Assembly (NCBI RefSeq): GCF_015840335.1
Contig: NZ_CP060395.1
Location: 992,001 to 1,056,000, forward strand
Length of the DNA: 64,000 bases
Reading direction: 5' to 3'
DNA from: Synechococcus sp. CBW1108
Lineage (GTDB): Bacteria > Cyanobacteriota > Cyanobacteriia > PCC-6307 > Cyanobiaceae
Below are positions 1-64,000 of this stretch, in pieces. Position numbers and translations under genes: made by a program. The notes under the pieces are model-generated. The model did no database searches, had not been told where the DNA came from, and worked only from the letters and a program-made list of their open reading frames with translations. The stretch's first letter is position 1, and each line of letters begins with the position of its first letter.

Positions 1-1173
1 TTCTTTCTGGCCTGGGAGCTGGAGTTGCTGCCGGTGTATCTACTGCTGGCGATCTGGGGCGGCAAAAAGCGCCAGTACGCCGCCACCAAGTTCATCCTCT
101 ACACGGCAGGCAGCTCCCTGTTCATTTTGGTAGTGGGCCTGGCCATGGCCTTCTACGGCGGTGGCGCCCCCACCTTTGAGTACGCGGACCTGATGGCCAA
201 GGACTTCTCCACGAAGTTCCAGCTCTTCGCCTATGCAGGCCTACTTATCGCCTTTGGGGTGAAGCTGCCGATCGTTCCCCTGCACACCTGGCTACCAGAT
301 GCCCACGGCGAGGCCACGGCTCCGGTGCACATGCTGCTGGCCGGCATCCTGCTCAAGATGGGCGGCTACGCCCTGCTGCGCTTCAACGTGCAGCTGCTAC
401 CCGAAGGCCATGCCCAATTTGCACCTCTGCTGGTGGTGCTGGGGGTCGTCAACATCATCTATGCGGCGCTCACCTCCTTTGCCCAGCGCAATCTCAAGCG
501 CAAGATCGCCTACAGCTCGATCAGCCACATGGGCTTTGTGCTGATCGGCATTGGCAGTTTCAGTGCCCTCGGCACCAGTGGCGCCATGTTGCAGATGATC
601 AGCCACGGCCTGATCGGCGCCAGCCTGTTCTTCCTGGTGGGCGCCACCTATGACCGCACCCACACCCTCCAGCTCGATGAGATGGGCGGCGTGGGCCAGT
701 CCATGCGGAAAATGTTTGCGCTCTGGACCATCTGCTGCCTGGCTTCCCTGGCGCTACCGGGCATGAGCGGCTTCGTGTCCGAGCTGATGGTGTTCACGGG
801 CTTCGTGACCAGCGAGGCCTATTCACTCAGCTTCCGCATCGTGATGGCGGCTCTGGCGGCGGTGGGCGTGATCCTGACCCCCATCTACCTGCTTTCGATG
901 CTGCGGGAGATCTTCTTCGGCAAGGAAAACGTCGAGCTGGCCTCCCACACCCACCTGGTGGATGCGGAGCCGCGGGAGATCTACGTTGTGAGCTGCCTGC
1001 TGGTGCCGATTGTGGGCATCGGCCTCTACCCACGGATCATGACCGACACCTACCGCTCCTCCATCGAGGCCCTGGTGCAGCGGGAGACCACGGCCCTGGC
1101 CCGGGTGATCCAACCGCAGCCCGGCAGCCTGATCCGCCAGCCCCTGCTCACCGCTCCCGTCCTGCCCGTCTGA
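1..1173 (+). CDS. ndhD: NAD(P)H-quinone oxidoreductase subunit 4 (NdhD), 5'-truncated by window edge
   Basis: Proton-pumping antiporter-like membrane subunit of thylakoid NDH-1, used in cyclic electron flow and respiration. The frame is open from base 1 ([21 protein letters not shown]), so the true start lies upstream; about 390 residues are visible. The NuoM/NdhD core [20 protein letters not shown] is followed by [19 protein letters not shown], with the charged membrane residues of the family, and many hydrophobic helices follow. It ends in a soluble proline-rich tail. NdhD paralogues (D1-D4) differ in NDH-1 complex type; which one this is cannot be settled from the partial sequence. Confidence 0.95.
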
Positions 1174-1243
1174 ACAACCTGGTGGGACTACACAATTAGG
1201 CTCACCAGCACGTCGTCCCCGACCCCAGCCCGCCCAACCCACC

Positions 1244-1633
1244 ATGAAACAGCTGAACTTTCTGCTGATCTTCAGTTTCGGCCTGGCCATGGTGATGTTC
1301 ACGCTGGAGAACACGGCCCCGACCACCGTGCACTTTCTGCCCGGGTTGAGCGGCACCCTGCCCCTGGCGGCCCTGTTGCTGCTGGTCGGTGGCATCGGAG
1401 CCACAGCAGCTTGGGTTTTCGCTGTGTGGACAGGCGTTGTTCGCAAGGTTGAGGCGGTGCGGAGCCAGGGCGAAGCCGCCGCCCAGCAGGTGCGGATTGC
1501 GGAACTGGAGAACGACCTCCAGCGATATCGGGCCACGGTGGATGCCCAGCTGGGCCTGCTGCCCGCCGCGGGCCAGAGCTCGGCCGCTGCCAACTCAGAA
1601 TCAACGCTGGTGTCCAGCGAGCAACACCGGTAG
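1244..1633 (+). CDS. LapA-domain (DUF1049-like) small membrane protein
   Basis: 129 residues. Two hydrophobic segments (about residues 5-24 and 42-65) are followed by a charged heptad-like region (about 70-105, KVEAVRSQGEAAAQQVRIAELENDLQ cut here) that looks like a coiled coil, then a polar Ser-rich tail. This is the layout of the LapA/YciS-type domain (DUF1049), whose E. coli member takes part in lipopolysaccharide assembly. No catalytic residues are visible. It lies 70 bases after ndhD and 38 bases before scpA, on the same strand. Its specific role in cyanobacteria is unknown. Confidence 0.75.
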   Translation: MKQLNFLLIFSFGLAMVMFTLENTAPTTVHFLPGLSGTLPLAALLLLVGGIGATAAWVFAVWTGVVRKVEAVRSQGEAAAQQVRIAELENDLQRYRATVDAQLGLLPAAGQSSAAANSESTLVSSEQHR

Positions 1634-1671
1634 CTTGTCGATGGAACCAAATCAGGAGCAGGTATTCACCT

Positions 1672-2541
1672 TTGGTTGAAGGGGGCGCCAGGCTGGCCAT
1701 CCGTCTGCTCCAAGACGCAGCCGAGCGGGGTGAGCTGGATCCCTGGGATGTGGATGTGATTGCCGTGGTAGACGGCTTCCTCGACCAGTTGCACCAGCGC
1801 ATTGCCGTGCCCCGCCTGGTGGGCGGCAGCTATGAAAAAGATCTCGCCGAAACCAGCGAAGCCTTCCTGGCGGCCTCGGCGCTGGTGAGTCTCAAGGCCG
1901 AAGTGCTCGAAGCGGCCACCTTCGCCTGCGAACCCCTTGAGGAACAGGAACTCGGCTTTGACTTCGACGCCGATGGCCAGGGCTGGCTAATCAACCCAGG
2001 CATCGAACTGCCCAAGCGGCCGGAACGGCACCTCTGGCGCCGGCCCGTGGCCCCGCCACCCCTACAGCGCCCGGTGACCCTTGGGGAGTTGATCCGTCAG
2101 CTGGAGGACATCGCCGAACGGCTCGAACAGGACGATGGCCGCAGCCGTCAGCGCCACCGCCCCAAGCGCTACAGCGAGCGAGCCGCCATCCAGCAGGTGG
2201 CCGCCCTGGCCCACCGCGAAAAACTGCCGGAGACCACCGCCGCCCTGAGCCGGTTTCTGCTGAGCTGGGACCCCGCCCATGACTGGGCAGGATTCAACGA
2301 GCTGGTGCAGGCATGGGCCGACGAGGTGAACTGCCGTGGAGCCGGCGCCGAGTTGGATTGCGACCGGGTCGGGGTGTTCTGGGCGCTGCTGTTCCTCTGC
2401 CACCAGGGCAAGGTGGAACTGGAGCAGGAGGGCGGCCTGTTCGGCCCCCTGCAGCTGCGTCGCCTGCTTCATAGCGGCGAAACCCGCCAGCTCCCCCTCG
2501 TGCCGGCCGACAAGGCGGCGGTTCCCCTATTGGCAGCTTGA
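1672..2541 (+). CDS. scpA: Segregation and condensation protein A
   Basis: Kleisin subunit of the bacterial SMC-ScpAB condensin. The N-terminal helical block GARLAIRLLQDAAERGELD followed by PWDVDVIAVVDGFLDQL is typical of ScpA; the C-terminal winged-helix half begins near residue 175. Length is 289 residues. The chosen start is TTG. A nearby ATG at 1641 opens a 12-codon frame that stops at a TGA (1677-1679) just after this start, so a one-base shift could have removed a normal ATG start. The protein core is intact. Confidence 0.88.
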   Translation: MVEGGARLAIRLLQDAAERGELDPWDVDVIAVVDGFLDQLHQRIAVPRLVGGSYEKDLAETSEAFLAASALVSLKAEVLEAATFACEPLEEQELGFDFDADGQGWLINPGIELPKRPERHLWRRPVAPPPLQRPVTLGELIRQLEDIAERLEQDDGRSRQRHRPKRYSERAAIQQVAALAHREKLPETTAALSRFLLSWDPAHDWAGFNELVQAWADEVNCRGAGAELDCDRVGVFWALLFLCHQGKVELEQEGGLFGPLQLRRLLHSGETRQLPLVPADKAAVPLLAA

Positions 2542-2587
2542 GCTTTGCCAATAAAATGGGACGTTAAAGAAGACAAGGTAAACGCCG

Positions 2588-3769
2588 ATGAAGGCGATGA
2601 TCCTGGCGGCTGGCAAAGGTACTCGGGTGCGTCCCATCACGCACACAATCCCCAAGCCGATGATCCCGATCCTGCAGAAGCCCGTCATGGAGTTTCTGCT
2701 GGAGCTGCTAAAGGAGCATGGCTTTACTGAAGTCATGGTGAATGTCTCCCACCTGGCCGAGGAGATCGAGAACTACTTCCGGGATGGTCAGCGTTTTGGC
2801 GTCGAGATTGCCTACAGCTTTGAAGGCCGCATTCAAGATGGCCAACTGATCGGCGACGCCCTCGGTTCGGCCGGCGGCCTCAAAAAGATTCAGAATTTCC
2901 AGAGCTTCTTCGACGAGACCTTCGTGGTGCTCTGCGGTGATGCCCTGATCGATCTCGACCTGACCGAGGCCGTGCGGCGCCACCGGGAGAAGGGTGCCAT
3001 GGCGAGCCTGATCACCAAAAGGGTGCCCAAGGATCAGGTGAGCAGCTACGGCGTAGTGGTCACCGACGCTGACGGCCGGGTGCGCTCCTTCCAGGAGAAG
3101 CCGGCGGTGGATGAGGCCGCCAGCAACATGATCAACACCGGCATCTACATCTTTGAGCCTGAGGTGCTCGACTTCGTGCCCAGTGGCCAGCCCTTCGACA
3201 TCGCCTCAGACCTGTTCCCCAAGCTGGTGGCGGCCGGAGCGGCCTTCTATGCCCTGCCGATGGAATTTGAATGGGTGGATATCGGCAAGGTGCCCGACTA
3301 CTGGCAGGCGATTCGCAGCGTGCTGCAGGGGCAGGTGCGCCAGGTGCAGATCCCTGGCAAGGAGGTAAGGCCGGGGGTATTTGCCGGGCTCAATGTGGCG
3401 GCAGATTGGGACAAGATCAATGTGACCGGGCCCATCTATGTGGGCGGCATGAGCCGCATCGACAACGGCACCACGATCATTGGCCCGGCGATGATTGGGC
3501 CCAACTGCCACATCTGTGCAGGAGCCACGATCGACAACTCGATCATTTTTGATTACTCCCGCATCGGCCCTGGAGTGAGGCTGGTGGAAAAACTTGTGTT
3601 TGGCCGCTACTGCGTCGACCGCAACGGCGACCACTTCGACCTGCAGGAGGCAGCCCTCGACTGGCTGATCACGGACGTGCGCCGTCAGGATGTGATTTCA
3701 CCCTCACCCCAGCAGAAAGCCATGGCCGAGCTACTGGGCACCGACCTGGCCAAGAGCTCCTCAAAGTGA
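2588..3769 (+). CDS. Nucleoside-diphosphate-sugar pyrophosphorylase (mannose-1-phosphate guanylyltransferase-like)
   Basis: 393 residues. The N-terminal nucleotidyltransferase fold has the signature LAAGKGTRVRPIT (residues 6-18) with KPMIPI after it, an LCGDALIDLDL metal-site segment near residue 115 and an FQEKP motif near 165. A C-terminal left-handed beta-helix hexapeptide region (IIGPAMIGPNCHICAGATI) starts near residue 295. Such enzymes join a sugar 1-phosphate to an NTP to make a GDP-, ADP- or dTDP-sugar for cell-envelope polysaccharides; the exact substrate cannot be read from sequence alone. It ends 9 bases inside the convergent metF. Confidence 0.85.
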   Translation: MKAMILAAGKGTRVRPITHTIPKPMIPILQKPVMEFLLELLKEHGFTEVMVNVSHLAEEIENYFRDGQRFGVEIAYSFEGRIQDGQLIGDALGSAGGLKKIQNFQSFFDETFVVLCGDALIDLDLTEAVRRHREKGAMASLITKRVPKDQVSSYGVVVTDADGRVRSFQEKPAVDEAASNMINTGIYIFEPEVLDFVPSGQPFDIASDLFPKLVAAGAAFYALPMEFEWVDIGKVPDYWQAIRSVLQGQVRQVQIPGKEVRPGVFAGLNVAADWDKINVTGPIYVGGMSRIDNGTTIIGPAMIGPNCHICAGATIDNSIIFDYSRIGPGVRLVEKLVFGRYCVDRNGDHFDLQEAALDWLITDVRRQDVISPSPQQKAMAELLGTDLAKSSSK

Positions 3770-4645
3770 GGCCGTAAGGCCTGCCTGGCGCAGGATCTCG
3801 GGGATGCGCTCCTCCGCTTTGATCGCCATTAGGTGCACCCCCTGGGCGATCTGCAGGTAGGCAGCCACCTGATCGGCGGCGATTGCCACCCCTTCGGCCG
3901 CCGGGTCTGCTGCGGCCGCCAGCCGATCAATGACGACCTGGGGAATCTGAGCTCCGGGCACCACCCGGTTGATAAAAGCCGCATTGCGGGCCGACTTGAG
4001 CAGAAACACCCCCGCCAGCACCGGCAGCTGCAGGGGGGCGGCGATCTCACCGACAAATCGTTTGAGGGCTTCGCCATCCATCACCATCTGGGTTTGCACA
4101 AAACGGGCCCCGGCCTCCTTCTTGCGCACCAGCCGGCTCTTCAGGCCACTCCAGCTGGAAGACTGGGGATCCGCCGCGGCGCCTGCGAACAGGTCTGTGG
4201 GCCCGTCAGGCAGCTGGCCCTGCACCGGATCCTGGCCGGCGTTGAACTGCCGCACCAGCTGCAGTAGGCGCACGGCCTCGAGCTCATTCACCGGCCGGGC
4301 GTCCGGTTGGTCACCAGCCCGCACCGGGTCGCCGGTGAGACAGAGCAGATTGCGGATCCCGAGGGCCTGGGCGCCGAGCAGGTCGGCCTGCAAGGCAATG
4401 CGATTGCGATCCCGACAGGCCAGCTGCAGCACCGGCTCGATGCCGGCATCCAGCAGCAGGCGGCAGACAGCCAGGCTGCTCATCCGCATCACGGCCCGAC
4501 TGCCATCGGTCACATTGACGGCGTGTACCCAGCCGCGCAGGGATTCGGCGGCGGCCAGCACTCGGGCCGGGTCACCCCCCCTGGGGGGCATCACTTCCGC
4601 AGTCAGAGCTGACGCACCGCTGGCCAGGGCCTTTTGGAGCTGCAA
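3761..4645 (-). CDS. metF: Methylenetetrahydrofolate reductase
   Basis: FAD enzyme reducing 5,10-methylene-THF to 5-methyl-THF for methionine synthesis. Motifs seen: ALTAEVMPPRGGDP near the N-terminus, NVTDGSRAVMRMSS, EPVLQLACRDRNR, NLLCLTGDPVRAGD, FVQTQMVMD and PVLAGVFLLKSARNA, in the order found in cyanobacterial MetF. The start chosen is TTG at 4645, giving 294 residues, with an AAAGGA ribosome site 5 bases upstream; the open frame extends further but that part shows no family similarity. Divergent from the pedR-like gene, with about 75 bases between the starts. Confidence 0.88.
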   Translation of the reverse strand: MQLQKALASGASALTAEVMPPRGGDPARVLAAAESLRGWVHAVNVTDGSRAVMRMSSLAVCRLLLDAGIEPVLQLACRDRNRIALQADLLGAQALGIRNLLCLTGDPVRAGDQPDARPVNELEAVRLLQLVRQFNAGQDPVQGQLPDGPTDLFAGAAADPQSSSWSGLKSRLVRKKEAGARFVQTQMVMDGEALKRFVGEIAAPLQLPVLAGVFLLKSARNAAFINRVVPGAQIPQVVIDRLAAAADPAAEGVAIAADQVAAYLQIAQGVHLMAIKAEERIPEILRQAGLTASL

Positions 4646-4721
4646 ACCGGTCCTTTCGTCGCAACACCCATTATTGGTCTTCGCCCTGCCTACACTGGGC
4701 GGCAGCCTGCGGCCTGGGCGA

Positions 4722-5054
4722 ATGGATTCCGATCGCTCCACTGCAGGCCCCCTCGGCCCGGTGCGCCCAGAGATCTCGGAACGGGAGATCGAGATCATTG
4801 AGCTGGTGGCCCAGGGGCTCACCAACCAGGAAATAGCAGGCACGCTGACGATCAGCAAACGCACCGTGGACAACCACGTGAGCAACATCTTCACCAAAAC
4901 CGGCGCCAAGAACCGGGTAGCCCTGCTCAATTGGGCCATGGATCACGGCAAGATCTGCCGTGACGGCTTCAACTGCTGCTCAATCGAAGCAGCTCCAGGC
5001 GTTCGTCCTCAGGCCAGCGGGCCAGCGGCCAACGGGCCAGGGACGCATTGCTGA
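4722..5054 (+). CDS. pedR: Small LuxR-type regulator, PedR-like
   Basis: 110 residues, consisting almost only of a LuxR C-terminal helix-turn-helix: ISEREIEIIELVAQGLTNQE then IAGTLTISKRTVDNHVSNIF. There is no receiver domain. The layout matches PedR (Ssl0564 of Synechocystis), a small redox-responsive regulator linked to photosynthetic electron transport, and it keeps a cysteine pair (NCC) after the HTH. The symbol rests on resemblance. The last 30 or so residues are low-complexity and overlap the 3' end of the convergent CYTH gene by 86 bases, so that tail may be poorly conserved. Confidence 0.7.
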   Translation: MDSDRSTAGPLGPVRPEISEREIEIIELVAQGLTNQEIAGTLTISKRTVDNHVSNIFTKTGAKNRVALLNWAMDHGKICRDGFNCCSIEAAPGVRPQASGPAANGPGTHC

Positions 5055-5523
5055 ACTGATGGCGGCCGGTGAGCTCGGCCACACACCAGGCTGGGATTTC
5101 TAGGGCCAGGTCCTGCTGTAGGGCCGCCGCATCGAGCTCCACCTCCGCCACCACCAGCGGCGAATTCTCGGCCTCAAACACATCGACCACCCAGTCGCCA
5201 CCGGGCAGGTCCAGGCCATGGCGGCGCTTACTGAGCTTCTGGCCTGCCAGGGCCAGCAGGGCCGTGGCATCATCCTCGGGAATGGAGTATTCGAATTCCT
5301 GCCGCACCAGGCCCTCGGGGCCCATCGGGCCGCCGGCCGGGGGCGCCTTGAGGGTGAGCCAGGCCCCTGCCACATCAGGAACACCCCTGGCCTGCCGCAC
5401 CCGCACGGTGAGTCCATCGGAACTGGCCAGCAGATAGCCCTGCTCCAGCCAGGCCTGCCAGCAGACGTGGCGGCGCCACTGCTGGCCGCTCACCAGAAAG
5501 CGTCGTTCGATTTCCAGGGCCAT
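4969..5523 (-). CDS. CYTH-domain protein
   Basis: 184 residues starting MALEIERRFLV, the ExExK/R-type signature of the CYTH superfamily (adenylate cyclase CyaB / thiamine triphosphatase tunnel fold). Charged strands follow: TVRVRQ, WLTLKAP, VRQEFEYSIP, WVVDVF and VVAEVEL. Members bind triphosphates or polyphosphate with divalent metals; many bacterial ones are inorganic tripolyphosphatases. The substrate here is not determined. It lies just downstream of nadK on the same strand, with 24 bases between the genes. Confidence 0.82.
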   Translation of the reverse strand: MALEIERRFLVSGQQWRRHVCWQAWLEQGYLLASSDGLTVRVRQARGVPDVAGAWLTLKAPPAGGPMGPEGLVRQEFEYSIPEDDATALLALAGQKLSKRRHGLDLPGGDWVVDVFEAENSPLVVAEVELDAAALQQDLALEIPAWCVAELTGRHQFSNASLARWPLARWPEDERLELLRLSSS

Positions 5524-5547
5524 GGCGCCGATCAGCTCAACGAGGGA

Positions 5548-6507
5548 TCAGTTATGGGAGGGCTCGGGGGCGGTGAGGCTACCGGCCCAGTGCAGCTTGT
5601 GGGTGAGGGTGCGGTAATAGGAGGGACTCTGCTCCAGCAGCACCTGCAGGGCTGGATGGGGACTGCGCTCCACCACCGCCCGGTCCCCCGGCTCAAGCAC
5701 CGTGGCATGGGCGCCGTCCTTCCATAACTTGACCCTGCGGCTGGTTTCCCCCAGGGGCCACACCGAAAGCTGGGCCCGGGGGGGCACCACCACAGCCCGG
5801 CTCGAAAGGCTCATCGGGCAGATCGGATTGACCACAATCGCCTCTATGCCGGGATGGAGAATCGGCCCGCCAGCTGCCATCGCGTAGCCCGTCGAGCCAG
5901 TGGGGGTGGCAATAATCAGGCCATCGCCGCGGTACTGGTCCACCACCTCACCATCGATCTCCAGCTCGAGCACGCAGGTGGGTGAGACCTCATCGAGACA
6001 GGGGCGAAAATAAAAATCATTGAGGGCCAGATGGGCGCCATCGGCCTGCTCTAAGCCATCACTGCGGGCCACGCCATCACCCCGATTGATGTGGGCCTGC
6101 AGCATCATTCGACGCTCCAGGGCAAAACAGTCGTTGCGGAGGCGGTCCCAGAGGCTCTCCTGACCCAATTCGGCCTTCGGCCCAGGGGCAGTGAGGCGCA
6201 GCAGGCTCCGGTCATGGGTCAGAAAACCCAGGTGGCCGCCCACGTTGAAACTGAGAATGGGCACATCGAGAGGAGCCAGATGGCGGGCAGCACCCAGCAC
6301 GGTGCCATCCCCGCCAAGTACCAGGGCCAGATCGGGCAGATGGGCCTCGGTGGCCAGCAAGCCTGGGAATGGGTTGCGGGCCAGGCCGCTGGAAGCAGCC
6401 ACCACATGCACCCCCTGGGCGGCGAGATCTTCCGCGCAGCGCTTGGCCTGGCGTTGGGCAGCCTGGCTGCCCAACCTGGAAATCAGCCAGACCCGCTCAA
6501 GCCGCAT
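5548..6507 (-). CDS. nadK: NAD kinase
   Basis: Phosphorylates NAD to NADP. The 319-residue protein has the diagnostic [11 protein letters not shown] (near residue 84), [16 protein letters not shown], and the [15 protein letters not shown] segment with ATPTGSTGY before it. [17 protein letters not shown] completes the ATP-NAD kinase fold. It is 13 bases downstream of ndhE and probably transcribed with the ndhAIGE group, a usual cyanobacterial arrangement. Confidence 0.93.
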
Positions 6508-6520
6508 CGCCAGGACCCAG

Positions 6521-6862
6521 TTACCAGCGCAGCAAATTGAAGCGCTCCATGTCGACCGTATCGCGGTTGCGATAGAGGGATAGCAGGATCGCCAGGCCCA
6601 CAGCCGCCTCAGCTGCCGCCACGGTGATCACAAAGATGGTGAAAACCTGGCCGCGGATCAGCTGGCCGTCGAGGTAGTCGGAGAAAGCCATCAGGTTGAT
6701 GTTGACCGCATTGAGCATCAGCTCAATGCTCATCAGCACCCGCACCGCATTGCGGCTGTTGATCAAACCCCAGACCCCGGTGCAGAACAGCACCGCAGCC
6801 AGCACCAAGTAGGCCTGCAGGGGGATGGTGCTGGTGGCACTGGCAACGCTGGTGGTCTCCAT
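6521..6862 (-). CDS. ndhE: NAD(P)H-quinone oxidoreductase subunit 4L
   Basis: NuoK-like membrane subunit of NDH-1, 113 residues with three hydrophobic helices. The motif [20 protein letters not shown] carries the conserved membrane glutamate, and [20 protein letters not shown] carries the second. Last ndh gene of the ndhA-I-G-E run. Confidence 0.95.
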
Positions 6863-6925
6863 GAGGGGGGCTGGGGTGGGAGGCTGCTGGGGTGAGTGAG
6901 GCAGGGATTGGCGTGGCTGGGCTGG

Positions 6926-7528
6926 CTAGCGGGGCGTCTTTTCGAGCAACAGCGGTGTGCGCTCCTTTTCAATCAGCCCCTGATCCACCCGCTCACCGGT
7001 GATCACATCGGTGCTGAGCACGTCTCGGCGGGCCAGCACGATCGCCCCGATCATGGACATCAACAGCAGTACTGAGGCCAGCTCAAAGGGCAGCAGGTAG
7101 TCGCTGAAGAGATGCTCGCCGATGCGGATTGTCGCCTCCTCGCCCACGGCAGCTGGCCCGGGCAGGGGCCAGGGGGTGGTGAAGGCCACCCGGATCAGCA
7201 GCAGAAACAAGCCGCCGCAGACGGCCCCCGAGAGCAGGCGGCGCAGGCCCAAGCCGGGGATGGCGGCAAGGTTTTCCTTCTTGTTGACGAGCATGATCGC
7301 GAACAGAATCAGCACGTTCACGGCGCCCACATAGACCAGCACCTGGGCCGCCGCCACAAAGCTGGCATTGAGCATCAGGTAGAGCCCGGCCACCGAGAGA
7401 AAAACCCCGCCCAGCAGAAAGGCCGAGTAGACGATGTTGGGCAGCAGCACCACCCCGAGGGCGCCCAGCACCAGGGTGACTGAGAGGACTACGAAGCAGA
7501 TCAGCTGGGTGGTGGAGGCGATTGTCAT
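6926..7528 (-). CDS. ndhG: NAD(P)H-quinone oxidoreductase subunit 6
   Basis: NuoJ-like membrane subunit, 200 residues with about five hydrophobic segments. [20 protein letters not shown] is the typical NuoJ third helix. Its start overlaps the ndhI stop by 4 bases (ATGA type), so the two are translationally coupled. The C-terminal tail is hydrophilic. Confidence 0.95.
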
Positions 7529-8133
7529 GGGGCGGTCTCCTCGGGGGCAGCCTTGGGCAGGCTATCCAGCACCTGGGAGGGCAGTTTGCCAACCCGGGGG
7601 TCCGTATCGGGCACTCCATGGGGATCCATCACACCCTTGGGCAGGTAGGCCAGCTCCCGGAGGGGAACAACGGCCGGATCGCTGGTAACGCTTGTGGGCA
7701 GCCGCCCGAGGGCGATGTTGTCGTAGTTGAGGCTGTGGCGATCAAAGGCAGCCAGCTCGTATTCCTCGGTCATCGAGAGGCAGTTGGTGGGGCAGTACTC
7801 CACGCAGTTGCCGCAGAAGATGCAAGCCCCGAAGTCGATCGAGTAGTTGCGCAGCTCCTTTTTCTTGGTGGCCTTGTTCATCACCCAATCGACCACCGGC
7901 AGGTTGATTGGACAGACCCGCACACACACCTCGCAGGCGATGCACTTGTCGAATTCGTAGTGGATCCGGCCCCGGTAGCGCTCCGATGGAATCAGCTTCT
8001 CGTAGGGATATTGAACCGTGATCGGCCGCCGGCGCAGGTGATCGAAGGTCACCGCCAGACCCTGGGTCATGTAATTGGCTGCGCCCACCGCATCGCGGGT
8101 GTAGTCGCCGACTTTCTTGAGGAACCCGAACAT
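7525..8133 (-). CDS. ndhI: NAD(P)H-quinone oxidoreductase subunit I (2[4Fe-4S])
   Basis: Peripheral-arm ferredoxin-like subunit, 202 residues. Two CxxCxxCxxxCP clusters are visible: [16 protein letters not shown] (near residue 64) and [16 protein letters not shown] (near 104). These ligate the two [4Fe-4S] centres that pass electrons to plastoquinone. Located between ndhA and ndhG as in other cyanobacteria. Confidence 0.97.
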
Positions 8134-8221
8134 GGAACTGGCTCTGGAGGGGGAAGCGGTCGGAATCGATCAGCCCATGATGGCCGGTCTGGGGCAGGTC
8201 TGGGTTGATTGCTCAGGGGTA

Positions 8222-9352
8222 TCAGCCACCGAAGGCCCCAGGGAAGGCCAGCTTGAGGGCAGCGGTGATCAGCAGGTTGACCAGGGCGATCGGCAGCAGG
8301 AATTTCCAGCCCAAATCGAGCAGTTGGTCGATCCGCACCCGCGGGGTGGTCCAGCGCAGCAGGATCGCCAGAAAAACCAGCAGATAGGCCTTGAGCACGG
8401 TCATCACGATGCCCACCGATCCAGTGATGAGCTGCACCAGGGGCGCATCAATCGGCTGGCCCAGCCAGCCAGCCAACCACTCCACCGGGATCGGAAAGCC
8501 CCAGCCCCCCAGGTAGAGCACCGACACCAGCAGGGCCGAGAGCACCAGATTGATGTAGCTGCCCAGATAGAAGAGGGCAAACTTCATGCCGGAATACTCG
8601 GTCTGGTAGCCAGCCACCAACTCCTCCTCAGCTTCGGGGAGGTCGAAGGGGAGGCGCTCACATTCGGCCAGGGCGCAGATCCAGAAGATCACAAAGCCCA
8701 CGGGCTGGCGCCAGATGTTCCAGCTGAGGATGCCTGAGCCGGTCTGCTGATTGACGATGTCAACCGTGCTGAGCGAGTTGCTCATCATCACCACCGCCAG
8801 CACCGCCAGGGCCAGGGGGATCTCGTAGCTGATCGACTGGGCCGCAGCCCGCAGCCCCCCCAGCAGCGAATATTTGTTGTTGGAGGCATAGCCACTCATC
8901 AGCAGTCCGATGGGCTGGATGCTGCTGAGCGAAATCCACAGGAAGATGCCGATGCCCACATTGCTGATCAGCAGGTGCTGACCAAAGGGCACCACCAGCC
9001 AGCTGAGGATCACCGGGATCAGAACCAGCACCGGCCCGAGGGTGAACAGCAGGCCGTCGGCCTTGGCCGGGATGATGTCTTCCTTGAAGACCAGCTTCAG
9101 GCCATCGGCGATCGGCTGGAGCACGCCGAGGGCGCCGGCATATTCGGGGCCGATGCGCTGCTGCACTGCCGCCGAGATCTTGCGCTCCAGCCACACATTG
9201 ACGAGCACTCCCACCACCGCCGCCACCAGCACCAGCACCATCGGCAGGGGCAGCCAGAGCAGGTGGGCAGCTCCCGGACTCAGCCCAAATCCCTGGAGGG
9301 CCTGCTCGAAGCTGGATTCGAGATCCAGGCCTGGAGCCGTGTTGGTCACCAT
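8222..9352 (-). CDS. ndhA: NAD(P)H-quinone oxidoreductase subunit 1
   Basis: NuoH-like quinone-site subunit, 376 residues with about eight transmembrane helices. Family signatures seen are [38 protein letters not shown] with [12 protein letters not shown] after it, and [20 protein letters not shown] with QTEYSGMKF after it. First gene of the ndhA-I-G-E run; 25 bases downstream of gltA, so gltA and the ndh genes may be cotranscribed. Confidence 0.97.
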
Positions 9353-9377
9353 GGCGTCAGCTCAGCTGGCATGCAAC

Positions 9378-10547
9378 TTAGCGGGCCCCAATCGGCTGCC
9401 AGTCACGCCCGGCCTCGCCGGTATAGATCTGGGAGGGACGGTAGATGCGATTGGCCCCCAACTGCTCCTTCCAATGGGCCAGCCAGCCAGCCGTGCGGGC
9501 GATGGCGAAGATCGGGGTGAAGAGGTCTGGGGGGATGCCGAGTTTTCGATACACCAGACCTGAGTAGAAATCCACGTTCGGATAGATGCCCTTGGGGCCA
9601 AGCCGCTTAACAGCGGCCGCCTCCAGGCAGCGGGCCAGGTCGTACATCGGGTCGTGACCGAAGCGGTCGAACAGCTCCTCAGCCAGCTTCTGGAGAATGC
9701 CGGCGCGGGGATCCTTCACCTTGTATTCCCGGTGCCCGAAGCCCATGATCTTCTGCTTCTCAGCAATGGCTTGATCCAGCCAGGAGTCCACCCGATCTTC
9801 GCTGCCGATTTCGGCCAGCATGGTGAGGACGTCCTCATTGGCTCCGCCGTGGAGCGGGCCCGCCAAGGTGCCCACGGCGGAGGCCACCACCGCGTAGGGG
9901 TCGGTGAGGGTGCTGGCGGTGACGCGGGCGCTGAAGGTGCTGGCGTTGAGGCTGTGCTCGGCGTGCAGGATCAGGCAGGCATCGAAAATGCGGGCCGCCA
10001 GGGGATCGGGCTCCCGCTCGGTGAGCATGTACAGGAAGTTGGCCGCGTAGGCCAGGTCGTCGCGAGGCTGGATCGGATCCTGGCCTTTGCGAATCAACTG
10101 GAAGGCCGCCACCATCGTGGGGATCTTGGCGATCAACCGCACCACCGCAGAGACGATGTATTCGGGGTTGTCGAGGGCACGCCTGGAATAAAACAGCCCC
10201 AGGGACGCCGCACTGCTCTGCAGGGCGTCCATCGGATGCCCACCCGAGGGGAAGCACTTCATCATGTCGCGGATGCGGAAGCTCACCCGCCGGTGCATCT
10301 GCACCTGGTGCTCAAACTCCTGCAGCTGCTGGGCGTTGGGCAGCTGGGCCCAGATCAACAGGTAGGCGGTTTCCAGGAAGGTGCTGCGCGCCGCAAGCTC
10401 GTCTACCCGATAGCCCCGATAGGTGAGCACGCCCCGCTGACCGTCGATATCGCAGATCGACGACTGGGTGGCAGGCACCCCCTCCAACCCGGGACGAAAG
10501 GGGGTCTGGGTCTCGGCTCCCGCTGCTGTCATGCCCGCCGCTGTCAC
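9378..10547 (-). CDS. gltA: Citrate synthase
   Basis: Condenses acetyl-CoA and oxaloacetate to citrate. 389 residues. Catalytic regions are visible: HAEHSLNASTFSARV, GPLHGGANEDVL and GFGHREYKVKDPRA carry the two histidines, with the aspartate region VDFYSGLVYRKLGIP near the C-terminus. The N-terminus has two start options: GTG (10547) and ATG (10532), which lie in a 15-base tandem duplication encoding MTAAG twice; the second alone would serve. Confidence 0.95.
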   Translation of the reverse strand: MTAAGMTAAGAETQTPFRPGLEGVPATQSSICDIDGQRGVLTYRGYRVDELAARSTFLETAYLLIWAQLPNAQQLQEFEHQVQMHRRVSFRIRDMMKCFPSGGHPMDALQSSAASLGLFYSRRALDNPEYIVSAVVRLIAKIPTMVAAFQLIRKGQDPIQPRDDLAYAANFLYMLTEREPDPLAARIFDACLILHAEHSLNASTFSARVTASTLTDPYAVVASAVGTLAGPLHGGANEDVLTMLAEIGSEDRVDSWLDQAIAEKQKIMGFGHREYKVKDPRAGILQKLAEELFDRFGHDPMYDLARCLEAAAVKRLGPKGIYPNVDFYSGLVYRKLGIPPDLFTPIFAIARTAGWLAHWKEQLGANRIYRPSQIYTGEAGRDWQPIGAR

Positions 10548-10595
10548 GTTTGAGCCGCCGCTGTGGTTGGGGCGAACCTACGGCTAAAGCCGCCC

Positions 10596-11081
10596 TTAAT
10601 GCCGTAGCCGCAGCAACCGAGGACCAATCAGGGCCTCCAGGCTGGCACCGGCGGGGCCGAGGCGAATCAGGACGATGCCGGCCTTGCGCAGCGTGATCGC
10701 ACCGACCGGCAAGCCCAGCAGAGTCGAGGCAAGCTCGCCGAGGTCGGGCTCGTGGCCCACCAGGCCTAGCCGCTGCCAGTTGCCGGCCTGGAGCAGCGGC
10801 CGCGGGTCTCCCCCTGGAGCCAGGCTGGCCTCGATGGCAAAACCACTGGCCAGGCCGGCCGCCACACCGAGCTCGGCGGTCTGCACCGCCCGCCGCAGGG
10901 GGCTGCTCAGCAGGGGGTCGCAGCAGAGCTGCAGCCGCTGCAGCTCCTGGGCCACTGCGGCCGTGCGGCGGCTTCCCTCGGCGGTGAGGGCCCGCCCTGC
11001 ATCGGGGCGATCCGGATGGCGCTCCTCAGCAATGCCATGGCGCCAGAGCAACAGTTCGCGATCAGCCAAGGGATTCGTCAA
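10596..11081 (-). CDS. sixA: SixA-type phosphohistidine phosphatase
   Basis: 161-residue histidine-phosphatase-fold protein. The N-terminal LLLWRHGIAEE is the RHG catalytic motif, SSPLRRAVQTAEL carries the second arginine, and LVGHEPDLGELAS carries the second histidine. SixA removes phosphate from histidine phosphocarriers in two-component or PTS proteins. Its start overlaps the stop of the upstream DUF3352 gene by 4 bases. The PTS-like genes in this window (near 28 kb) are possible but unproven targets. Confidence 0.85.
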   Translation of the reverse strand: MTNPLADRELLLWRHGIAEERHPDRPDAGRALTAEGSRRTAAVAQELQRLQLCCDPLLSSPLRRAVQTAELGVAAGLASGFAIEASLAPGGDPRPLLQAGNWQRLGLVGHEPDLGELASTLLGLPVGAITLRKAGIVLIRLGPAGASLEALIGPRLLRLRH

Positions 11082-12721
11082 CCAAAACCCACCCTGGCGC
11101 TGAGATGCACGCTGTTGATATCGCTGTTGCTGTTGCTATCACCGACGCCAGGCTCCAGGCTGAGGCTGAGCCCCTGCACCGCCGGCGCCAGCGGTCTACC
11201 AGCAAGGCCCGAAAGCAGTTGCCAGGTGCTCCAACGCTGCAACAGGCCCTGGGCCGGCCCGGCTGCCATCGCCCACTGCAGGGAAGCCTGGGGCTGGTCG
11301 AGGGCGGCGAGCTGGGCCAGGCGCAGCCGGGGGGTCTGACGGGATTCTCGCTGCTCCTGCAACACCGCCAGATTCTGGCCCCACCAGGCCAGTTGGCCCT
11401 GGCTGGCCCTGGCCCCCGCCAGGCTGGCCTGGAGCACGGCGCCCTCCTCCCGGCCGATCCGGCGCCCAGCCGGGGGCGCCTCCAGCCGGGTCCAGACCAT
11501 GACATTGGCGTCTCCCTCCACGGGCAGGGGGGCTGCGGTCAGGCCCAGGGCAGCGAGGCCCTGTTCAAGGCTGGCGGGATCGGGCTGATCCACCGCAGTG
11601 CCCAGCAACCAGCCCTGGCTGCCGGCGCTCCATAGCAAGGGGCCAGGATCAGCCGCCGCCACCAGGGCCGGCAACAAACCCTCAGCGCCACCCTCACCCA
11701 CCCGGAGCACGGCCGCCAGCAGGGGTTGCCAGAGCTCAGGCCAACGGGAGGGTTGCTGCACCAGGGCCAGGCTGTCGGCCTGGCCCTGCAGGGCCGCCAG
11801 CAGGGCCAGGCCGGCGTCCCCGGCAGCGGCGGGCGGGGGCGGGGCTGGGGGCAGGCCAGTGGCGCCGGGTGCCAGGCGCAGCAAAGCTTCCAGCGCCAGG
11901 GAACGGCCGTCAGGTCTCAGGCTGGCCACGAGCTCCTGCACCGCGCCGGCTCCGGTGAGCTGGGCAGGCATACCCAGCCAGGAACCCATAACTTCAGATT
12001 GGGCCGTGAGCAGCACAGCCCCCTTGCCCAGGCGCCCAAGGGCCTGCTGGAAGGAGGGACTGGCCGCCTGATTGAGCTCATCGATCTGGGAGACGTCGAG
12101 GGCCTGCTCGAGCACGCCGCGACCGGAGGCAATCAGCACCAGATCGTCGTTAACCAGGGCAGTGGCGATCGGCACCGGCTTAGTGCCCACCAGGGCGCCA
12201 CGGCCACTGATCAGCCCCATGCCTCGGTAGCTGCTGATCTGCAGGTCGGTGCCGGCCAGGCTGCGGGTCTGCCAGAAGCGCTGCAGGAAACGGTGGGCCC
12301 CATCGGCATCGCGGCTGCGCAGGGAAAGGAGCCAGCCGTCGGCGGCTCCCCCTGGCTCGTTGGCCAGCAGGGCCAAGCCCAGTTCAGGGCCGAGCCAGGA
12401 GGCCAGCTCGGCGGGATAGTCCAGCCCCGCCGCAGCGAAGGCGCCATCCCGCAACCCGGCTACGGCATCGGCCGCCTGGCGGCGCTGCCGGCCCGGGGCA
12501 ACGGCCCGGGCATAGCCCTCGGGCCGTTGCCCATCGGTGAGCAGGTAGAGACTGAGGGGTGCCTGGCGGGGCACAAAGCGGGCCGCCCGAGGCGATACCA
12601 AGGGCTGGTATTGCAACTGCAGCGGAGAGTGCTGCAGCACCAGCCACCAACCAGCTGCCGCCAGGCTCAGCAACAGCAGCACCGCCGCCAGCACGACCGC
12701 CAGAAACGGGCGGGCCTTCAT
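11078..12721 (-). CDS. DUF3352-family membrane-anchored protein
   Basis: About 547 residues. One N-terminal membrane anchor (FLAVVLAAVLLLLSLAAAGW, residues 6-25) is followed by a large periplasmic or lumenal Ala/Leu/Gly-rich domain beginning FVPRQAPLSLYLLTDG, as in the cyanobacterial DUF3352 family. No enzyme motif is visible and the function is unknown. ATG at 12721 is preferred; an in-frame ATG at 12745 would add 8 residues. Divergent from the rhodanese gene, with about 50 bases between starts. Confidence 0.8.
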   Translation of the reverse strand: MKARPFLAVVLAAVLLLLSLAAAGWWLVLQHSPLQLQYQPLVSPRAARFVPRQAPLSLYLLTDGQRPEGYARAVAPGRQRRQAADAVAGLRDGAFAAAGLDYPAELASWLGPELGLALLANEPGGAADGWLLSLRSRDADGAHRFLQRFWQTRSLAGTDLQISSYRGMGLISGRGALVGTKPVPIATALVNDDLVLIASGRGVLEQALDVSQIDELNQAASPSFQQALGRLGKGAVLLTAQSEVMGSWLGMPAQLTGAGAVQELVASLRPDGRSLALEALLRLAPGATGLPPAPPPPAAAGDAGLALLAALQGQADSLALVQQPSRWPELWQPLLAAVLRVGEGGAEGLLPALVAAADPGPLLWSAGSQGWLLGTAVDQPDPASLEQGLAALGLTAAPLPVEGDANVMVWTRLEAPPAGRRIGREEGAVLQASLAGARASQGQLAWWGQNLAVLQEQRESRQTPRLRLAQLAALDQPQASLQWAMAAGPAQGLLQRWSTWQLLSGLAGRPLAPAVQGLSLSLEPGVGDSNSNSDINSVHLSARVGFG

Positions 12722-12775
12722 GCGTCCCACGCAGGATGGGCCCATCTTGACCCCAAGCCCCGCCTTCTGCCCGCC

Positions 12776-13129
12776 ATGGAAAGTTCTGAGACGCCCAAAA
12801 CCATGCGGGCCCGCGAGCTGCAGCTGCGGCTGGAGCAGGGCGAGGCGATCCAGTTGGTGGATGTGCGCGAGGAAGCCGAGCTGGAGCTGGCCAGGCTGGC
12901 CCATCCCGTGCTGCACCTGCCGCTGAGCCGCTCAGCTGAGTGGGTCGACCGCCTGGGCGAGCTGCTCAGCCGGGACCGCCCGATCGTCGTGCTGTGCCAT
13001 GCGGGGGTGCGCAGCTGGCAGCTGGGCTGCTGGCTGATCCAGGCCCAGGGCTATGGGGCGGTGTGGAACCTCCAGGGGGGCATCGATTCCTGGAGCCTGG
13101 AGGTGGATTCCAGCGTGCCTCGCTACTGA
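12776..13129 (+). CDS. Single-domain rhodanese-like sulfurtransferase
   Basis: 117 residues. QLVDVREEAELELARL and the active-site loop VLCHAGVRSWQLGCWLI (Cys near residue 84) followed by GGIDSW define a single rhodanese domain. Such proteins carry persulfide sulfur to acceptors. The ATG at 12776 gives the usual size. 48 bases upstream of hrcA, probably cotranscribed. Confidence 0.88.
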   Translation: MESSETPKTMRARELQLRLEQGEAIQLVDVREEAELELARLAHPVLHLPLSRSAEWVDRLGELLSRDRPIVVLCHAGVRSWQLGCWLIQAQGYGAVWNLQGGIDSWSLEVDSSVPRY

Positions 13130-13177
13130 ATCCAGCCCCCATCTGCCTACGATCAGCCCACTCCCTGCAGCGGCCGC

Positions 13178-14167
13178 TTGCAGTCTCCGTCCCCCCGCCC
13201 CTTGCCTCTTAGGCAGCAGGAGGTACTCCAACTTGCCGTGCGTCACTACGTGGACACGATGGAGCCGGTGGGCAGCCAGACCCTGGTGCGCCGCTTCGGC
13301 CTGGGGGCGAGCCCGGCGACGGTGCGCTCAGCCATGGGGGCTCTGGAGCAGCGGGGGCTGCTCACCCAGCCCCACCCCTCGGCGGGCAGGATCCCCAGCC
13401 AGCAGGGCTACCGCACCTACGTGAATCAGCTGCTGCCCGCCCCGGGAGCCGCTGCCCTGCAACTGGAGCGGGAGCTCACCGGGCTCAGCCTGCAGTGGGC
13501 AGCCCTCGACGACCTGCTGCTACACCTGAGCCGGCGCCTTGCCGATCTCACCGGGCTGCTCAGCCTGATCACCAGACCCCAGCGCAAGCAATCCCAGCTT
13601 CAGGCCCTGCGGCTGGTGGCCAGCGGCGAACGCCTGCTGGTGTTTCTGGTGGAGGGGGGCGCAACCGCAACCAGCCTCAACCTGCGGCTGCCCGCCCAGG
13701 CCGAGGCCGAACTGGCCCCCCTTGAGCGGTGGGTGAGTACCCAGCTGCAGGAAGGGCCGATTGACTGGGCAACCCTGCCCTCCCAGTTGAACAGCAGTGG
13801 TGCTGCCCTGCGCCAGGCTCTGGCCAGCCATGGCCAATCCCGCCAGCTGGAGGGGGAGGGAGCCCTGACCATGGGCCTGGCCGGCCTGCTGGCCCAGCCG
13901 GAATTCAGCCAGACCCTGAGCCTGCGCCCCCTGGTGGAGTTGGTGGAGGACGCCCCCCACCAACTCCTGCCCCAGCCAGGCATCTGGATCGGCGCGGAAC
14001 ATCCCCACCGGGCCCTGCACCAGTGCGCCGTGGTGCAGGCCGATTACCGCAGCGGCGATGGCGGCATCGGCCAGGTGGCCCTGGTGGGACCCATGCGCAT
14101 GGCCTACGCCACCGCCCTGGCCGCCGTGAGCTCGGTGGCCCAGGTGCTGGAGCGGCTGTTGAGGTGA
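13178..14167 (+). CDS. hrcA: Heat-inducible transcription repressor HrcA
   Basis: 329 residues. The N-terminal winged helix contains LPLRQQEVLQLAVRHYVDTM and EPVGSQTLVRRFGLGASPAT followed by VRSAMGALEQRGLL and HPSAGRIPSQQGYRTYV, the HrcA DNA-binding signature. The C-terminal domain ends with GGIGQVALVGPMRMAYATAL. HrcA represses chaperonin genes at CIRCE elements; I see no CIRCE inverted repeat in the window, so its targets lie elsewhere. The start is TTG. Confidence 0.93.
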   Translation: MQSPSPRPLPLRQQEVLQLAVRHYVDTMEPVGSQTLVRRFGLGASPATVRSAMGALEQRGLLTQPHPSAGRIPSQQGYRTYVNQLLPAPGAAALQLERELTGLSLQWAALDDLLLHLSRRLADLTGLLSLITRPQRKQSQLQALRLVASGERLLVFLVEGGATATSLNLRLPAQAEAELAPLERWVSTQLQEGPIDWATLPSQLNSSGAALRQALASHGQSRQLEGEGALTMGLAGLLAQPEFSQTLSLRPLVELVEDAPHQLLPQPGIWIGAEHPHRALHQCAVVQADYRSGDGGIGQVALVGPMRMAYATALAAVSSVAQVLERLLR

Positions 14168-14253
14168 AAGCTCCGTGGACTGACCACAAGCTGCCAACCC
14201 GTCAAGCAACCGAAGCAACCCACGTCTTTTGCTCCAAAAAAGGTATAGATTTT

Positions 14254-14275
14254 GAACTCTATGAATTTTGAGTTC
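14254..14275. promoter_or_regulatory. Inverted repeat at the brnT start, possible BrnA operator
   Basis: GAACTC (14254-14259) and GAGTTC (14270-14275) are exact inverted arms with the brnT ATG (14261) between them. A -10-like TATAGA lies at about 14244-14249. BrnA-type antitoxins repress their own operons, so this is a plausible operator; the role is inferred from position and symmetry only. Confidence 0.4.
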
Positions 14276-14525
14276 GACCCGGTCAAAAGCAAGGCCAATC
14301 AGGCGAAGCACGGGCATCGATTTCATGGATGCCCAGGCTCTGTGGAGCGATCCAGGCCTGCTGGAAATCCCAGCCCGCACAACGGATGAGCCGCGGTTTC
14401 TCGTCATTGCTCAGATCCATGGCAAGCACCTGTCAGCCGTGATCACCCATCGCAGCCAGGCCATCCGTCTCATTTCTGTCCGTCGCTCACGTCCAGAAGA
14501 GGTACAGCTCTATGAACAGTTCTGA
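14261..14525 (+). pseudogene. brnT: BrnT toxin, frameshifted
   Basis: BrnT is a ribonuclease toxin of the BrnTA module. The N-terminus MNFEFDPVKSKANQAKHG reads from the ATG at 14261. The continuation IDFMDAQALWSDPGLLEIPA and ending RSRPEEVQLYEQF lie in a different frame. The switch falls at a GGG run (14312-14314): one G fewer would read KHGIDFMDAQ, the usual BrnT sequence. So a one-base insertion inactivates the toxin, unless it is a sequencing error. The 3' end overlaps brnA by 14 bases, the normal operon arrangement. Confidence 0.8.
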
Positions 14526-14766
14526 ATTCGATCGTCGCTTCGATGCTGGTGACTCCGTGATCGGCGCACTCGATCTCGACGCCGCAACGCGACCCCGCCT
14601 GCAACAGAAGCGCGTCAATGTGGATTTCCCCCTTTGGATGGTCGAGCAGCTCGATCGTGAGGCCACCCGTCTTGGCGTGACACGGCAGTCGATCATCAAG
14701 ATCTGGCTCGCTGAGCGACTGGAGCACCGCTTAGAACCGAGTCCCAGCACAGCCGCCCTCACCTAA
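14512..14766 (+). CDS. brnA: BrnA-like ribbon-helix-helix antitoxin
   Basis: 84 residues. The core KRVNVDFPLWMVEQLDREAT followed by RLGVTRQSIIKIWLAERLE is a CopG/BrnA-type ribbon-helix-helix DNA-binding domain. It directly follows and overlaps the frameshifted brnT. BrnA neutralises BrnT and autoregulates the operon. The frame is intact although its toxin partner is broken. Confidence 0.82.
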   Translation: MNSSEFDRRFDAGDSVIGALDLDAATRPRLQQKRVNVDFPLWMVEQLDREATRLGVTRQSIIKIWLAERLEHRLEPSPSTAALT

Positions 14767-14887
14767 AGGGCACCATCACCAGATACGGAATGAATCGGGT
14801 CTTCCAGCGCCGCCGCCACAGCTGGATTGAGACATTTCTGGTGTCTCTCCTACCGGTGAGCTCGGCAGAGCAACACCAGGCGGCGGC

Positions 14888-15256
14888 GTGAACGCCCGAG
14901 CAGAGGGAGCCCCAAACCAACTGACTGTTTACCCTAAGGGCCACGATGGGGCCATACGCACGCGAGCAGAATTCTGCTGGGCTGGCTGCAACGCGGTGGA
15001 GCGAGCCCCCCAAAGCGTCACTGGTACCTGGGTGTTTCGCGGCATCAGGGTTCCGGTGGCAGCGCTCTTCGAAAACCTTGAAGACGGGATCTCCCTGGCT
15101 GAGTTTCTGGAGCTCTTTGCTGGGGTCACGCCCGAGTCAGCCCGGTTGGTGGCCCATGCCTCCTCCGTTCAGAGCAGGTCTCGGAATTACTGGGGAGTCA
15201 GCCGGCGTTCCCCATTGCTCAGGTTCAGGTGGCCTGACTCCCGCACGATGCGGTAG
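14888..15256 (+). pseudogene. DUF433 antitoxin-like remnant with degraded ends
   Basis: The middle of this open frame is a clear DUF433 domain: VTGTWVFRGIRVPVAALFEN followed by LEDGISLAEFLELFAGVTPE (about 15020-15140). DUF433 proteins are small HTH antitoxins usually paired with a DUF5615 PIN-like toxin. The 40-odd residues before the domain do not look like the family start. After HASS the frame runs into sequence that is, on the other strand, a hicA remnant. No toxin partner follows. I read it as a truncated remnant; a functional divergent protein cannot be excluded. Confidence 0.5.
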
Positions 15257-15315
15257 CCCAACTTCTGGACCACACGAACCGCTTACTTTTGGCTGATGCC
15301 GGGCAAGGGAGGCAT
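15187..15315 (-). pseudogene. hicA: HicA toxin remnant
   Basis: Reads MPPLPGISQK, then an in-frame TAA (15283-15285), then AVRVVQKLGYRIVRESGH and LNLSNGERRLTPQ before another stop. This is the N-terminal part of a HicA mRNA interferase (family pattern: PLPGISGKEAI..L.KLGY.IVRQSGSH). The internal stop and the missing C-terminal third make it non-functional. It begins immediately after the hicB-like remnant's stop codon, the antitoxin-first layout. Confidence 0.65.
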
Positions 15316-15499
15316 TCAGATCGCCAGCTCCAGCGTTTCCACCTGCTGGAGGCCGGCTTCTTCTGCGTCCACCTCAAGCCAAAGACCGATGGCCTCGCGG
15401 ATGTTGGCCAGGGCTTCGTCCCGGGTGTCACCCTGGGAGTGGCAACCGGGCAGATCTAGGCAACTCACCGACCAGCCCTCGGCTGGCTGGCAAACGCAT
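15316..15499 (-). pseudogene. hicB: HicB antitoxin remnant, frameshifted near its start
   Basis: The clear part reads EGWSVSCLDLPGCHSQGDTR then DEALANIREAIGLWLEVDAE, the partially degraded RNase H fold of HicB. The only plausible start (ATG at 15499, MRLPAS) lies one base out of frame with this core, so a frameshift at about 15480-15490 separates start from body. It is paired with the hicA remnant just downstream. Confidence 0.6.
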
Positions 15500-15776
15500 C
15501 TCGAACGACACTGCCCGTTCCTCGTGATGGCTTGAACTTAGCCAGATTCCGGGATCGAATGGCTGGCGGGTCTGCCACTGATGCAGATGTGGGGAGCTCG
15601 CATCAACTTGAAGAAGGTTCTTAAGGATTCAGGATCACGCAGCTTCCGCGGGCAACTGCGCGACGTCACGGCTGCGGCCCGCGAACGCGACACATTGCAC
15701 GCCGCAGAACGCCTGTGCCATCGCAATTCTGAAGGCCGCTTGCTGTTCAACCATCAGCCGCCGATCCTCCAGCGCT

Positions 15777-16255
15777 TTGATTCCCTCCCACATTCAGCAG
15801 TTACTGGGCTATTTCCAGTGGAGCGATTGGGCGCTGAAAGCGGTTGGTGTGGCGTCGGTAGGCACCCGCTGCTCGATCGGGCTGTGGCTCGGGCCCCACG
15901 AGGAGGATGTGCTGACCCTGCAGTGGAAGCAGGCCTTGCCATCGGTGCTGCAACCCCCAGACAGTCCGGGGACCTGGCCGCATCAGGGGCAGCGGTTAAT
16001 GCAGACCCACAGCGATCCGTTTCTGGGCTGGGCCACCAGTCCGAATGGAGATGATCTGATCTGGCGCCATTTTCGTGACTGGAAAGGATCCGTGAAATTG
16101 GAAGCACTCGGCCACAAGGGCATCACCGACTACGGCCGCTTGTGCGCCTGGGTGTTGGCCAAGGCCCATGCCCGTTCCAGCAAGGCCGCCCCAATCGCTG
16201 CCTGGATTGGCGGAGACCACGCCTTCGACTTAGCCCCATTCGCGGCAAGACAACG
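15777..16255 (+). pseudogene. Internal fragment of a DUF2252-family protein
   Basis: About 150 residues match the middle of DUF2252 proteins: AVGVASVGTRCSIGLWLGPH, GQRLMQTHSDPFLGW, WRHFRDWKGSV and DYGRLCAWVLAKAHARSS. Full-length members have roughly 400-450 residues; here the N-terminal third is missing and similarity stops after FDLAPFA. The open frame continues as antisense of the glutamine-synthetase-like gene without family resemblance. It is therefore a decayed remnant truncated at both ends. Confidence 0.65.
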
Positions 16256-16320
16256 CCAGGCGCCTCCAGTAGCAAGGGGTCTCAGCACAATCAGTAGAAG
16301 GCAAGCGGAACCCCAACAGA

Positions 16321-17685
16321 TCAGGGGAGACCCCCCACCAGCGGCCACCAGGCGTCCGCCGCGGCCAGCTCAGCTTCGCTTTGGCCTGTGCAGCGGCGGA
16401 CCTCGGCGGCCTGGCTGTCGAGCAGGGAGCCGTGCAGCTCCTCCCCAAGGGCCTGGCGCAACAGGGCGCTGGCGGCAAAGGCGGCTGAGGCCTGGGCCAG
16501 GCTGGCGGGCAGCCGCACCGCCGCACCGGCCAGCAGACGGGCAGGATCGCCGCTTACCGGCGGCGGCAGGGGCCTGGCCTGCTCCAGCCCCGCCAGCACC
16601 ACCCCCTGCACGGCCGCCAGCAGCAGGTAGGGATTGGCCGCCAGATCCACCACCTTGAGTTCCAGGTGGGCGGCGGCCCCATCGGCGGCCGTGGGGATCA
16701 GGCGCAGGGCCGCCTCCCGGTTCTCGATGCCCCACACCTGGAAAGGCGCCGACCAGGACCCCGGTGCCAGGCGCCGGTAGGAGATCTCCAGGGGACAGGC
16801 CAGGGCCAGCAGGGCCGGCAGCTCCTCCAGCAGGGCCGCCAGCACTGCGCCACCCGCGTCGGTAAGGCCGCCGGGGCCGGCGCCCCCCTGGAGCAGCGGC
16901 AGGTCATAGCGCTGCAAGCTCAGGTGCAGATGGCCCCCATTGCCCACCCGCTCCAGGCTGGGCTTGGGACTGAAACTGCAGCGCCAGCCGGAGTGCCAAC
17001 CGAAGCGGCGCGTCACCCGCTGAATCACCAGCCGGGCGTGCACCAACCGGTCGGCAGCCTCCAGGGGCGTGCCTGGAGCGAGCGACAGCTCAAACTGGCC
17101 GGCGCCGTATTCAGGGTGGAACTGCAGCCAGGGGATGCCGGCGGCCTCAAGGGCATCGAGCAGGGCCGTGGCGTAATCCAGCCCCTCCACCAGCCGATCG
17201 GCGCCGTAGGGGCCGCCGGCAATGGCCGGTTGGGGGTCGGCATCGGGCCGATGGCTGGCCACCAGCCACTCCAGTTCGAAGCCGGCCCGCAGGACCACGC
17301 CGGCCTGGTAAAGCTGCTCCTGCTGCAGACGGCAGCAGGAGCGCTGATCGCCCACGTAGGGCTCGCCGGAGCGCTCGAAGCGTTCCCCCGGCGCCCAGGC
17401 CCAGCCGCTGCCGGGCTCAAGCAGCGCCAGGGCAGCGGCAGCGGCCCGCAGACGCAGATCGCCGTCCGGCTTGGCCAGGCGATGGGACGGATCGATGGCG
17501 CCATCGGCGCGGAAGGCATCCGAGACCGGCGAAAAGCCCACCCCCACGGCAGCCGCCGTATCAAAAGCCGCCAGGGGCACCACCTTCACCAGCGGCGCCC
17601 CGGCATGGTTCACCCAGGTGATCGCCACCCAGCGGATACCTTGATCGGCGAGGGCGGCAACCGGCGGGGACAAGGGATTAGGCAC
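16321..17685 (-). CDS. Glutamine-synthetase-family protein
   Basis: 454 residues. GS-fold motifs: FELEWLV (E of the metal site), LQFHPEYGAGQFELSLAPGT, FSPKPSLERVGNGGHLHLSL (histidine of the ammonia/ATP region), RRLAPGSWSAPFQVWGIENR and HLELKVVDLAANPYLLLAA. The protein resembles gamma-glutamyl-amine ligases (PuuA-like) and other non-GlnA members more than housekeeping GlnA, which is longer-tailed with a Tyr adenylylation site not seen here. The amine substrate is unknown. 43 bases downstream of trpB, same strand. GTG start. Confidence 0.75.
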   Translation of the reverse strand: MPNPLSPPVAALADQGIRWVAITWVNHAGAPLVKVVPLAAFDTAAAVGVGFSPVSDAFRADGAIDPSHRLAKPDGDLRLRAAAAALALLEPGSGWAWAPGERFERSGEPYVGDQRSCCRLQQEQLYQAGVVLRAGFELEWLVASHRPDADPQPAIAGGPYGADRLVEGLDYATALLDALEAAGIPWLQFHPEYGAGQFELSLAPGTPLEAADRLVHARLVIQRVTRRFGWHSGWRCSFSPKPSLERVGNGGHLHLSLQRYDLPLLQGGAGPGGLTDAGGAVLAALLEELPALLALACPLEISYRRLAPGSWSAPFQVWGIENREAALRLIPTAADGAAAHLELKVVDLAANPYLLLAAVQGVVLAGLEQARPLPPPVSGDPARLLAGAAVRLPASLAQASAAFAASALLRQALGEELHGSLLDSQAAEVRRCTGQSEAELAAADAWWPLVGGLP

Positions 17686-17728
17686 GGGCAGGCCGCTGCA
17701 CTGCGGCCATGATTGCCCCGGCCGGGGC

Positions 17729-19000
17729 TCACCCCCCCATCTGGTCGCCCAGCTTCTCGGCCACGGTGTTCACATCCTTGTCGCCGCGACCCGAGAGGTT
17801 GAGAACCACCTCGGTGCCGGGGGCCAGGCTGGGGCAGAGTTTCTCCAGCCAGGCGAAGGCATGGGCCGTTTCCAGGGCCGGGATGATGCCCTCGAGGCGA
17901 CACAGAAGTTGCAGGGCATCCAGGGCCTCGGTGTCGGTGACGGCGCCGTATTCAGCCCGGCCGATGGTTTTCAGGTAGCTGTGTTCGGGGCCCACCCCGG
18001 GGTAATCGAGGCCGGCGCTGATCGAGTGGGCCTCCTGCACCTGCCCCTCGTCGTCCTGAAGCAGCAGGCTCATGGCGCCGTGCAGCACGCCAACCCGGCC
18101 CTCGGTGATCGTGGCGGCATGGCGGCCGGTGGCCACGCCATCGCCGGCGGCCTCCACGCCGATCAGGCGCACGGCCGTGTCCTGCACGAAGGGATGGAAC
18201 AGGCCCATAGCGTTGGAGCCGCCGCCCACACAGGCCACCAGCACGTCGGGCAGACGGCCGAAGGCCTCCTGGCACTGGCGCTTTGTTTCCTCGCCGATCA
18301 CGGCGTGGAAATCGCGCACCAACATCGGGTAGGGATGGGGACCCGCCACCGAACCAAGGATGTAGTGGGTGCTCTCCACGTTGGTCACCCAGTCGCGGAT
18401 GGCCTCGCTGGTGGCGTCTTTGAGGGTGGCGGTGCCGGCGGTGACCGGCTGCACCGTCGCCCCCAGCAGCCGCATGCGGAATACGTTGAGGGCCTGACGG
18501 CGCATGTCCTCGGCGCCCATGTAGACGACGCACTCCAGACCGAAGCGGGCGCACACGGTGGCGGTGGCCACGCCGTGCTGACCGGCACCGGTTTCGGCAA
18601 TGATCCGCTTTTTGCCCATGCGCAGGGCCAGCAGCGCCTGCCCCAGGGCGTTGTTGATCTTGTGGGCGCCGGTGTGGTTGAGGTCTTCGCGCTTCAGCCA
18701 GATGCGCGGGCCGCCCTCGGGCCGGCGGTAGTGCTCGCTGAGCCGCTCGGCCTCATATAGGGGATTCGGCCGCCCCACATAGGTGCGCAGCAGGTGGTTG
18801 AGCCGGTCGGTGAAGGCAGGATCGGCCCAGGCTTCAGCCGCCGCCTGCTCCAGTTCCGCCAGGGCGGGGATCAGGGTTTCAGGCACATACTGGCCGCCGA
18901 ATTGGCCATAGCGGCCCAGGCTGTTGGGGCGTGCATCCAGGGCCAGGGAGGCCGGATCAGGGCTGCCAGCGGCGTGCAAGGGGGAAACGGTGCTGGTCAC
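17729..19000 (-). CDS. trpB: Tryptophan synthase beta chain
   Basis: PLP enzyme making tryptophan from indole and serine. 423 residues. The PLP lysine lies in [17 protein letters not shown]; the glycine loop is [30 protein letters not shown] marks the N-terminal domain and [16 protein letters not shown] the active-site loop. GTG start. No trpA is adjacent, which is normal in cyanobacteria. Confidence 0.96.
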
Positions 19001-19108
19001 CGGCGGCGGAGCAAGATCACTGCAGCGTAAGAAGGGGCCATGGCCAAGGGCGCAAAGAGGTAGGAGAGATCACGGGCCTTCCCAAGCTGGCGGGTGGATG
19101 ATGGATTT

Positions 19109-19480
19109 ATGCCAACCACCACCCCCAGGCCCTACGAACCGCTGCGCAAAATGCGCGTGATCTGCCACGGCCTGCGTCTGGCCATGCGCGACAAGGCCGT
19201 GGCTTACAAGGTGGTGCTTGCAGCGGGGCTCCTGGCGATCGCCTTTGCCCAGCGGGCCTGGCTGGATTTCGGTCTGGTGCTGGTGACCACAGCGCTGGTG
19301 CTGGCAGCCGAACTGCTCAACACGGCCATCGAGGAGCTGTGCGACTACGTGCAGCCGGAACGCGCTCCCCAGATCGGGGCCACCAAGGACATCGCCGCCG
19401 CCGTGAGCGTGTGCATGGGGGCCTGGGTGATCGTGATGCTGATCGAGGGCTGGCGCCTGCTGCTGACTAGGGAAAGCTGA
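19109..19480 (+). CDS. dgkA: Diacylglycerol kinase family protein (copy 1)
   Basis: About 123 residues from ATG 19109 (a GTG at 19094 is in frame). Three hydrophobic helices; LAAELLNTAIEELCDYVQPE and ATKDIAAAVSVCMGAWVIV correspond to the AExxNTAIExxxD and KDxAAAAV signatures of prokaryotic DgkA, which phosphorylates diacylglycerol or undecaprenol. A second, longer DgkA lies at 53969-54418 beside ybeY, so this is a paralogue and its exact substrate is open. Confidence 0.82.
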   Translation: MPTTTPRPYEPLRKMRVICHGLRLAMRDKAVAYKVVLAAGLLAIAFAQRAWLDFGLVLVTTALVLAAELLNTAIEELCDYVQPERAPQIGATKDIAAAVSVCMGAWVIVMLIEGWRLLLTRES

Positions 19481-19604
19481 GCGCCATCCCCAGAAGGAGG
19501 TATGCCGTCAGCACGCAGCCGTCTACTGAACAGCGGAGCAATCCAGCTTTTGCAGGGGCATACCAGCTCGTTCTATCGGTGGTGGTCACCTAAAGAGTCG
19601 GCCC

Positions 19605-20003
19605 TCAGGGCAGGATTAATCTCAAACCAGGAAATGCCTGGCGATAGCGACGCTCATCTCTGGTGAGCAGTCCTGTGGACTCCAGCAGGGCATGGGCACC
19701 GATCAGGAAATCGGGAAGGATCATTGAGCGCTGGCCTCCGCGCTGGCGGTAGTCCGCGTGGGCCATGGCGGCGAGGAAGGAGGCCTCGCGGGGAATCGAC
19801 CGATAGGCATAGAGGTGCTGCGGCAGAAGCGCATCTACCGCCTCGATGGCGTCGCTGGCAAAAGCGATCTCGGCGTAAACGATGGCGTTGATCAGCACCG
19901 GCCCGGCATCGAGGGCCTGGGCGAGCTGGGTGGCACTCCAGGCGGCCCAGTGGGGATCCGCCGTGATCACGTCGAGGATCACGTTCGAATCCACAAACAG
20001 CAT
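19605..20003 (-). CDS. vapC: VapC-type PIN-domain toxin (module 1)
   Basis: 132 residues. PIN-domain acidic residues appear in FVDSNVILDV (Asp5), IVYAEIAFA (Glu) and MILPDFLIGAHAL (Asp), followed by LLTRDERRYRQAFPGLRLI. VapC toxins are Mg-dependent RNases. Its start overlaps the last base of the upstream AbrB-type antitoxin gene, as in coupled vapBC operons. Confidence 0.88.
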   Translation of the reverse strand: MLFVDSNVILDVITADPHWAAWSATQLAQALDAGPVLINAIVYAEIAFASDAIEAVDALLPQHLYAYRSIPREASFLAAMAHADYRQRGGQRSMILPDFLIGAHALLESTGLLTRDERRYRQAFPGLRLILP

Positions 20004-20239
20004 TACTGCTCCTCACCCCGGCAAAGGGCCAGGAGCTCATCGGTGCTGAGGCGGGTGCGCAGGCGGGCCTGCCGCAGGAGGCGCAATCCCTCCTCACCCC
20101 GGCCACCGGGTGGGTCCTGTTTCACCAGAGTCAGTCGCCCCTCCTCGAGCTCGAAGCGCACCTCGGTGTGGGGCAACAGCCCGCACTGCTCACGAATTGC
20201 CTGGGGGATCGTGACCTGGCCCTTACTGGTGATGCGCAT
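20003..20239 (-). CDS. vapB: AbrB-type VapB antitoxin (module 1)
   Basis: 78 residues. RITSKGQVTIPQAIREQCGL then LPHTEVRFELEEGRLTLVK is a SpoVT/AbrB swapped-hairpin DNA-binding domain; the C-terminal tail (ARLRTRLSTDELLALCRGEE) would bind the toxin. First gene of the pair. A perfect palindrome lies 26 bases upstream (see 20265-20287). Confidence 0.9.
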   Translation of the reverse strand: MRITSKGQVTIPQAIREQCGLLPHTEVRFELEEGRLTLVKQDPPGGRGEEGLRLLRQARLRTRLSTDELLALCRGEEQ

Positions 20240-20264
20240 GGTGGCAGCGGAGGCCGTTCCAGAA

Positions 20265-20287
20265 CACCGGTAAGAATCTTACCGGTG
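20265..20287. promoter_or_regulatory. Perfect palindrome upstream of vapBC module 1, likely operator
   Basis: Arms CACCGGTAAGA (20265-20275) and TCTTACCGGTG (20277-20287) are exact inverted copies around a single central A. It sits between the divergent vapB (start 20239) and the SUI1 gene (start 20353). AbrB-type antitoxins bind symmetric sites in their own promoters, so VapB-VapC binding here is likely. It could also affect the SUI1 promoter. Confidence 0.7.
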
Positions 20288-20352
20288 CCAGCGCGATCCG
20301 GGGGAAGGCGGCCCGGTCAGACTCCGGAGCGTAGATAGGCGCAGGTTTCGGC

Positions 20353-20679
20353 ATGGCCAAGAAGGGCGGCTGGCAGGAATTCAGCAGCAACGCCGCAAGC
20401 ACGGCCAGGCCCACCACAGGCGCTACTACCCCCAAGGCCCAGCAGAGGGTGCGGGTGCAGCGCACCAAGGCAGGCAAGAGCGGAAAACTGGTGACGGCGA
20501 TCACGGGCCTTGAGGCGCCGGAAGCCGAGCTGAAAACGCTGCTCAAACAGCTCAAGGCCCTTGCCGGAACAGGCGGCACCGTCAAAGACGGGGTGATCGA
20601 GCTGCAGGGAGACCAGGTGGCTCCAGCTATCTCAGCCCTGGAGCAGGCCGGCTACCGGCCCAAGCAGGCGGGGGGCTGA
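20353..20679 (+). CDS. SUI1/eIF1-like translation factor (YciH-type)
   Basis: 108 residues. RVRVQRTKAGKSGKLVTAIT then GLEAPEAELKTLLKQLKALA and GTGGTVKDGVIELQGDQV form the SUI1 domain (GTGGT..DG.IELQGD is the family core). Bacterial SUI1 proteins resemble eukaryotic eIF1 and are thought to affect start-codon fidelity; their role in cyanobacteria is unsettled. The N-terminal 35 residues are basic and low-complexity. Confidence 0.88.
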   Translation: MAKKGGWQEFSSNAASTARPTTGATTPKAQQRVRVQRTKAGKSGKLVTAITGLEAPEAELKTLLKQLKALAGTGGTVKDGVIELQGDQVAPAISALEQAGYRPKQAGG

Positions 20680-20713
20680 GCACGCAGACCCAAGCCCTTG
20701 CTGTCCACCCATC

Positions 20714-20743
20714 TTGACGCGCCTTGGGCAAGGCATCATGATG
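20714..20743 (+). promoter_or_regulatory. Putative promoter and operator of vapBC module 2
   Basis: TTGACG (20714-20719) and CATGAT (20737-20742) are separated by 17 bases, near the sigma-70 pattern. The 10-base palindrome CATCATGATG (20734-20743) overlaps the -10 element, a good place for antitoxin repression. It lies 22 bases before the vapB start. Support is only from sequence pattern. Confidence 0.4.
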
Positions 20744-20764
20744 TCTCTGGCTGAAAGGTAATTT

Positions 20765-21049
20765 GTGCGCACCACGCTGACCCTGGACGACGATCTCGCC
20801 GCCGAACTCAATCGCACAGCTCGCCTTTCAGGGCGAAGCTTCAAAGAAGTAGTGAATGCGGTGATCCGCCAAGGGCTGTCGGCAGGGGAACATCCCCCTG
20901 CAGCCGACGACCGGCCGTTTGTGGTGCAGCCCCAGTCCTGCGGGTTGCTGCCGGGCATTGACCCTTTGCGGCTCAACCAATTGTTGGATCAACTCGAGGT
21001 CGAGCAGTTCTCGGTTGTCCAAAAGACCCAGGGGCAGCCTTCATCGTGA
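20765..21049 (+). CDS. vapB: Ribbon-helix-helix VapB-type antitoxin (module 2)
   Basis: 94 residues, GTG start. RTTLTLDDDLAAELNRTARL then SGRSFKEVVNAVIRQGL is a CopG/DUF2191-type ribbon-helix-helix. The C-terminal part contains FVVQPQSCGLLPGIDPLRLN and LLDQLE, typical of VapB antitoxins paired with the longer VapC class. It overlaps the following vapC start by 4 bases. Confidence 0.87.
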   Translation: MRTTLTLDDDLAAELNRTARLSGRSFKEVVNAVIRQGLSAGEHPPAADDRPFVVQPQSCGLLPGIDPLRLNQLLDQLEVEQFSVVQKTQGQPSS

Positions 21050-21504
21050 TCATTCCCGATGTCAATCTGCTGGTGTATGCATACAACTCCGACGCCCCCC
21101 ACCATCAGCAGGCCAAGACGTGGTGGGAGCAGGGCATGCGCGGACGCCAGCCCGTGGCGATCCCCTGGGTTGTGGCCCTGGGCTTTCTGCGGATCATGAC
21201 CAGCCGGGCTGTGCTGCCGCGGCCCATGGGCGTTGGAACAGCCCTGGACCATGTGCGCTCCTGGCTGGATCAGCCGGCGGTGCTGCTCCTCCAGCCAGGC
21301 CCGCGCCACCTCGGCATCCTGACGAGCTTTGGCGAAGCCGGCGTGCTCACTGCGGCCCTGATGACCGATGCCCACATCGCCGCCCTGGCCATCGAAAACC
21401 AGGCCACCGTGCACTCAAACGACAGCGATCTCAGTCGCTTTCCTGGCCTGCACTGGATCAATCCACTCAACGACGTCAGAGCAATCGGCGCCCCACCCGG
21501 CTGA
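21046..21504 (+). CDS. vapC: VapC-type PIN-domain toxin (module 2)
   Basis: 152 residues. IIPDVNLLVYAYNSDAPHHQ carries the first PIN aspartate; LMTDAHIAALAIENQATVHS and NDSDLSRFPGLHWINPL carry the later acidic residues and the typical C-terminus of this VapC class. It starts GTG within the antitoxin stop region and overlaps the convergent nucleotidyltransferase gene by 29 bases. Confidence 0.88.
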   Translation: MIIPDVNLLVYAYNSDAPHHQQAKTWWEQGMRGRQPVAIPWVVALGFLRIMTSRAVLPRPMGVGTALDHVRSWLDQPAVLLLQPGPRHLGILTSFGEAGVLTAALMTDAHIAALAIENQATVHSNDSDLSRFPGLHWINPLNDVRAIGAPPG

Positions 21505-21799
21505 CATGGGCTCGCAGGTCGGCGGGCAGCTCGGCCAGGAGCGAGAGGTCGACGCTCCAGGGCAACATCAGCGCATCGATGGCCTCCATCAGGTCGAGGC
21601 GATCGGGATGGCTGAGCTGGTGACCCACCAGGGTGAGGTCCACGTCGGATCCAGGGCGGTGGCGCCCCATAGCCCGCGACCCATACAGCCACACCTCCTC
21701 AACCCGGGGGCTGCTGTGGAGGGTGCGCAGCAACGCCTCGGAGGCGGCCAGCGAGAGGCCGGGAATCACAGTCGCCTCAGGGCTCAGAGAGGAACTCAT
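21476..21799 (-). CDS. MNT-domain nucleotidyltransferase (MntA-like antitoxin)
   Basis: 107 residues. VWLYGSRAMGRHRPGSDVDL is the GSX10DXD signature of minimal nucleotidyltransferases. With the HEPN gene overlapping its start (ATGA at 21796-21799) it forms a HEPN/MNT module; in studied HepT-MntA pairs the MNT protein AMPylates and silences the HEPN RNase. ATG at 21799 is preferred over an in-frame upstream codon that would lie inside the HEPN gene. Confidence 0.85.
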   Translation of the reverse strand: MSSSLSPEATVIPGLSLAASEALLRTLHSSPRVEEVWLYGSRAMGRHRPGSDVDLTLVGHQLSHPDRLDLMEAIDALMLPWSVDLSLLAELPADLRAHVSRVGRRLL

Positions 21800-22209
21800 G
21801 TCGGATCCGCCAGCCGCTGCAGCAGGCGGGCACGCAAGCGCTGAAAACAACCTAGATAACAGCCCGCCACCTGGGCGGCGATCTGCTCAGCCGTGACCCG
21901 GTTGTAGGTGTGGCTGGTGAGATTGCGATCCTGGATCATCCTCATCCAGGCCTCTCCATCATCGATCAGGCCGCGGCTGAACGCCAGGCGCAAGGTGTCG
22001 CGCGAGCCGAGCAGATCGGCATTGCCCTCAGCCAGGAGCAGATCGCGCAGGGTGCTCCAGCCCAGCTCAAAGCAATACTCAAAGGCTTTGATCAAACCCT
22101 GCTGCTCCCGTTCGTTGAGAGCAGGCGGCTCGAAGAAACCCTCCAACTGATCCAGGGCCGCCTGGAAATTGGCAAACCGCTGCTGCCAGCGCACATCGGC
22201 ATCTGCCAC
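21796..22209 (-). CDS. HEPN-domain protein (HepT-like toxin, HI0074 family)
   Basis: 137 residues, all-helical. The HEPN RNase motif Rx4H appears as RNLTSHTYN near residue 95, and EREQQGLIKAFEYCFELGWS then TLRDLLLAEGN is typical of the nucleotidyltransferase substrate-binding (HI0074) family. First gene of the module; stop and the MNT start share ATGA. About 80 bases separate its start from divergent cysC. Confidence 0.86.
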   Translation of the reverse strand: MADADVRWQQRFANFQAALDQLEGFFEPPALNEREQQGLIKAFEYCFELGWSTLRDLLLAEGNADLLGSRDTLRLAFSRGLIDDGEAWMRMIQDRNLTSHTYNRVTAEQIAAQVAGCYLGCFQRLRARLLQRLADPT

Positions 22210-22288
22210 TCCCTTCCGCCCGCAACCTCAAGCCATTCTGCCGCCGGCAGCCACAATGGCCGCCTGAACGCGCCTGTGTACCTCGCCG

Positions 22289-22945
22289 ATGACTACCGCT
22301 CCCACCAACCCGACCTACGGCGAAGTCACAACCCAGGGAGCCTCGACCAACATCGCCTGGCACCACACCTCGGTGGATCGGGCCGCCCGGGCCGAGCAAC
22401 GGGGCCATCGCAGCGCCATCCTCTGGTTCACGGGCCTGAGCGGCTCGGGCAAGAGCACCCTGGCCAACGCGGTGAACTCGGCCCTGTTTGCGCGCGGCCT
22501 GGCCTGTTACGTGCTCGACGGCGACAACATCCGCCACGGCCTCTGCAAAGACCTGGGCTTCTCCGACGCCGCCCGCGAGGAAAACATCCGCCGCATCGGC
22601 GAGGTGAGCAAGCTTTTTCTGGATGCGGGGGTGGTGGTGCTCACGGCCTTCGTGTCGCCCTTCAAGGCTGATCGCGACAGGGCCCGAGCCCTGGTGGACG
22701 CCGGTGACTTCATCGAAATCCACTGCGCAGCCAACCTGGAGGTGTGCGAGCAGCGCGACACAAAGGGGCTTTACGCCAAGGCGCGGGCCGGCGAGATAAA
22801 GGAGTTCACGGGTATCTCCAGCCCCTACGAGGCCCCCGAGGCTCCGGAGCTGCGGCTGGACACCGGTTCCCAGAGCCTGGGGGATTCGGTGACCCAGGTA
22901 GTCGGCTACCTGGAAGCCCAGGGGTTAATCAGCCCGGCGGCCTGA
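22289..22945 (+). CDS. cysC: Adenylylsulfate kinase
   Basis: APS kinase of sulfate assimilation, making PAPS from APS and ATP. 218 residues. P-loop FTGLSGSGKSTLANAV near residue 50, then LDGDNIRHGLCKDLGFSDAA and ENIRRIGEVSKLFLDAG and FVSPFKADRDRAR are the CysC signatures. It overlaps the convergent permease gene by 17 bases. Confidence 0.95.
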   Translation: MTTAPTNPTYGEVTTQGASTNIAWHHTSVDRAARAEQRGHRSAILWFTGLSGSGKSTLANAVNSALFARGLACYVLDGDNIRHGLCKDLGFSDAAREENIRRIGEVSKLFLDAGVVVLTAFVSPFKADRDRARALVDAGDFIEIHCAANLEVCEQRDTKGLYAKARAGEIKEFTGISSPYEAPEAPELRLDTGSQSLGDSVTQVVGYLEAQGLISPAA

Positions 22946-24008
22946 GCGCTTCCCCCGCCCGCAACTGCTCACCCCAGGCATCCAGAAAGGTTTTGGCGCA
23001 ACTGGCCACCGGCACCGCCAGCAGCAGGCCCAGCAGATCCCCCAAACCCAGCAGGCTGCCCAGCCTGGCCCCCACCGGCAGGCTGATCAGCAGCCAGGCG
23101 GGCTCGAGGCCCACGATCCGGCCCATCAGACGAGGCTGGATCACCTGGTCCACCACCTGTCCGACAGCGATGGCGGCCGCCAGCACCTCGAGGGCAGTGC
23201 GGGGATCGTCAAGGGCCAGCAACAGGCTCACCGCCACGATCGTGACGGCGCTGGCATAGGGGATCAGGGTGGTGAAGCCGATCGCCACCGCAAAGAGCGC
23301 GCCGTAGGGAATGCCCAGCAGGGTGAATACCAGGATCTGGGCCGCGCTGAGGATCAGGGCCAGCAGCACCTGGCCGGCGAAGTAGCCGCGGAATGTGCGA
23401 TTCAAGGTAGTCATCACCAACTGGCGCACCCGCGGCGGCAGCCATTGGGCCAGGCCGGCACTGATGCCCTCACCGCCCAGCAGCAGAAACACCGCCAGCA
23501 CCAGCACGATCACGGTGTTGACCGTGAGCCCCAAGGTGGCGCCCAGCAGGCCCAGCAGCTGCTGGCTCAACTGGCGGGCCAGCAGGCTGGTGCGGGTGAG
23601 CAGTTCGCTGCTGAGGTCGCCGAAATCGCTGGGCAGACCCCGCGAGGCCGCCCAGGCCTGAAGCTGCTGCAGCAGGGTTTCCCCCTGGGCCAACCAGGTG
23701 GGCAGGGCCGTGATCAGCTCGCCCAGCTGCTCAATCAGCCGCGGCACCAGCCAAACCGCCGCCAGGGCCATCAGGCCCAGGCTGGCCCCCACCACCAGGC
23801 CATAGGCCAGCAGCCGCGGCAGGCCGCGGCCCATCAACCAGCGGCTGGGCAGATCGAACAGAAAGGCGATCAATGCCGCCGCCACAAAAAGGGCCGGGAA
23901 GGGAGACAGGGGAAGCAGCAACTGGCGCAGCACCCAAAGGTTGAGCACCAGCAGGGGCAGGGCGAGGCCGGCCTTGAGCCAGGGGGGCAGAACGAGCCGC
24001 TCAAGCAT
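22929..24008 (-). CDS. AI-2E family (UPF0118) transporter
   Basis: 359 residues with about eight transmembrane segments arranged as an N-terminal pair, a hydrophilic stretch (residues 85-145: WLAQGETLLQQLQAWAASRG etc.), and a C-terminal bundle with GIPYGALFAVAIGFTTLIPY, the AI-2E/PerM family hallmark. Members include exporters of various small molecules and Na+/H+ antiporters, so the substrate is not predictable. Its start codon shares one base with the purE stop, so the two are probably cotranscribed. Confidence 0.85.
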   Translation of the reverse strand: MLERLVLPPWLKAGLALPLLVLNLWVLRQLLLPLSPFPALFVAAALIAFLFDLPSRWLMGRGLPRLLAYGLVVGASLGLMALAAVWLVPRLIEQLGELITALPTWLAQGETLLQQLQAWAASRGLPSDFGDLSSELLTRTSLLARQLSQQLLGLLGATLGLTVNTVIVLVLAVFLLLGGEGISAGLAQWLPPRVRQLVMTTLNRTFRGYFAGQVLLALILSAAQILVFTLLGIPYGALFAVAIGFTTLIPYASAVTIVAVSLLLALDDPRTALEVLAAAIAVGQVVDQVIQPRLMGRIVGLEPAWLLISLPVGARLGSLLGLGDLLGLLLAVPVASCAKTFLDAWGEQLRAGEALRPPG

Positions 24009-24565
24009 CAGCCCATCTGCTCCAGATAGGCCCGGCTGCCGAGCTGCTGCAGGCGGGCATCCTTGGCACGCACCTGGCCATGGAGCCCGTCGCGGTAATC
24101 CGAGATGGCCTGGGCCAGGCGCGGATCGGCGGTGGCGAGGATCTGGGCCGCCAGCAGGCCAGCGTTGAGCCCGTTGCCGATCGCCACGGTGGCCACCGGG
24201 ATGCCGGCTGGCATCTGCACGATCGAGTGGAGCGAATCCACACCGGAGAGGGCTCGGGTTTGCACAGGCACGCCGATCACCGGCAGGGTCGTGAGGGAGG
24301 CCAGCATCCCGGGCAGGTGGGCCGCCCCACCGGCGCCGGCGATGATCACCTTGAAGCCCAGCTCGCGGGCCATCTGGGCAAATTCCACCATCTCCAGGGG
24401 AGTGCGATGGGCCGAAAGCACCCGCACCGCCAACTCCACCCCAAACTGCTCCAGCACCTGCACCGCCGGCTGCATAGTGGGCAGGTCGGAGTCGCTGCCC
24501 ATCACGACGGCCACCCGCGAGGCGTCTGCAGTCCGCGGGGTGTCAAATGAGGAGAGCGCAACCAC
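24008..24565 (-). CDS. purE: N5-carboxyaminoimidazole ribonucleotide mutase
   Basis: Class I PurE of purine synthesis. Core motifs: [58 protein letters not shown] and [23 protein letters not shown] at 24565 gives 185 residues; an in-frame start up to 24616 exists but leaves almost no space before divergent nagA (24625). The start is uncertain, the identity is not. Confidence 0.92.
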
Positions 24566-24624
24566 GCCGCCGCAGGCAGAGAATGGCATTGTCCCTTCTG
24601 GCTGCTCCGGCGCCACTCCTGCCC

Positions 24625-25803
24625 ATGCGCTGGCTCAGCAATGTGCGCCTGCCCCAGGCCAAACGCTGCAGCCACGGCGCGCAGCAGCGCTGGCGCATCG
24701 GCCTCGACGACGACGACCTGATCGGCGTGGTCGAGCCCCTGGCGGCCGGCAGCAGCGCCGCTGGCGACGACTGGGGCGGCGACTGGCTCAGCCCGGCCGG
24801 GGTGGATCTGCAGATCAACGGCGGCCTGGGCCTGGCCTTTCCTGAACTCACTCCGGCCGATCTTCCGCAACTGGAGACGCTGCTGGAGTTGCTCTGGCGC
24901 GACGGCGTCGAAGCGATCTGCCCCACCCTGGTGACCTGCGGCGTGGCGCCGCTGCGCCAGGCCCTGGCGGTGCTGGAGCAAGCGCGGGCAGGGCACCAGC
25001 CCGGCCGCTGCCAGCTGCTGGGCGCCCACCTGGAGGGCCCCTTCCAAGAGCCAACGCGGCGCGGCGCCCATCCTGCCCAGCACCTGGCCGCACCGAGCCT
25101 TGCGGCCCTGGCCGAGCGGATCGAAGGCTTCGAAGACGACATCGATCTGGTGACCCTCGCCCCGGAGCTCGACGGATCCGCAGAGGTGATCGCCGCCCTG
25201 CGGCAGCGGGGCATCGTGGTGAGCCTGGGCCATAGCGCGGCCACGGAAGCCCAGAGCCACGCCGCCTTCGCTGCCGGCGTGAGCATGCTCACCCACGCCT
25301 TTAACGCCATGCCTGACATGCACCGGCGCGCGCCAGGGCCGGTGGCGGCCGCGGCCCTGCGCGGCGACATCGCGATCGGCCTGATCGCAGATGGGGTGCA
25401 CGTGGAGCCCACCATGGCGGTGCTGCTGCAGCGGCTGGCTCCAGAGCAGCTGGTGCTGGTGAGCGATGCCCTGGCCCCCTACGGCCTCGGCGAAGGCCAG
25501 CACCGCTGGGATGAGCGCCTGCTGATCGTGGCCGACGGCAGCTGCCGGTTGCAGGACGGCACCCTGGCCGGCGTCACCCTGCCGCTGCTGGAGGGGGTGC
25601 GGCGCCTGGCCAGCTGGGGCGTGCGACCCGAGCAGGCGATCGCCGCAGCCACAATCACGCCCCGGCGGGTGCTGGGGGAAGACCGCAACCTGCCCCAAAT
25701 GCTTGTAGGTACCCCCCTGGTGGAGACCCTGCGCTGGAGCGCGTCAGGCGACGCGCTCAGCTGGCAGCGGGGTTCCAGGCCGACTCCAGATCGGTATGAC
25801 TGA
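24625..25803 (+). CDS. nagA: N-acetylglucosamine-6-phosphate deacetylase
   Basis: Amidohydrolase releasing acetate from GlcNAc-6-P during amino-sugar recycling. About 392 residues from ATG 24625. Motifs: [69 protein letters not shown] and [11 protein letters not shown] with the catalytic aspartate. The last dozen residues overlap the convergent vapC (module 3) by 47 bases, so the vapBC insertion may have altered the C-terminus. Confidence 0.9.
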
Positions 25804-26161
25804 AATCGTTGCCCTTAAACAGCAAAGGAACGCCAACCCCCTTGGCCAGGGCGTAGGAGAAGCAATCGCCGAAATTCAAGCCAGCACGATGCCGGCCTTT
25901 GCCGTAGCGGCCGAAGGCCCTGCGGGGGAGCTCGGCCTGATCGCGATCAACAGCCACCATGTTGATCTGAGCCGTGCTGAGGAACAGATCCAGATCGCGC
26001 TGGCCGTCAGGGCCTAAGCGAGCTTCCAGCACGATGGATAGCTCTATGAGGGACGCCGCCGAGAGCATGCAACTCTCGGCGGCGGCAATCACGGTGTTGA
26101 AAGCACTGCCCTCGGGCTCGTCCTGGAGGATTGCCAGCACGGCAGAGGTGTCAATCACCAT
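25757..26161 (-). CDS. vapC: VapC-type PIN-domain toxin (module 3)
   Basis: 134 residues. VIDTSAVLAILQDEPEGSAF carries the first PIN aspartate, SAASLIELSIVLEARLG the glutamate, and LNFGDCFSYALAKGVGVPLL then [17 protein letters not shown] the later aspartates; this is the Rv0624/VapC30 class. Shares one base with the upstream vapB. Confidence 0.9.
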   Translation of the reverse strand: MVIDTSAVLAILQDEPEGSAFNTVIAAAESCMLSAASLIELSIVLEARLGPDGQRDLDLFLSTAQINMVAVDRDQAELPRRAFGRYGKGRHRAGLNFGDCFSYALAKGVGVPLLFKGNDFSHTDLESAWNPAAS

Positions 26162-26430
26162 CAGGAGGGCAGGCCACCGGCGTCGTAGCCGAGAATCTGC
26201 TCTGCCGTGCGCTGGTCGCGCCTCGGCCTGGCAGCACAGCTCAGGGCGATCTGATCAAGACGACTGGCGAGGAGCTCCTGGGCATCAGGACGGGCCGTCT
26301 GCTGGCGGCGTAGCCGCTGCAGACGTTCCTCGCGGGCCAGGATCACGACGACGGTATTGCTTTCTCCAGCGAGAGCAGCCACCTCCGCTGCAAGCCTGTT
26401 TGCCTCTGGATTGCGAATGTTCAGCGCCAT
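26161..26430 (-). CDS. vapB: VapB antitoxin, PSK-type (module 3)
   Basis: 89 residues. LNIRNPEANRLAAEVAALAG is the N-terminal DNA-binding segment of Rv0623-like transcription-factor antitoxins; the C-terminal ILGYDAGGLPS is the usual toxin-binding tail. First gene of the pair, divergent from chlM. Confidence 0.88.
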   Translation of the reverse strand: MALNIRNPEANRLAAEVAALAGESNTVVVILAREERLQRLRRQQTARPDAQELLASRLDQIALSCAARPRRDQRTAEQILGYDAGGLPS

Positions 26431-26438
26431 GGCCAGGC

Positions 26439-26450
26439 CGTGTAGACACG
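26439..26450. promoter_or_regulatory. Inverted repeat before vapBC module 3
   Basis: CGTGT (26439-26443) and ACACG (26446-26450) are exact inverted arms with a two-base spacer, 8 bases upstream of the vapB start. Position suits an autoregulatory operator; short enough that chance is possible. Confidence 0.35.
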
Positions 26451-26523
26451 TCGCGCGATCATGGGCGCTCGCCGGAGCTGCTCCCTAGGATCCGGCCCAT
26501 CCCGAGGCCCTGTGCCGCGCTCG

Positions 26524-27240
26524 ATGCTTACCGCCGCCAAGACAGCAGCCGAAACAGCAGCCGAAAAAGCCGAGGTGAAGGGCTACTTCGAAACCACCGG
26601 CTTCGATCGCTGGAACCGCATCTACAGCAGCTCAGACGACGTCAACAAGGTTCAGCGCAACATCCGCATCGGCCACCAGAAGACCGTTGACAACGTGCTG
26701 GCCTGGCTGCAGGAGCAAGACAATCTGGAGCAGCGCAGCTTCTGTGATGCCGGCTGCGGCGTCGGCAGCCTGACGCTGCCTTTGGCCCAGCTAGGCGCTG
26801 GCTCGATCGCCGCCTCCGACCTCTCCGCTGCGATGGTGCAAGAGGCCCAGCGCCGCGCTGGTGAGCTGGGCGTCAAGCCCGGCCAGATCAGCTTCCTGGC
26901 CTCCGATCTGGAGAGCCTGGAGGGTCGCTACGACACGGTGATCTGCCTGGATGTGTTCATCCACTACCCCCAGGCCCCGGCCGAGGCGATGGTGCGCCAC
27001 CTGGCCTCGATGGCCGAGCGGCACCTGATCGTGAGCTTTGCGCCCTACACGCCGCTGCTGGCCCTGCTCAAGGGGATCGGCCAGCTGTTCCCCGGCCCCA
27101 GCAAGACCACTCGGGCCTACACCCTGCGGGAGGACGGCATTGTGGCCGCCGCCGAGGCCGCCGGCTTCGTGCTCAGGCGCCGCAGCCTCAACCAGGCTCC
27201 CTTCTACTTCTCCAGGCTGCTCTCCTTTGAGAAGCGCTGA
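26524..27240 (+). CDS. chlM: Magnesium-protoporphyrin IX methyltransferase
   Basis: SAM-dependent enzyme of chlorophyll synthesis. 238 residues from ATG 26524. VKGYFETTGFDRWNRIYSSS near the N-terminus, the SAM motif FCDAGCGVGSLTLPLAQLGA near residue 75, and CLDVFIHYPQAPAEAMVRHL then SFAPYTPLLALLKGIGQLFP are typical of cyanobacterial ChlM. A second, decayed copy lies at 31961-32430, so this is the only intact one in the window. It directly precedes dhaL. Confidence 0.95.
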   Translation: MLTAAKTAAETAAEKAEVKGYFETTGFDRWNRIYSSSDDVNKVQRNIRIGHQKTVDNVLAWLQEQDNLEQRSFCDAGCGVGSLTLPLAQLGAGSIAASDLSAAMVQEAQRRAGELGVKPGQISFLASDLESLEGRYDTVICLDVFIHYPQAPAEAMVRHLASMAERHLIVSFAPYTPLLALLKGIGQLFPGPSKTTRAYTLREDGIVAAAEAAGFVLRRRSLNQAPFYFSRLLSFEKR

Positions 27241-27259
27241 GGAAAAACTGGGGGTGACC

Positions 27260-27856
27260 ATGCCAGTCGATACCGATGTCGAGAAGCTGATCGCGGCCCT
27301 TGCCGAGGCGGTGATCAGCCACGCCGATGAGCTCACTGCGCTGGATCGGGCGATCGGGGATGGCGACCATGGCCTGAACATGCGACGCGGCTTCGAGGCC
27401 GTGCTCAACCAACTGCCATCCCTGGCGGGCCAACCTTTACCCGAGGCCCTCAAGGCCGTGGGGATGACCCTGGTGATGACGGTGGGCGGTGCTTCCGGCC
27501 CGCTCTACGGAACCCTCTTCCTCCAACTGGGCAAGGAACTGCCGGCCGGAGCAAATCGCCAGCAGGTCTGCACCGCCTTGGCCGCGGCCCTCACCGCCTT
27601 GAAACTCCGCGGCAAATCCGAGCGGGGCCAGAAAACGATGATCGATGCGCTGGCCCCCCCCCTGGAGGCCTTCCAGCAGGGGAAGGACCCTGTGGCTGCG
27701 GCCCTCAATGCGGCAGAGGCCACGATCCCGATGCAGGCCCAGCGCGGCAGGGCTGCCTTTCTAGGGGTGCGCTCAATCGGTCACATGGATCCCGGAGCCC
27801 GTTCCAGTGCGCTGCTGATCGCGGCCGCCGCCGCGGTAGCGGCCCAGCAGCCATGA
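27260..27856 (+). CDS. dhaL: PTS-dependent dihydroxyacetone kinase, ADP-binding subunit DhaL
   Basis: 198 residues. DRAIGDGDHGLNMRRGFEAV carries the DhaL metal/ADP aspartates and histidine; MTVGGASGPLYGTLFLQLGK and LRGKSERGQKTMIDAL and RSIGHMDPGARSSALLI complete the fold. In the PTS type, DhaL keeps a tightly bound ADP that is rephosphorylated by DhaM, then phosphorylates dihydroxyacetone on DhaK. First gene of the dha group; ATG 27260 follows chlM by 19 bases. Confidence 0.92.
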   Translation: MPVDTDVEKLIAALAEAVISHADELTALDRAIGDGDHGLNMRRGFEAVLNQLPSLAGQPLPEALKAVGMTLVMTVGGASGPLYGTLFLQLGKELPAGANRQQVCTALAAALTALKLRGKSERGQKTMIDALAPPLEAFQQGKDPVAAALNAAEATIPMQAQRGRAAFLGVRSIGHMDPGARSSALLIAAAAAVAAQQP

Positions 27857-27901
27857 ACCCAGCTGCCCCCCCTTGAGGATCAACTCAGTCCCGTAGGCAT
27901 T

Positions 27902-28270
27902 GTGGTGGTGTCCCATTCCGCCGACGTGGCCCGGGGCACCGCCGCGATCGTGGAACAGATGGTGGGCACCTCGGTGCCCCTGGCCTGGTGTGGGGGTAAC
28001 CCCAGCGGCGGGTTGGGCACCGACGTGTCAGCGATTCTCACCGCAATCGAGACGGCCTGGTCGGAACGGGGGGTGGCGATCCTGGCCGACCTGGGCGGGG
28101 CGTAACTCAACAGCGCCATGCCCATCGAGCTGCTGCCTCCAGAGCGCCAAGCTCGGGTGGTGGTCTGTCGGGCGGCGATCGTGGAGGGGGCCTTGGTGGC
28201 GGCCACCGAAGCCTCCTGCGGCTCGAGCCTCGAGCAGGTACGCGACAGCGCGGAAGCCTGGCAACCATGA
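27902..28270 (+). pseudogene. dhaM: DhaM (EIIA-type phosphocarrier), interrupted by an in-frame TAA
   Basis: DhaM passes phosphate from HPr to DhaL-ADP. The N-terminal half VVVSHSADVARGTAAIVEQM has the phosphorylatable histidine and runs to LADLGGA. A TAA (28103-28105) follows, then the same frame continues LNSAMPIELLPPERQARVVV and EGALVAATEASCGSSLEQVR to a TGA overlapping the HPr start (ATGA). Homologues read DLGSA-x-LNAEMAIELL, so exactly one residue is replaced by the stop. The second half keeps normal codon pattern and operon coupling, which suggests a recent nonsense mutation, a sequencing error or recoding. The start (GTG 27902) is uncertain. Confidence 0.8.
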
Positions 28271-28569
28271 CCCTCACCCGCACGGTGCGTCTGAGCGCAG
28301 ACAACGGTCTCCATGCCCGCCCGGCAGTGCGGGTCACCCAGCTCGTGCGCAGCTTTTGCTGTGCGGTGGAGATCAGCCTGGATGCCGCCGGTCCCTGGAT
28401 TGATGCGGGCAGCATCGTGAAGCTGATGGCCGGCCGTCTGCTGCCCGGGAGCCTGGTGCATCTGCGGGCGACGGGAACGGACGCGGAAGCGGCTCTCACC
28501 GCCCTGGTGAGCCTGCTGGGGGATGGGCCAAGCGAGGGAGAGTCACCAAGCAATGCCAGTGGCCACTGA
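28267..28569 (+). CDS. HPr-family phosphocarrier protein
   Basis: 100 residues. VRLSADNGLHARPAVRVTQL carries the HARPA motif with the phospho-histidine near residue 16; DAGSIVKLMAGRLLPGSLVH corresponds to the HPr regulatory/binding helix region. It would carry phosphate from EI to DhaM. Overlaps dhaM by 4 bases and EI by 17. Confidence 0.9.
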   Translation: MTLTRTVRLSADNGLHARPAVRVTQLVRSFCCAVEISLDAAGPWIDAGSIVKLMAGRLLPGSLVHLRATGTDAEAALTALVSLLGDGPSEGESPSNASGH

Positions 28570-30169
28570 GCGGAAGGGGCAGGCGGCCGCCCCAGGGCTG
28601 GCCCTGGCCCCCCTGGAGGAGCTCCTGCCAACACTCTCTCCAGGCACCCCAGCACAAGAAACCAAGGCAGATCCGGCTGCCGAGCGCTCCCGCCTTGAGC
28701 AGGCCATCAGGGCGGCGATCGGGGGGCTCAACACCCTGGTGGCACAAGCGGATTCCGAAGCAGGGGAGATCCTGGCCTTTCAGGTGGCGATGCTGGAGGA
28801 CCCCAACCTGGCCGAACCCGCCTGGCAGGCCATTGCGACCGGCAGCCCGGCCGGCAGCGCCTGGACGTTGGCCACCGCCCCCCTGATTGCCGACTTCGAA
28901 GGCTCAGGCGATGCCCTATTTGCCGCCAGGGCCAGTGATCTATGCGATCTGCGCGACCGGGTACTGGCAGAACTGAACGGCACCCCGGCCGGCCCGCTGA
29001 ATCAGCAGCCTGGCGCGACCGTGCTCCTGGCCGATGACCTCAGCCCCTCTCAGTTTCTGAGCTGGACCTGGCATCCCGGCTCAGCCATTGCCCTGCGCCG
29101 GGGCAGTGCAGCCAGCCATCTGGCCCTGCTGGCCCGCTCGCGGGGGATTCCCATGGTGGTTGGGCTGGGTCCTCTCGATGCCGCCGGCCATCAACTGGCC
29201 CTGGTGGATGGCGATAGCGGCCGCGTTGTGCTCAGCCCGGATCCTGTAGAACAAGCGCGCATGGCCCATGCCCCAAAGGATCCGGCGAGCTTGTCAGCGG
29301 GGGATCCCTACGTGATGGGGCCTGCCCGGACGGGCGATGGCGTAGCCATCAACCTGCAGCTCAACATCAACGGCGTGGAAGACCTGGCTGGCCTGAATCC
29401 GGGCTGCTGCGACGGCATCGGGCTGGTGCGCAGCGAATTTCTGTTCAGCCAGGGGCTGCCCAGGCAAGACCAGCAGTTCCAGGCCTACCGGCGGATCCTG
29501 GAGTGGGCCGATGGCCGGTCGGTGACGATCCGCACCCTCGATGCCGGCGGCGACAAACCCATTCCAGGACTGTCCCTTCCCGAGGAGGCGAACCCGTTCC
29601 TCGGCTGCCGGGGCCTGCGCTTCTCCCTCGCCCATCCCGCCCTGTTTGAGGTGCAACTGAGGGCCCTGGCCCGGGCGGCCTGCGAAGGAGACCTGCGCAT
29701 CCTGTTGCCAATGGTGACCCTGCCGGCCGAATTGGACGCGGCCAGCGCCCTGCTGGATAAAGCCGTTGCTGACCTGCGGTCCGAGGGGCTGCCTGCCCGC
29801 CGGCCACCGCTGGGGGTGATGGTGGAAGTGCCGGCTGTGGCGATCAAGCCGGCGTTGTTCAGCCGCGCCGCCTTCTTCTCGATCGGCAGCAACGACCTCA
29901 CCCAGTACGTGATGGCTGCAGCCCGCGACAACACCAGCGTGAGCTCCCTGCACGACTGCGCCCATCCCGCTGTGACCGCCTTGATCGAGCAGGTGGTGAA
30001 AGCCGGCGCCAGCCTGGGAATTCCGGTGAGCCTCTGTGGCGACATGGCGGGCGATCCCAACCACCTGGCCGCCCTGCTGAACGCAGGCTTGCGCCGGCTA
30101 TCGGTGGCGCCAGCCTGGCTGGGTGCCACCAAACGCCACCTGGCCCAACTGAGCTGTGGCAGGAGCTGA
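28553..30169 (+). CDS. ptsI: Phosphoenolpyruvate-protein phosphotransferase (Enzyme I)
   Basis: EI takes phosphate from PEP and gives it to HPr. About 538 residues from ATG 28553 (an ATG at 28523 is in frame). The active histidine lies in RRGSAASHLALLARSRGIPM near residue 185; PEP-binding motifs GIGLVRSEFLF, TIRTLDAGGDKPIPG, MVEVPAVAIKP, FFSIGSNDLTQYVMAAARDN and VSLCGDMAGDP (catalytic Cys) are intact. E. coli DhaM carries EIIA, HPr and a partial EI in one chain; here these are separate genes. Confidence 0.93.
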   Translation: MPVATERKGQAAAPGLALAPLEELLPTLSPGTPAQETKADPAAERSRLEQAIRAAIGGLNTLVAQADSEAGEILAFQVAMLEDPNLAEPAWQAIATGSPAGSAWTLATAPLIADFEGSGDALFAARASDLCDLRDRVLAELNGTPAGPLNQQPGATVLLADDLSPSQFLSWTWHPGSAIALRRGSAASHLALLARSRGIPMVVGLGPLDAAGHQLALVDGDSGRVVLSPDPVEQARMAHAPKDPASLSAGDPYVMGPARTGDGVAINLQLNINGVEDLAGLNPGCCDGIGLVRSEFLFSQGLPRQDQQFQAYRRILEWADGRSVTIRTLDAGGDKPIPGLSLPEEANPFLGCRGLRFSLAHPALFEVQLRALARAACEGDLRILLPMVTLPAELDAASALLDKAVADLRSEGLPARRPPLGVMVEVPAVAIKPALFSRAAFFSIGSNDLTQYVMAAARDNTSVSSLHDCAHPAVTALIEQVVKAGASLGIPVSLCGDMAGDPNHLAALLNAGLRRLSVAPAWLGATKRHLAQLSCGRS

Positions 30170-30230
30170 GCCCACACACTGAACTGAAGCCACAGACTGA
30201 ACGACGAGACCGCTCAGCGAGGTTGGCGCT

Positions 30231-31262
30231 TTGCAGAAGTTCCTCAACAGCCCGGAAACGCTGCTGGCCGAGAGCCTTGCCGGGTTGGCCGGCGCCCATA
30301 GCGACATCCTGAAGCTGGGATCCGACGGGCGTTACGTGTGTCGGCGGCAGCCGGTGACGGGCAAGGTGGCGCTGATCTCCGGCGGCGGGGCAGGCCATGA
30401 ACCGCTCCATGCCGGCTTCGTGGGTCTGGGGATGCTCGACGCCGCCTGTCCAGGGCAGGTCTTCACCTCCCCCACGCCAGACCAAATGCTGGCGGCCATA
30501 GCGGCAGTGGATGGGGGTGCCGGCGTGCTGTTCATCGTCAAGAACTACGCAGGCGACGTGATGAATTTCGAGATGGCCGCTGAGATGGCCAGTGAAATGA
30601 CCAGTGAGATGGCCGCTGCGGGCTCCGAGCTGGAGATTCTGACCGTGCTCACCAACGACGATGTGGCCGTGGAGGAGTCGACGTGGTCGAGCGGCAGGCG
30701 GGGCGTAGCCGGCACCCTGGTCGTCGAGAAGCTGCTGGGGGCTGCAGCGGAACAGGGGATGGGGCTGGCCGATCTCAAAGCCCTGGGAGACCGCACCAAC
30801 AGCCTCACCCGCACGATGGGCGTGGCCCTGAGCAGCTGCACCGTGCCAGCCGCAGGCACACCCACCTTCAACCTGGGCGAGGCGGAAATCGAAATGGGCG
30901 TGGGCATCCACGGCGAGCCAGGCCGCCGGCGGCAGGCCTTCACCAGTGCCGATGCCATCACTGACGAACTCCTGCATGCCATCTGCGACGATCTGGCCGC
31001 CGCCGGCCTGGAGCCGGGCGACATCCTGCTGTTCATCAACGGCTTTGGCGGCACGCCGCTGATGGAGTTGCACCTGCTCTACAACGCAGCCCGGCACAGG
31101 CTCGAGCAAAGAGGTTTCCGAGTGCAGCGCTCCCTGGTGGGCTCCTACGTGAACTCCCTGGAAATGGCCGGTGCCTCGATCACGGTCTCCCTGCTCGATG
31201 GGCAGGCCCTACGCCTCTGGGATGCCCCGGTGCACACCGCAGCCCTCCGCTGGGGATGCTGA
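30231..31262 (+). CDS. dhaK: Dihydroxyacetone kinase, substrate-binding subunit DhaK
   Basis: 343 residues. LISGGGAGHEPLHAGFVGLG is the dihydroxyacetone-binding loop; IEMGVGIHGEPGRRR holds the histidine that forms a hemiaminal with the substrate; LFINGFGGTPLMELHLLYN is conserved. A four-unit 12-bp repeat (30570-30617) encodes EMAA/EMAS/EMTS/EMAA after VMNF, longer than usual DhaK at this point. TTG start with GAGG 8 bases upstream. Last gene of the dha group. Confidence 0.92.
   Translation: MQKFLNSPETLLAESLAGLAGAHSDILKLGSDGRYVCRRQPVTGKVALISGGGAGHEPLHAGFVGLGMLDAACPGQVFTSPTPDQMLAAIAAVDGGAGVLFIVKNYAGDVMNFEMAAEMASEMTSEMAAAGSELEILTVLTNDDVAVEESTWSSGRRGVAGTLVVEKLLGAAAEQGMGLADLKALGDRTNSLTRTMGVALSSCTVPAAGTPTFNLGEAEIEMGVGIHGEPGRRRQAFTSADAITDELLHAICDDLAAAGLEPGDILLFINGFGGTPLMELHLLYNAARHRLEQRGFRVQRSLVGSYVNSLEMAGASITVSLLDGQALRLWDAPVHTAALRWGC
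30570..30617 (+). repeat. Four 12-bp in-frame tandem repeats inside dhaK
   Basis: Units at 30570, 30582, 30594 and 30606, each close to GAGATGGCCGCT, encode EMxx four times. They lie in the helix after the conserved NYxGDVMNFE segment. Confidence 0.75.
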
Positions 31263-31274
31263 GCTGGCTGTTCA

Positions 31275-31440
31275 GCGCACCACAGTTGGGTGGGGGGCTC
31301 CATCACCAGCAGGTCGCCATGGGCCAGCTCCAGGTTGAAGGGCTCGCCGGGGGTGCCGGAGAGGGGGCACTGGAGAGGAGACTGGCGGGGCTGGGCCTTG
31401 GCCGCAGGCCAACCAGCCCCCTGATCCGATGCCAGACTCT
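31275..31440 (-). pseudogene. AlkB-like fragment 1
   Basis: Reading the minus strand gives CPLSGTPGEPFNLELAHGDL then LVMEPPTQLW, and upstream in a shifted frame LRPRPSPASLLSS. These match the 2OG-oxygenase core of the intact AlkB gene in this window (SCAPFNLPLDNGDLLLMEPP then TQLWW), with clear divergence, so this is a separate copy rather than a recent duplicate. It has no start, ends after the tryptophan and is broken by a frameshift. Confidence 0.65.
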
Positions 31441-31471
31441 TACTTGGCGGAGGGCACCGGGCAAAGGGGAG

Positions 31472-31678
31472 ATGAACGATATTCTTTTTGTAGTGGAAGA
31501 AGCCGAGGACGGGTCATTCAGAGCCAATGCCGTTGGCAGTTCGATTCATACCGAGGCAGAGGATTTGGAGCAGCTGCATCAAGAGATCCGTGATGCCGTG
31601 CAATGCCACTTTGAGGAGGGTGATGCGCCCCCGTTGATACGCCTTCATCACGTGCGCCAGGAACTGCTGGCCCTGTGA
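31472..31678 (+). CDS. hicB: HicB-like antitoxin
   Basis: 68 residues. MNDILFVVEEAEDGSFRANA then VGSSIHTEAEDLEQLHQEIR and DAVQCHFEEGDAPPLIRLHH is the short HicB-like family often mis-named after 2-oxoisovalerate dehydrogenase. An AAGGGGAG ribosome site sits directly before ATG 31472. The following hicA overlaps by GTGA but is internally deleted, so this antitoxin has lost its toxin. Confidence 0.8.
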   Translation: MNDILFVVEEAEDGSFRANAVGSSIHTEAEDLEQLHQEIRDAVQCHFEEGDAPPLIRLHHVRQELLAL

Positions 31679-31876
31679 AGATCCCCCGTGATCTCGATGG
31701 TGCAGAAAAGTGGCAGGCACATGCGACTCACTCGCCTGCTGCCGAACGGGCAGCAACACCTCACCATCCCCGCCCATAAACCTTGGCGTGTGGGCACACT
31801 CCGGCAGATCCTCAAGGACGTGGCCAATCAAGTTGGCACCAATCTGGACGCGCTGATCCAAGCGCTGGATGCCTAA
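31675..31876 (+). pseudogene. hicA: HicA toxin with internal deletion
   Basis: From GTG 31675 the frame reads VKIPRDLDGAE, the usual HicA start. The rest, VQKSGRHMRLTRLLPNGQQH then LTIPAHKPWRVGTLRQILKD and VANQVGTNLDALIQALDA, is the HicA core with the catalytic histidine but in another frame. About 14-15 residues between the two parts, normally (L/V)VKAL..LGYE, are missing. A small deletion with frameshift has therefore inactivated the toxin. Confidence 0.75.
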
Positions 31877-31879
31877 GCG

Positions 31880-31950
31880 GCTCAGGGGGTTCCATCAACA
31901 GCAGATCGCCGTTGCTCAAAGGGATGTTGGACGGGGGGCGCAACTTCTGC
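31880..31950 (-). pseudogene. AlkB-like fragment 2
   Basis: Minus-strand reading gives KLRPPSNIPLSNGDLLLMEP followed by PEPL, matching CAPFNLPLDNGDLLLMEPPT of the intact AlkB. It differs from fragment 1 in sequence. Only about 25 residues survive. The two fragments flank the hicBA remnant. Confidence 0.6.
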
Positions 31951-31960
31951 CGCCACCGGT

Positions 31961-32430
31961 GCTCCCTAGGATCCAGCCCATTCCGAGGCCCATTGCCGCG
32001 CTCGACGCCTTTCGAGCGCTGGAACCGCATCTACAGCGCGTCGGACGACGGTGGACAACGTGCTGGCCTGGCTGCAGGAGCAGGTAAACCTGGGCGAGCG
32101 CAACTTCTGCGATCTTTCGGAAGCGATGGTGGCTGAAGCCCGACGCCGCGCCGGTGAGGCCGGCATCAGCCGCGAGCAGCTGCAGTTGAGCGCCTCCGAC
32201 CTGGAGAGCCTGGAGGGCCGCTACGACACAGTGATCTGCCTGGATGTGTTCATCCACTACCCCCAGGCCCCGCCGAGGAGATGGTGCGCCATCTGGCTGG
32301 CATGGCTGATAAGCACCTGATCTTGAGCTTCGCCCCTTACACCCCCCTGCTGGCGCTGCTCAAGGGCATCGGCCAGCTGTTCCCTGGCCCCTTTTACTTC
32401 TCAAGGCTGCTGGCGTTTGAGCGGGCCTGA
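31961..32430 (+). pseudogene. chlM: chlM pseudogene with several internal deletions
   Basis: Homology to intact chlM begins in the leader (GCTCCCTAGGATCC, 31961; intact 26480) and ends with FYFSRLLAFERA plus stop. The start ATG is ACG (32005). Compared with the intact gene about 68 bases after the start, about 45 after SDD, about 70 including the SAM motif DAGCGVG, and about 95 before FYFSR are missing; a one-base loss near 32268 shifts the frame in HYPQAPAEAM. Retained blocks such as ASDLESLEGRYDTVICLDVF are nearly identical. Confidence 0.9.
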
Positions 32431-34025
32431 TCGCGCAGGGCAGGCACATAGGGGATCAACCCCCTGGCGCAGGCCTCCAGCTGGATCTCCAGGGGCAAAC
32501 TGCGCACGTCGCGGATGAAGCCATCCACCTCCACCATCCAGGCCATGGGGGAGTCGTCCAGCTGGCTGGGCAGGGTCCAGTCGGGAGAGAAGAAGGCGAT
32601 GCGCAGAAGATCGCGCACTTTCTTTGAGTGGGCCTGGCCGGTGCCGGCGGAGACGCCGAAGTGCTCGTAGATCTGCGTTGGCTTGCAGTGGGGTGTCTGG
32701 CTCTTGTCGAACAGGAAGTTGGCGCTGCCGATGGCGTGCACGACGCCAGCACACCAGGACGGTTCCCGACCGCCCAGGAGCGGAGAGGGCCGCTTGCGGG
32801 CCAGGGCCGCCACCGCCGTGTGGATCAGCAGGCGGTATTCATCGTTGAGATGGCTGGCACAGAAGCCATCGATCGACGTCAGCAAGTTGGTGACCTTGGC
32901 CTGCAACGCAGCCGGCACCTTCAGCGACCGGGGCGCTGGCTCGGCGAAACGGGCAAGGTCAGCCGCCAGCTGTGGTTCTGGTGACTGGATGGTTTCCGTC
33001 GTCGCCCCTATCGTCACCGGTACCTCCATGGCGCCAACCGGCACCCGGAAGCGGCGGCGGCCCACACTGGGCCCAGCCCAGCAGCGGGCCAGATCCGGCT
33101 CCGAATCCAGCCAGAGCGTGAGGGCTCCTGCCACCGCCTCCAGCTGGGCCAGATCGGCCCGGGTGGGCGGCGCCAGCCCCAGATCGGGCTCAACCAGCAT
33201 CACGGTGGGGTAGGCGTCTCCCTTGGCCACGGGCCAGCGGTAGCGCCGGATCTCTTCTAGGAGAGCCGGGGGCATATCCCGCTTCGACTCGAAGTTGATG
33301 GCCCGATGGGGCGGGGCCCCATCCATCACCTCCAAGCCCTCAGCCTCGACGCGTTCCGCCAGCTCCACATAGCGGTCGTAATCCGCTACCGATTGGAACA
33401 GGATCACGCCGTAGTTTTCGCCGTTCTGACCGATCACGCAGCCGGCCCAGCCTTTGATGCGCAGGGCCGGGCAACTGAGCGTGAACATGTGGCCATCGCT
33501 GGGCACCTGCTGCCAGGGCCGCCGTTCATAGAGGGCCGACGCGGCCTTGAAGAAGCTGGCCACCGCCTCGGGGGTGACATCGGCGCTGAGGTAGGTGGAC
33601 AGGCCTTGCTGACCAAGCTGATCGCCATCAGCAGCGATGTGGTTCCGCAGGCTGCTGGTGACGTAATCGAGATGGGGCGTATCCCCCCGGGTGACCATCA
33701 CCCCTGGCAACAGGGGCGGCACCAGCTTCAGCAACCGGGAGCTGCCAACCACCACCCTGCGGGGCCGGCCCGGCAGACAGGGCGCCTGGGGCTCCTCGAT
33801 AGCCATTTCGATCGCCGGCTCCAGTGCTTCAAGGGGCCGATCCGGATGGCCGATGGCGGAGCCGCGCACGCGACCACTGCTCTCCAGCACCATGGCGACT
33901 AGGGGGCGCACCGGCTGACCGTCATCCCCCGGCACAGTGGCGGGCATGGCCGTCAAACCGATCTCCCAGACATCGGCTCCGGAAGGCTGAGCAAACCCAC
34001 TGGGACGATGGCGAGCTCGGGCCAT
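32394..34025 (-). CDS. Uncharacterised protein with DUF6398-like C-terminal region
   Basis: About 543 residues from ATG 34025. The C-terminal part (ANFLFDKSQTPHCKPTQIYE then HFGVSAGTGQAHSKKVRDLL) looks like a DUF6398-type helix-turn-helix-like region. The N-terminal 400 residues resemble the DUF6930-type domain found with it; no catalytic motif is evident. The domain names are from memory of the family layout. The final dozen codons (ARSNASSLEK) are antisense to the tail of the chlM pseudogene, so the natural C-terminus may have changed. Function unknown. Confidence 0.7.
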   Translation of the reverse strand: MARARHRPSGFAQPSGADVWEIGLTAMPATVPGDDGQPVRPLVAMVLESSGRVRGSAIGHPDRPLEALEPAIEMAIEEPQAPCLPGRPRRVVVGSSRLLKLVPPLLPGVMVTRGDTPHLDYVTSSLRNHIAADGDQLGQQGLSTYLSADVTPEAVASFFKAASALYERRPWQQVPSDGHMFTLSCPALRIKGWAGCVIGQNGENYGVILFQSVADYDRYVELAERVEAEGLEVMDGAPPHRAINFESKRDMPPALLEEIRRYRWPVAKGDAYPTVMLVEPDLGLAPPTRADLAQLEAVAGALTLWLDSEPDLARCWAGPSVGRRRFRVPVGAMEVPVTIGATTETIQSPEPQLAADLARFAEPAPRSLKVPAALQAKVTNLLTSIDGFCASHLNDEYRLLIHTAVAALARKRPSPLLGGREPSWCAGVVHAIGSANFLFDKSQTPHCKPTQIYEHFGVSAGTGQAHSKKVRDLLRIAFFSPDWTLPSQLDDSPMAWMVEVDGFIRDVRSLPLEIQLEACARGLIPYVPALRDQARSNASSLEK

Positions 34026-34113
34026 GGACAGCAGGCGATCAGGCCCCATTGTCTGGCACCCGGCAATGATTTTCAGCGGTGCTTTTCAGGGATGGTCTGC
34101 GCCAGGCCGGCGA

Positions 34114-34746
34114 TCAACGGTCAGCCCGCACCACCCGGAAGGTGAGGTTGAGGCGCTCCTGCTGCAGCCGCAGCCGCCGGGGGAGGGCGTGTTGCCACCA
34201 CAGCTGGGTGGGGGGCTCCATCAGCAGCAGATCGCCGTTATCCAAAGGCAGGTTGAACGGGGCGCAGCTGGGGCTGTAGCCCGCCGGCGGCGGCGCTCCA
34301 GGAGGCCGGCGGGGGCGAGGCCTTGGCCGCAGGCGGAAATCACGGGCTGCGCCGAGGCTGAGGGAGGCGATCGGCGCAGCGGGATCGAGTTCGGGCTCGT
34401 CGTCGGCGTGCCAGCCCATGGCATCGCGGCCGTCGCGATAGCGATTGAGCAGCAGGGAGTTGAAGCGCCAGCCGGTGAGCTGCTCGAGCGCCAGGCGCAA
34501 CCCAGCAGTGGCCGGCGACCAGGGCTCGATCACATTGCTCAGCCCGCTATAGCGGTAGCCGCAGCCGGCATCGGCCATCCAGCAGGTGAGCCGCGGCAAC
34601 GGATGGCGGCGGCCATAGAGCGTGATCGCCTCCTGCTTCCAGGGCACCTCGGCCTGCAGGCGCGCCAGCAGCTCGGCTGCGGCGCTGGGCCCCAGCCAGG
34701 CCGGCCAGTGGCGCAGCCGCAAGCCCGGGGCCTCCAATTCAGCCAT
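34114..34746 (-). CDS. alkB: AlkB-like 2-oxoglutarate/Fe(II) dioxygenase
   Basis: 210 residues from ATG 34746. Fe(II) ligands: HADDEPELD (HxD) and the histidine in QLWWQHALPRR; the 2OG arginine lies in RLNLTFRVV. FNSLLLNRYRDGRDAMGWHA and PIASLSLGAARDFRLRPR are family signatures (ALKBH2/3-like). Likely repairs alkylated DNA or RNA. Its start overlaps the end of the pseudouridine synthase gene by 8 bases. Two fragments of related genes lie 2-3 kb away. Confidence 0.9.
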   Translation of the reverse strand: MAELEAPGLRLRHWPAWLGPSAAAELLARLQAEVPWKQEAITLYGRRHPLPRLTCWMADAGCGYRYSGLSNVIEPWSPATAGLRLALEQLTGWRFNSLLLNRYRDGRDAMGWHADDEPELDPAAPIASLSLGAARDFRLRPRPRPRRPPGAPPPAGYSPSCAPFNLPLDNGDLLLMEPPTQLWWQHALPRRLRLQQERLNLTFRVVRADR

Positions 34747-35710
34747 CGGCTGCCCCCCGCAGGGCCTCGGGCAACGGTGCCTCCAGCTCGAGCAGGCCGC
34801 CAGCGGGGCAGGGCAGCCGCAGCTGGTGAGCATGCAGGTGGTAGCCCCCATCCCCGGGCAGGGCCTTATCACTGACTGCCCCACCGGCCAGATAAAGCGG
34901 ATCGCCCAGCAGCGGGGCGCTGGCGGCGGCGGTGTGGATACGGATCTGGTGGGGCCGGCCTGTGGCGATGGCAACCTCCACCAACCAGGAGCCCTCGCCC
35001 CGCTCCAGCAGCCGCAGGGCGCTGAGGGCAGCCAGCGCGGTGGGATCCCCCGTGGGGGCCGCGGCCCAGATGCTGCCCAGCCGGCGATGGGGAGATTGGC
35101 CGATCGGGGTGGCCAGCTCCAGGCAGTCGCCAGGCTTGAGGGCCCACAGAGGGGAAGCGGGCACCGGCGGCTGGAGCAGGGCCCGGTAGGTCTTGCGGCA
35201 GGGGCCCGAGCGGGCGGCCAAAGGGCTGGAGCTCTCGCGCAGCAGGGCGCTCAGCCAGGCGCGGCCGGCGCGGGAGCGGGCGCAGACCAGCAATCCCGAA
35301 GTGAAGCGGCCCAGGCGATGCACGGGCCGGGCCGCCGGCCAGCGCAAGCGCAGTTGGGCCAGCAGGGTGTGCTCCAGGAAGCCCCCAGCCGGCAACACGG
35401 GCAGGCCGCTGGGTTTGTCAAATACCAGCAGGTCCCCGTCATCGAACAGGGGGCCTGGCAACTCCGGCACGGCGGCTTCGTGCCAGGGGGGCCGATGCCA
35501 GATCAGATCATCCCCGGCTGCGAGGGGCCCATCGGCCCGGAGCTGCTGGCCGTTCCTGCAGACCTCACCGGCGGCAAGCCGCTGTAGCCACACCGCTGCA
35601 CTGGAATGGGGATAGCGGGCGGCGTAGAGGGCGCTGGTCAGCGCGCCAGCATCAGCTGGACCCACCCGATCGCGGTAGGCATGGCCGCGGTTCAGCCTCT
35701 CGCTCGCCAA
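34739..35710 (-). CDS. RluA-family pseudouridine synthase
   Basis: 323 residues. DDGDLLVFDKPSGLPVLPAG, RPVHRLGRFTSGLLVCARS and EVAIATGRPHQIRIHTAAAS followed by PLLGDPLY are RluA-family motifs. In most members the second motif is HRLDxxTSG with a catalytic aspartate; here it reads HRLG. I recall HRLG variants in some cyanobacterial and plant homologues, so activity is uncertain. Directly upstream is the response regulator gene. Confidence 0.82.
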   Translation of the reverse strand: MASERLNRGHAYRDRVGPADAGALTSALYAARYPHSSAAVWLQRLAAGEVCRNGQQLRADGPLAAGDDLIWHRPPWHEAAVPELPGPLFDDGDLLVFDKPSGLPVLPAGGFLEHTLLAQLRLRWPAARPVHRLGRFTSGLLVCARSRAGRAWLSALLRESSSPLAARSGPCRKTYRALLQPPVPASPLWALKPGDCLELATPIGQSPHRRLGSIWAAAPTGDPTALAALSALRLLERGEGSWLVEVAIATGRPHQIRIHTAAASAPLLGDPLYLAGGAVSDKALPGDGGYHLHAHQLRLPCPAGGLLELEAPLPEALRGAADG

Positions 35711-35716
35711 GAGGGG

Positions 35717-36466
35717 TTACACCACCAGCGCGTGCTCGAGGGCATAGCGCACCAGCTCGGTGCGGCTGGCGGTGCCGGTCTTGATGAACAGCCGGCTCAC
35801 ATACTTCTCCACGTTGCGGATCGAGGTTTCCAGCCGCCGGGCGATCTCCTTGTTCATCAACCCCTCGGCCACCAGCTGCAGCACCGAGGCCTCCCGCGGC
35901 GTGAACACATGCTCCGGCGCACTGAGCGGCTTTTTGGTGCCACCGGTTGCAAGCAGGGAGCGGATTTCAGTGATCTGCTTGGAGAGCTGGCCGATGTCGG
36001 CGTCGGCGAAGCGGGCAGCCTCCGCCAGCAGGCGCTGTTGGCGGTTAACGACGTTATTGACCCGGGCCACCAACTCGTCGGGGTCGAAGGGCTTGGGGAT
36101 GTAGTCGTCGCAGCCGGCCTGGAAGCCGGTGACGCGATCGGCCGTCATGCCCTTGGCGGTGAGAAAGATCACCGGCGTGCCGCCCAGGCGCTCATCGGCC
36201 CGCAGCTTCTTGAGCAGCCCGTAGCCATCGAGGCGGGGCATCATCACGTCGCTGAGGAGCACATCGGGCAGCATCTCCTGGGCCATGGCCCAGCCCTCCT
36301 CCCCGTCGCAGGCGGTGCTCACCGCAAAGCCCTCATCCTCCAGATAGGCCTTGACGGCCGTGCGCAGGCCCGGTTCGTCGTCCACCAGCAGCAGGCGCAC
36401 CGGAGTTGCCTGGGGGATTTGCTGGGCAGCGTCCTGGTCGGGGGGGGAAGTGGATTCTGGGTTCAT
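35717..36466 (-). CDS. NarL/LuxR-type response regulator
   Basis: 249 residues. The receiver domain RLLLVDDEPGLRTAVKAYLE has DD near residue 28, the phospho-acceptor in VLLSDVMMPRLDGYGLLKKL, and K in DDYIPKPFDPDEL. The C-terminal HTH is FTPREASVLQLVAEGLMNKE then IARRLETSIRNVEKYVSRLF. The layout resembles Ycf29-like regulators of cyanobacteria and plastids; no cognate histidine kinase is adjacent. Confidence 0.87.
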   Translation of the reverse strand: MNPESTSPPDQDAAQQIPQATPVRLLLVDDEPGLRTAVKAYLEDEGFAVSTACDGEEGWAMAQEMLPDVLLSDVMMPRLDGYGLLKKLRADERLGGTPVIFLTAKGMTADRVTGFQAGCDDYIPKPFDPDELVARVNNVVNRQQRLLAEAARFADADIGQLSKQITEIRSLLATGGTKKPLSAPEHVFTPREASVLQLVAEGLMNKEIARRLETSIRNVEKYVSRLFIKTGTASRTELVRYALEHALVV

Positions 36467-36486
36467 GGGGGCCAGTCTGCAGGGGT

Positions 36487-36987
36487 TCAGCGGGGTGGGC
36501 CAGGCAGGGCCTGCTCGGATTCCCGAAGCGTGCCGCTATAGCCCAGCTGTCGGGCCAGGGCCGCCAGGCCAGCCGGGTCCTTGCCGGCCTGCTCGGGGAA
36601 ACAAGTGGCCCACCACACCAGCTGGTCAATGCGGTTGGCCGAGGTGATCGCGCCGCCGGGGTTGAGGGTCCGCACAAAGAAGGTGAAGCCATTGCTGGTC
36701 ACCCGCAGCGGCGCCTCAGGGGTACAGCGAATTGTTTCGCTGCGGACCTGGACATTATTGGGTTGCTCATCCCAGAACTTGATCCGCCACAGGCCTGGAT
36801 TGGCTGGATCGGCCACCGCGCCATAGATACCGAAGGCCTGCTTGCCGCCCAGCCCCGGACGCTCCTCCAGCAGGATCAGCCCCGGCGGCCGCGCGTCCTC
36901 GGGCCGCACCCCGCCACCCTCGGCCCACACTGGCGGCGCCAGCAGGGCGGCCAGGGCCACCAGGGCGAGGGTTCTGATTGGCAACAT
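36487..36987 (-). CDS. Exported conserved hypothetical protein
   Basis: 166 residues from ATG 36987. A signal peptide (MLPIRTLALVALAALLAPPV then WA-EGG) is followed by a small domain with FGIYGAVADPANPGLWRIKF and WWATCFPEQAG. No known catalytic motif. Conserved-looking small periplasmic or lumenal protein of unknown function, divergent from nifS with 20 bases between starts. Confidence 0.7.
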   Translation of the reverse strand: MLPIRTLALVALAALLAPPVWAEGGGVRPEDARPPGLILLEERPGLGGKQAFGIYGAVADPANPGLWRIKFWDEQPNNVQVRSETIRCTPEAPLRVTSNGFTFFVRTLNPGGAITSANRIDQLVWWATCFPEQAGKDPAGLAALARQLGYSGTLRESEQALPGPPR

Positions 36988-37007
36988 GGACTCCTGCACG
37001 CAGCTCC

Positions 37008-38144
37008 ATGCTGGCCTACCTCGACCACCACGCCACCACGCCCTGCGATCCGGCGGTGGTGGCCGCAATGGCGCCCTGGTGGAGCGAGCACTGGGCCAAC
37101 CCCGACAGCCGCCTCTACCGCCCGGCCCTGGAGGCCGCCGCCGCCGTGGAGAAGGCCCGCGGCCAGCTGGCCCAATCCCTGGGCGCCCTACCGCAGGCGG
37201 TGATCTTCACCAGCGGCGCCACCGAGGCCAACAACCTGGCCCTCAAGGGCGTTTGCGAGGCGGCTCTAGAGCATGCCAACCCGCGCCGGCGCCTGCTGAG
37301 CCTGGTGAGCGAACACCGGGCCGTGCTCGATCCCCTGGCCTACCTGGGGCGCCACGGCTTCCCGCTGCAGCTGCTGCCGGTATCGCCAGACGGCCTGGTG
37401 GATCTCGCCCAGGTGGAGGCTGCCCTCGGAGACGACGTGCTGCTGCTCAGCGTGATGGCAGCCAACAACGAGATCGGCGTGGTCCAACCCCTGGCCGCCA
37501 TTGCTGAGCTCTGCCGCCAGCGCGGGGTGCTGCTGCACGTGGACGGCGCCCAGGCCGCCGGCCACATCCCCCTGGCCATGGCGGAGCTGGGCATCGATCT
37601 GCTCAGCCTGAGCGGCCACAAGGTTTATGGCCCCAAAGGCGTGGGAGCTCTGCTGGTGCGGCCGGGGTTGCGGCTGGCACCGCAACTGCACGGTGGCGGC
37701 CAGCAGGATGGGCGCCGGGCCGGCACCTTGGCGGTGCCGCTGATCGTGGGGCTGGGGGAGGCGTTGGTGCTGGCCGAAGCCGACCGGGCCGACCGGGCCG
37801 CTCGGCTTGGGGCCCTGCGCGACCAGCTCTGGTCCGGACTGCAGCAGCTGGGGGGGGTGGGGCTCAACGGCTGCCTGGCCCCCAGGCTGGCCCACAACCT
37901 CAACGTCACCGTCGAGGGCGTCGACGGCCAGCAGCTGCACCAATTACTGCGCCGCCAGCTGGCGGTGAGCAGCGGCTCCGCCTGCAGCGCTGGCAGCCCC
38001 TCCCACGTGCTGGCCGCCGTGGGCCGCTCCCGCCAGGAGGCGGCCGCCTCGATCCGCTTCGGGCTGGGGCGGGGCAGCACGGAGGCCGAGATCGATCTGG
38101 CCCTCGCGGCGGTGACGGAGGCGATCATCGCGCTGCGCCGCTGA
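37008..38144 (+). CDS. Cysteine desulfurase (NifS/IscS type)
   Basis: 378 residues from ATG 37008. YLDHHATTPCDPAVVAAMAP, FTSGATEANNLALKG, the PLP lysine in LSLSGHKVYGPKGVGALLVR, and the catalytic cysteine loop SSGSACSAGSPSH are all intact. It makes persulfide sulfur for Fe-S clusters and thionucleosides. Followed by a vapBC insertion before the DUF456 gene. Confidence 0.93.
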   Translation: MLAYLDHHATTPCDPAVVAAMAPWWSEHWANPDSRLYRPALEAAAAVEKARGQLAQSLGALPQAVIFTSGATEANNLALKGVCEAALEHANPRRRLLSLVSEHRAVLDPLAYLGRHGFPLQLLPVSPDGLVDLAQVEAALGDDVLLLSVMAANNEIGVVQPLAAIAELCRQRGVLLHVDGAQAAGHIPLAMAELGIDLLSLSGHKVYGPKGVGALLVRPGLRLAPQLHGGGQQDGRRAGTLAVPLIVGLGEALVLAEADRADRAARLGALRDQLWSGLQQLGGVGLNGCLAPRLAHNLNVTVEGVDGQQLHQLLRRQLAVSSGSACSAGSPSHVLAAVGRSRQEAAASIRFGLGRGSTEAEIDLALAAVTEAIIALRR

Positions 38145-38277
38145 AGGTCCGCCATCGCAGAGCGGCAGGAGCGCACATCCCGTCACGTCGACGGCAGCGG
38201 AGCCACGTCCACAGCCCTTGAGGTGGCCCTGCTCAGCTGAGGCCTCAGACGCCAGAACCAGCCAACCGCCAGATCCA

Positions 38278-38302
38278 TGGGATAGCCTTTATGGATATCC
38301 CA
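38278..38302. promoter_or_regulatory. Inverted repeat before vapBC module 4
   Basis: TGGGATA (38278-38284) and TATCCCA (38296-38302) are exact inverted arms with an 11-base spacer, 13 bases before the vapB start. Two half-sites one helical turn apart suit a VapBC operator. Confidence 0.55.
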
Positions 38303-38315
38303 CTGCACAGCAGCC

Positions 38316-38552
38316 ATGGTGGCGGTCACCAAGCTCTTCCTCAGCAACCGCAGCCAGGCCGTGCGCATCCCGGCCCCGCTGCGCCTGCCGGATTCCGTGA
38401 CGGCCGTTGAAGTGCGCGCCTGCGGCCAGGAACGGATCATCGCCCCGGTGGGCAGCAGCTGGGACAGCTTTTTCCGCGACGGCCCCACCGCCTCCGACGA
38501 CTTTCTGGCTGAGCGCCCATCCCAGGGTCAAAGCGAGCGGGAATCGCTCTGA
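38316..38552 (+). CDS. vapB: VapB/VagC-type antitoxin (module 4)
   Basis: 78 residues. TKLFLSNRSQAVRIPAPLRL then PDSVTAVEVRACGQERIIAP is the AbrB-like fold of VagC/VapB antitoxins; the C-terminal WDSFFRDGPTASDDFLAER is the usual toxin-wrapping tail. 8 bases before its toxin gene. Confidence 0.88.
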   Translation: MVAVTKLFLSNRSQAVRIPAPLRLPDSVTAVEVRACGQERIIAPVGSSWDSFFRDGPTASDDFLAERPSQGQSERESL

Positions 38553-38560
38553 ATCAGCCG

Positions 38561-38959
38561 ATGCTCCGCTATCTGCTCGACACCAACATCTGCATTTACG
38601 TGATCAAGCGAAGGCCCCAGGAGCTTCTGAGCAGCTTCAATCGCCACGCCAGCCATATGGGAATCTCCACGATCACCCTGGCGGAACTGCTGCATGGCTG
38701 CGAAAAGAGCAGCGATCCCAGCCGTAATCTGGCGGTTGTGGAGAACTTCTACAGCCGTCTCGAAGTGCTCGCCTATGGGCCAAAAGCGGCCCAGCACTAT
38801 GGCCAGATCCGCACCGATCTGGAACGCAAAGGCCAACCCATCGGCGTTAACGATCTTCACATTGCGGCCCACGCCCGCAGCGAAGGGCTCACCCTGGTGA
38901 GCAACAATCTGCGTGAGTTCAACCGGGTGCCGGGGCTGCTGGTGGAAAACTGGATCTGA
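38561..38959 (+). CDS. vapC: VapC/MvpA-type PIN-domain toxin (module 4)
   Basis: 132 residues. RYLLDTNICIYVIKRRPQEL carries the first PIN aspartate, ITLAELLHGCEKS the glutamate, and GQPIGVNDLHIAAHARSEGL then TLVSNNLREFNRVPGLLVEN the later aspartate and typical C-terminus of the enteric VapC class, whose known members cut initiator tRNA. Confidence 0.92.
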   Translation: MLRYLLDTNICIYVIKRRPQELLSSFNRHASHMGISTITLAELLHGCEKSSDPSRNLAVVENFYSRLEVLAYGPKAAQHYGQIRTDLERKGQPIGVNDLHIAAHARSEGLTLVSNNLREFNRVPGLLVENWI

Positions 38960-38993
38960 GACCCTTCGCCTCAGCCCCGCGGTGAGCTGGGGC

Positions 38994-39506
38994 TCAGCTC
39001 GTCAGCCAGATGAAGCCCAGCACCCCCACCAGGGCGAGCAGGGCCTGGGCCAGGCGGCTCACCAGCATCCCCGCCACCACCGCCAGGCCCACCTGAAGCG
39101 CCCGCCCCGGGGCACCGCGGGCCGCCAGCCACTGGGCCAGGCTGCCCCCCAAGAAGGGGCCCAGCAACACACCCAGCACTGGCCCACCCACCGGCAGGGC
39201 CGGCAACAGACCCAGCAGCCCAGCCAACAGCCCCAACCCCGCCCCGATCGGGGCCCAGCGACTGGCCTGCAGCCGGGCGGGTCCAAGCAGCAGCCCCAGG
39301 GCCTCGGCTGCCCAGCCGAGCAGCAACAGCAGCCCGGCCAGCAGCAGGGGCGGCCAGGCGGCATGCCAGCCCACCGCCCACAGCCAGAGCAGGGCCCCCA
39401 GGGGCAGCAAGGCCAAACCAGGCAACACGGGCAGCAGGGCGCCGGGGATCGCCAGCAGCTGGATCCCCAGGGCAACCCACCAGACCAGCGATGGGTCCAG
39501 CATCAA
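38994..39506 (-). CDS. DUF456-family membrane protein
   Basis: 170 residues, nearly all hydrophobic, about four to five helices rich in Leu, Gly and Ala. The N-terminal PGALLPVLPGLALLPLGALL and central GPVLGVLLGPFLGGSLAQWL (PxxG pattern) match DUF456. Function unknown. Confidence 0.78.
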   Translation of the reverse strand: MMLDPSLVWWVALGIQLLAIPGALLPVLPGLALLPLGALLWLWAVGWHAAWPPLLLAGLLLLLGWAAEALGLLLGPARLQASRWAPIGAGLGLLAGLLGLLPALPVGGPVLGVLLGPFLGGSLAQWLAARGAPGRALQVGLAVVAGMLVSRLAQALLALVGVLGFIWLTS

Positions 39507-39588
39507 CCCTGCCCCGCCATCAAACCATTGCGGGCCGGGTGCGAAAGCCTGTCTCGATCGCTACCGTCCGGCACAACTGCTTTTGATC

Positions 39589-40356
39589 ATGGCGCTTACC
39601 TCTGCCGGCGACAGCCGCCTCAATGTGCTGCAGGCTGTCGAGGAGGGCTGGGCTGCCTTCTGCCGCGCTCCCTGGGTCTTTTTGTTGTTTGAAGCCCTCT
39701 CTGCAGTGATCCTGCTGCCGTTTGCAGCCCTCAGCGCCGTGGGTGGAGCCCGCCTGGCCGCAGTCAACGAGCTGATGGTCGTGCACCCCGTCGGCGCCTG
39801 GATGGCCCTGATCGTTGGCGTGATCGGCTACGTGATCGTCGCCCTGTGGACCGTCGTCGGCCTGACCCGCGGCGCCTGGCTGAGCTTGGAGGGGCGCAAG
39901 CCCTGCTTCGCCGACTTCACCCGTTGGGACCGCCCCGCCAGCGCCCGCCTGCTCGGTTCAGCCATCCTGCTGGCAATCCTGGTGGCCGTCGCCGGAGCCA
40001 TCGCCGCCCTGATCGGTGCCGGTTTGGGCAAGCTCAACGAGGCCCTCACCGTGATCCCGATGGTCGTGGTGGCCATTTTCTTCATCTGGCTGCTCGTCAC
40101 CCAGAAATTCCTGATCCAGGTGTCGCTGTTTGGCACCCCTAAGGCCACCGCCACGATCGGCGCCGGCATGAAGGGGGTGAACCCCAGCTGGTGGATGGTG
40201 CTCTGGCTCGGCATTGTCGAAGGGGTGATCCACTCCATTGCGGCCCTGTTCAGCTACGGCGGGCTGCTGGTGGTTGTTCCGGTGGTGCTGTGCATCTCCA
40301 CCGCCGCCTACCGCCAGCTGTTCGGCAGCGAAGACCGCACCGGCCTGCTCAACTGA
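39589..40356 (+). CDS. Polytopic membrane protein of unknown function
   Basis: About 255 residues with six hydrophobic segments. The N-terminus ([20 protein letters not shown]) and repeated membrane blocks resemble DUF975-like or other glycerophosphoryl-phosphodiesterase-type membrane domains, but no signature is firm. ATG 39589 is preferred over an in-frame ATG 6 bases upstream. It overlaps the end of convergent rsmH by 8 bases. Confidence 0.65.
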
Positions 40357-41233
40357 GCCGCCGCCGCGCTACCCGCAACCGGGCGCTGCGGCTGCGCGGA
40401 TTCTCCTCCGCCTCTTCCGGCGTGGCCTGAATCGCCTTGCGCGTCACCCGCTCCAGCCGCCCATCGCTGAGGAAAGCGGTCTTCACGCGCCGATCCTCCA
40501 GGGAGTGGAAGCTGATCACCCCGAACAGGCCGCCGGGTACCAGCCAATCCGGCGCCGCCGTCAGCAGCCGATCGAGGGCACCCAGCTCATCGTTCACGGC
40601 GATACGCAGGGCCTGGAAAGTGCGGGTGGCGGGATGGATGCGGCCCCGGCGCGCCTTGGGTGGGTAGCAGCCTGCGATCACATAGGCCAGGGCGGCGGTG
40701 CCGCTGAAGCTCCCCTGCTCGGCCAGGTGCTCCTTAATCTTGCGGGCGATGCGGCGCGACAGGCGCTCCTCGCCGTAGGCATAGATCAGATCGGCCAGCT
40801 CCGTCTCGTCGAGCCGGTCGATCAACTCCCCGGCGGTCTCGCCGGCCGCGGGGTTCATGCGCATGTCCAGCGGGCCGGCCAGCCGGAAGCTGAAGCCCCG
40901 CACCGCCACGTCGACCTGGGGGCTGCTCACCCCCAGGTCTGCCAGCACCGCCACTGCCGGCTCGGCCGGGATGTAGTCGGCAAAGTTGGTGGCCACGATC
41001 GTGACGCGATCAGCAAACGGGGCGAGGCGCTCGGCGGCGGCGGCACGGGCGCTCGGATCCTGGTCCAGCCCCACCAGGTGCAAGCCGGGATTGGCCTGGA
41101 GCAGCAGGGCGCTGTGGCCGCCGCCGCCGAGGGTGCAATCGATCAGCAGTCCTTCGAGCTCGGCAAAGGTCTCGAGCAGCGGCTGGGCCAGCACCGGCAG
41201 GTGGGCAAAGGCTGCGCCTTCGGGGTCAGCCAT
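40349..41233 (-). CDS. rsmH: 16S rRNA (cytosine(1402)-N(4))-methyltransferase
   Basis: 294 residues from ATG 41233. [13 protein letters not shown], the SAM motif [37 protein letters not shown], and [15 protein letters not shown] are RsmH (MraW) signatures. Modifies the ribosomal P-site region. Its start lies 8 bases inside the upstream hypothetical gene. Confidence 0.95.
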
Positions 41234-41831
41234 GGGCTGCCGCGGTGGGCAGCAGCCAACGGGCCAGCCGCTCTCCCCAGGCTGCTCGCTGCCTAGCCAG
41301 CCAGGATTCACTCTGGCGGAACTGGCGGCAGAGGCCCGGAAGTTCCTGTTCGAGCTCGGGATGGCCGAGGGCCTCCAGCAGGGTCTTCAGCAGGCCCAAC
41401 TCGGCCGTGCCCCCCTCACCATCGGCCGCCGCAAACAGGCAGTAGCAACGACCCACCGCCAGACGGTGGGCGCCATCACCAAGGGCGGCCAGGCCCGCGC
41501 CGATGCGGCCCAGGTCGGGGCTGTCCCGCATGTTGATGCTGCGCAGCTGGCTATCGGAGAGCTTGAGCCGGGCCAGGCATTCCCGGTAGAGCTCCCATTC
41601 CTGCTGGCCAAAGCGGCCATCGGCCAGGCTCAGGGCCAGGGCACCCTGCACGATCACCAAGCCCTGGTCAGTGGCCTGAACGGCCGGGGGCAGCGCCGTT
41701 ACCAGGCTGCTGACCAACCGCTGGCGCACCTGGGCGGCACGACGCTGGCTTGGGGCCAGCAACCAGGTCGACAGAGCCCCTGCAGGCCGGGCCAGGAGGC
41801 GGTGCAGCAAAGAGCGTTGTCGCCGGGCCAT
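41226..41831 (-). CDS. Conserved hypothetical protein, TerB-like layout
   Basis: 201 residues from ATG 41831. Basic N-terminus ([16 protein letters not shown]), then helical acidic repeats [20 protein letters not shown] and [20 protein letters not shown], the DG..E pattern seen in TerB-type metal-binding helices. Function unknown. Coupled by overlap to rsmH and divergent from ndhH. Confidence 0.65.
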
Positions 41832-41931
41832 GGGGGAACTGCCGCGGGAATCACGGCCAACCTTAGGGAGAGTGACTACGCGGCCACAAGGTTTCCTAAA
41901 GTGGTTAGAACGCCCTACAAGCCACGGCCCC

Positions 41932-43116
41932 ATGACGCAGCTGGAAACGCGCACGGAGCCGATGGTGGTCAACTTCGGCCCCCACCACCCCTCAATGCAC
42001 GGGGTGCTGCGGCTGGTGGTGACTCTCGACGGTGAAGACGTGGTGGATTGCGAGCCGGTGATCGGCTACCTGCACCGCGGCATGGAGAAGATCGCCGAAA
42101 ACCGCACGAACGTAATGTTCGTGCCCTACGTGAGCCGCATGGACTACGCGGCCGGCATGTTTTACGAGGCGATTGTGGTGAACGCCCCCGAGCGGCTGGC
42201 CGATGTGCCCGTGCCCAAGCGCGCCAGCTACATCCGGGTGCTGATGCTGGAGCTCAACCGCATCGCCAACCACCTGCTCTGGCTTGGCCCCTTCCTGGCA
42301 GACGTGGGCGCACAAACGCCTTTTTTCTACATTTTCCGTGAGCGGGAAATGATTTACGACCTCTGGGAAGCGGCCACCGGCCAGCGGCTGATTAACAACA
42401 ACTACTTCCGCATTGGTGGTGTAGCCGCAGACCTGCCCTACGGCTGGCTGGAGAAGTGCCTCGACTTCTGCGACTGGTTTGGTCCCAAGATCGACGAATA
42501 CGAGAAGCTGATCACCAATAACCCGATCTTCCGGCGGCGAATCGAGGGCCTAGGAGTAATCAGCCGCGAGATGGCGATCAATTGGAGCCTGTCAGGTCCG
42601 ATGTTGCGTGCCTCGGGCGTGCCCTGGGACCTGCGCAAGGTGGATCACTACGAGTGCTACGACGACTTCGACTGGTCGGTGGTGACAGAACAGGAGGGAG
42701 ATTGCTTTGCCCGCTATCGCGTTCGCGTCAAAGAAATGCGCGAATCCCTGAAGATCCTGCGCCAGGCCTGCGAGATGATCCCTGGGGGGCCCACCGAAAA
42801 CCTCGAGGCCCGCAAGATGGCAGAAGGCAAGGGGGGGCCATCCTCGGCCTTCGATTTTCAATACGTGGCCAAAAAAGTGGCCCCCACCTTCAAGATTCCA
42901 AGCGGGGAGCTCTACACCCGGCTGGAATCGGGCAAGGGCGAAATCGGTGTGTATATCCAGGGCAACGACGACGTCACCCCCTGGCGCTTCAAGATCCGCG
43001 CCGCCGACTTCAACAACCTGCAGATCCTGCCCCACATTCTCAAGGGGGCCAAAGTGGCCGACATAATGGCGATCCTGGGCTCGATCGACGTGATCATGGG
43101 CTCGGTAGATCGTTGA
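41932..43116 (+). CDS. ndhH: NAD(P)H-quinone oxidoreductase subunit H
   Basis: 49-kDa-type peripheral subunit beside the quinone site. 394 residues from ATG 41932. [46 protein letters not shown], and the C-terminal [18 protein letters not shown] are diagnostic. The usual Ni-binding cysteines of related hydrogenases are absent, as expected. Fourth ndh locus in the window. Confidence 0.97.
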
Positions 43117-43171
43117 TTAGCATCAACCGCTGACCCCGTTTCTGCGCCGGATTCAACAGGCAGGCTTCCTG

Positions 43172-43513
43172 TTGCCCGCCGGGTTGACCGGCTATCTCTG
43201 GCTCAAGGGCGGCTACTCCCACCTGCCGGGCTGGAGCTGCCCACTGCGGGCGCTCACGGCCATCCCCTGCCCCACCTGCTTTCTCACCCGGGCCACCGAG
43301 CTGGCGTTGCGGGGGGATCTGGCGAGTTCGCTGGAGCAGCACGCCTTCGGGCCTCTGGTGGCAGCGGGGCTGATCTGGTGGAGCATCGCGGCGATTCGAA
43401 AGCGGCAGCTGCGGCCCCTCGCTCTGCCCAACTGGCCCCTGGCCTGGGCGGCGGCGGGGCTGCTGGGCTACTGGATGTTGCGCCTAGGGCTCGGAGCCTT
43501 CCCCTCGGGGTGA
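43172..43513 (+). CDS. DUF2752-family small membrane protein
   Basis: 113 residues from TTG 43172; the open frame reaches 43121, with no ATG or GTG. WSCPLRALTAIPCPTCFLTR carries the CP.....PCP.C.LTR signature of DUF2752, followed by two hydrophobic helices. The upstream residues (TPFLRRIQQAGFLL) look native, so translation may begin at a non-standard codon near 43130. Function unknown. Confidence 0.72.
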   Translation: MPAGLTGYLWLKGGYSHLPGWSCPLRALTAIPCPTCFLTRATELALRGDLASSLEQHAFGPLVAAGLIWWSIAAIRKRQLRPLALPNWPLAWAAAGLLGYWMLRLGLGAFPSG

Positions 43514-43571
43514 GGGCAGCAAAGAGGAAACAAAGGAGGGACCAGATGAGGGAAAAGATTGCCTTCAGCGC

Positions 43572-44712
43572 TCAGGCATGGGTCATTAAGTACTGGCCAT
43601 TACCGTTGAATTCACCATCGCAGGTGGCAAATATTGTGCCAAGCAACAACAGGTAAAATCGCCAGATGCGCCTAAATTTTGCATACTCCATGCCGTAGTC
43701 TAAGTGATTTATAAGGTCTTGAGAAGCATCGAATCGATCGAGCCAGGCGGTGAGCGTTCGGTGGTAGTTGGATCCATTCATATACCAACGCTGAAGGGTT
43801 TTGAGGTCGACACTGTGGCTTGGTATGGCATCGTGATTCCAATATCGACCGCCGGGGAAAATGTACTTATCGGTAAACCCTGAAGACATATTATTCGGAA
43901 TCCGCACGGTGATGATGTGAATCAAAACCTTCCCCTGGGGCTGCAGCAGGGAAGCCAGCCTGGCGAAGGCCTTTGTGAGATTGCCCACATGGCAAAACAC
44001 CCCAACGGAGATGATTTTGCTGAATTTTTTCCGGGAACACCACCTCATTGATGTCGCCCTCCACGAGGGTGAATCGCCCCGAGCTCAACTGGCTGCGCGG
44101 ATCGTTCATCTTCGCTCGCATATAGGCGCATTGGCCTCGGCTGAGGTTTACGCCGGTACAGCGCAAATTGGGAAATTTAGAAAGAATGTAATTGGGCACA
44201 CAGCCCCAGCCGCAGCCAAAGTCGAGAAGGTGATCACCATCCTCGATGCCCAACCGATCAATCATCTGGTCAATCATGTGTCGCTGGGATGCTGCCAGAT
44301 CCTCGGCGCCATTTTCCCAGAACCCGGTGCTGTATTTGGGATAGATTGGTTCCCAGTCACCCAGCATCTGATTCAGCATCTGCTGCGGCCGGTCATACTG
44401 AATCTCCATCAATTCCTTGGCTGATTCGGCGATCCGATCCGACTCGTTAAGCACCCATTCGTAAGGCGCCAGCAAGGCGGGGAAGTGGCGGAACAGAATT
44501 GGCATCGAGGCTTGGATCATACCTCGAAAAAGAGCACCTGGGATTTCGAGGCCGTTTATATAGGCTTCGGCCATCGCCATCTGGGTGCTGTTGAAGCCCG
44601 CTGCCAGGAGGCGGCTGCAGCGATAACCAAGTGATCCGGCGGAAGGCTGACGCAACACCTTGGGATCGAAACTGGAAAGGTCAGCGGACTGATCGAAGCT
44701 TGCAGTAGTCAT
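43572..44712 (-). pseudogene. CFA-synthase-like SAM methyltransferase, frameshifted at an A6 run
   Basis: The first part, from ATG 44712 (GAGG 6 bases upstream), contains DRPQQMLNQMLGDWEPIYPK, the SAM motif HLLDFGCGWGCVPNYILSKF and TGVNLSRGQCAYMRAKM, as in cyclopropane-fatty-acid synthase relatives. After VVFPEK the frame is lost; the rest, FSKIISVGVFCHVGNLTKAF to CDGEFNGNGQYLMTHA, lies one base away. The switch is at a run of six T on the plus strand (44025-44030); five would give one 379-residue protein. Base composition is AT-richer than neighbours, suggesting acquisition. Phase variation, transcriptional slippage or error are all possible. Confidence 0.8.
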
Positions 44713-44911
44713 AGAAAACCTCGGGTTGATCATTCCTCGCTACATCCAGCCTCAGCCAAATTTCGATGGCCAGTGGGCAGCTGGTTACTTTCTTTACAGC
44801 TATTTGAAAGGGGTCAAGCAAGCCTGGCCTGCGATTTACAGCAGCTCTGCTCCGCCCTGCCGCAGCGGCGATCTGAACAGGGCAGAGTTGGCTATCGAAT
44901 CAAGCAAACTC

Positions 44912-45436
44912 ATGACCGCTGGGGCCTTTGGCACAGAGGCGGATGGCTCCGCACCAGAGTGGGTTGACCCCGGCAGCTGGTTGCTGCTCTGCCGCAGCGT
45001 GCGCTTCGGTGACACCGACGCCGCCGGCGTGATGCACTTCCACCAGCTGCTGGGCTGGTGCCATGAGGCCTACGAGGAGAGCCTGGAGCGCTTCGGCATT
45101 GCGGCGGCGGAGGTGTTCCCGCGGCCGGGCCATAGCCCTGCCGTCGCCCTGCCGATCGTCCATTGCCAAGCCGACTTCCTGGCGCCCCTGGCCTGCGGCG
45201 ATCCTCTGGCGATCAAACTGGAGCCCCGACGGATCGATCCGGGCTGCTTTGAGCTGACTTACACCTTCCACCGCGGCAATCCCAGCGATGACCAACCCGT
45301 GGCCCGCGGCCTCAGTCGCCACCTGGCGATCAACAGCGCCAGCAGGGTCCGTTGCCCCCTGCCCGACCCGATAGTCCGCTGGCTGGAGGCCTCTGCAGCC
45401 AGCGGCGCGCTCCTCAGCCGTTCTGAGACCTGCTGA
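44912..45436 (+). CDS. Hotdog thioesterase, likely 1,4-dihydroxy-2-naphthoyl-CoA hydrolase
   Basis: 174 residues from ATG 44912. LLLCRSVRFGDTDAAGVMHF then HQLLGWCHEAYEESLERFGI is the 4-HBT-type hotdog active site (Asp in DTDAAG). It lies beside menE, menC and menA, which supports the DHNA-CoA hydrolase step of phylloquinone synthesis (Slr0204 type). The open frame extends 62 codons upstream without family similarity. Confidence 0.82.
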   Translation: MTAGAFGTEADGSAPEWVDPGSWLLLCRSVRFGDTDAAGVMHFHQLLGWCHEAYEESLERFGIAAAEVFPRPGHSPAVALPIVHCQADFLAPLACGDPLAIKLEPRRIDPGCFELTYTFHRGNPSDDQPVARGLSRHLAINSASRVRCPLPDPIVRWLEASAASGALLSRSETC

Positions 45437-45605
45437 ACACCACAAATAGGGCGGCCAGTTGGAGGGGCAGCAGGCAGGCCAGCTGGGCCAGGGGATGGAA
45501 GCCGTCAGGGGGAATGGCCGCCAGGCTGGCAAAACTCAGCGCCGCTGCCAGGCCCAGGCCAAGCAGGGGCCCGCGGCGCAGGGCAGCGGCGGCAATGGGC
45601 GGCAT
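45414..45605 (-). CDS. Small two-helix membrane protein
   Basis: 63 residues from ATG 45605: two hydrophobic segments (LLGLGLAAALSFASLAA and LAQLACLLPLQLAALFVVFS) around a short loop. It starts immediately at the TM2 gene's stop and overlaps the convergent thioesterase gene by 23 bases. No family recognised. Confidence 0.5.
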   Translation of the reverse strand: MPPIAAAALRRGPLLGLGLAAALSFASLAAIPPDGFHPLAQLACLLPLQLAALFVVFSRSQNG

Positions 45606-45883
45606 CAGAACCACTCCCTCTGAGCATCGATGTACATCGCCTGGAATTCCTCCGGCGTTTTGGTGAGATAAATGATGCCTTCGATCAGGCCGATCACCCC
45701 CAGCGCAAAGCTGGCAACGCCGCAGGTCACCACTCCGCCGACCAATGACCCCACCAGCATGATCACCCCAGGCCTGGTGTAACCCAGCACAAATTTGTGC
45801 ACGCCAAAGGCCCCCAGGAAAATGCCCGTTAGCCCGGCCGCCAGTTTGCGGTTGCTGAGTTCGGAATCGCTGAGTTTGGCCAT
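45605..45883 (-). CDS. TM2-domain protein
   Basis: About 92 residues from ATG 45883. RKLAAGLTGIFLGAFGVHKF then VLGYTRPGVIMLVGSLVGGV and GVIGLIEGIIYLT is the TM2 domain, two membrane helices with the G..G.H.FYLG-like loop. Function unknown. Confidence 0.85.
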   Translation of the reverse strand: MAKLSDSELSNRKLAAGLTGIFLGAFGVHKFVLGYTRPGVIMLVGSLVGGVVTCGVASFALGVIGLIEGIIYLTKTPEEFQAMYIDAQREWF

Positions 45884-45902
45884 TTTCCCCAACCCGGTGG
45901 TG

Positions 45903-47114
45903 TCAGCCCATTGGCCCAGCTTTTAGCGAGGCCAGCCACTGCTGCCAACAATGGCGCTGCCATTTGCCATCAGCCGTGGGGGCCAGCGGCCCGCAGACCA
46001 CCCAGCGCTGGGGCCGCTCCGCGGGGGGCCAGGCCTGGCTGCAGGCCGCCAGATTCGCCAGCAGCGCCTCCGGATCAGCCCCGGAGTGGGGCCGCACCAG
46101 GGCGACTAGCCGCTGGCCCCACTCCGGATCGTTCACCGGCAACAGCAGCAGTGCCTGCAGGGGCAGGCCGGCCAGCGCCGCGGCCGCCAGCAGGCGTTCC
46201 TCCAGCTCCTCGGGGAAGACGGTTTCAGCGCCGCTGTGGATGGCCCCATCGAGGCGGCCCCGCACCAGCAGACCATCGGGCCCCAGCTCGCCGCCATCGC
46301 CGCTGCACCACCAGCCCGCCCCGTTGCGCGGCAGGGGCTGCAGCTGGCCGGACTCCAGCCAGCCAGGGCTGAGCCGGCTGGCCCGCACGGCGATGGCGCC
46401 GCTGGCAGCTTCGATCTGCAGCTCCACATCGACCAGGGGCTGGCCGCAGCCGCTGGCACCAGAGAGGAAGAGATCCGGCGCCAGGGCACACACCATGGCA
46501 GCGGTTTCGGTGGCGCCGTAGCAGGGGGCCAGCCGCAACCCCGCGCTGCGGGCTCGCCCGGCCAGGCTGGCGGGCAGGGGTGCGCCGCCCAGCCAGATCA
46601 CCGCCATCTGCCGCAACCAGGCCAACCCCGACGGTGTCGCCATCAGCCGTTGCAGCTGGGTAGGCACCAGGGAGAGCAGCACGGGGCGATCGCTGGGCAG
46701 GGGCAGCGCCGCCGCCATCACCTCCGGCTGCCGCAGCAGGGCTGGCTCCACCTGCTGCAAACAGCAGCCCCACTGCCTGGAGCGCACCAGCGGCAGCAGC
46801 CCACTGACGTGGTGCAGCGGCAGGGGGTTGAGATGCAGGCAGGCCGCCGGCTCGATGCCCTGGGCTGCCAGCCAGGTGCCGGTGGCCGCCGCCGAGGCCT
46901 GCAGGTGCGAGAGGGGCTGCAGGCACCACCGGCGCCGGCCGCTGCTGCCGCCGCTGCCCACCAGCACGCCCGGCCCCCACCCCTGCAGCTGCTCGAGCAC
47001 CCCCGCCGGACCAGCCGGGCCGAAGGCCGCCGCCAACTCAACCTGCTGGGCGGCGGCGGCCAAGGGCACGACCAGGCCGCAGTCCCAGGCTTGCAGCAGC
47101 TGCTGGGGCCTCAT
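45903..47114 (-). CDS. menE: AMP-binding ligase, likely o-succinylbenzoate-CoA ligase
   Basis: About 403 residues from ATG 47114, short for the ANL family. VLVGSGGSSGRRRW is the P-loop-like segment, LAPCYGATETAAMVCAL the adenylate motif, WWCSGDGGELGPDGLLVRGR the hinge region and DGKWQRH the catalytic lysine. Its start overlaps the menC stop (ATGA), and the order menA-menC-menE supports activation of o-succinylbenzoate. Confidence 0.88.
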   Translation of the reverse strand: MRPQQLLQAWDCGLVVPLAAAAQQVELAAAFGPAGPAGVLEQLQGWGPGVLVGSGGSSGRRRWCLQPLSHLQASAAATGTWLAAQGIEPAACLHLNPLPLHHVSGLLPLVRSRQWGCCLQQVEPALLRQPEVMAAALPLPSDRPVLLSLVPTQLQRLMATPSGLAWLRQMAVIWLGGAPLPASLAGRARSAGLRLAPCYGATETAAMVCALAPDLFLSGASGCGQPLVDVELQIEAASGAIAVRASRLSPGWLESGQLQPLPRNGAGWWCSGDGGELGPDGLLVRGRLDGAIHSGAETVFPEELEERLLAAAALAGLPLQALLLLPVNDPEWGQRLVALVRPHSGADPEALLANLAACSQAWPPAERPQRWVVCGPLAPTADGKWQRHCWQQWLASLKAGPMG

Positions 47115-48085
47115 CGAACTCCTCCTCCCCCAGCTGCCTGCCACACCCTGGCCGGATCCGGGGCTGCCAGGTCCCCCTGGGGCCGCCAGCCACTAGCCAG
47201 GCCCGGTGCGGCCGGGGTGGGCCCCTGGGCCTGCAGGGCCGCCAGATGGTGCAGCCAGCGCCGGCCGATGCCGGTTTCAAAGGCGGTGCTGAGCATCAGC
47301 AGCGGGGCGCCCTGCTCCAGCGTCGCCAACAGCGGCCGCGGATCCCCCTCCTGGCTGGGCCGCCGCACCTGCCAGCCCGACCAGCTCTGCCGTAACCAGG
47401 GCTGCTGCTGCAGGGATTCATCCAGGGCCACCGGCACTCGGGTGGCCAGGGCCTCCAGGCCCGCCAGGTCGGCAGGGCCCAGGGGCTGCTCCAGCCATTC
47501 CAGCCGGGGCTCGCCGGCGAGCCGCTCGGCCCAGGCCCAGGCCGTGGCCGGCTGCCAGCCCCCATTGGCATCCAGGCGCAGGCGCCCGTCTGCGGGCAGG
47601 AGTTGGAGCAGCTGCTCCAGCACGGAGCGTTCCAGCCCATCGGGGTGCACCGCCACCTTCCACTTGAACACCGGCAGCTCGCCCCGGGGCAGCGCCAGCC
47701 GCTCCAGGGCCGCCGGACCGGCCGGCAGCAACCGGGCCGAGGGGGGGGGCGGCAGCCAGCGCTCCTGGGGCAGGCCATCGAGCTCGGCCAGAGCCGCTCC
47801 CAGGGCGAAGCCGAGGCTGGGCGGCAAGGTGCTGGCCGCCAGGGCCCCCTCCAGCTGGGGCCGGGAGCATTGGGGCCCCAGGCCTTCAATCGCCGCCGCC
47901 AGGGGCTCCAGCTGCCCATCCAGCGGGGCGGCCTCTCCCCAGCCCACCAGCCCCTCGGGGCTGTGCAGCCGCAACAGCCAGCCGCGCTTCCCGGCGATGC
48001 GGCCCCTGGCGGTGCTGAGGGCCTGGGGCAAGCTGAGCCCAAAAGGCCGCCACGTCAGCCCCAACCAGCCAACCCCTGCCGCCAT
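47111..48085 (-). CDS. menC: o-Succinylbenzoate synthase
   Basis: Enolase-superfamily dehydratase of phylloquinone synthesis. 324 residues. FKWKVAV holds the KxK catalytic lysine, LRLDANGGWQPATAWAWAER and WLEQPLGP the metal ligands, and VALDESLQQQPW the third ligand. Three bases separate it from menA upstream. Confidence 0.9.
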   Translation of the reverse strand: MAAGVGWLGLTWRPFGLSLPQALSTARGRIAGKRGWLLRLHSPEGLVGWGEAAPLDGQLEPLAAAIEGLGPQCSRPQLEGALAASTLPPSLGFALGAALAELDGLPQERWLPPPPSARLLPAGPAALERLALPRGELPVFKWKVAVHPDGLERSVLEQLLQLLPADGRLRLDANGGWQPATAWAWAERLAGEPRLEWLEQPLGPADLAGLEALATRVPVALDESLQQQPWLRQSWSGWQVRRPSQEGDPRPLLATLEQGAPLLMLSTAFETGIGRRWLHHLAALQAQGPTPAAPGLASGWRPQGDLAAPDPARVWQAAGGGGVR

Positions 48086-48088
48086 CGC

Positions 48089-49051
48089 TCAGCCCCACCA
48101 GCGGCCCAGGGCCAGCCCCAGGGCCAGGCCGAGCCCACTGAGCGCCTGAAAACGCAGGGCCAGAAACTTACTGCCGCCGATGCGACTGCCATCGTGGTGG
48201 TGCTGGCTCAACAAGTCGATCAGCCGCCGGGCCGGCGGCAAACCGATCACCCCGAGCAGGGCCGTGGGCGGCCAGCGCAGGGCCGCGGGCCCAACCAGCA
48301 CAGGCGCCCACTGCAGAGCCAGGCTGGCGGCCACAAACCAGGGCACCAGCCGCGCCGCCGTCGCCGTTCCCAGGCGCACCACCGGCGATCGCTTGCCGTT
48401 GGCGCCGTCCTCACCCACCTGGTGAAAGTGGGAGCAGAACAGCACCAAGGTGGTGGCCAGAGCCGGACCGCTGCCCAGTTCCAGCGCCTCTCGCCAGGGC
48501 AGCACCGCCCCGGCGCTTGGGGGCGCCAAAGCCACCAGGGCGGCGGCGGTGGCCAGGGGGCCAAAGGCCAGCCAGCAGAGGGGTTCCCCCAGGCCCCGAT
48601 AACCCAGCCGAAACGGCGGGCCCTGGTAGATGTAACCCAGGCCGCAGCAGGCCAGCACCAGGCCCAGCACCGCCGGGCTACTGCGCCAGGCCACCAGGGC
48701 CATCAGGGCCAATCCCCCCAGCAGGCAACCATTGGCCAACCAGGCCACCCGGTCACGGCGGCCGGTGAGATTGACCAGCGAATGGGGTTTGCCGTGGGTG
48801 TCCACGCCGGTGTCGGCGTCGAAAACATCGTTGGCCAGGTTTTCCCAGGCCAGCAGCAGCATCGCCGCCAGCAGAAACAGCAGTAACTGGTCGAGACGCA
48901 CCGGCTCCGCCCGGCCGAAGCGCCAGCCCGCAGCCAGCAGCACCGGCATCACCGCCACCGCATACATCGGCCACTTGATAGCGGCCTGCCACAGCTGCCG
49001 CCGATCCGGCGGGCTGGCGTAACGGCTTGCGACGACCTTGGGCTCAGTCAT
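48089..49051 (-). CDS. menA: 1,4-Dihydroxy-2-naphthoate phytyltransferase
   Basis: UbiA-type membrane prenyltransferase, 320 residues from ATG 49051, about eight helices. The first Asp-rich motif is WENLANDVFDADTGVDTHGK; FCSHFHQVGEDGANGKRSPV is the second. Attaches the phytyl chain in phylloquinone synthesis. Its ATG overlaps the likely ATG of the divergent isochorismate synthase. Confidence 0.92.
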   Translation of the reverse strand: MTEPKVVASRYASPPDRRQLWQAAIKWPMYAVAVMPVLLAAGWRFGRAEPVRLDQLLLFLLAAMLLLAWENLANDVFDADTGVDTHGKPHSLVNLTGRRDRVAWLANGCLLGGLALMALVAWRSSPAVLGLVLACCGLGYIYQGPPFRLGYRGLGEPLCWLAFGPLATAAALVALAPPSAGAVLPWREALELGSGPALATTLVLFCSHFHQVGEDGANGKRSPVVRLGTATAARLVPWFVAASLALQWAPVLVGPAALRWPPTALLGVIGLPPARRLIDLLSQHHHDGSRIGGSKFLALRFQALSGLGLALGLALGRWWG

Positions 49052-50567
49052 GGGGGCCGCAGGCGGCAGCCGCTGCAGGGCCCATACATTTGAGCAGCTC
49101 TCTGTCGCGCCCCGGCCCCTTCTGGTGCAGGCCTCCCATCCCTTCACCGATTCCCCAGGCGGTTCGTCTGGGAATTCGTTCACGGATCTGCTGACCGCCG
49201 CCAATGGGCAGGCCCGTCAGCTGGAGGAGGACGGCGTTCTCAGCCTGGCCCTGCCGCTGGCCGGCGGCGACCCCCTATTGCTGCTGCCTCACCTGGAGCC
49301 CAGCGGCGGCGATGGCTTCCGTTTCCTCTGGGATGGAGCTCCGGGGCTCTGCATTGCCGCCGCCGGCCGCACCAACAGCCTGGAGCTGAGTGGCCCGCGC
49401 CGCTTCGAGCTGGCCCAGCGCTTCGCCAGCGCCAGCCTCAGCCGTCTGGCCACAACCAACACCGGCCCACCCCTGGCCCGGCCCAGGGTGCTGCTGGCCT
49501 TCGCCTTCTTCGATGCGCCCCTGCGGAGCGAACCGGGGTCGGTGCCCGGGGTGCAGGCGGTGCTGCCGCTCTGGCAACTCAGCCGCCAGGGGCAGCACTG
49601 CTGGCTGCGGCTGCAACGGCCGATTGGCGGCGGGGTGACGCCACGGCAGCTGGCAGAGGAACTCTGGGAACAGGCCCGCCGGCTGGAGCAACTGGTGGAG
49701 CAGGCGGAGGAACCAGGCTGGAGCGAGCTGGGCGGGATCGGCCTGCGCTGGAGCGCCCCCTGGCAAGGCAGCTATCGCTTCGCCGTGGCCGAGGCCCTGA
49801 GCAAAGTTGAGGCGGGCGAATTGAAAAAGGTGGTGCTGGCGGTGCGCCAGGAGCTCCAGCTCGACACCGCCCCCGACCCCCTGGCCCTGCTCGCCCCCCT
49901 GCGACGGCACCAGGGCGGCAGCTGCCGCTTCCTGTGGCAACAGGGGCCCGGCTCGGCCCTGATCGGCGCCTCCCCGGAGCGGTTGCTCACCGTGTGCCAG
50001 GGCCAGCTGCGCAGTGATGCCCTGGCCGGCACCGCCCCGGCGGGGGATCAGGCGGCGGCCCTGCTGCACTCCAGCAAGGACCGCCACGAACACGAGCTGG
50101 TGGTGGACACCATCACTGCCGTACTGGCCCGAGCTGGCCTCACCCCCCGCCGGCCCCGCCACCCCCGCCTGGCGCGCCATGGCCAACTGGTTCACCTGCA
50201 CACACCGATCACGGCAGCCCTGGCCCGGCACCAGCCCCTCACCATTGCCGCAGCCCTCCATCCCACCCCCGCCGTGGCCGGCCTGCCCAGGCGCGAGGCG
50301 ATGGCCTGGCTACGCAGCCTCGAACCCTTTGAACGGGGCCACTACGCCGCCCCGATCGGCTGGATCGACAGCGCCGGTGACGCCGACCTGCGGGTGGCAA
50401 TCCGCAGCGGCACGTTGCGGGGGGATCGCCTTGAGCTCACCGCCGGCGCGGGGCTGGTGCGCGGCTCGACGGTGGAGCGGGAGCTGGCGGAAGTGGCCCT
50501 CAAGCTCGGCGTTCTCCAGCAACAGCTGGATCTGCCCGCTCAGGCCAGCAGCCGCTCGATCGTCTGA
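49050..50567 (+). CDS. menF: Isochorismate synthase
   Basis: Converts chorismate to isochorismate, first step of phylloquinone synthesis. About 505 residues. C-terminal chorismate-binding motifs: [60 protein letters not shown], and [20 protein letters not shown]. The start is uncertain: ATG 49050 lies inside the menA start codon region and the first 40 residues show no similarity, so a later start is possible. Confidence 0.9.
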
Positions 50568-51487
50568 TCCGCCAGCGGGATCCCTCCCAACCGCTCCACC
50601 TCGCGCACGCCGGTGGGGCTGGTGACGTTGATCTCGCTGAGCCGGCCGTCGATCACATCGATGCCCACGAAAAACAGGCCTTCTGCCTGGAGCGCGGGCG
50701 CCAGCTCGGCGCAGATGGCCCGCTCGGCGGCACTGAGCTCAGTGGCCTCAGGGGCCCCGCCCAGGGCCAGATTGCTGCGGAACTCACCACCGGTGGGCTT
50801 GCGATTCACCGCCCCGAGCGGCTCCCCATCCACCAGCAGGATGCGCTTGTCGCCAGCGCTCACCCCGGGCAGGAAGGCCTGCACCATCACCGGCAGACTC
50901 TCCTGGCCTGTCACCAGCTCCAGCAGGGCCCGCAGACCCGGCGTGGCCGCGGCGGCAAACACCACCCCCTGGCCGGCCCGCCCCCCCAGGGGCTTAAGCA
51001 CCACCTCCCGATGCTCGGCCGTGAAGGCCGCCAGGGCGTCCACCCGGCTGGCCACCAGGGTCGGCGCCATCAGGTGGCTCCAGCGCAGGGAACTGAGCTT
51101 TTCGTTCCAGGCCCTCAGGGCCGCGGGGCGATTCAGCACCCGCACCCCCTGGCGCTCCGCCAAATCCAGCAGGTGGGTCGCATAGAGGTAGGCCTCATCC
51201 ACCGGTGGGTCCTTACGCATCCACACATGGGGGAAGGCCGTAAGCGGCAGCCGCTGGGAATCGCCCAAGCCATACCAACTGGCTGCACCATCGGGCTGGG
51301 GCACAAGTGGCTGGGCCAACGCCCAGGCGCCATGGCCCCCGGGCCCATCGGCAGCGGCAAAATCGGCCATGGTGCAGACCCACACCTGCTCACCGGCCCG
51401 CTGGGCCGCCTGGATCAGGGCCACGCTGGAATCATTGGCCGGGTTGAGCCGGGCAATCGGATCGATCACGAACAGCTGGGAGGCCAC
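50540..51487 (-). CDS. gshB: Glutathione synthetase
   Basis: ATP-grasp enzyme joining glycine to gamma-glutamylcysteine. 315 residues. [20 protein letters not shown] at the N-terminus, [36 protein letters not shown] (ATP-grasp loop) and [20 protein letters not shown] are typical. Three bases after grxC on the same strand. Confidence 0.95.
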
Positions 51488-51490
51488 CGC

Positions 51491-51751
51491 TCAGCTCGCC
51501 AGCAGGGCGTCGAGCTGGCCGGAGCGCTCGAGGGCATGCAGATCGTCGCAGCCACCCACGTGCTGGCCGTTGATGAAGGTCTGGGGCACGCTGCGCCGCC
51601 CACCGCTCTTGGCGGCCATGGCCGAGCGGGCAGCCTCATCACCGTCGATCACATATTCGCTATAGGCGACGCCCTTGCGGTCGAGCAGGGCCTTGGCACG
51701 AATGCAGAAGGGGCAGAACCGCCAGGTGTAAATCTCAACGGTGGCGGCCAT
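51491..51751 (-). CDS. grxC: Glutaredoxin 3
   Basis: 86 residues. IYTWRFCPFCIRAKALLDRK holds the CPFC dithiol active site; SVPQTFINGQHVGGCDDLHA holds the glutathione-binding cis-proline and GGCDD. Upstream of gshB, so glutathione synthesis and use are coupled. Confidence 0.96.
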   Translation of the reverse strand: MAATVEIYTWRFCPFCIRAKALLDRKGVAYSEYVIDGDEAARSAMAAKSGGRRSVPQTFINGQHVGGCDDLHALERSGQLDALLAS

Positions 51752-51782
51752 CAGGGCCCTTGCACAGATGAACTGATCCTAG

Positions 51783-52001
51783 AAGTGGTCGCAGGCGAAG
51801 CTCCTCTGCGACCATGGCCTGATGGACGATGTCTCCCGCAGCGGCGAAGCCCTGGTCATTACCAAGAACGGCCAGCCCGTTGCGGAGCTTCATCCGTGCC
51901 GCGGTACTCGCCGCGCCAGTCCTTTTGGGCTGCACCTCGCCACCCGCCTCGACGGCGACGTCGTGGCGCCCCTGGACGAACCCTGGGATGTCCTGCAGTG
52001 A
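51783..52001 (+). pseudogene. Phd/YefM-type antitoxin, N-terminally degraded
   Basis: The readable core is MDDVSRSGEALVITKNGQPV then AELHPCRGTRRASPFG and GDVVAPLDEPWDVLQ, the usual Phd-type antitoxin that precedes a PIN toxin. The preceding 13 codons (KWSQAKLLCDHGL) only faintly resemble the normal FKAKCLALMD start and carry no start codon. Stop TGA overlaps the following vapC GTG. Confidence 0.6.
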
Positions 52002-52114
52002 TTCTGCTGGATAGCCACGTCCTGCTTTGGCTGGACCGAGATGACGCCCAACTCGGCCACCAAGCCATTCTCAACTGGCCAGGCTCCCTGGAGCGATTGG
52101 ACGGGAGCCACTGA
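51998..52114 (+). pseudogene. VapC toxin reduced to its two ends
   Basis: 38 codons. VILLDSHVLLWLDRDDAQLG is the N-terminus of the PIN toxin paired with Phd-type antitoxins; AILNWPGSLERLD resembles its C-terminus. The roughly 90 residues between, including the other acidic residues, are missing in frame. Non-functional. Confidence 0.65.
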
Positions 52115-52143
52115 TACGGTCAGATCATCAGAAGGCCATCGCC

Positions 52144-53299
52144 GTGACCGCCGCCAGCACCCCCGCCGCAGTGCCGCTCGACCTCACCGACTTCAAGCGC
52201 GACCTCTCCGAGCTCACCGACCGCCTGGGCCATGCCCAGGACTGTCTTTGACGTACCGGCCCTGAAAGCCCGGCAACAAGACCTGGAGCAGCTGGCCTCC
52301 CAGAGCGACTTCTGGGACGACCAAAAAGCAGCCCAGGCCAAGATGCGCCAGCTCGATGAAGTGAGGGCCCAGCTCGAGCAGCTGGCCGCTTGGCGGGCGA
52401 CGGTGGTCGATGGTGAAGCCACCCTCGAGCTCTACGGCCTCGAGCCCGATGGGGAGCTGCTGGCCGAATCGAACCAGGCCCTGCAGAAGCTACGGGCCGA
52501 TCTGGACCGCTGGGAGCTGGAGCGCCTGCTCTCTGGCCCCTACGACAAGGAGGGCGCCGTGATCAGCATCAACGCCGGCGCCGGCGGCACCGACGCCCAG
52601 GACTGGGCCCTGATGCTGATGCGCATGTACACCCGCTGGGCCGAAGACCACGGCATGAAGGTCAGTGTGGACGAGCTCAGCGAAGGGGAAGAGGCGGGCA
52701 TCAAGAGCTGCACTATCGAGATCGAGGGCCGCTACGCCTACGGCTACCTGCGCAACGAAAAGGGCACCCACCGGCTGGTGCGGATCAGCCCTTTTAATGC
52801 AAACGACAAGCGCCAGACGAGCTTTGCCGGTGTGGAGGTGATGCCCAAGATCGAGGAGGAGGTGAAGCTCAACATCCCCGACAAAGACCTGGAAATCACC
52901 ACCAGCCGCTCCGGCGGCGCCGGCGGCCAGAACGTCAACAAGGTGGAGACGGCCGTGCGCATCCTGCACATCCCAACAGGCCTGGCCGTGCGCTGCACCC
53001 AGGAGCGCTCCCAACTTCAAAACAAAGAAAAGGCCATGGCCCTGCTGATGGCCAAGCTGCTGGTGATCGCCCAGGAACAGCGGGCTTCCGAGATTGCAGA
53101 CATCCGCGGCGATATCGTGGAAGCTGCCTGGGGCAACCAGATCCGCAATTACGTGTTTCATCCATACCAGATGGTGAAGGATCTGCGCACCCAGCAGGAA
53201 ACCACCGACGTGCAGGGCGTGATGGACGGCGACCTGGACCCCTTCATCCAGAGCCTGCTGCACGCGGGTGTCGAAGTCGGAGCGGGCGGCGATGGCTGA
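52144..53299 (+). CDS. prfB: Peptide chain release factor 2, with programmed +1 frameshift
   Basis: RF2 ends translation at UGA and UAA. The first frame, from GTG 52144 (or GTG 52171), reads [20 protein letters not shown] then AQDCL and meets TGA at 52249-52251. Slippage at CTTTGAC lets the second frame (from GAC 52250) continue [20 protein letters not shown] to the end: about 384 residues in all. An AGGA lies just upstream of the slip site as the internal Shine-Dalgarno. RF2 signatures [15 protein letters not shown] (SPF) and [16 protein letters not shown] (GGQ) are intact. Confidence 0.95.
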
Positions 53300-53450
53300 C
53301 GAAAATCCCAGTTTCATCAAGCTCGCCATGCGCAACATGGTGCGCAAGGGCCGCCAGAGCTTGTTCCACTTCGGCCTCACGGCCCTGGGACTCTCCGGGT
53401 TTCTGGTGCTGATCGCCTGGTTGGGCCGCCCCCAGCTGCCGGGGGGCTGA
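53292..53450 (+). CDS. DUF3285-family small membrane protein
   Basis: 52 residues from ATG 53292, overlapping prfB by 8 bases. [20 protein letters not shown] then [20 protein letters not shown] matches the cyanobacterial DUF3285 family, one membrane helix. Found between prfB and ybeY in related genomes. Function unknown. Confidence 0.85.
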
Positions 53451-53453
53451 GCT

Positions 53454-53972
53454 GTGCTGGATCTGGACCTGGCCTACTTCGCCGATCCGGATCTGGAGAT
53501 GGGGCTGCTGGCTGATACCGCGACCTGGGCCAGCCACGCCGAAGGCTGGGCCGGACACATTGAGAGCTGGCTGGTCCAGCTGGCCGCCGAACTGCCGCCC
53601 GAGCTCTGCGCCCCCGCCTACAGCCTGGGCCTGAGCCTGGTGGGCGATGGGGAGATCGCAGCCCTGAACAACGATTGGTGCCAGCAGCAAGGGCCCACCG
53701 ATGTGCTGGCCTTTGCCGCCCAGGAAGCGGACCTCGACGACCTGCCTCCCCTGGCCATACCTGGCCCCCTGGAGCTGGGCGACATCGTGATCTCGGTTGA
53801 AACCGCCGCCCGCCAGGCCGCCCAGCACGGCCACAACCTGGAAGAGGAGTTGCTGTTTCTGGCCAGCCATGGCCTGCTACACCTCCTGGGCTGGGACCAC
53901 CCCGATGAGGCCAAATTGGCGGCCATGCTGGCGCGCCAGGAGGAGCTCGTTAAGGTGCGGCCGGAACCATGA
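53454..53972 (+). CDS. ybeY: Endoribonuclease YbeY
   Basis: rRNA maturation enzyme. 172 residues, GTG start. The zinc site HGLLHLLGWDHPDEA (HxxxHxxxxDH) is intact, and LVGDGEIAALNNDWCQQQGP then TDVLAFAA is the N-terminal signature. It overlaps dgkA by 4 bases, the usual pairing. Confidence 0.95.
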   Translation: MLDLDLAYFADPDLEMGLLADTATWASHAEGWAGHIESWLVQLAAELPPELCAPAYSLGLSLVGDGEIAALNNDWCQQQGPTDVLAFAAQEADLDDLPPLAIPGPLELGDIVISVETAARQAAQHGHNLEEELLFLASHGLLHLLGWDHPDEAKLAAMLARQEELVKVRPEP

Positions 53973-54418
53973 CCAACCTGCTCCCCCTACCGCGCCAAGA
54001 CTCCATGGCCGAGCGTCGTGACCGGCGCCTTCGCGCCAGCGCCTGGAAAGTAGCTGGAGACCTGCCGGCCAGCTTTCGCTATGCGGCCCAGGGCCTGGCC
54101 TATGGATTTACCAGCCAACGCAACTTCCGCATCCACGTGATCACCGGAGCTGGGGTGTTTGGTCTGGGGCTGTGGCTGCAGCTACCCACTTCCCAGCTGG
54201 CTGTGCTGGTGCTCACTGTGGCGGCGGTGCTGGTGCTGGAGCTACTCAATACGGCCACCGAAGCGGTTGTGGATCTGGCCATCGGCCGCAGGTTTCACCC
54301 CCTGGCCCGGATCGCCAAGGACTGCGCAGCCGCGGCCGTGCTGGTGGCCTCCATCTCGTCATTGATGATCGCCATGTTGCTGCTGGTGCCGCCCCTGGTG
54401 GCCCGGCTGGGGTTCTGA
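53969..54418 (+). CDS. dgkA: Diacylglycerol kinase (copy 2)
   Basis: 149 residues, three helices. RYAAQGLAYGFTSQRNFRIH, LVLELLNTATEAVVDLAIGR and ARIAKDCAAAAVLVASI carry the DgkA family residues. The place next to ybeY is the standard one for this family, so this is probably the ancestral copy and 19109-19480 the extra one. Confidence 0.9.
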   Translation: MTNLLPLPRQDSMAERRDRRLRASAWKVAGDLPASFRYAAQGLAYGFTSQRNFRIHVITGAGVFGLGLWLQLPTSQLAVLVLTVAAVLVLELLNTATEAVVDLAIGRRFHPLARIAKDCAAAAVLVASISSLMIAMLLLVPPLVARLGF

Positions 54419-54444
54419 AGGAACTTCCCTAAGGAACCTCCCTG

Positions 54445-55062
54445 ATGCTCCTCGTTCTGGACAACTACGACAGCTTCACCTTCAACCTGGTGCAATATCT
54501 GGGCGAACTGGCACCAGACCATCCCATCGCCGCCGATCTGCTGGTAGAGCGCAACGACGCCCTCAGCCTGGAGCAGATCCGCGAGCTGGCCCCCGCCGCC
54601 ATCTTGATTTCACCGGGCCCCGGCGACCCAAATCAATCGGGAGTTTGCCTGGAAGTGCTGAGGCAGCTGAGCCCCACGGTGCCGACCCTGGGGGTGTGCC
54701 TGGGGCACCAGTCGATCGCCCAGGTGTACGGCGGCAGGGTGGTGCGAGCCAGGGAGCTGATGCACGGCAAAACCTCGCCAGTTCACCACAGCGGCCAGGG
54801 GGTGTTTGAGGGCCTGGCCAACCCCCTCACCGCAACCCGCTATCACAGCCTGATTGCCGAACGCGAAAGCCTGCCCGACTGCCTGGAGATCACCGCCTGG
54901 CTGGATGACGGCACGATCATGGGCCTGCGCCACCGAGCTTTTCCGCAACTCCAGGGGGTGCAGTTTCACCCCGAAAGCGTGCTCACCCAGCAGGGCCACC
55001 AGCTGCTGGCCAACTTCCTGCGCCAGGCCAGCCAGCCAGCTCGCCCAGATCAGCTGGGTTAG
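54445..55062 (+). CDS. Anthranilate/aminodeoxychorismate synthase glutamine amidotransferase
   Basis: 205-residue class I amidotransferase (TrpG/PabA). [20 protein letters not shown] at the start, catalytic cysteine in [16 protein letters not shown], and His-Glu in [14 protein letters not shown]. It supplies ammonia for tryptophan or folate synthesis; a single such protein often serves both in cyanobacteria. 26 bases after dgkA. Confidence 0.93.
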
Positions 55063-55086
55063 CGTCACGGCGACTGCCGCTCCGCC

Positions 55087-55821
55087 ATGCGTCTGCTGCC
55101 CACCATCGGCGCCCTCAGCCTGAGCTCCCTGGGCCTGGGCACTGCCCTATTGGGCACTCCCTTGCTGGCTGGCACGGGGGTGACCATCACCAGCTACGGC
55201 CACAGCGCCCTGCTGATCAGTGGTGGCGGTGCGAGCGTGCTGGTCAACCCCTTCAAGGCCGTGGCCTGTGCGGCTGGGCTGGCCGAACCCAGGGTGAGTG
55301 CCACCGTGGTGCTGGCCAGCAGCCGCCTGCTGGATGAGGGCGCAAATGTGGCCAAGGGCAAGATGCTGGTGGATCCTGGCTCCTACAAGGTGGGAGGCCT
55401 GAAGATCGAGGGCATCGCCGGCCCCCACGACCGTGTCGGGGGCAGGCGCTTTGGCCAGGCCACCCTATGGCGCTGGCGCCAGGGGGGCCTTGACTTTGCC
55501 CACCTGGGCGGCACGGCGGCCCGGCTCAGCCCCTCCGACAAGGTGATGCTGGGCAGGCCCGACGTATTGATCATCGGCGTGGGGGGCGGCGCCAAGGTCT
55601 ACACCGGGGCCGAGGCGGCCGAGGTGGTGCGTGAGCTGAAGCCCCGCCGGGTGATCCCGGTGCAATACGTCAGTGGCAAAACCACCCCTAAAGACTGCGA
55701 CCAGGGCTCCCTGCAGCGCTTCCTCGATGCCATGGCCGGCACCCCGGTGAAGCGTCCGGGCCGCACCCTCAGCCTGCCCGCCAAGCTGGGCGAAGGCATG
55801 GTGATCGAAGTGATGCGCTAG
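55087..55821 (+). CDS. MBL-fold hydrolase-like exported protein, zinc motif degenerate
   Basis: 244 residues with a hydrophobic N-terminal signal (LSLSSLGLGTALLGTPLLAG). VTITSYGHSALLISGGGASV then LVNPF starts a UlaG/UPF0173-like metallo-beta-lactamase fold, and IEGIAGPHDRVGG and LDFAHLGGTA follow. The usual HxHxDH zinc motif is replaced by VLASSRLLDEGAN, so metal binding is doubtful. It overlaps the convergent aminotransferase by 4 bases. Confidence 0.78.
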   Translation: MRLLPTIGALSLSSLGLGTALLGTPLLAGTGVTITSYGHSALLISGGGASVLVNPFKAVACAAGLAEPRVSATVVLASSRLLDEGANVAKGKMLVDPGSYKVGGLKIEGIAGPHDRVGGRRFGQATLWRWRQGGLDFAHLGGTAARLSPSDKVMLGRPDVLIIGVGGGAKVYTGAEAAEVVRELKPRRVIPVQYVSGKTTPKDCDQGSLQRFLDAMAGTPVKRPGRTLSLPAKLGEGMVIEVMR

Positions 55822-56900
55822 ATCGCGGCATAGGCAGCCCAGAACTTCCCCATCTGCTCGAGGGTTCCAATACTCACCCGCAGCGAACCTCCAATTAGCG
55901 GCTTGTCCGCCATCGAGCGCACCAGGATGCCCTCCCGCCGCAGCCGCTGCTCCACCTGCTCAGGGGGCAGCTCGGGCCAGATCAGCAGGTAGTTGCCGCC
56001 GTCGGCGTGGTGCCGCACGCCGGCCCCCCGCAGCTGCTTCACCAGCCAGTCGCGGGCCCGGCGCACTTCGGCCACATAGCCATCCACATAGGGCTGGTCT
56101 GCCAAAGCCGCCAGGGCAGCTGTCACCGCAAAACTGTTGATGTCATAGGGGCCGACGACCCGGCTGATGCGGTCGATCACCGCTGCCGCACCGATGGCAA
56201 AGCCGATGCGCAAACCCGCCAGACCGGCAGTTTTGGCCAGGGAGCGCAGCACCACCAGGTTGGGGGTGGCCGCAAAGTCGGCCACCGGCAGCACGCTGTC
56301 GCCGGTGAAGGCCTCATAGAGCTCATCCACCACCACCAGGGTGGCCGGGGCCGCCGCCGCCAGCTCCAGGATCGGCTCGGGCGCCAGCCGGGTGCCCGTG
56401 GGGTTGTTGGGGTTGCAGATCAGCAGCAGGCGAGGCCCCTGCCCCAGGGCGGCGCGGATCTCCTCGAGTGGGAAGGCGAAATCCGGCAGCCGGTAGGGAA
56501 TCGCCTCGATCGCCATGCCCTGCATCTGGGCGCAGGGGCTGTAGTAGCCGAAGGTGGGGCTGGTGGTGAGCAGGGTGTCGCCCCGGGCCCCGAAGGCGTG
56601 GAAGATGGCGTGGATCGCCGCATCCACCCCGTTGAACAGGCCGATCTGGCTGGGCGCCAAGGGCAGGGCCAGGTTCGCCAGCACCGCCTCCCGCAGGCCG
56701 TCGTATTCGGGATAGATGGCGTACTGATCCGCCGGTATCGCCTGGATCGCCTCCACCACGTGGGGGCTGGGGCCCACGGTGTTCTCATTGAAATCGAGTC
56801 GCAGCAAGCCCCGCCTCCCCTCCAGCGGCGCGCTATAGGCCTTGAGGCTTTCCACCTCCGGGCGGGCGGGGGGGGCGTCAAGGTCTGCCGAATGGGTCAC
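55818..56900 (-). CDS. hisC: HisC-like class I/II aminotransferase
   Basis: 360 residues. LLRLDFNENTVGPSPHVVEA, LICNPNNPTGTRLAPEP and the PLP lysine in VLRSLAKTAGLAGLRIGFAI are HisC motifs (histidinol-phosphate aminotransferase). It overlaps the potC-like permease by 23 bases at the end of the transporter run, so it may instead act on an imported amine or amino acid. The symbol marks family resemblance only. Confidence 0.8.
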   Translation of the reverse strand: MTHSADLDAPPARPEVESLKAYSAPLEGRRGLLRLDFNENTVGPSPHVVEAIQAIPADQYAIYPEYDGLREAVLANLALPLAPSQIGLFNGVDAAIHAIFHAFGARGDTLLTTSPTFGYYSPCAQMQGMAIEAIPYRLPDFAFPLEEIRAALGQGPRLLLICNPNNPTGTRLAPEPILELAAAAPATLVVVDELYEAFTGDSVLPVADFAATPNLVVLRSLAKTAGLAGLRIGFAIGAAAVIDRISRVVGPYDINSFAVTAALAALADQPYVDGYVAEVRRARDWLVKQLRGAGVRHHADGGNYLLIWPELPPEQVEQRLRREGILVRSMADKPLIGGSLRVSIGTLEQMGKFWAAYAAI

Positions 56901-57702
56901 GGCGCGGCAGGTCGACAGCTTTGCGCAGCGTAGGCATACCGCTGAGCGTGGCCAGCAGCAGCAACGCCGCGCTGGCCAGCAGCACCAGGGTGGTCAGCAC
57001 CTGGACCTGGGGGGAGATCTCCCGCTGGAAAGCACCGGCCAGATAGAGGGGCAGGGTGACCGTCTCACCGGCCATGAAGCTGCTGATCACGAAGTCGTCG
57101 AAGGACAGGGAAAAGGAGAGCAACCCGGCCGCCAGCAGCCCCGGCGCCAGCAGGGGCAGGGTGACGCGGCCAAAGGCCTCAAGCGGCGGCGCGCCGAGAT
57201 CCTGGGCCGCCTGCTCCAGGCTCGGATCGAAGCCCGCCAGGCGGGCCTTGAGGGTGAGGGCCGCGTAGCTGAGGCAGAACAGGCTGTGGGAGAGCAGCAG
57301 GGTGAGCGGGCCCCGGGGCAGATCGATCCCCACAAACAGATTCAGCAGGGCCGTGGCCAGCACGATCTCCGGATTGGTGAGCGGCAGGGCCACCAGCAGC
57401 CCGATCACCCGCCTGCCGCGCAGCCGCGCCCGGGCAAGGGAGAGGGCCATCAGCCCCCCGAGCAGCACCGCCAGCAGGGCAGCCGCCAGGGCCAGGGCCA
57501 AACTGGTGAGGAAGGCCTCGGTGAGGGCCGGATCGCCCAGGGGGTGGCGCCAGTTGGCCAGGGTGAAGCCCTGCCACAGCAGGTTGAAGCGGCCGCGCGG
57601 GGCGTTGAAGCTGAACAGCACCGTGACGGCCACCGGCGCGTAGAGCAGGGCGAAGGTCAGGGCACTGGAGGCGGCCAGCAGCACGTTGCCGATGCGGTTC
57701 AT
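56878..57702 (-). CDS. potC: ABC transporter permease, PotC-like
   Basis: 274 residues, six helices. The cytoplasmic EAA loop is EQAAQDLGAPPLEAFGRVTL then PLLAPGLLAAGLL; SLSFDDFVISSFM is typical of PotC/PotI-like permeases. It overlaps the potB-like gene by 4 bases. Polyamine specificity is inferred from family resemblance and from the neighbouring amine oxidase. Confidence 0.85.
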   Translation of the reverse strand: MNRIGNVLLAASSALTFALLYAPVAVTVLFSFNAPRGRFNLLWQGFTLANWRHPLGDPALTEAFLTSLALALAAALLAVLLGGLMALSLARARLRGRRVIGLLVALPLTNPEIVLATALLNLFVGIDLPRGPLTLLLSHSLFCLSYAALTLKARLAGFDPSLEQAAQDLGAPPLEAFGRVTLPLLAPGLLAAGLLSFSLSFDDFVISSFMAGETVTLPLYLAGAFQREISPQVQVLTTLVLLASAALLLLATLSGMPTLRKAVDLPRRDPFGRP

Positions 57703-58607
57703 GGCAGCGGCAGCCCGTCGAGACCACGGCCCCGCAGCTGAAAGAGCACCGCCAGGGTTACCAGGGCCATCAACACCAGGGTGAGCGCCGCCGCCCGCGG
57801 CGCCTGCAGCTGCACCAAAAGCAGGTTGTCGATCGTGTTGGCGACCATCCGCTCATTCGGGCCACCGAGGAACAGGGGGTTGACCACATCGCCGGCGGCG
57901 GGGATCAGGCCCAGCAGGATGCCGGCGGCCAGGCCAGGCCGGGAAAGGGGCCACACCACCTGGGTGAAGCGCCGCCAGGCTCCGGCGTGGAGATCGGCCG
58001 CGGCCTCCAGCAGGCAGGGCTGGATCCGCTCCATCGCCAGCACCAGCGGCAACACCAGAAACGGGAGCTGGTTGGTAAGCAGCCCCAGGATCACCGCGGT
58101 GGGGGTGTTCAACAGCCGACCGTCCCGCAGCAGCCCCAGGCCGTTCAACGCCGCGGTGAGATCCAGGCTCTGCAGCAGCGCCAGCACGGTCCCATTGTCG
58201 CCCAGCAGGCTGGTCCAGGCGATCGCCCGCACCAGGTAGGAGGTGAGCGAAGGCAACACCACCAGGCCGATCAGCAGGGGCTGCCAGCGGCCGCCGCGGA
58301 AGCGGATGGCGAAGGCGAGCGGATAGGCCAGCAGCAGGCCGATGGCGGTGGCGGTGGCGGCGTAGCCAAACGAGCGCCAGAGGATCGGGCCGTAGGCCTG
58401 CAGCACCTCCAGATAGGTGGTCAGGCGGCCACGAAACACCGTCTCGAGCCCGAAGCGGCTGAGCGGCTCCGACAGGGACAACGGCACCAGGCCCAGCAGG
58501 GGCAGCAGGTAGAGCCCGGTGAGCCAAAGCAAGCCGGGAGCCAGCATCAGCCAGGGCCAATAGCGCCTGCTCTTGGCTGGGATGTCAGCCCTCGGTGATG
58601 CTGGCAA
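57699..58607 (-). CDS. potB: ABC transporter permease, PotB-like
   Basis: About 302 residues, six helices. EAAADLHAGAWRRFTQVVWP is the EAA loop and GLIPAAGDVVNPLFLGGPNE the conserved late loop of PotB-like permeases. No ATG fits the start; TTG 58607 overlaps the potD-like gene by 23 bases, and a later ATG at the first helix (MLAPGLLW) is the alternative. Confidence 0.83.
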   Translation of the reverse strand: MPASPRADIPAKSRRYWPWLMLAPGLLWLTGLYLLPLLGLVPLSLSEPLSRFGLETVFRGRLTTYLEVLQAYGPILWRSFGYAATATAIGLLLAYPLAFAIRFRGGRWQPLLIGLVVLPSLTSYLVRAIAWTSLLGDNGTVLALLQSLDLTAALNGLGLLRDGRLLNTPTAVILGLLTNQLPFLVLPLVLAMERIQPCLLEAAADLHAGAWRRFTQVVWPLSRPGLAAGILLGLIPAAGDVVNPLFLGGPNERMVANTIDNLLLVQLQAPRAAALTLVLMALVTLAVLFQLRGRGLDGLPLP

Positions 58608-59757
58608 AGCGCTCCTCCCAGCGGGCCTCCTCGCTCTCGCTGAGCGGACCAAAAGAATGGAGCCGCTGCTGCATCGCCGCATCAGGGAACATCAGGGCGT
58701 TGGTGGCCAGGGGTGCGGTGGCGGGATCCTTGGCCAGCTGCTGGCGCACCCCCTCCACCGGCGAGATGTACTGCACGGCGGCGGCGATGCGGGCCGCCTC
58801 GACGGGCTCGTACACCCAGTTCATCCAGGCGGCAGCCTCACGGCGGTGCTGGGCACCCTTCGGCATCAGCATCAGGTCAGACCAGAGCACGCCGCCGCTT
58901 TCAGGTACCAAAAAGCGCAGGTCGGGTTGCTCCAGCACCAGCTGGGCCACATCCCCCGACCAGCCGATGCAGGCCGCCAGGTTGCCGGTCAACAGATCGT
59001 TTTGGTAGTCGTTGCCGGTGAAGCGGCGGAGCTGGCCGTCCTTGCGGGCCTGCTCCAGCCGGTTGAAGCTGGGCTGGGCCGCCATCCAGGTGGGCTTGCT
59101 GATGTCCTGGCCGTCGGCCAGCATCAGCAGACCCATTGTGTCGCGCATCTCCAGCAGGGCCGAGACCCGCCCCTTGAGAGCTGGAGCGAACAGATCGTCG
59201 ATGCCGCGCAGCTCCCGGCCGGTGGCCTTGATGTTGTAGGCAATGCCGGCGATACCCGACTGCCAGGGCAGGCTGTAGTGCTGTTGCGGATCCCAGGGGG
59301 GATTGCGTAGGTAGGGGATCAGGTTGCGGGCATTGGGCACCTCGGCCAGGGGCAGGGGCTCCAGCCAGCCCAGGCCGATCAACCGCTGCGCCATCCAGGA
59401 GGGCAGCACCATCAGATCCTGAACCAGGGGCCGACCTGCCGCCAGCTGGGGGCGGATCCGGGCAAAGAACTGGCGGGTGTCGTTGAGGTCTTCCAGATAG
59501 CGCAACTGGATACCGGTGTCCCGGCGGAAGCGGCTCACGCTGCCCGGGGTCCCCGGGGCATCGGGATCGATATACAGGGGGAAGGTGGAGATCACCAACT
59601 CCCCACTCCCACCGCCACTCCCACTGCCATTCCCACTCCCCTTGCAGGCCTGCAGCAGGGTGGGTGCCAGCACCGCACCGGCGGCAGTGGCGGCCAGACG
59701 CTGCAGAAAGAGCCGACGGCCGCTGCGGCTGGGATAGGAAGCTGACGAATCAGGCAT
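58585..59757 (-). CDS. potD: Extracellular solute-binding lipoprotein, PotD-like
   Basis: 390 residues from ATG 59757. The N-terminus has RRLFLQRLAATAAGAVLAPT ending in LLQAC, a lipobox (possibly twin-arginine route), then a Ser/Gly linker. LVISTFPLYIDPD starts the spermidine/putrescine-type binding fold; YSLPWQSGIAGIAYN and ACIGWSGDVAQLV are conserved. It captures substrate for the PotABC-like transporter. Confidence 0.87.
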   Translation of the reverse strand: MPDSSASYPSRSGRRLFLQRLAATAAGAVLAPTLLQACKGSGNGSGSGGGSGELVISTFPLYIDPDAPGTPGSVSRFRRDTGIQLRYLEDLNDTRQFFARIRPQLAAGRPLVQDLMVLPSWMAQRLIGLGWLEPLPLAEVPNARNLIPYLRNPPWDPQQHYSLPWQSGIAGIAYNIKATGRELRGIDDLFAPALKGRVSALLEMRDTMGLLMLADGQDISKPTWMAAQPSFNRLEQARKDGQLRRFTGNDYQNDLLTGNLAACIGWSGDVAQLVLEQPDLRFLVPESGGVLWSDLMLMPKGAQHRREAAAWMNWVYEPVEAARIAAAVQYISPVEGVRQQLAKDPATAPLATNALMFPDAAMQQRLHSFGPLSESEEARWEERFASITEG

Positions 59758-59782
59758 CAGGTCATGGCAAGGATCAGGGCGC

Positions 59783-60883
59783 TCAGCTATCCAGCGGATG
59801 GGTATCAGAGTGGTGCCATCGGCACCAGAGCTCGCTTCCAACGCGCAAATTCTCTGGCAGGTTGACGCTGGTCTCGATGGCGATCAGGGCCAGATCATCT
59901 CTGCCAGCCAAACCATCTCTGCCGACCAGGCGCACCTCCACCGTGGCCCCTTGGAAGGCCAGCTCCCGCACCTGGGCCCGCAGCCCGTACTCCCCATGCT
60001 GGGGTGGCGTTTCACTCAGCCGCAGCCGCTCGGGCCGCAGCAGCCGCAGGCCCCCAGCCGAACCATCCGGCAGCAGGTTGGCGGCCCCCAGGAAGGTGGC
60101 CACCACGGCGCTGCAGGGGCAGTCATAGAGCTGGCGCGGCGTGCCCACCTGCTCCAGCCTTCCCTGGTGCAGCACCGCCAGCCGGTCGCTGAGGCTGAGG
60201 GCCTCTTCCCGGTCGTGGGTGACGAGCAGGAAGGTGATGCCCAGCTCCCGCTGGATGCGCTGCAGCTCCGAGCGCATCACGCGGCGCAGGTCGGGGTCTA
60301 GGGCGGCGAGCGGTTCATCGAGTAGCAGGGCCGCAGGGGCGTTCACGAGCGCCCGCGCCAGCGCCACCCGCTGTTGCTGGCCACCGGAAAGCTCGTGGGG
60401 ACGCCGGCGTGCCAGCTCCGAAAGCCGCACCACTTCGAGGATCTCCCCCACACGGCGACGGATCTGCGGCGCCGCCAGCCGCTGGGAGCGGGGGCCAAAG
60501 GCCACGTTGTCCCACACATCGAGGTGGGGGAAGAGGGCATAGTTCTGAAACACCATGTTCACGGGCCGGCGGTGCGGCGGGGCCCCGGTGAGATCCATTC
60601 CCTGCAGGCGGATCCGCCCCCCATCGGGGTGCTCAAAGCCGGCGATCAGGCGCAGGGTGGTGGACTTACCGCTGCCGGAGGGGCCCAGCAGGGAAAAGAA
60701 TTCCCCCGGGGCGATCGAGAGGCAGAGCTGCTCCACTGCGAACTGGCCGGCGAATTGGCCGCCCAATTGGCCGCTGAACTGGCCGCCAAAACGACGACTG
60801 ACCTTCTCGAGCTCAATGACGGCCCTATCCCCCGGCCGCTGGAGCGGAGCTTGGCGATCGGGCTGGAGCGTGCCAGGGTTCAA
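59783..60883 (-). CDS. potA: ABC transporter ATP-binding protein, PotA-like
   Basis: About 366 residues. Walker A LLGPSGSGKSTTLRLIAG, Q-loop MVFQNYALFPHLDVWDNVAF, signature ELSGGQQQRVALARAL, Walker B ALLLDEPLAALD and H-loop VTHDREEAL, followed by a C-terminal TOBE-like domain. The start is uncertain: TTG 60883 or 60889, or GTG 60961, which would nearly meet the divergent oxidase start. Just before Walker A it carries a 12-bp tandem repeat (60740-60787) adding GQF-type residues to the A-loop strand. Confidence 0.87.
   Translation of the reverse strand: MNPGTLQPDRQAPLQRPGDRAVIELEKVSRRFGGQFSGQLGGQFAGQFAVEQLCLSIAPGEFFSLLGPSGSGKSTTLRLIAGFEHPDGGRIRLQGMDLTGAPPHRRPVNMVFQNYALFPHLDVWDNVAFGPRSQRLAAPQIRRRVGEILEVVRLSELARRRPHELSGGQQQRVALARALVNAPAALLLDEPLAALDPDLRRVMRSELQRIQRELGITFLLVTHDREEALSLSDRLAVLHQGRLEQVGTPRQLYDCPCSAVVATFLGAANLLPDGSAGGLRLLRPERLRLSETPPQHGEYGLRAQVRELAFQGATVEVRLVGRDGLAGRDDLALIAIETSVNLPENLRVGSELWCRWHHSDTHPLDS
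60740..60787 (-). repeat. Four 12-bp in-frame tandem repeats inside potA
   Basis: Minus-strand units at 60776-60787, 60764-60775, 60752-60763 and 60740-60751 are all close to GGCGGCCAGTTC and encode GGQF, SGQL, GGQF, AGQF. They sit between RRF and AVEQLCLSI, where PotA proteins normally have one or two residues. Confidence 0.8.
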
Positions 60884-60968
60884 GGGCAAAAATGGCGCGC
60901 ACCGGCGCACCTGTTTAGCAATCCCTTGCCAGTGGCACTGTTCATCTGGGCTTCTGGGCACCTATTCA

Positions 60969-62402
60969 ATGGGAACTGGCACGGTCGATGTGGTGGTGGC
61001 GGGCGCCGGCCTCTCCGGGCTGGTCTGCGCCCGCGACCTGCATCGACTGGGCCTGCAGGTGCGGTTGCTGGAAGCACGGCAACGCTGCGGCGGGAGGATG
61101 TGGGGCCGCCCCAGCGCCATGGGCCTGCCGCTGGATCTGGGCGGCCAGTGGGTGGGCGCCACGCACCAGCGCCTGCTGGAGCTGCTGGGGGAGTTTGGCC
61201 TGCAGCGCTACCCCACCTACTACGCAGGCGAAGGGATTTTCCACTGGAACGGCACGGCCCATCGGGCTGGTGTTGAACACGACTTTGACTCCAGCCTGCT
61301 GTTCTTCCGGCCGGAACAACTGGGCCTGCCGGCTGGCGAGGTGGCTGAGGCCCAGGCCCTGCAACGGCGCTTTCAGCAGCTGGTGGCCCAGGTGCCCCCA
61401 GGGCAGCCCTGGGGCGGCCCCGCTGCCGCCGAGCTCGACCAGCTCAGCATCGCTGGCTGGCTAGAGCGCCAGGGGGCCGGCCAACTGGCCCGCTACCCGC
61501 TGGCCTGGCTGGCGCGAATGGGGGGATCGGGAGGTTTTGAACCCCACGAGAGTTCAATTCTGCACCTGGCCTGGAGCCAGGCCGTTGCCCCCCAGCAGGA
61601 AACGCCGGAGGCCTGGCTGGTCCATGGGGGGGCGGCCCAGGTGGCCGAGAGGCTAGCGGCCGAGCTGGGGCCGCTGATCCAGCTGGGGGCGCCGGTAGGG
61701 GCGATCGAGCAAAACGGTGGGGGCGTGCGGGTGACCTTTGGCGAGGGGGGTCAGATCACGGCGGCCGCGGCGGTGGTTGCGATCCCGCCCCCGCTGCGAT
61801 TGGGAATCCGCTTCAGCCCAGCGCTCCCGCCGGAATGGCAGGGGCTACTGCAGCGCTCACCGATGGGCTCGATGGTGAAGGTGCTGGCCCTCTATCCGCG
61901 GCCCTTCTGGCGCGAGCGGGGCCTCAATGGCCTGGGTATCGGCAACCTGCCCGCCCTGGAGCTCAGCGTCGACAGCTCACCCCCAGACGGCCCGGGGCAG
62001 CTGAGCTGCTTCATCGCCGGCGACCGGGCCGTAGCCTGGCAGCGCCTACCGGAAGCAGAACGGCGGCGGGTCGTGCTGCAGGATCTGGCCCTGCTTTGGG
62101 GCCCGGAGGCTGCCGAACCCAGCGAGCTGGTGCTGCATAACTGGAATGGGGAGAGCTGGAGCGGCGGCGCCTTCACCAGCTTCATGAGCCCCGGCGCCTG
62201 GAGCCGCTACGGACCGGTGTGGCAACAACCCCACGGCCGGGTGGTGTGGGCCGGCACCGAAGCTGCCAGCCGCTGGCCTGGCTATTTCGAGGGGGCAATC
62301 GAGGCGGGGCTCGCCGCCAGTGAGCAGGTGAAGGAGCTGGCTGGCCAAGGCAAACGTACAAGCCAAACCTGGGCCAACAACCGGGATTTCGAGAGCAGCT
62401 GA
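60969..62402 (+). CDS. FAD-dependent amine oxidase
   Basis: 477 residues from ATG 60969. VDVVVAGAGLSGLVCARDLH then RLGLQVRLLEARQRCGGR is the FAD dinucleotide-binding motif with the glutamate and GGR(M) loop; PLDLGGQWVGATHQRLLEL follows as in flavin monoamine/polyamine oxidases. C-terminal RVVWAGTEAASRWPGYFEGA then IEAG is the conserved FAD-closing motif. Divergent from the PotADBC-like genes, so oxidation of an imported polyamine is a reasonable guess. Confidence 0.85.
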   Translation: MGTGTVDVVVAGAGLSGLVCARDLHRLGLQVRLLEARQRCGGRMWGRPSAMGLPLDLGGQWVGATHQRLLELLGEFGLQRYPTYYAGEGIFHWNGTAHRAGVEHDFDSSLLFFRPEQLGLPAGEVAEAQALQRRFQQLVAQVPPGQPWGGPAAAELDQLSIAGWLERQGAGQLARYPLAWLARMGGSGGFEPHESSILHLAWSQAVAPQQETPEAWLVHGGAAQVAERLAAELGPLIQLGAPVGAIEQNGGGVRVTFGEGGQITAAAAVVAIPPPLRLGIRFSPALPPEWQGLLQRSPMGSMVKVLALYPRPFWRERGLNGLGIGNLPALELSVDSSPPDGPGQLSCFIAGDRAVAWQRLPEAERRRVVLQDLALLWGPEAAEPSELVLHNWNGESWSGGAFTSFMSPGAWSRYGPVWQQPHGRVVWAGTEAASRWPGYFEGAIEAGLAASEQVKELAGQGKRTSQTWANNRDFESS

Positions 62403-62604
62403 TGCCCGGGTGTTGCGCAGGCGTGTTGCGCCGCTCAATTTGATCAGGGATACACGAATGAAGAGCTCCGCCCAGGCAAATAACTAAACAAACCCGCCAA
62501 AACAAAATCAACTATATTTAACCATTGATGTAAAAAGGCAGAGCCATATGGACCAGCCGGGATTGAATGAAATAAACATTGCAACCTTAGCCACCGCGAC
62601 GCCT

Positions 62605-63290
62605 TCAGAGTCTTGCGACTATCGACTTACAACTTTCTCTCATCCAATACTTGAGCAAACGAGAGCCACTTACAGGAGTAAACTTCTCGTCAACAATCCT
62701 GCCCTGGATTCGGACCTTAGAAGCCGTATGATTAAACGTACGAACCATACATAGAGACCTATCCAATGCATATTTGAGGAATAGCTCTGAGTGCAGCGGT
62801 CTTCCAGTTTCCCGAAGATAGTGCTCTACAAAGCTCGCCCTGAGCCCATAAGCAGCTATTGCCCTGCCACTACAGATACTAAAGCGATCATTAAATCCAC
62901 CTAATGACCACTGCCAACTTGGCAGCCATGCGACAGACTTATCACCCAGAAAGACGGACTTTGAGATGGGCCCCAGCAATGTCGAATGATACACCAAGTC
63001 TGGCCGCACAAATATAACGATATCTGGCAAGAGCTCCAAAACTTGCCTTGTGACATTTGCAAGTGAATGCAGCTGCTTTAAAAGGTTTAGCGTGCTGATA
63101 TTTTGATCCCCCCAAGCGTCACCCATTGACAAGACCCCCCCCAACATTAAAGGAATCCTGAAAGGCCGCAGGATCCTCCATGACTCCAATATATGAATGA
63201 AATGGTTCATAATCACTGCTAGACAGAAATCCGTCCTCGCCAGAAGTAGGGCTATATACCCTACCCTGATCATAAAAATGATATCTAATA
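62605..63290 (-). pseudogene. Uncharacterised accessory protein, cut by an IS and frameshifted at a G8 run
   Basis: The surviving part reads ALFIRYHFYDQGRVYSPTSG and FHSYIGVMEDPAAFQDSFN in one frame, then LSMGDAWGDQNISTLNLLKQ and LHSLANVTRQVLELLPDIVI with FVRPDLVYHSTLL and FNDRFSICSGRAIAAYGLRA in another. The switch is at eight C on the plus strand (63135-63142); seven would join the frames. The W-GD...LLxQLHSL...VxFxRPDL pattern belongs to a family I know from cyanobacterial surface or glycosylation islands, function unknown. The N-terminus is replaced by IS sequence. Confidence 0.6.
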
Positions 63291-64000
63291 AATAGGGCTT
63301 GCTGAATTTCGTTTTCGGGATTTTCGGGCGCGCAAATGGCCGCGATCTCAGCCTGCAGCGCCAAGCGCTGGTGACCTCAATTTTACTCCTAGAAGCTGAC
63401 TAAGCAGCCCACAGAAGCGCTGGACGGCGCCAGGAGCCGAGCAAATAGAGCATCAGGATGTACACAGAGACAAGAATAGAGAATAAGAGGCGCAGTAGCC
63501 TGAGAACCTTCTCGGCATTCATCACAAAGAATGCCATAGTGATCACCGTTCTTGATGTTTCAATCAGCTTGGTCATGATCCGATCCAGTCCATATTTCCG
63601 TTTGCTCGTTCCGATTCTTCCCTCGATCACGGAACGCTTTCTCAAGTCTGATTTAAAAAGCTCTTGTTGCTCTGCTGTCTGCACCTCGGCCTCTACCTGC
63701 TTCTTGCGTGGACGGCCACTGAGTCTGATATTATTTTCTGCGCAGAACTTCTTGTTGCCTAATGTCATATAGATTGAATCGGCACAGATTCGTGCTGGAT
63801 AGTACCCTCGCTCTTCGTTGTATTGCTTGGTACGTGCGATCAGGTCGTTGGCTTCATTGTAGTTGTCCCAGCTGATTCGATCCACATCGACAAAGCCATT
63901 ATCATCTGATATTAAGATCTTCGCACCGAACTCTGTTCGCCTTCCCGCCTTGCCCCTCACGATCGGCCGCACGTGTGGTTTTGACAAATTGACAATCCGA
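63291..64000. mobile_element. Insertion sequence, IS5-family-like, partial at window edge
   Basis: From about 63291 (AGGGCTTGCTGAATTTCG) the sequence changes to an IS end followed by a transposase gene on the minus strand that leaves the window. The GGGCTTG..GAA end type is common in IS5-group elements. The exact boundary, the other end and any target duplication are not visible. Confidence 0.65.
63400..64000 (-). CDS. IS5-family-like DDE transposase, C-terminal part
   Basis: About 200 residues in an open frame that continues past the window edge. RPIVRGKAGRRTEFGAKILI, RICADSIYMTLGNKKFCAEN (catalytic Asp), SGRPRKK and KRSVIEGRIGTSKRKYGLDR (catalytic Glu) are DDE_Tnp_1-type motifs. The N-terminal half is outside the window. 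AT-rich compared with the chromosome, as expected for a mobile gene. Confidence 0.85.
   Translation of the reverse strand, partial: RIVNLSKPHVRPIVRGKAGRRTEFGAKILISDDNGFVDVDRISWDNYNEANDLIARTKQYNEERGYYPARICADSIYMTLGNKKFCAENNIRLSGRPRKKQVEAEVQTAEQQELFKSDLRKRSVIEGRIGTSKRKYGLDRIMTKLIETSRTVITMAFFVMNAEKVLRLLRLLFSILVSVYILMLYLLGSWRRPALLWAA

Follow-up and report, generated by a model that had tools for sequence, protein, structure and literature searches.

Clusters that bring together HPr, Enzyme I (EI) and DHA kinase genes are described for Mesorhizobium loti and Bradyrhizobium japonicum in the portion of a 2008 survey cited here (PMC2405797), which also gives the PTS as absent from Cyanobacteria. The proteobacterial operon of this kind, represented by loci of Azospirillum (L115), Aestuariivirga (L119) and Bradyrhizobium (L134), has the order dhaL-dhaM-HPr-EI-dhaK, identical in 75 of 80 loci. 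The same five genes are detected by tblastn in four other Cyanobiaceae genomes (G163, G194, G652 and G688), with the dhaL of G163 cut by a contig end. In G688, unlike the locus described here, dhaM and HPr lie within one open frame. DhaM domains also occur in open frames of 830–875 codons (L005–L029) in 25 other cyanobacterial genomes out of 386 searched; these are probably DhaM-HPr-EI fusions. A further cyanobacterium carries a weakly DhaM-like 3′ fragment that contains one TAA (L030, G522:C140:400-546; E 3.1e-5). We analyzed a 64,000-nucleotide stretch of the Synechococcus sp. CBW1108 genome (hereafter the window, whose positions are used throughout) that carries an operon of this type. The window DhaM is up to 71–72% identical to its proteobacterial counterparts and 61–63% identical, over the alignment, to those of the four other Cyanobiaceae. 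Its nearest relatives found are alphaproteobacterial (Azospirillum, 71%; best 80 of 161 loci).

The window operon has the order dhaL-dhaM-HPr-EI-dhaK, and all genes except dhaM are open (Table 1). Asp29, Asp34 and Asp36 of DhaL, His56 and His227 of DhaK, His16 of HPr, and His199 and Cys505 of EI, all of which have catalytic roles, are conserved both in the window and in each aligned row that covers them. With open DhaK, DhaL, HPr and EI genes and these conserved residues, the locus qualifies as a PTS-dependent DHA kinase operon. A preliminary description had reported a single TAA in dhaM with everything else intact and the catalytic residues of the other phosphorelay genes kept. The residues are indeed kept and the other four genes are open, but the start of dhaM has also been lost and dhaK begins with TTG, where all four relatives have ATG at the identical position.

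Table 1 Features of the dha-PTS operon in the window.
Feature	Position	Strand	Evidence
Stretch holding the dha-PTS operon, unmatched in contig C24 of genus mate G143	27242..31277	.	blastn
dhaL, open, DGDHG aspartates retained	27260..27856	+	profile matches, alignments
Conserved ATGA start of dhaM, opening just 7 codons (MNPAAPP) before TGA 27874-27876	27853..27876	+	sequence, relatives
Seven-C run between the conserved ATG and the DhaM body	27866..27872	+	sequence
dhaM body (EIIA-Man), lacking a start codon up to and including the first conserved residue	27893..28270	+	alignments, start scan
In-frame TAA inside the EIIA-Man domain	28103..28105	+	sequence and homologue alignments
ATG 12 bases past the TAA, where a 50-residue fragment may restart	28118..28120	+	sequence
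HPr, open, His16 retained	28267..28569	+	profile match, alignment
Enzyme I, open, His199 and Cys505 retained	28523..30169	+	profile match, alignment
dhaK, open, TTG start where relatives have ATG; His56 and His227 retained	30231..31262	+	alignments

The TAA lies in frame inside the match to PF03610 (EIIA-man), and the frame around it reads ILADLGGA-stop-LNSAMPIELL before running on to a TGA (28268–28270) that overlaps the HPr ATG, so that the split of the EIIA domain, the continuation of the frame and the ATG shortly beyond the stop are all as first described. The 5′ part alone matches profile positions 1–69 of 116 in PF03610 (1.7e-13). It scores 72 bits against TIGR02364 (dha_pts), under the cut-off of 98.25, which is passed (123.4 bits) only when an X is put at the stop. 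A profile built from the window and its four relatives matches the DhaM-type EIIA structures 3b48, 3ct6 and 3cr3 over nearly the whole domain, whereas the window frame halts at residue 72 of 127 alignment columns. Ahead of the stop, the phosphorylated histidine (His18, in the VSHS motif) is retained, as in all 84 homologous rows. The expectation that homologues carry an ordinary residue at the TAA is borne out group by group. The column holds Glu in 80/80 proteobacterial loci, mostly from alphaproteobacteria, and Ala in all four Cyanobiaceae, so that each of these 84 aligned homologues has a sense codon. In 24 other cyanobacterial loci (those of the 25 loci L005–L029 that passed a motif filter, L027 having failed it) it holds Leu (20), Val (3) or Met (1). 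TAA and a Glu codon differ by a single substitution, as would fit the proteobacterial type of the window DhaM.

The beginning of dhaM is disrupted as well. In all four of the other Cyanobiaceae copies the gene starts at an ATGA overlapping the dhaL stop and, unlike in the window, proceeds uninterrupted; the window retains this ATGA at 27853–27856, but out of the DhaM frame. The distance from the ATG to the conserved VGIV is 40 bases in the window versus 6 in the relatives and, because the net difference of 34 is not divisible by three, the ATG opens only a seven-codon peptide. Between the in-frame stop upstream and the first conserved DhaM residue, the window has no ATG, GTG or TTG, whereas all 84 homologues have an in-frame start at or before that residue, at most 12 codons away in 83 of them. 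The proteobacterial matches likewise differ from the window in being free of stops in 80/80 loci, each with an in-frame start. The first GTG in the DhaM frame (27902) encodes the fourth residue of VGIV. Since the position of the dhaM start varies among proteobacterial loci, an unusual start such as this GTG may be used. The window therefore lacks one continuous DhaM frame with a start codon, and carries two disabling lesions at places where 84/84 homologues have a start and a sense codon.

A sequencing or assembly artifact would leave dhaM intact in the organism and make both lesions false. The start lesion does sit at a seven-C run, where length errors typically arise, and the TAA could be a one-base misreading of the Glu codon seen in every proteobacterial locus. 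An error in the single codon would nevertheless leave the start lesion unexplained, so this reading needs at least two errors inside about 250 bases of dhaM, which is unlikely. The quality of the surrounding DNA also speaks against it. Among 27 homopolymers of at least six equal bases, 26 are gap-free in the 31.5 kb that align to the genus mate G143, although the same alignment holds 24 gaps of lengths not divisible by three, of which several lie next to each other and add up to a multiple of three. Comparison of high-identity ORFs with G143 at first raised flags in both directions, for 10 of 37 and for 10 of 39; six flagged ORFs were aligned and looked antisense, spurious or N-terminally extended, so the comparison was repeated with a codon-position filter. 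This left 30 of 38 shared ORFs intact and eight flagged, none judged a clear lesion and one unsure. The flagged ORFs labelled 19195 and 34808 were judged to reflect window or insert edges and those labelled 40752 and 46084 start-site differences; 49055 was judged to run antisense to an alkB-like gene, 50702 to have a stop that precedes the start of the gene itself and 39221 to have low coverage, while 54975 (window 39010–39525) is the unsure case. The filter is rough: its 38 ORFs probably include some that are not genes, and it omits the alkB-like and rlu-like genes; both of these align full length in a comparison of the chlM region with genus mates. Apart from the 24 non-triplet gaps, the shared DNA around the insert thus appears to bear little sign of assembly error, and we regard an artifact as unlikely.

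Two lesions within about 250 bases instead favor a young dhaM pseudogene in an accessory dha-PTS operon of alphaproteobacterial kind, a reading to which we assign a probability of roughly 0.84. A length change between the conserved ATGA and the protein body would have cost dhaM its start, and the TAA within the EIIA-Man domain would be a further lesion. We infer the loss of DhaM activity and the order of the lesions. The preliminary description had offered four readings: loss of the link, a split protein, readthrough and error. The first is now the best supported, with the start lesioned as well, and the other three have become less likely.

For a split protein or readthrough this is because the lost start demands a further unusual event. 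Were the halves of dhaM to work as a split protein, fragments running from GTG 27902 to the TAA and from ATG 28118 to the TGA at 28268 would join into a functional EIIA. Both start codons exist, and the frame past the TAA is open and homologue-like. The first fragment would, however, be without its conserved beginning, at or before which all 84 homologues start, and none of the 84 is split at the position of the TAA. Residues invariant in all 84 others are moreover altered after the stop (Ala to Pro and Pro to Ala), as are three before it. We consider such a protein highly improbable. Recoding would have to combine a forward slip at the C run and TGA 27874 with readthrough of the TAA, which together would yield the whole domain as a trace of full-length DhaM. 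The slip site, with proline codons before a stop, resembles known +1 shift sites. Two low-frequency events are required, however, and all 44 tRNA matches of the genome could be typed without any that reads a stop codon; one with the anticodon 'taa' (L098) was considered as a suppressor and rejected as an ordinary tRNA-Leu. The window has no Rfam match at gathering score, and none of the 84 homologues has a stop in the TAA column, so that neither a suppressor tRNA nor a stop conserved in relatives marks dhaM as a readthrough gene. Recoding is accordingly extremely improbable. More broadly, it is very unlikely that the relay works without a normal DhaM, whether through two fragments, trace protein from slippage and readthrough, or direct transfer from HPr to DhaL. 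As a mechanism, a broken dhaM is most likely ordinary and not a case of new gene decoding.

Drift within dhaM, as relaxed constraint beyond the stop would predict, is no more than suggestive. At columns invariant in the four relatives, the window retains 43 of 50 residues before the stop versus 20 of 34 after it (p 0.009), and a control that set G194 against the other three relatives showed no such gap (50/61 before, 34/43 after). Measured against the 84 homologues, the window departs at 9 of 30 conserved columns after the stop versus 5 of 46 before (p 0.066), and by mean identity of the two halves it ranks third of 85, with the relative G688 showing a larger gap. Departures at conserved columns amount to 6.9% in DhaL, 7.7% in EI, 9.2% in DhaK, 16% in DhaM and 20% in HPr, and G194 itself reaches 18.7% in DhaM. 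Since the larger comparisons weaken the effect and HPr departs as much, we dropped the claim that excess decay past the stop is strong proof. The lesions are probably young; because the rest of the operon is open, either they are recent or the operon retains some use.

The host genome, a single contig of 3.226 Mb that is 98.5% complete, yielded one EIIA-Man on searching, the broken dhaM. Whole-genome searches found no second DhaM copy or replacement carrier, no PTS_EIIA_2 and no glycerol kinase. The operon itself occupies a site that is empty in the other members of the genus inspected. Blocks of blastn similarity to G143, 92–96% identical where longer than 1 kb, stop at 27241 and restart at 31278, from where 31278–31412 matches a displaced G143 piece and 31401–31882 matches G143 DNA directly behind chlM. 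The dha genes are absent from the chlM site in 7/7 genus mates inspected, and a DhaM search across the other 15 genomes of this genus found none, in a sample of which 11 of 16 genomes (own included) are at least 90% complete and some only 82–88%.

Behind the operon lie an alkB-like fragment (31278–31361), a HicB/HicA-like pair (about 31400–31876), a second alkB-like fragment (31885–31939) and a decayed partial copy of chlM (31951–32391); the alkB-like and HicB/HicA-like names are by resemblance only, and NCBIfam gave no name for 31256–31675. Pieces of chlM also occur near chlM in G143 and G106, and the small HicB/HicA-like pair occurs twice in G143. We had considered the decayed chlM copy as a scar of operon insertion and rejected this, as such chlM pieces are found in G143 and G106, which lack the operon; the region 31278–32391 is perhaps an insertion hotspot. 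Elsewhere in the window, a gene on the minus strand (16483–17685) aligns to residues 1–401 of a 571-codon G143 ORF and ends abruptly at 16483, next to a stretch that is absent from G143.

A first scan of genome contigs with EI gave no match. Across 400 family genomes, own included, EI matches at 49–51% identity were found in four others, and only broken pieces of EI and DhaK remain in G607, so the operon is patchy and is decaying elsewhere too. The G607 remnant (L047, G607:C52, about 3026–4149) consists of EI in overlapping pieces with a TAG, together with DhaK fragments. It resembles the window operon in being damaged, with frame breaks and a stop, but is far more decayed, with DhaL, DhaM and HPr all unmatched at E 1e-3. 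The window operon was likely gained horizontally from an alphaproteobacterium-like donor. A tree of DhaL, EI and DhaK (47 of 82 rows, with Bradyrhizobium thinned to 4) places the window, the four other Cyanobiaceae and the proteobacteria in an unresolved base, and neither joins nor separates the Cyanobiaceae operons with support; these may have had one origin or several. Among the matches listed in a search of literature titles and abstracts, none concerned a broken dhaM of this kind.

Taken together, these results indicate that the finding of an interrupted dhaM is real, slightly richer than first described and ordinary in kind. The locus shows that a few Cyanobiaceae carry a PEP-dependent phosphotransferase operon, in contrast to the absence of the PTS from Cyanobacteria reported in the cited portion of the 2008 survey (PMC2405797). 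Because no DhaM would be left to carry phosphate from EI and HPr to DhaKL, the relay should be dead and the remaining operon genes should go on to decay. If the relay still works, the seven-C run could be a length switch for the operon. As a pseudogene, dhaM would capture an accessory operon as it loses the sole link that supplies its kinase with phosphate while the other genes are still open.
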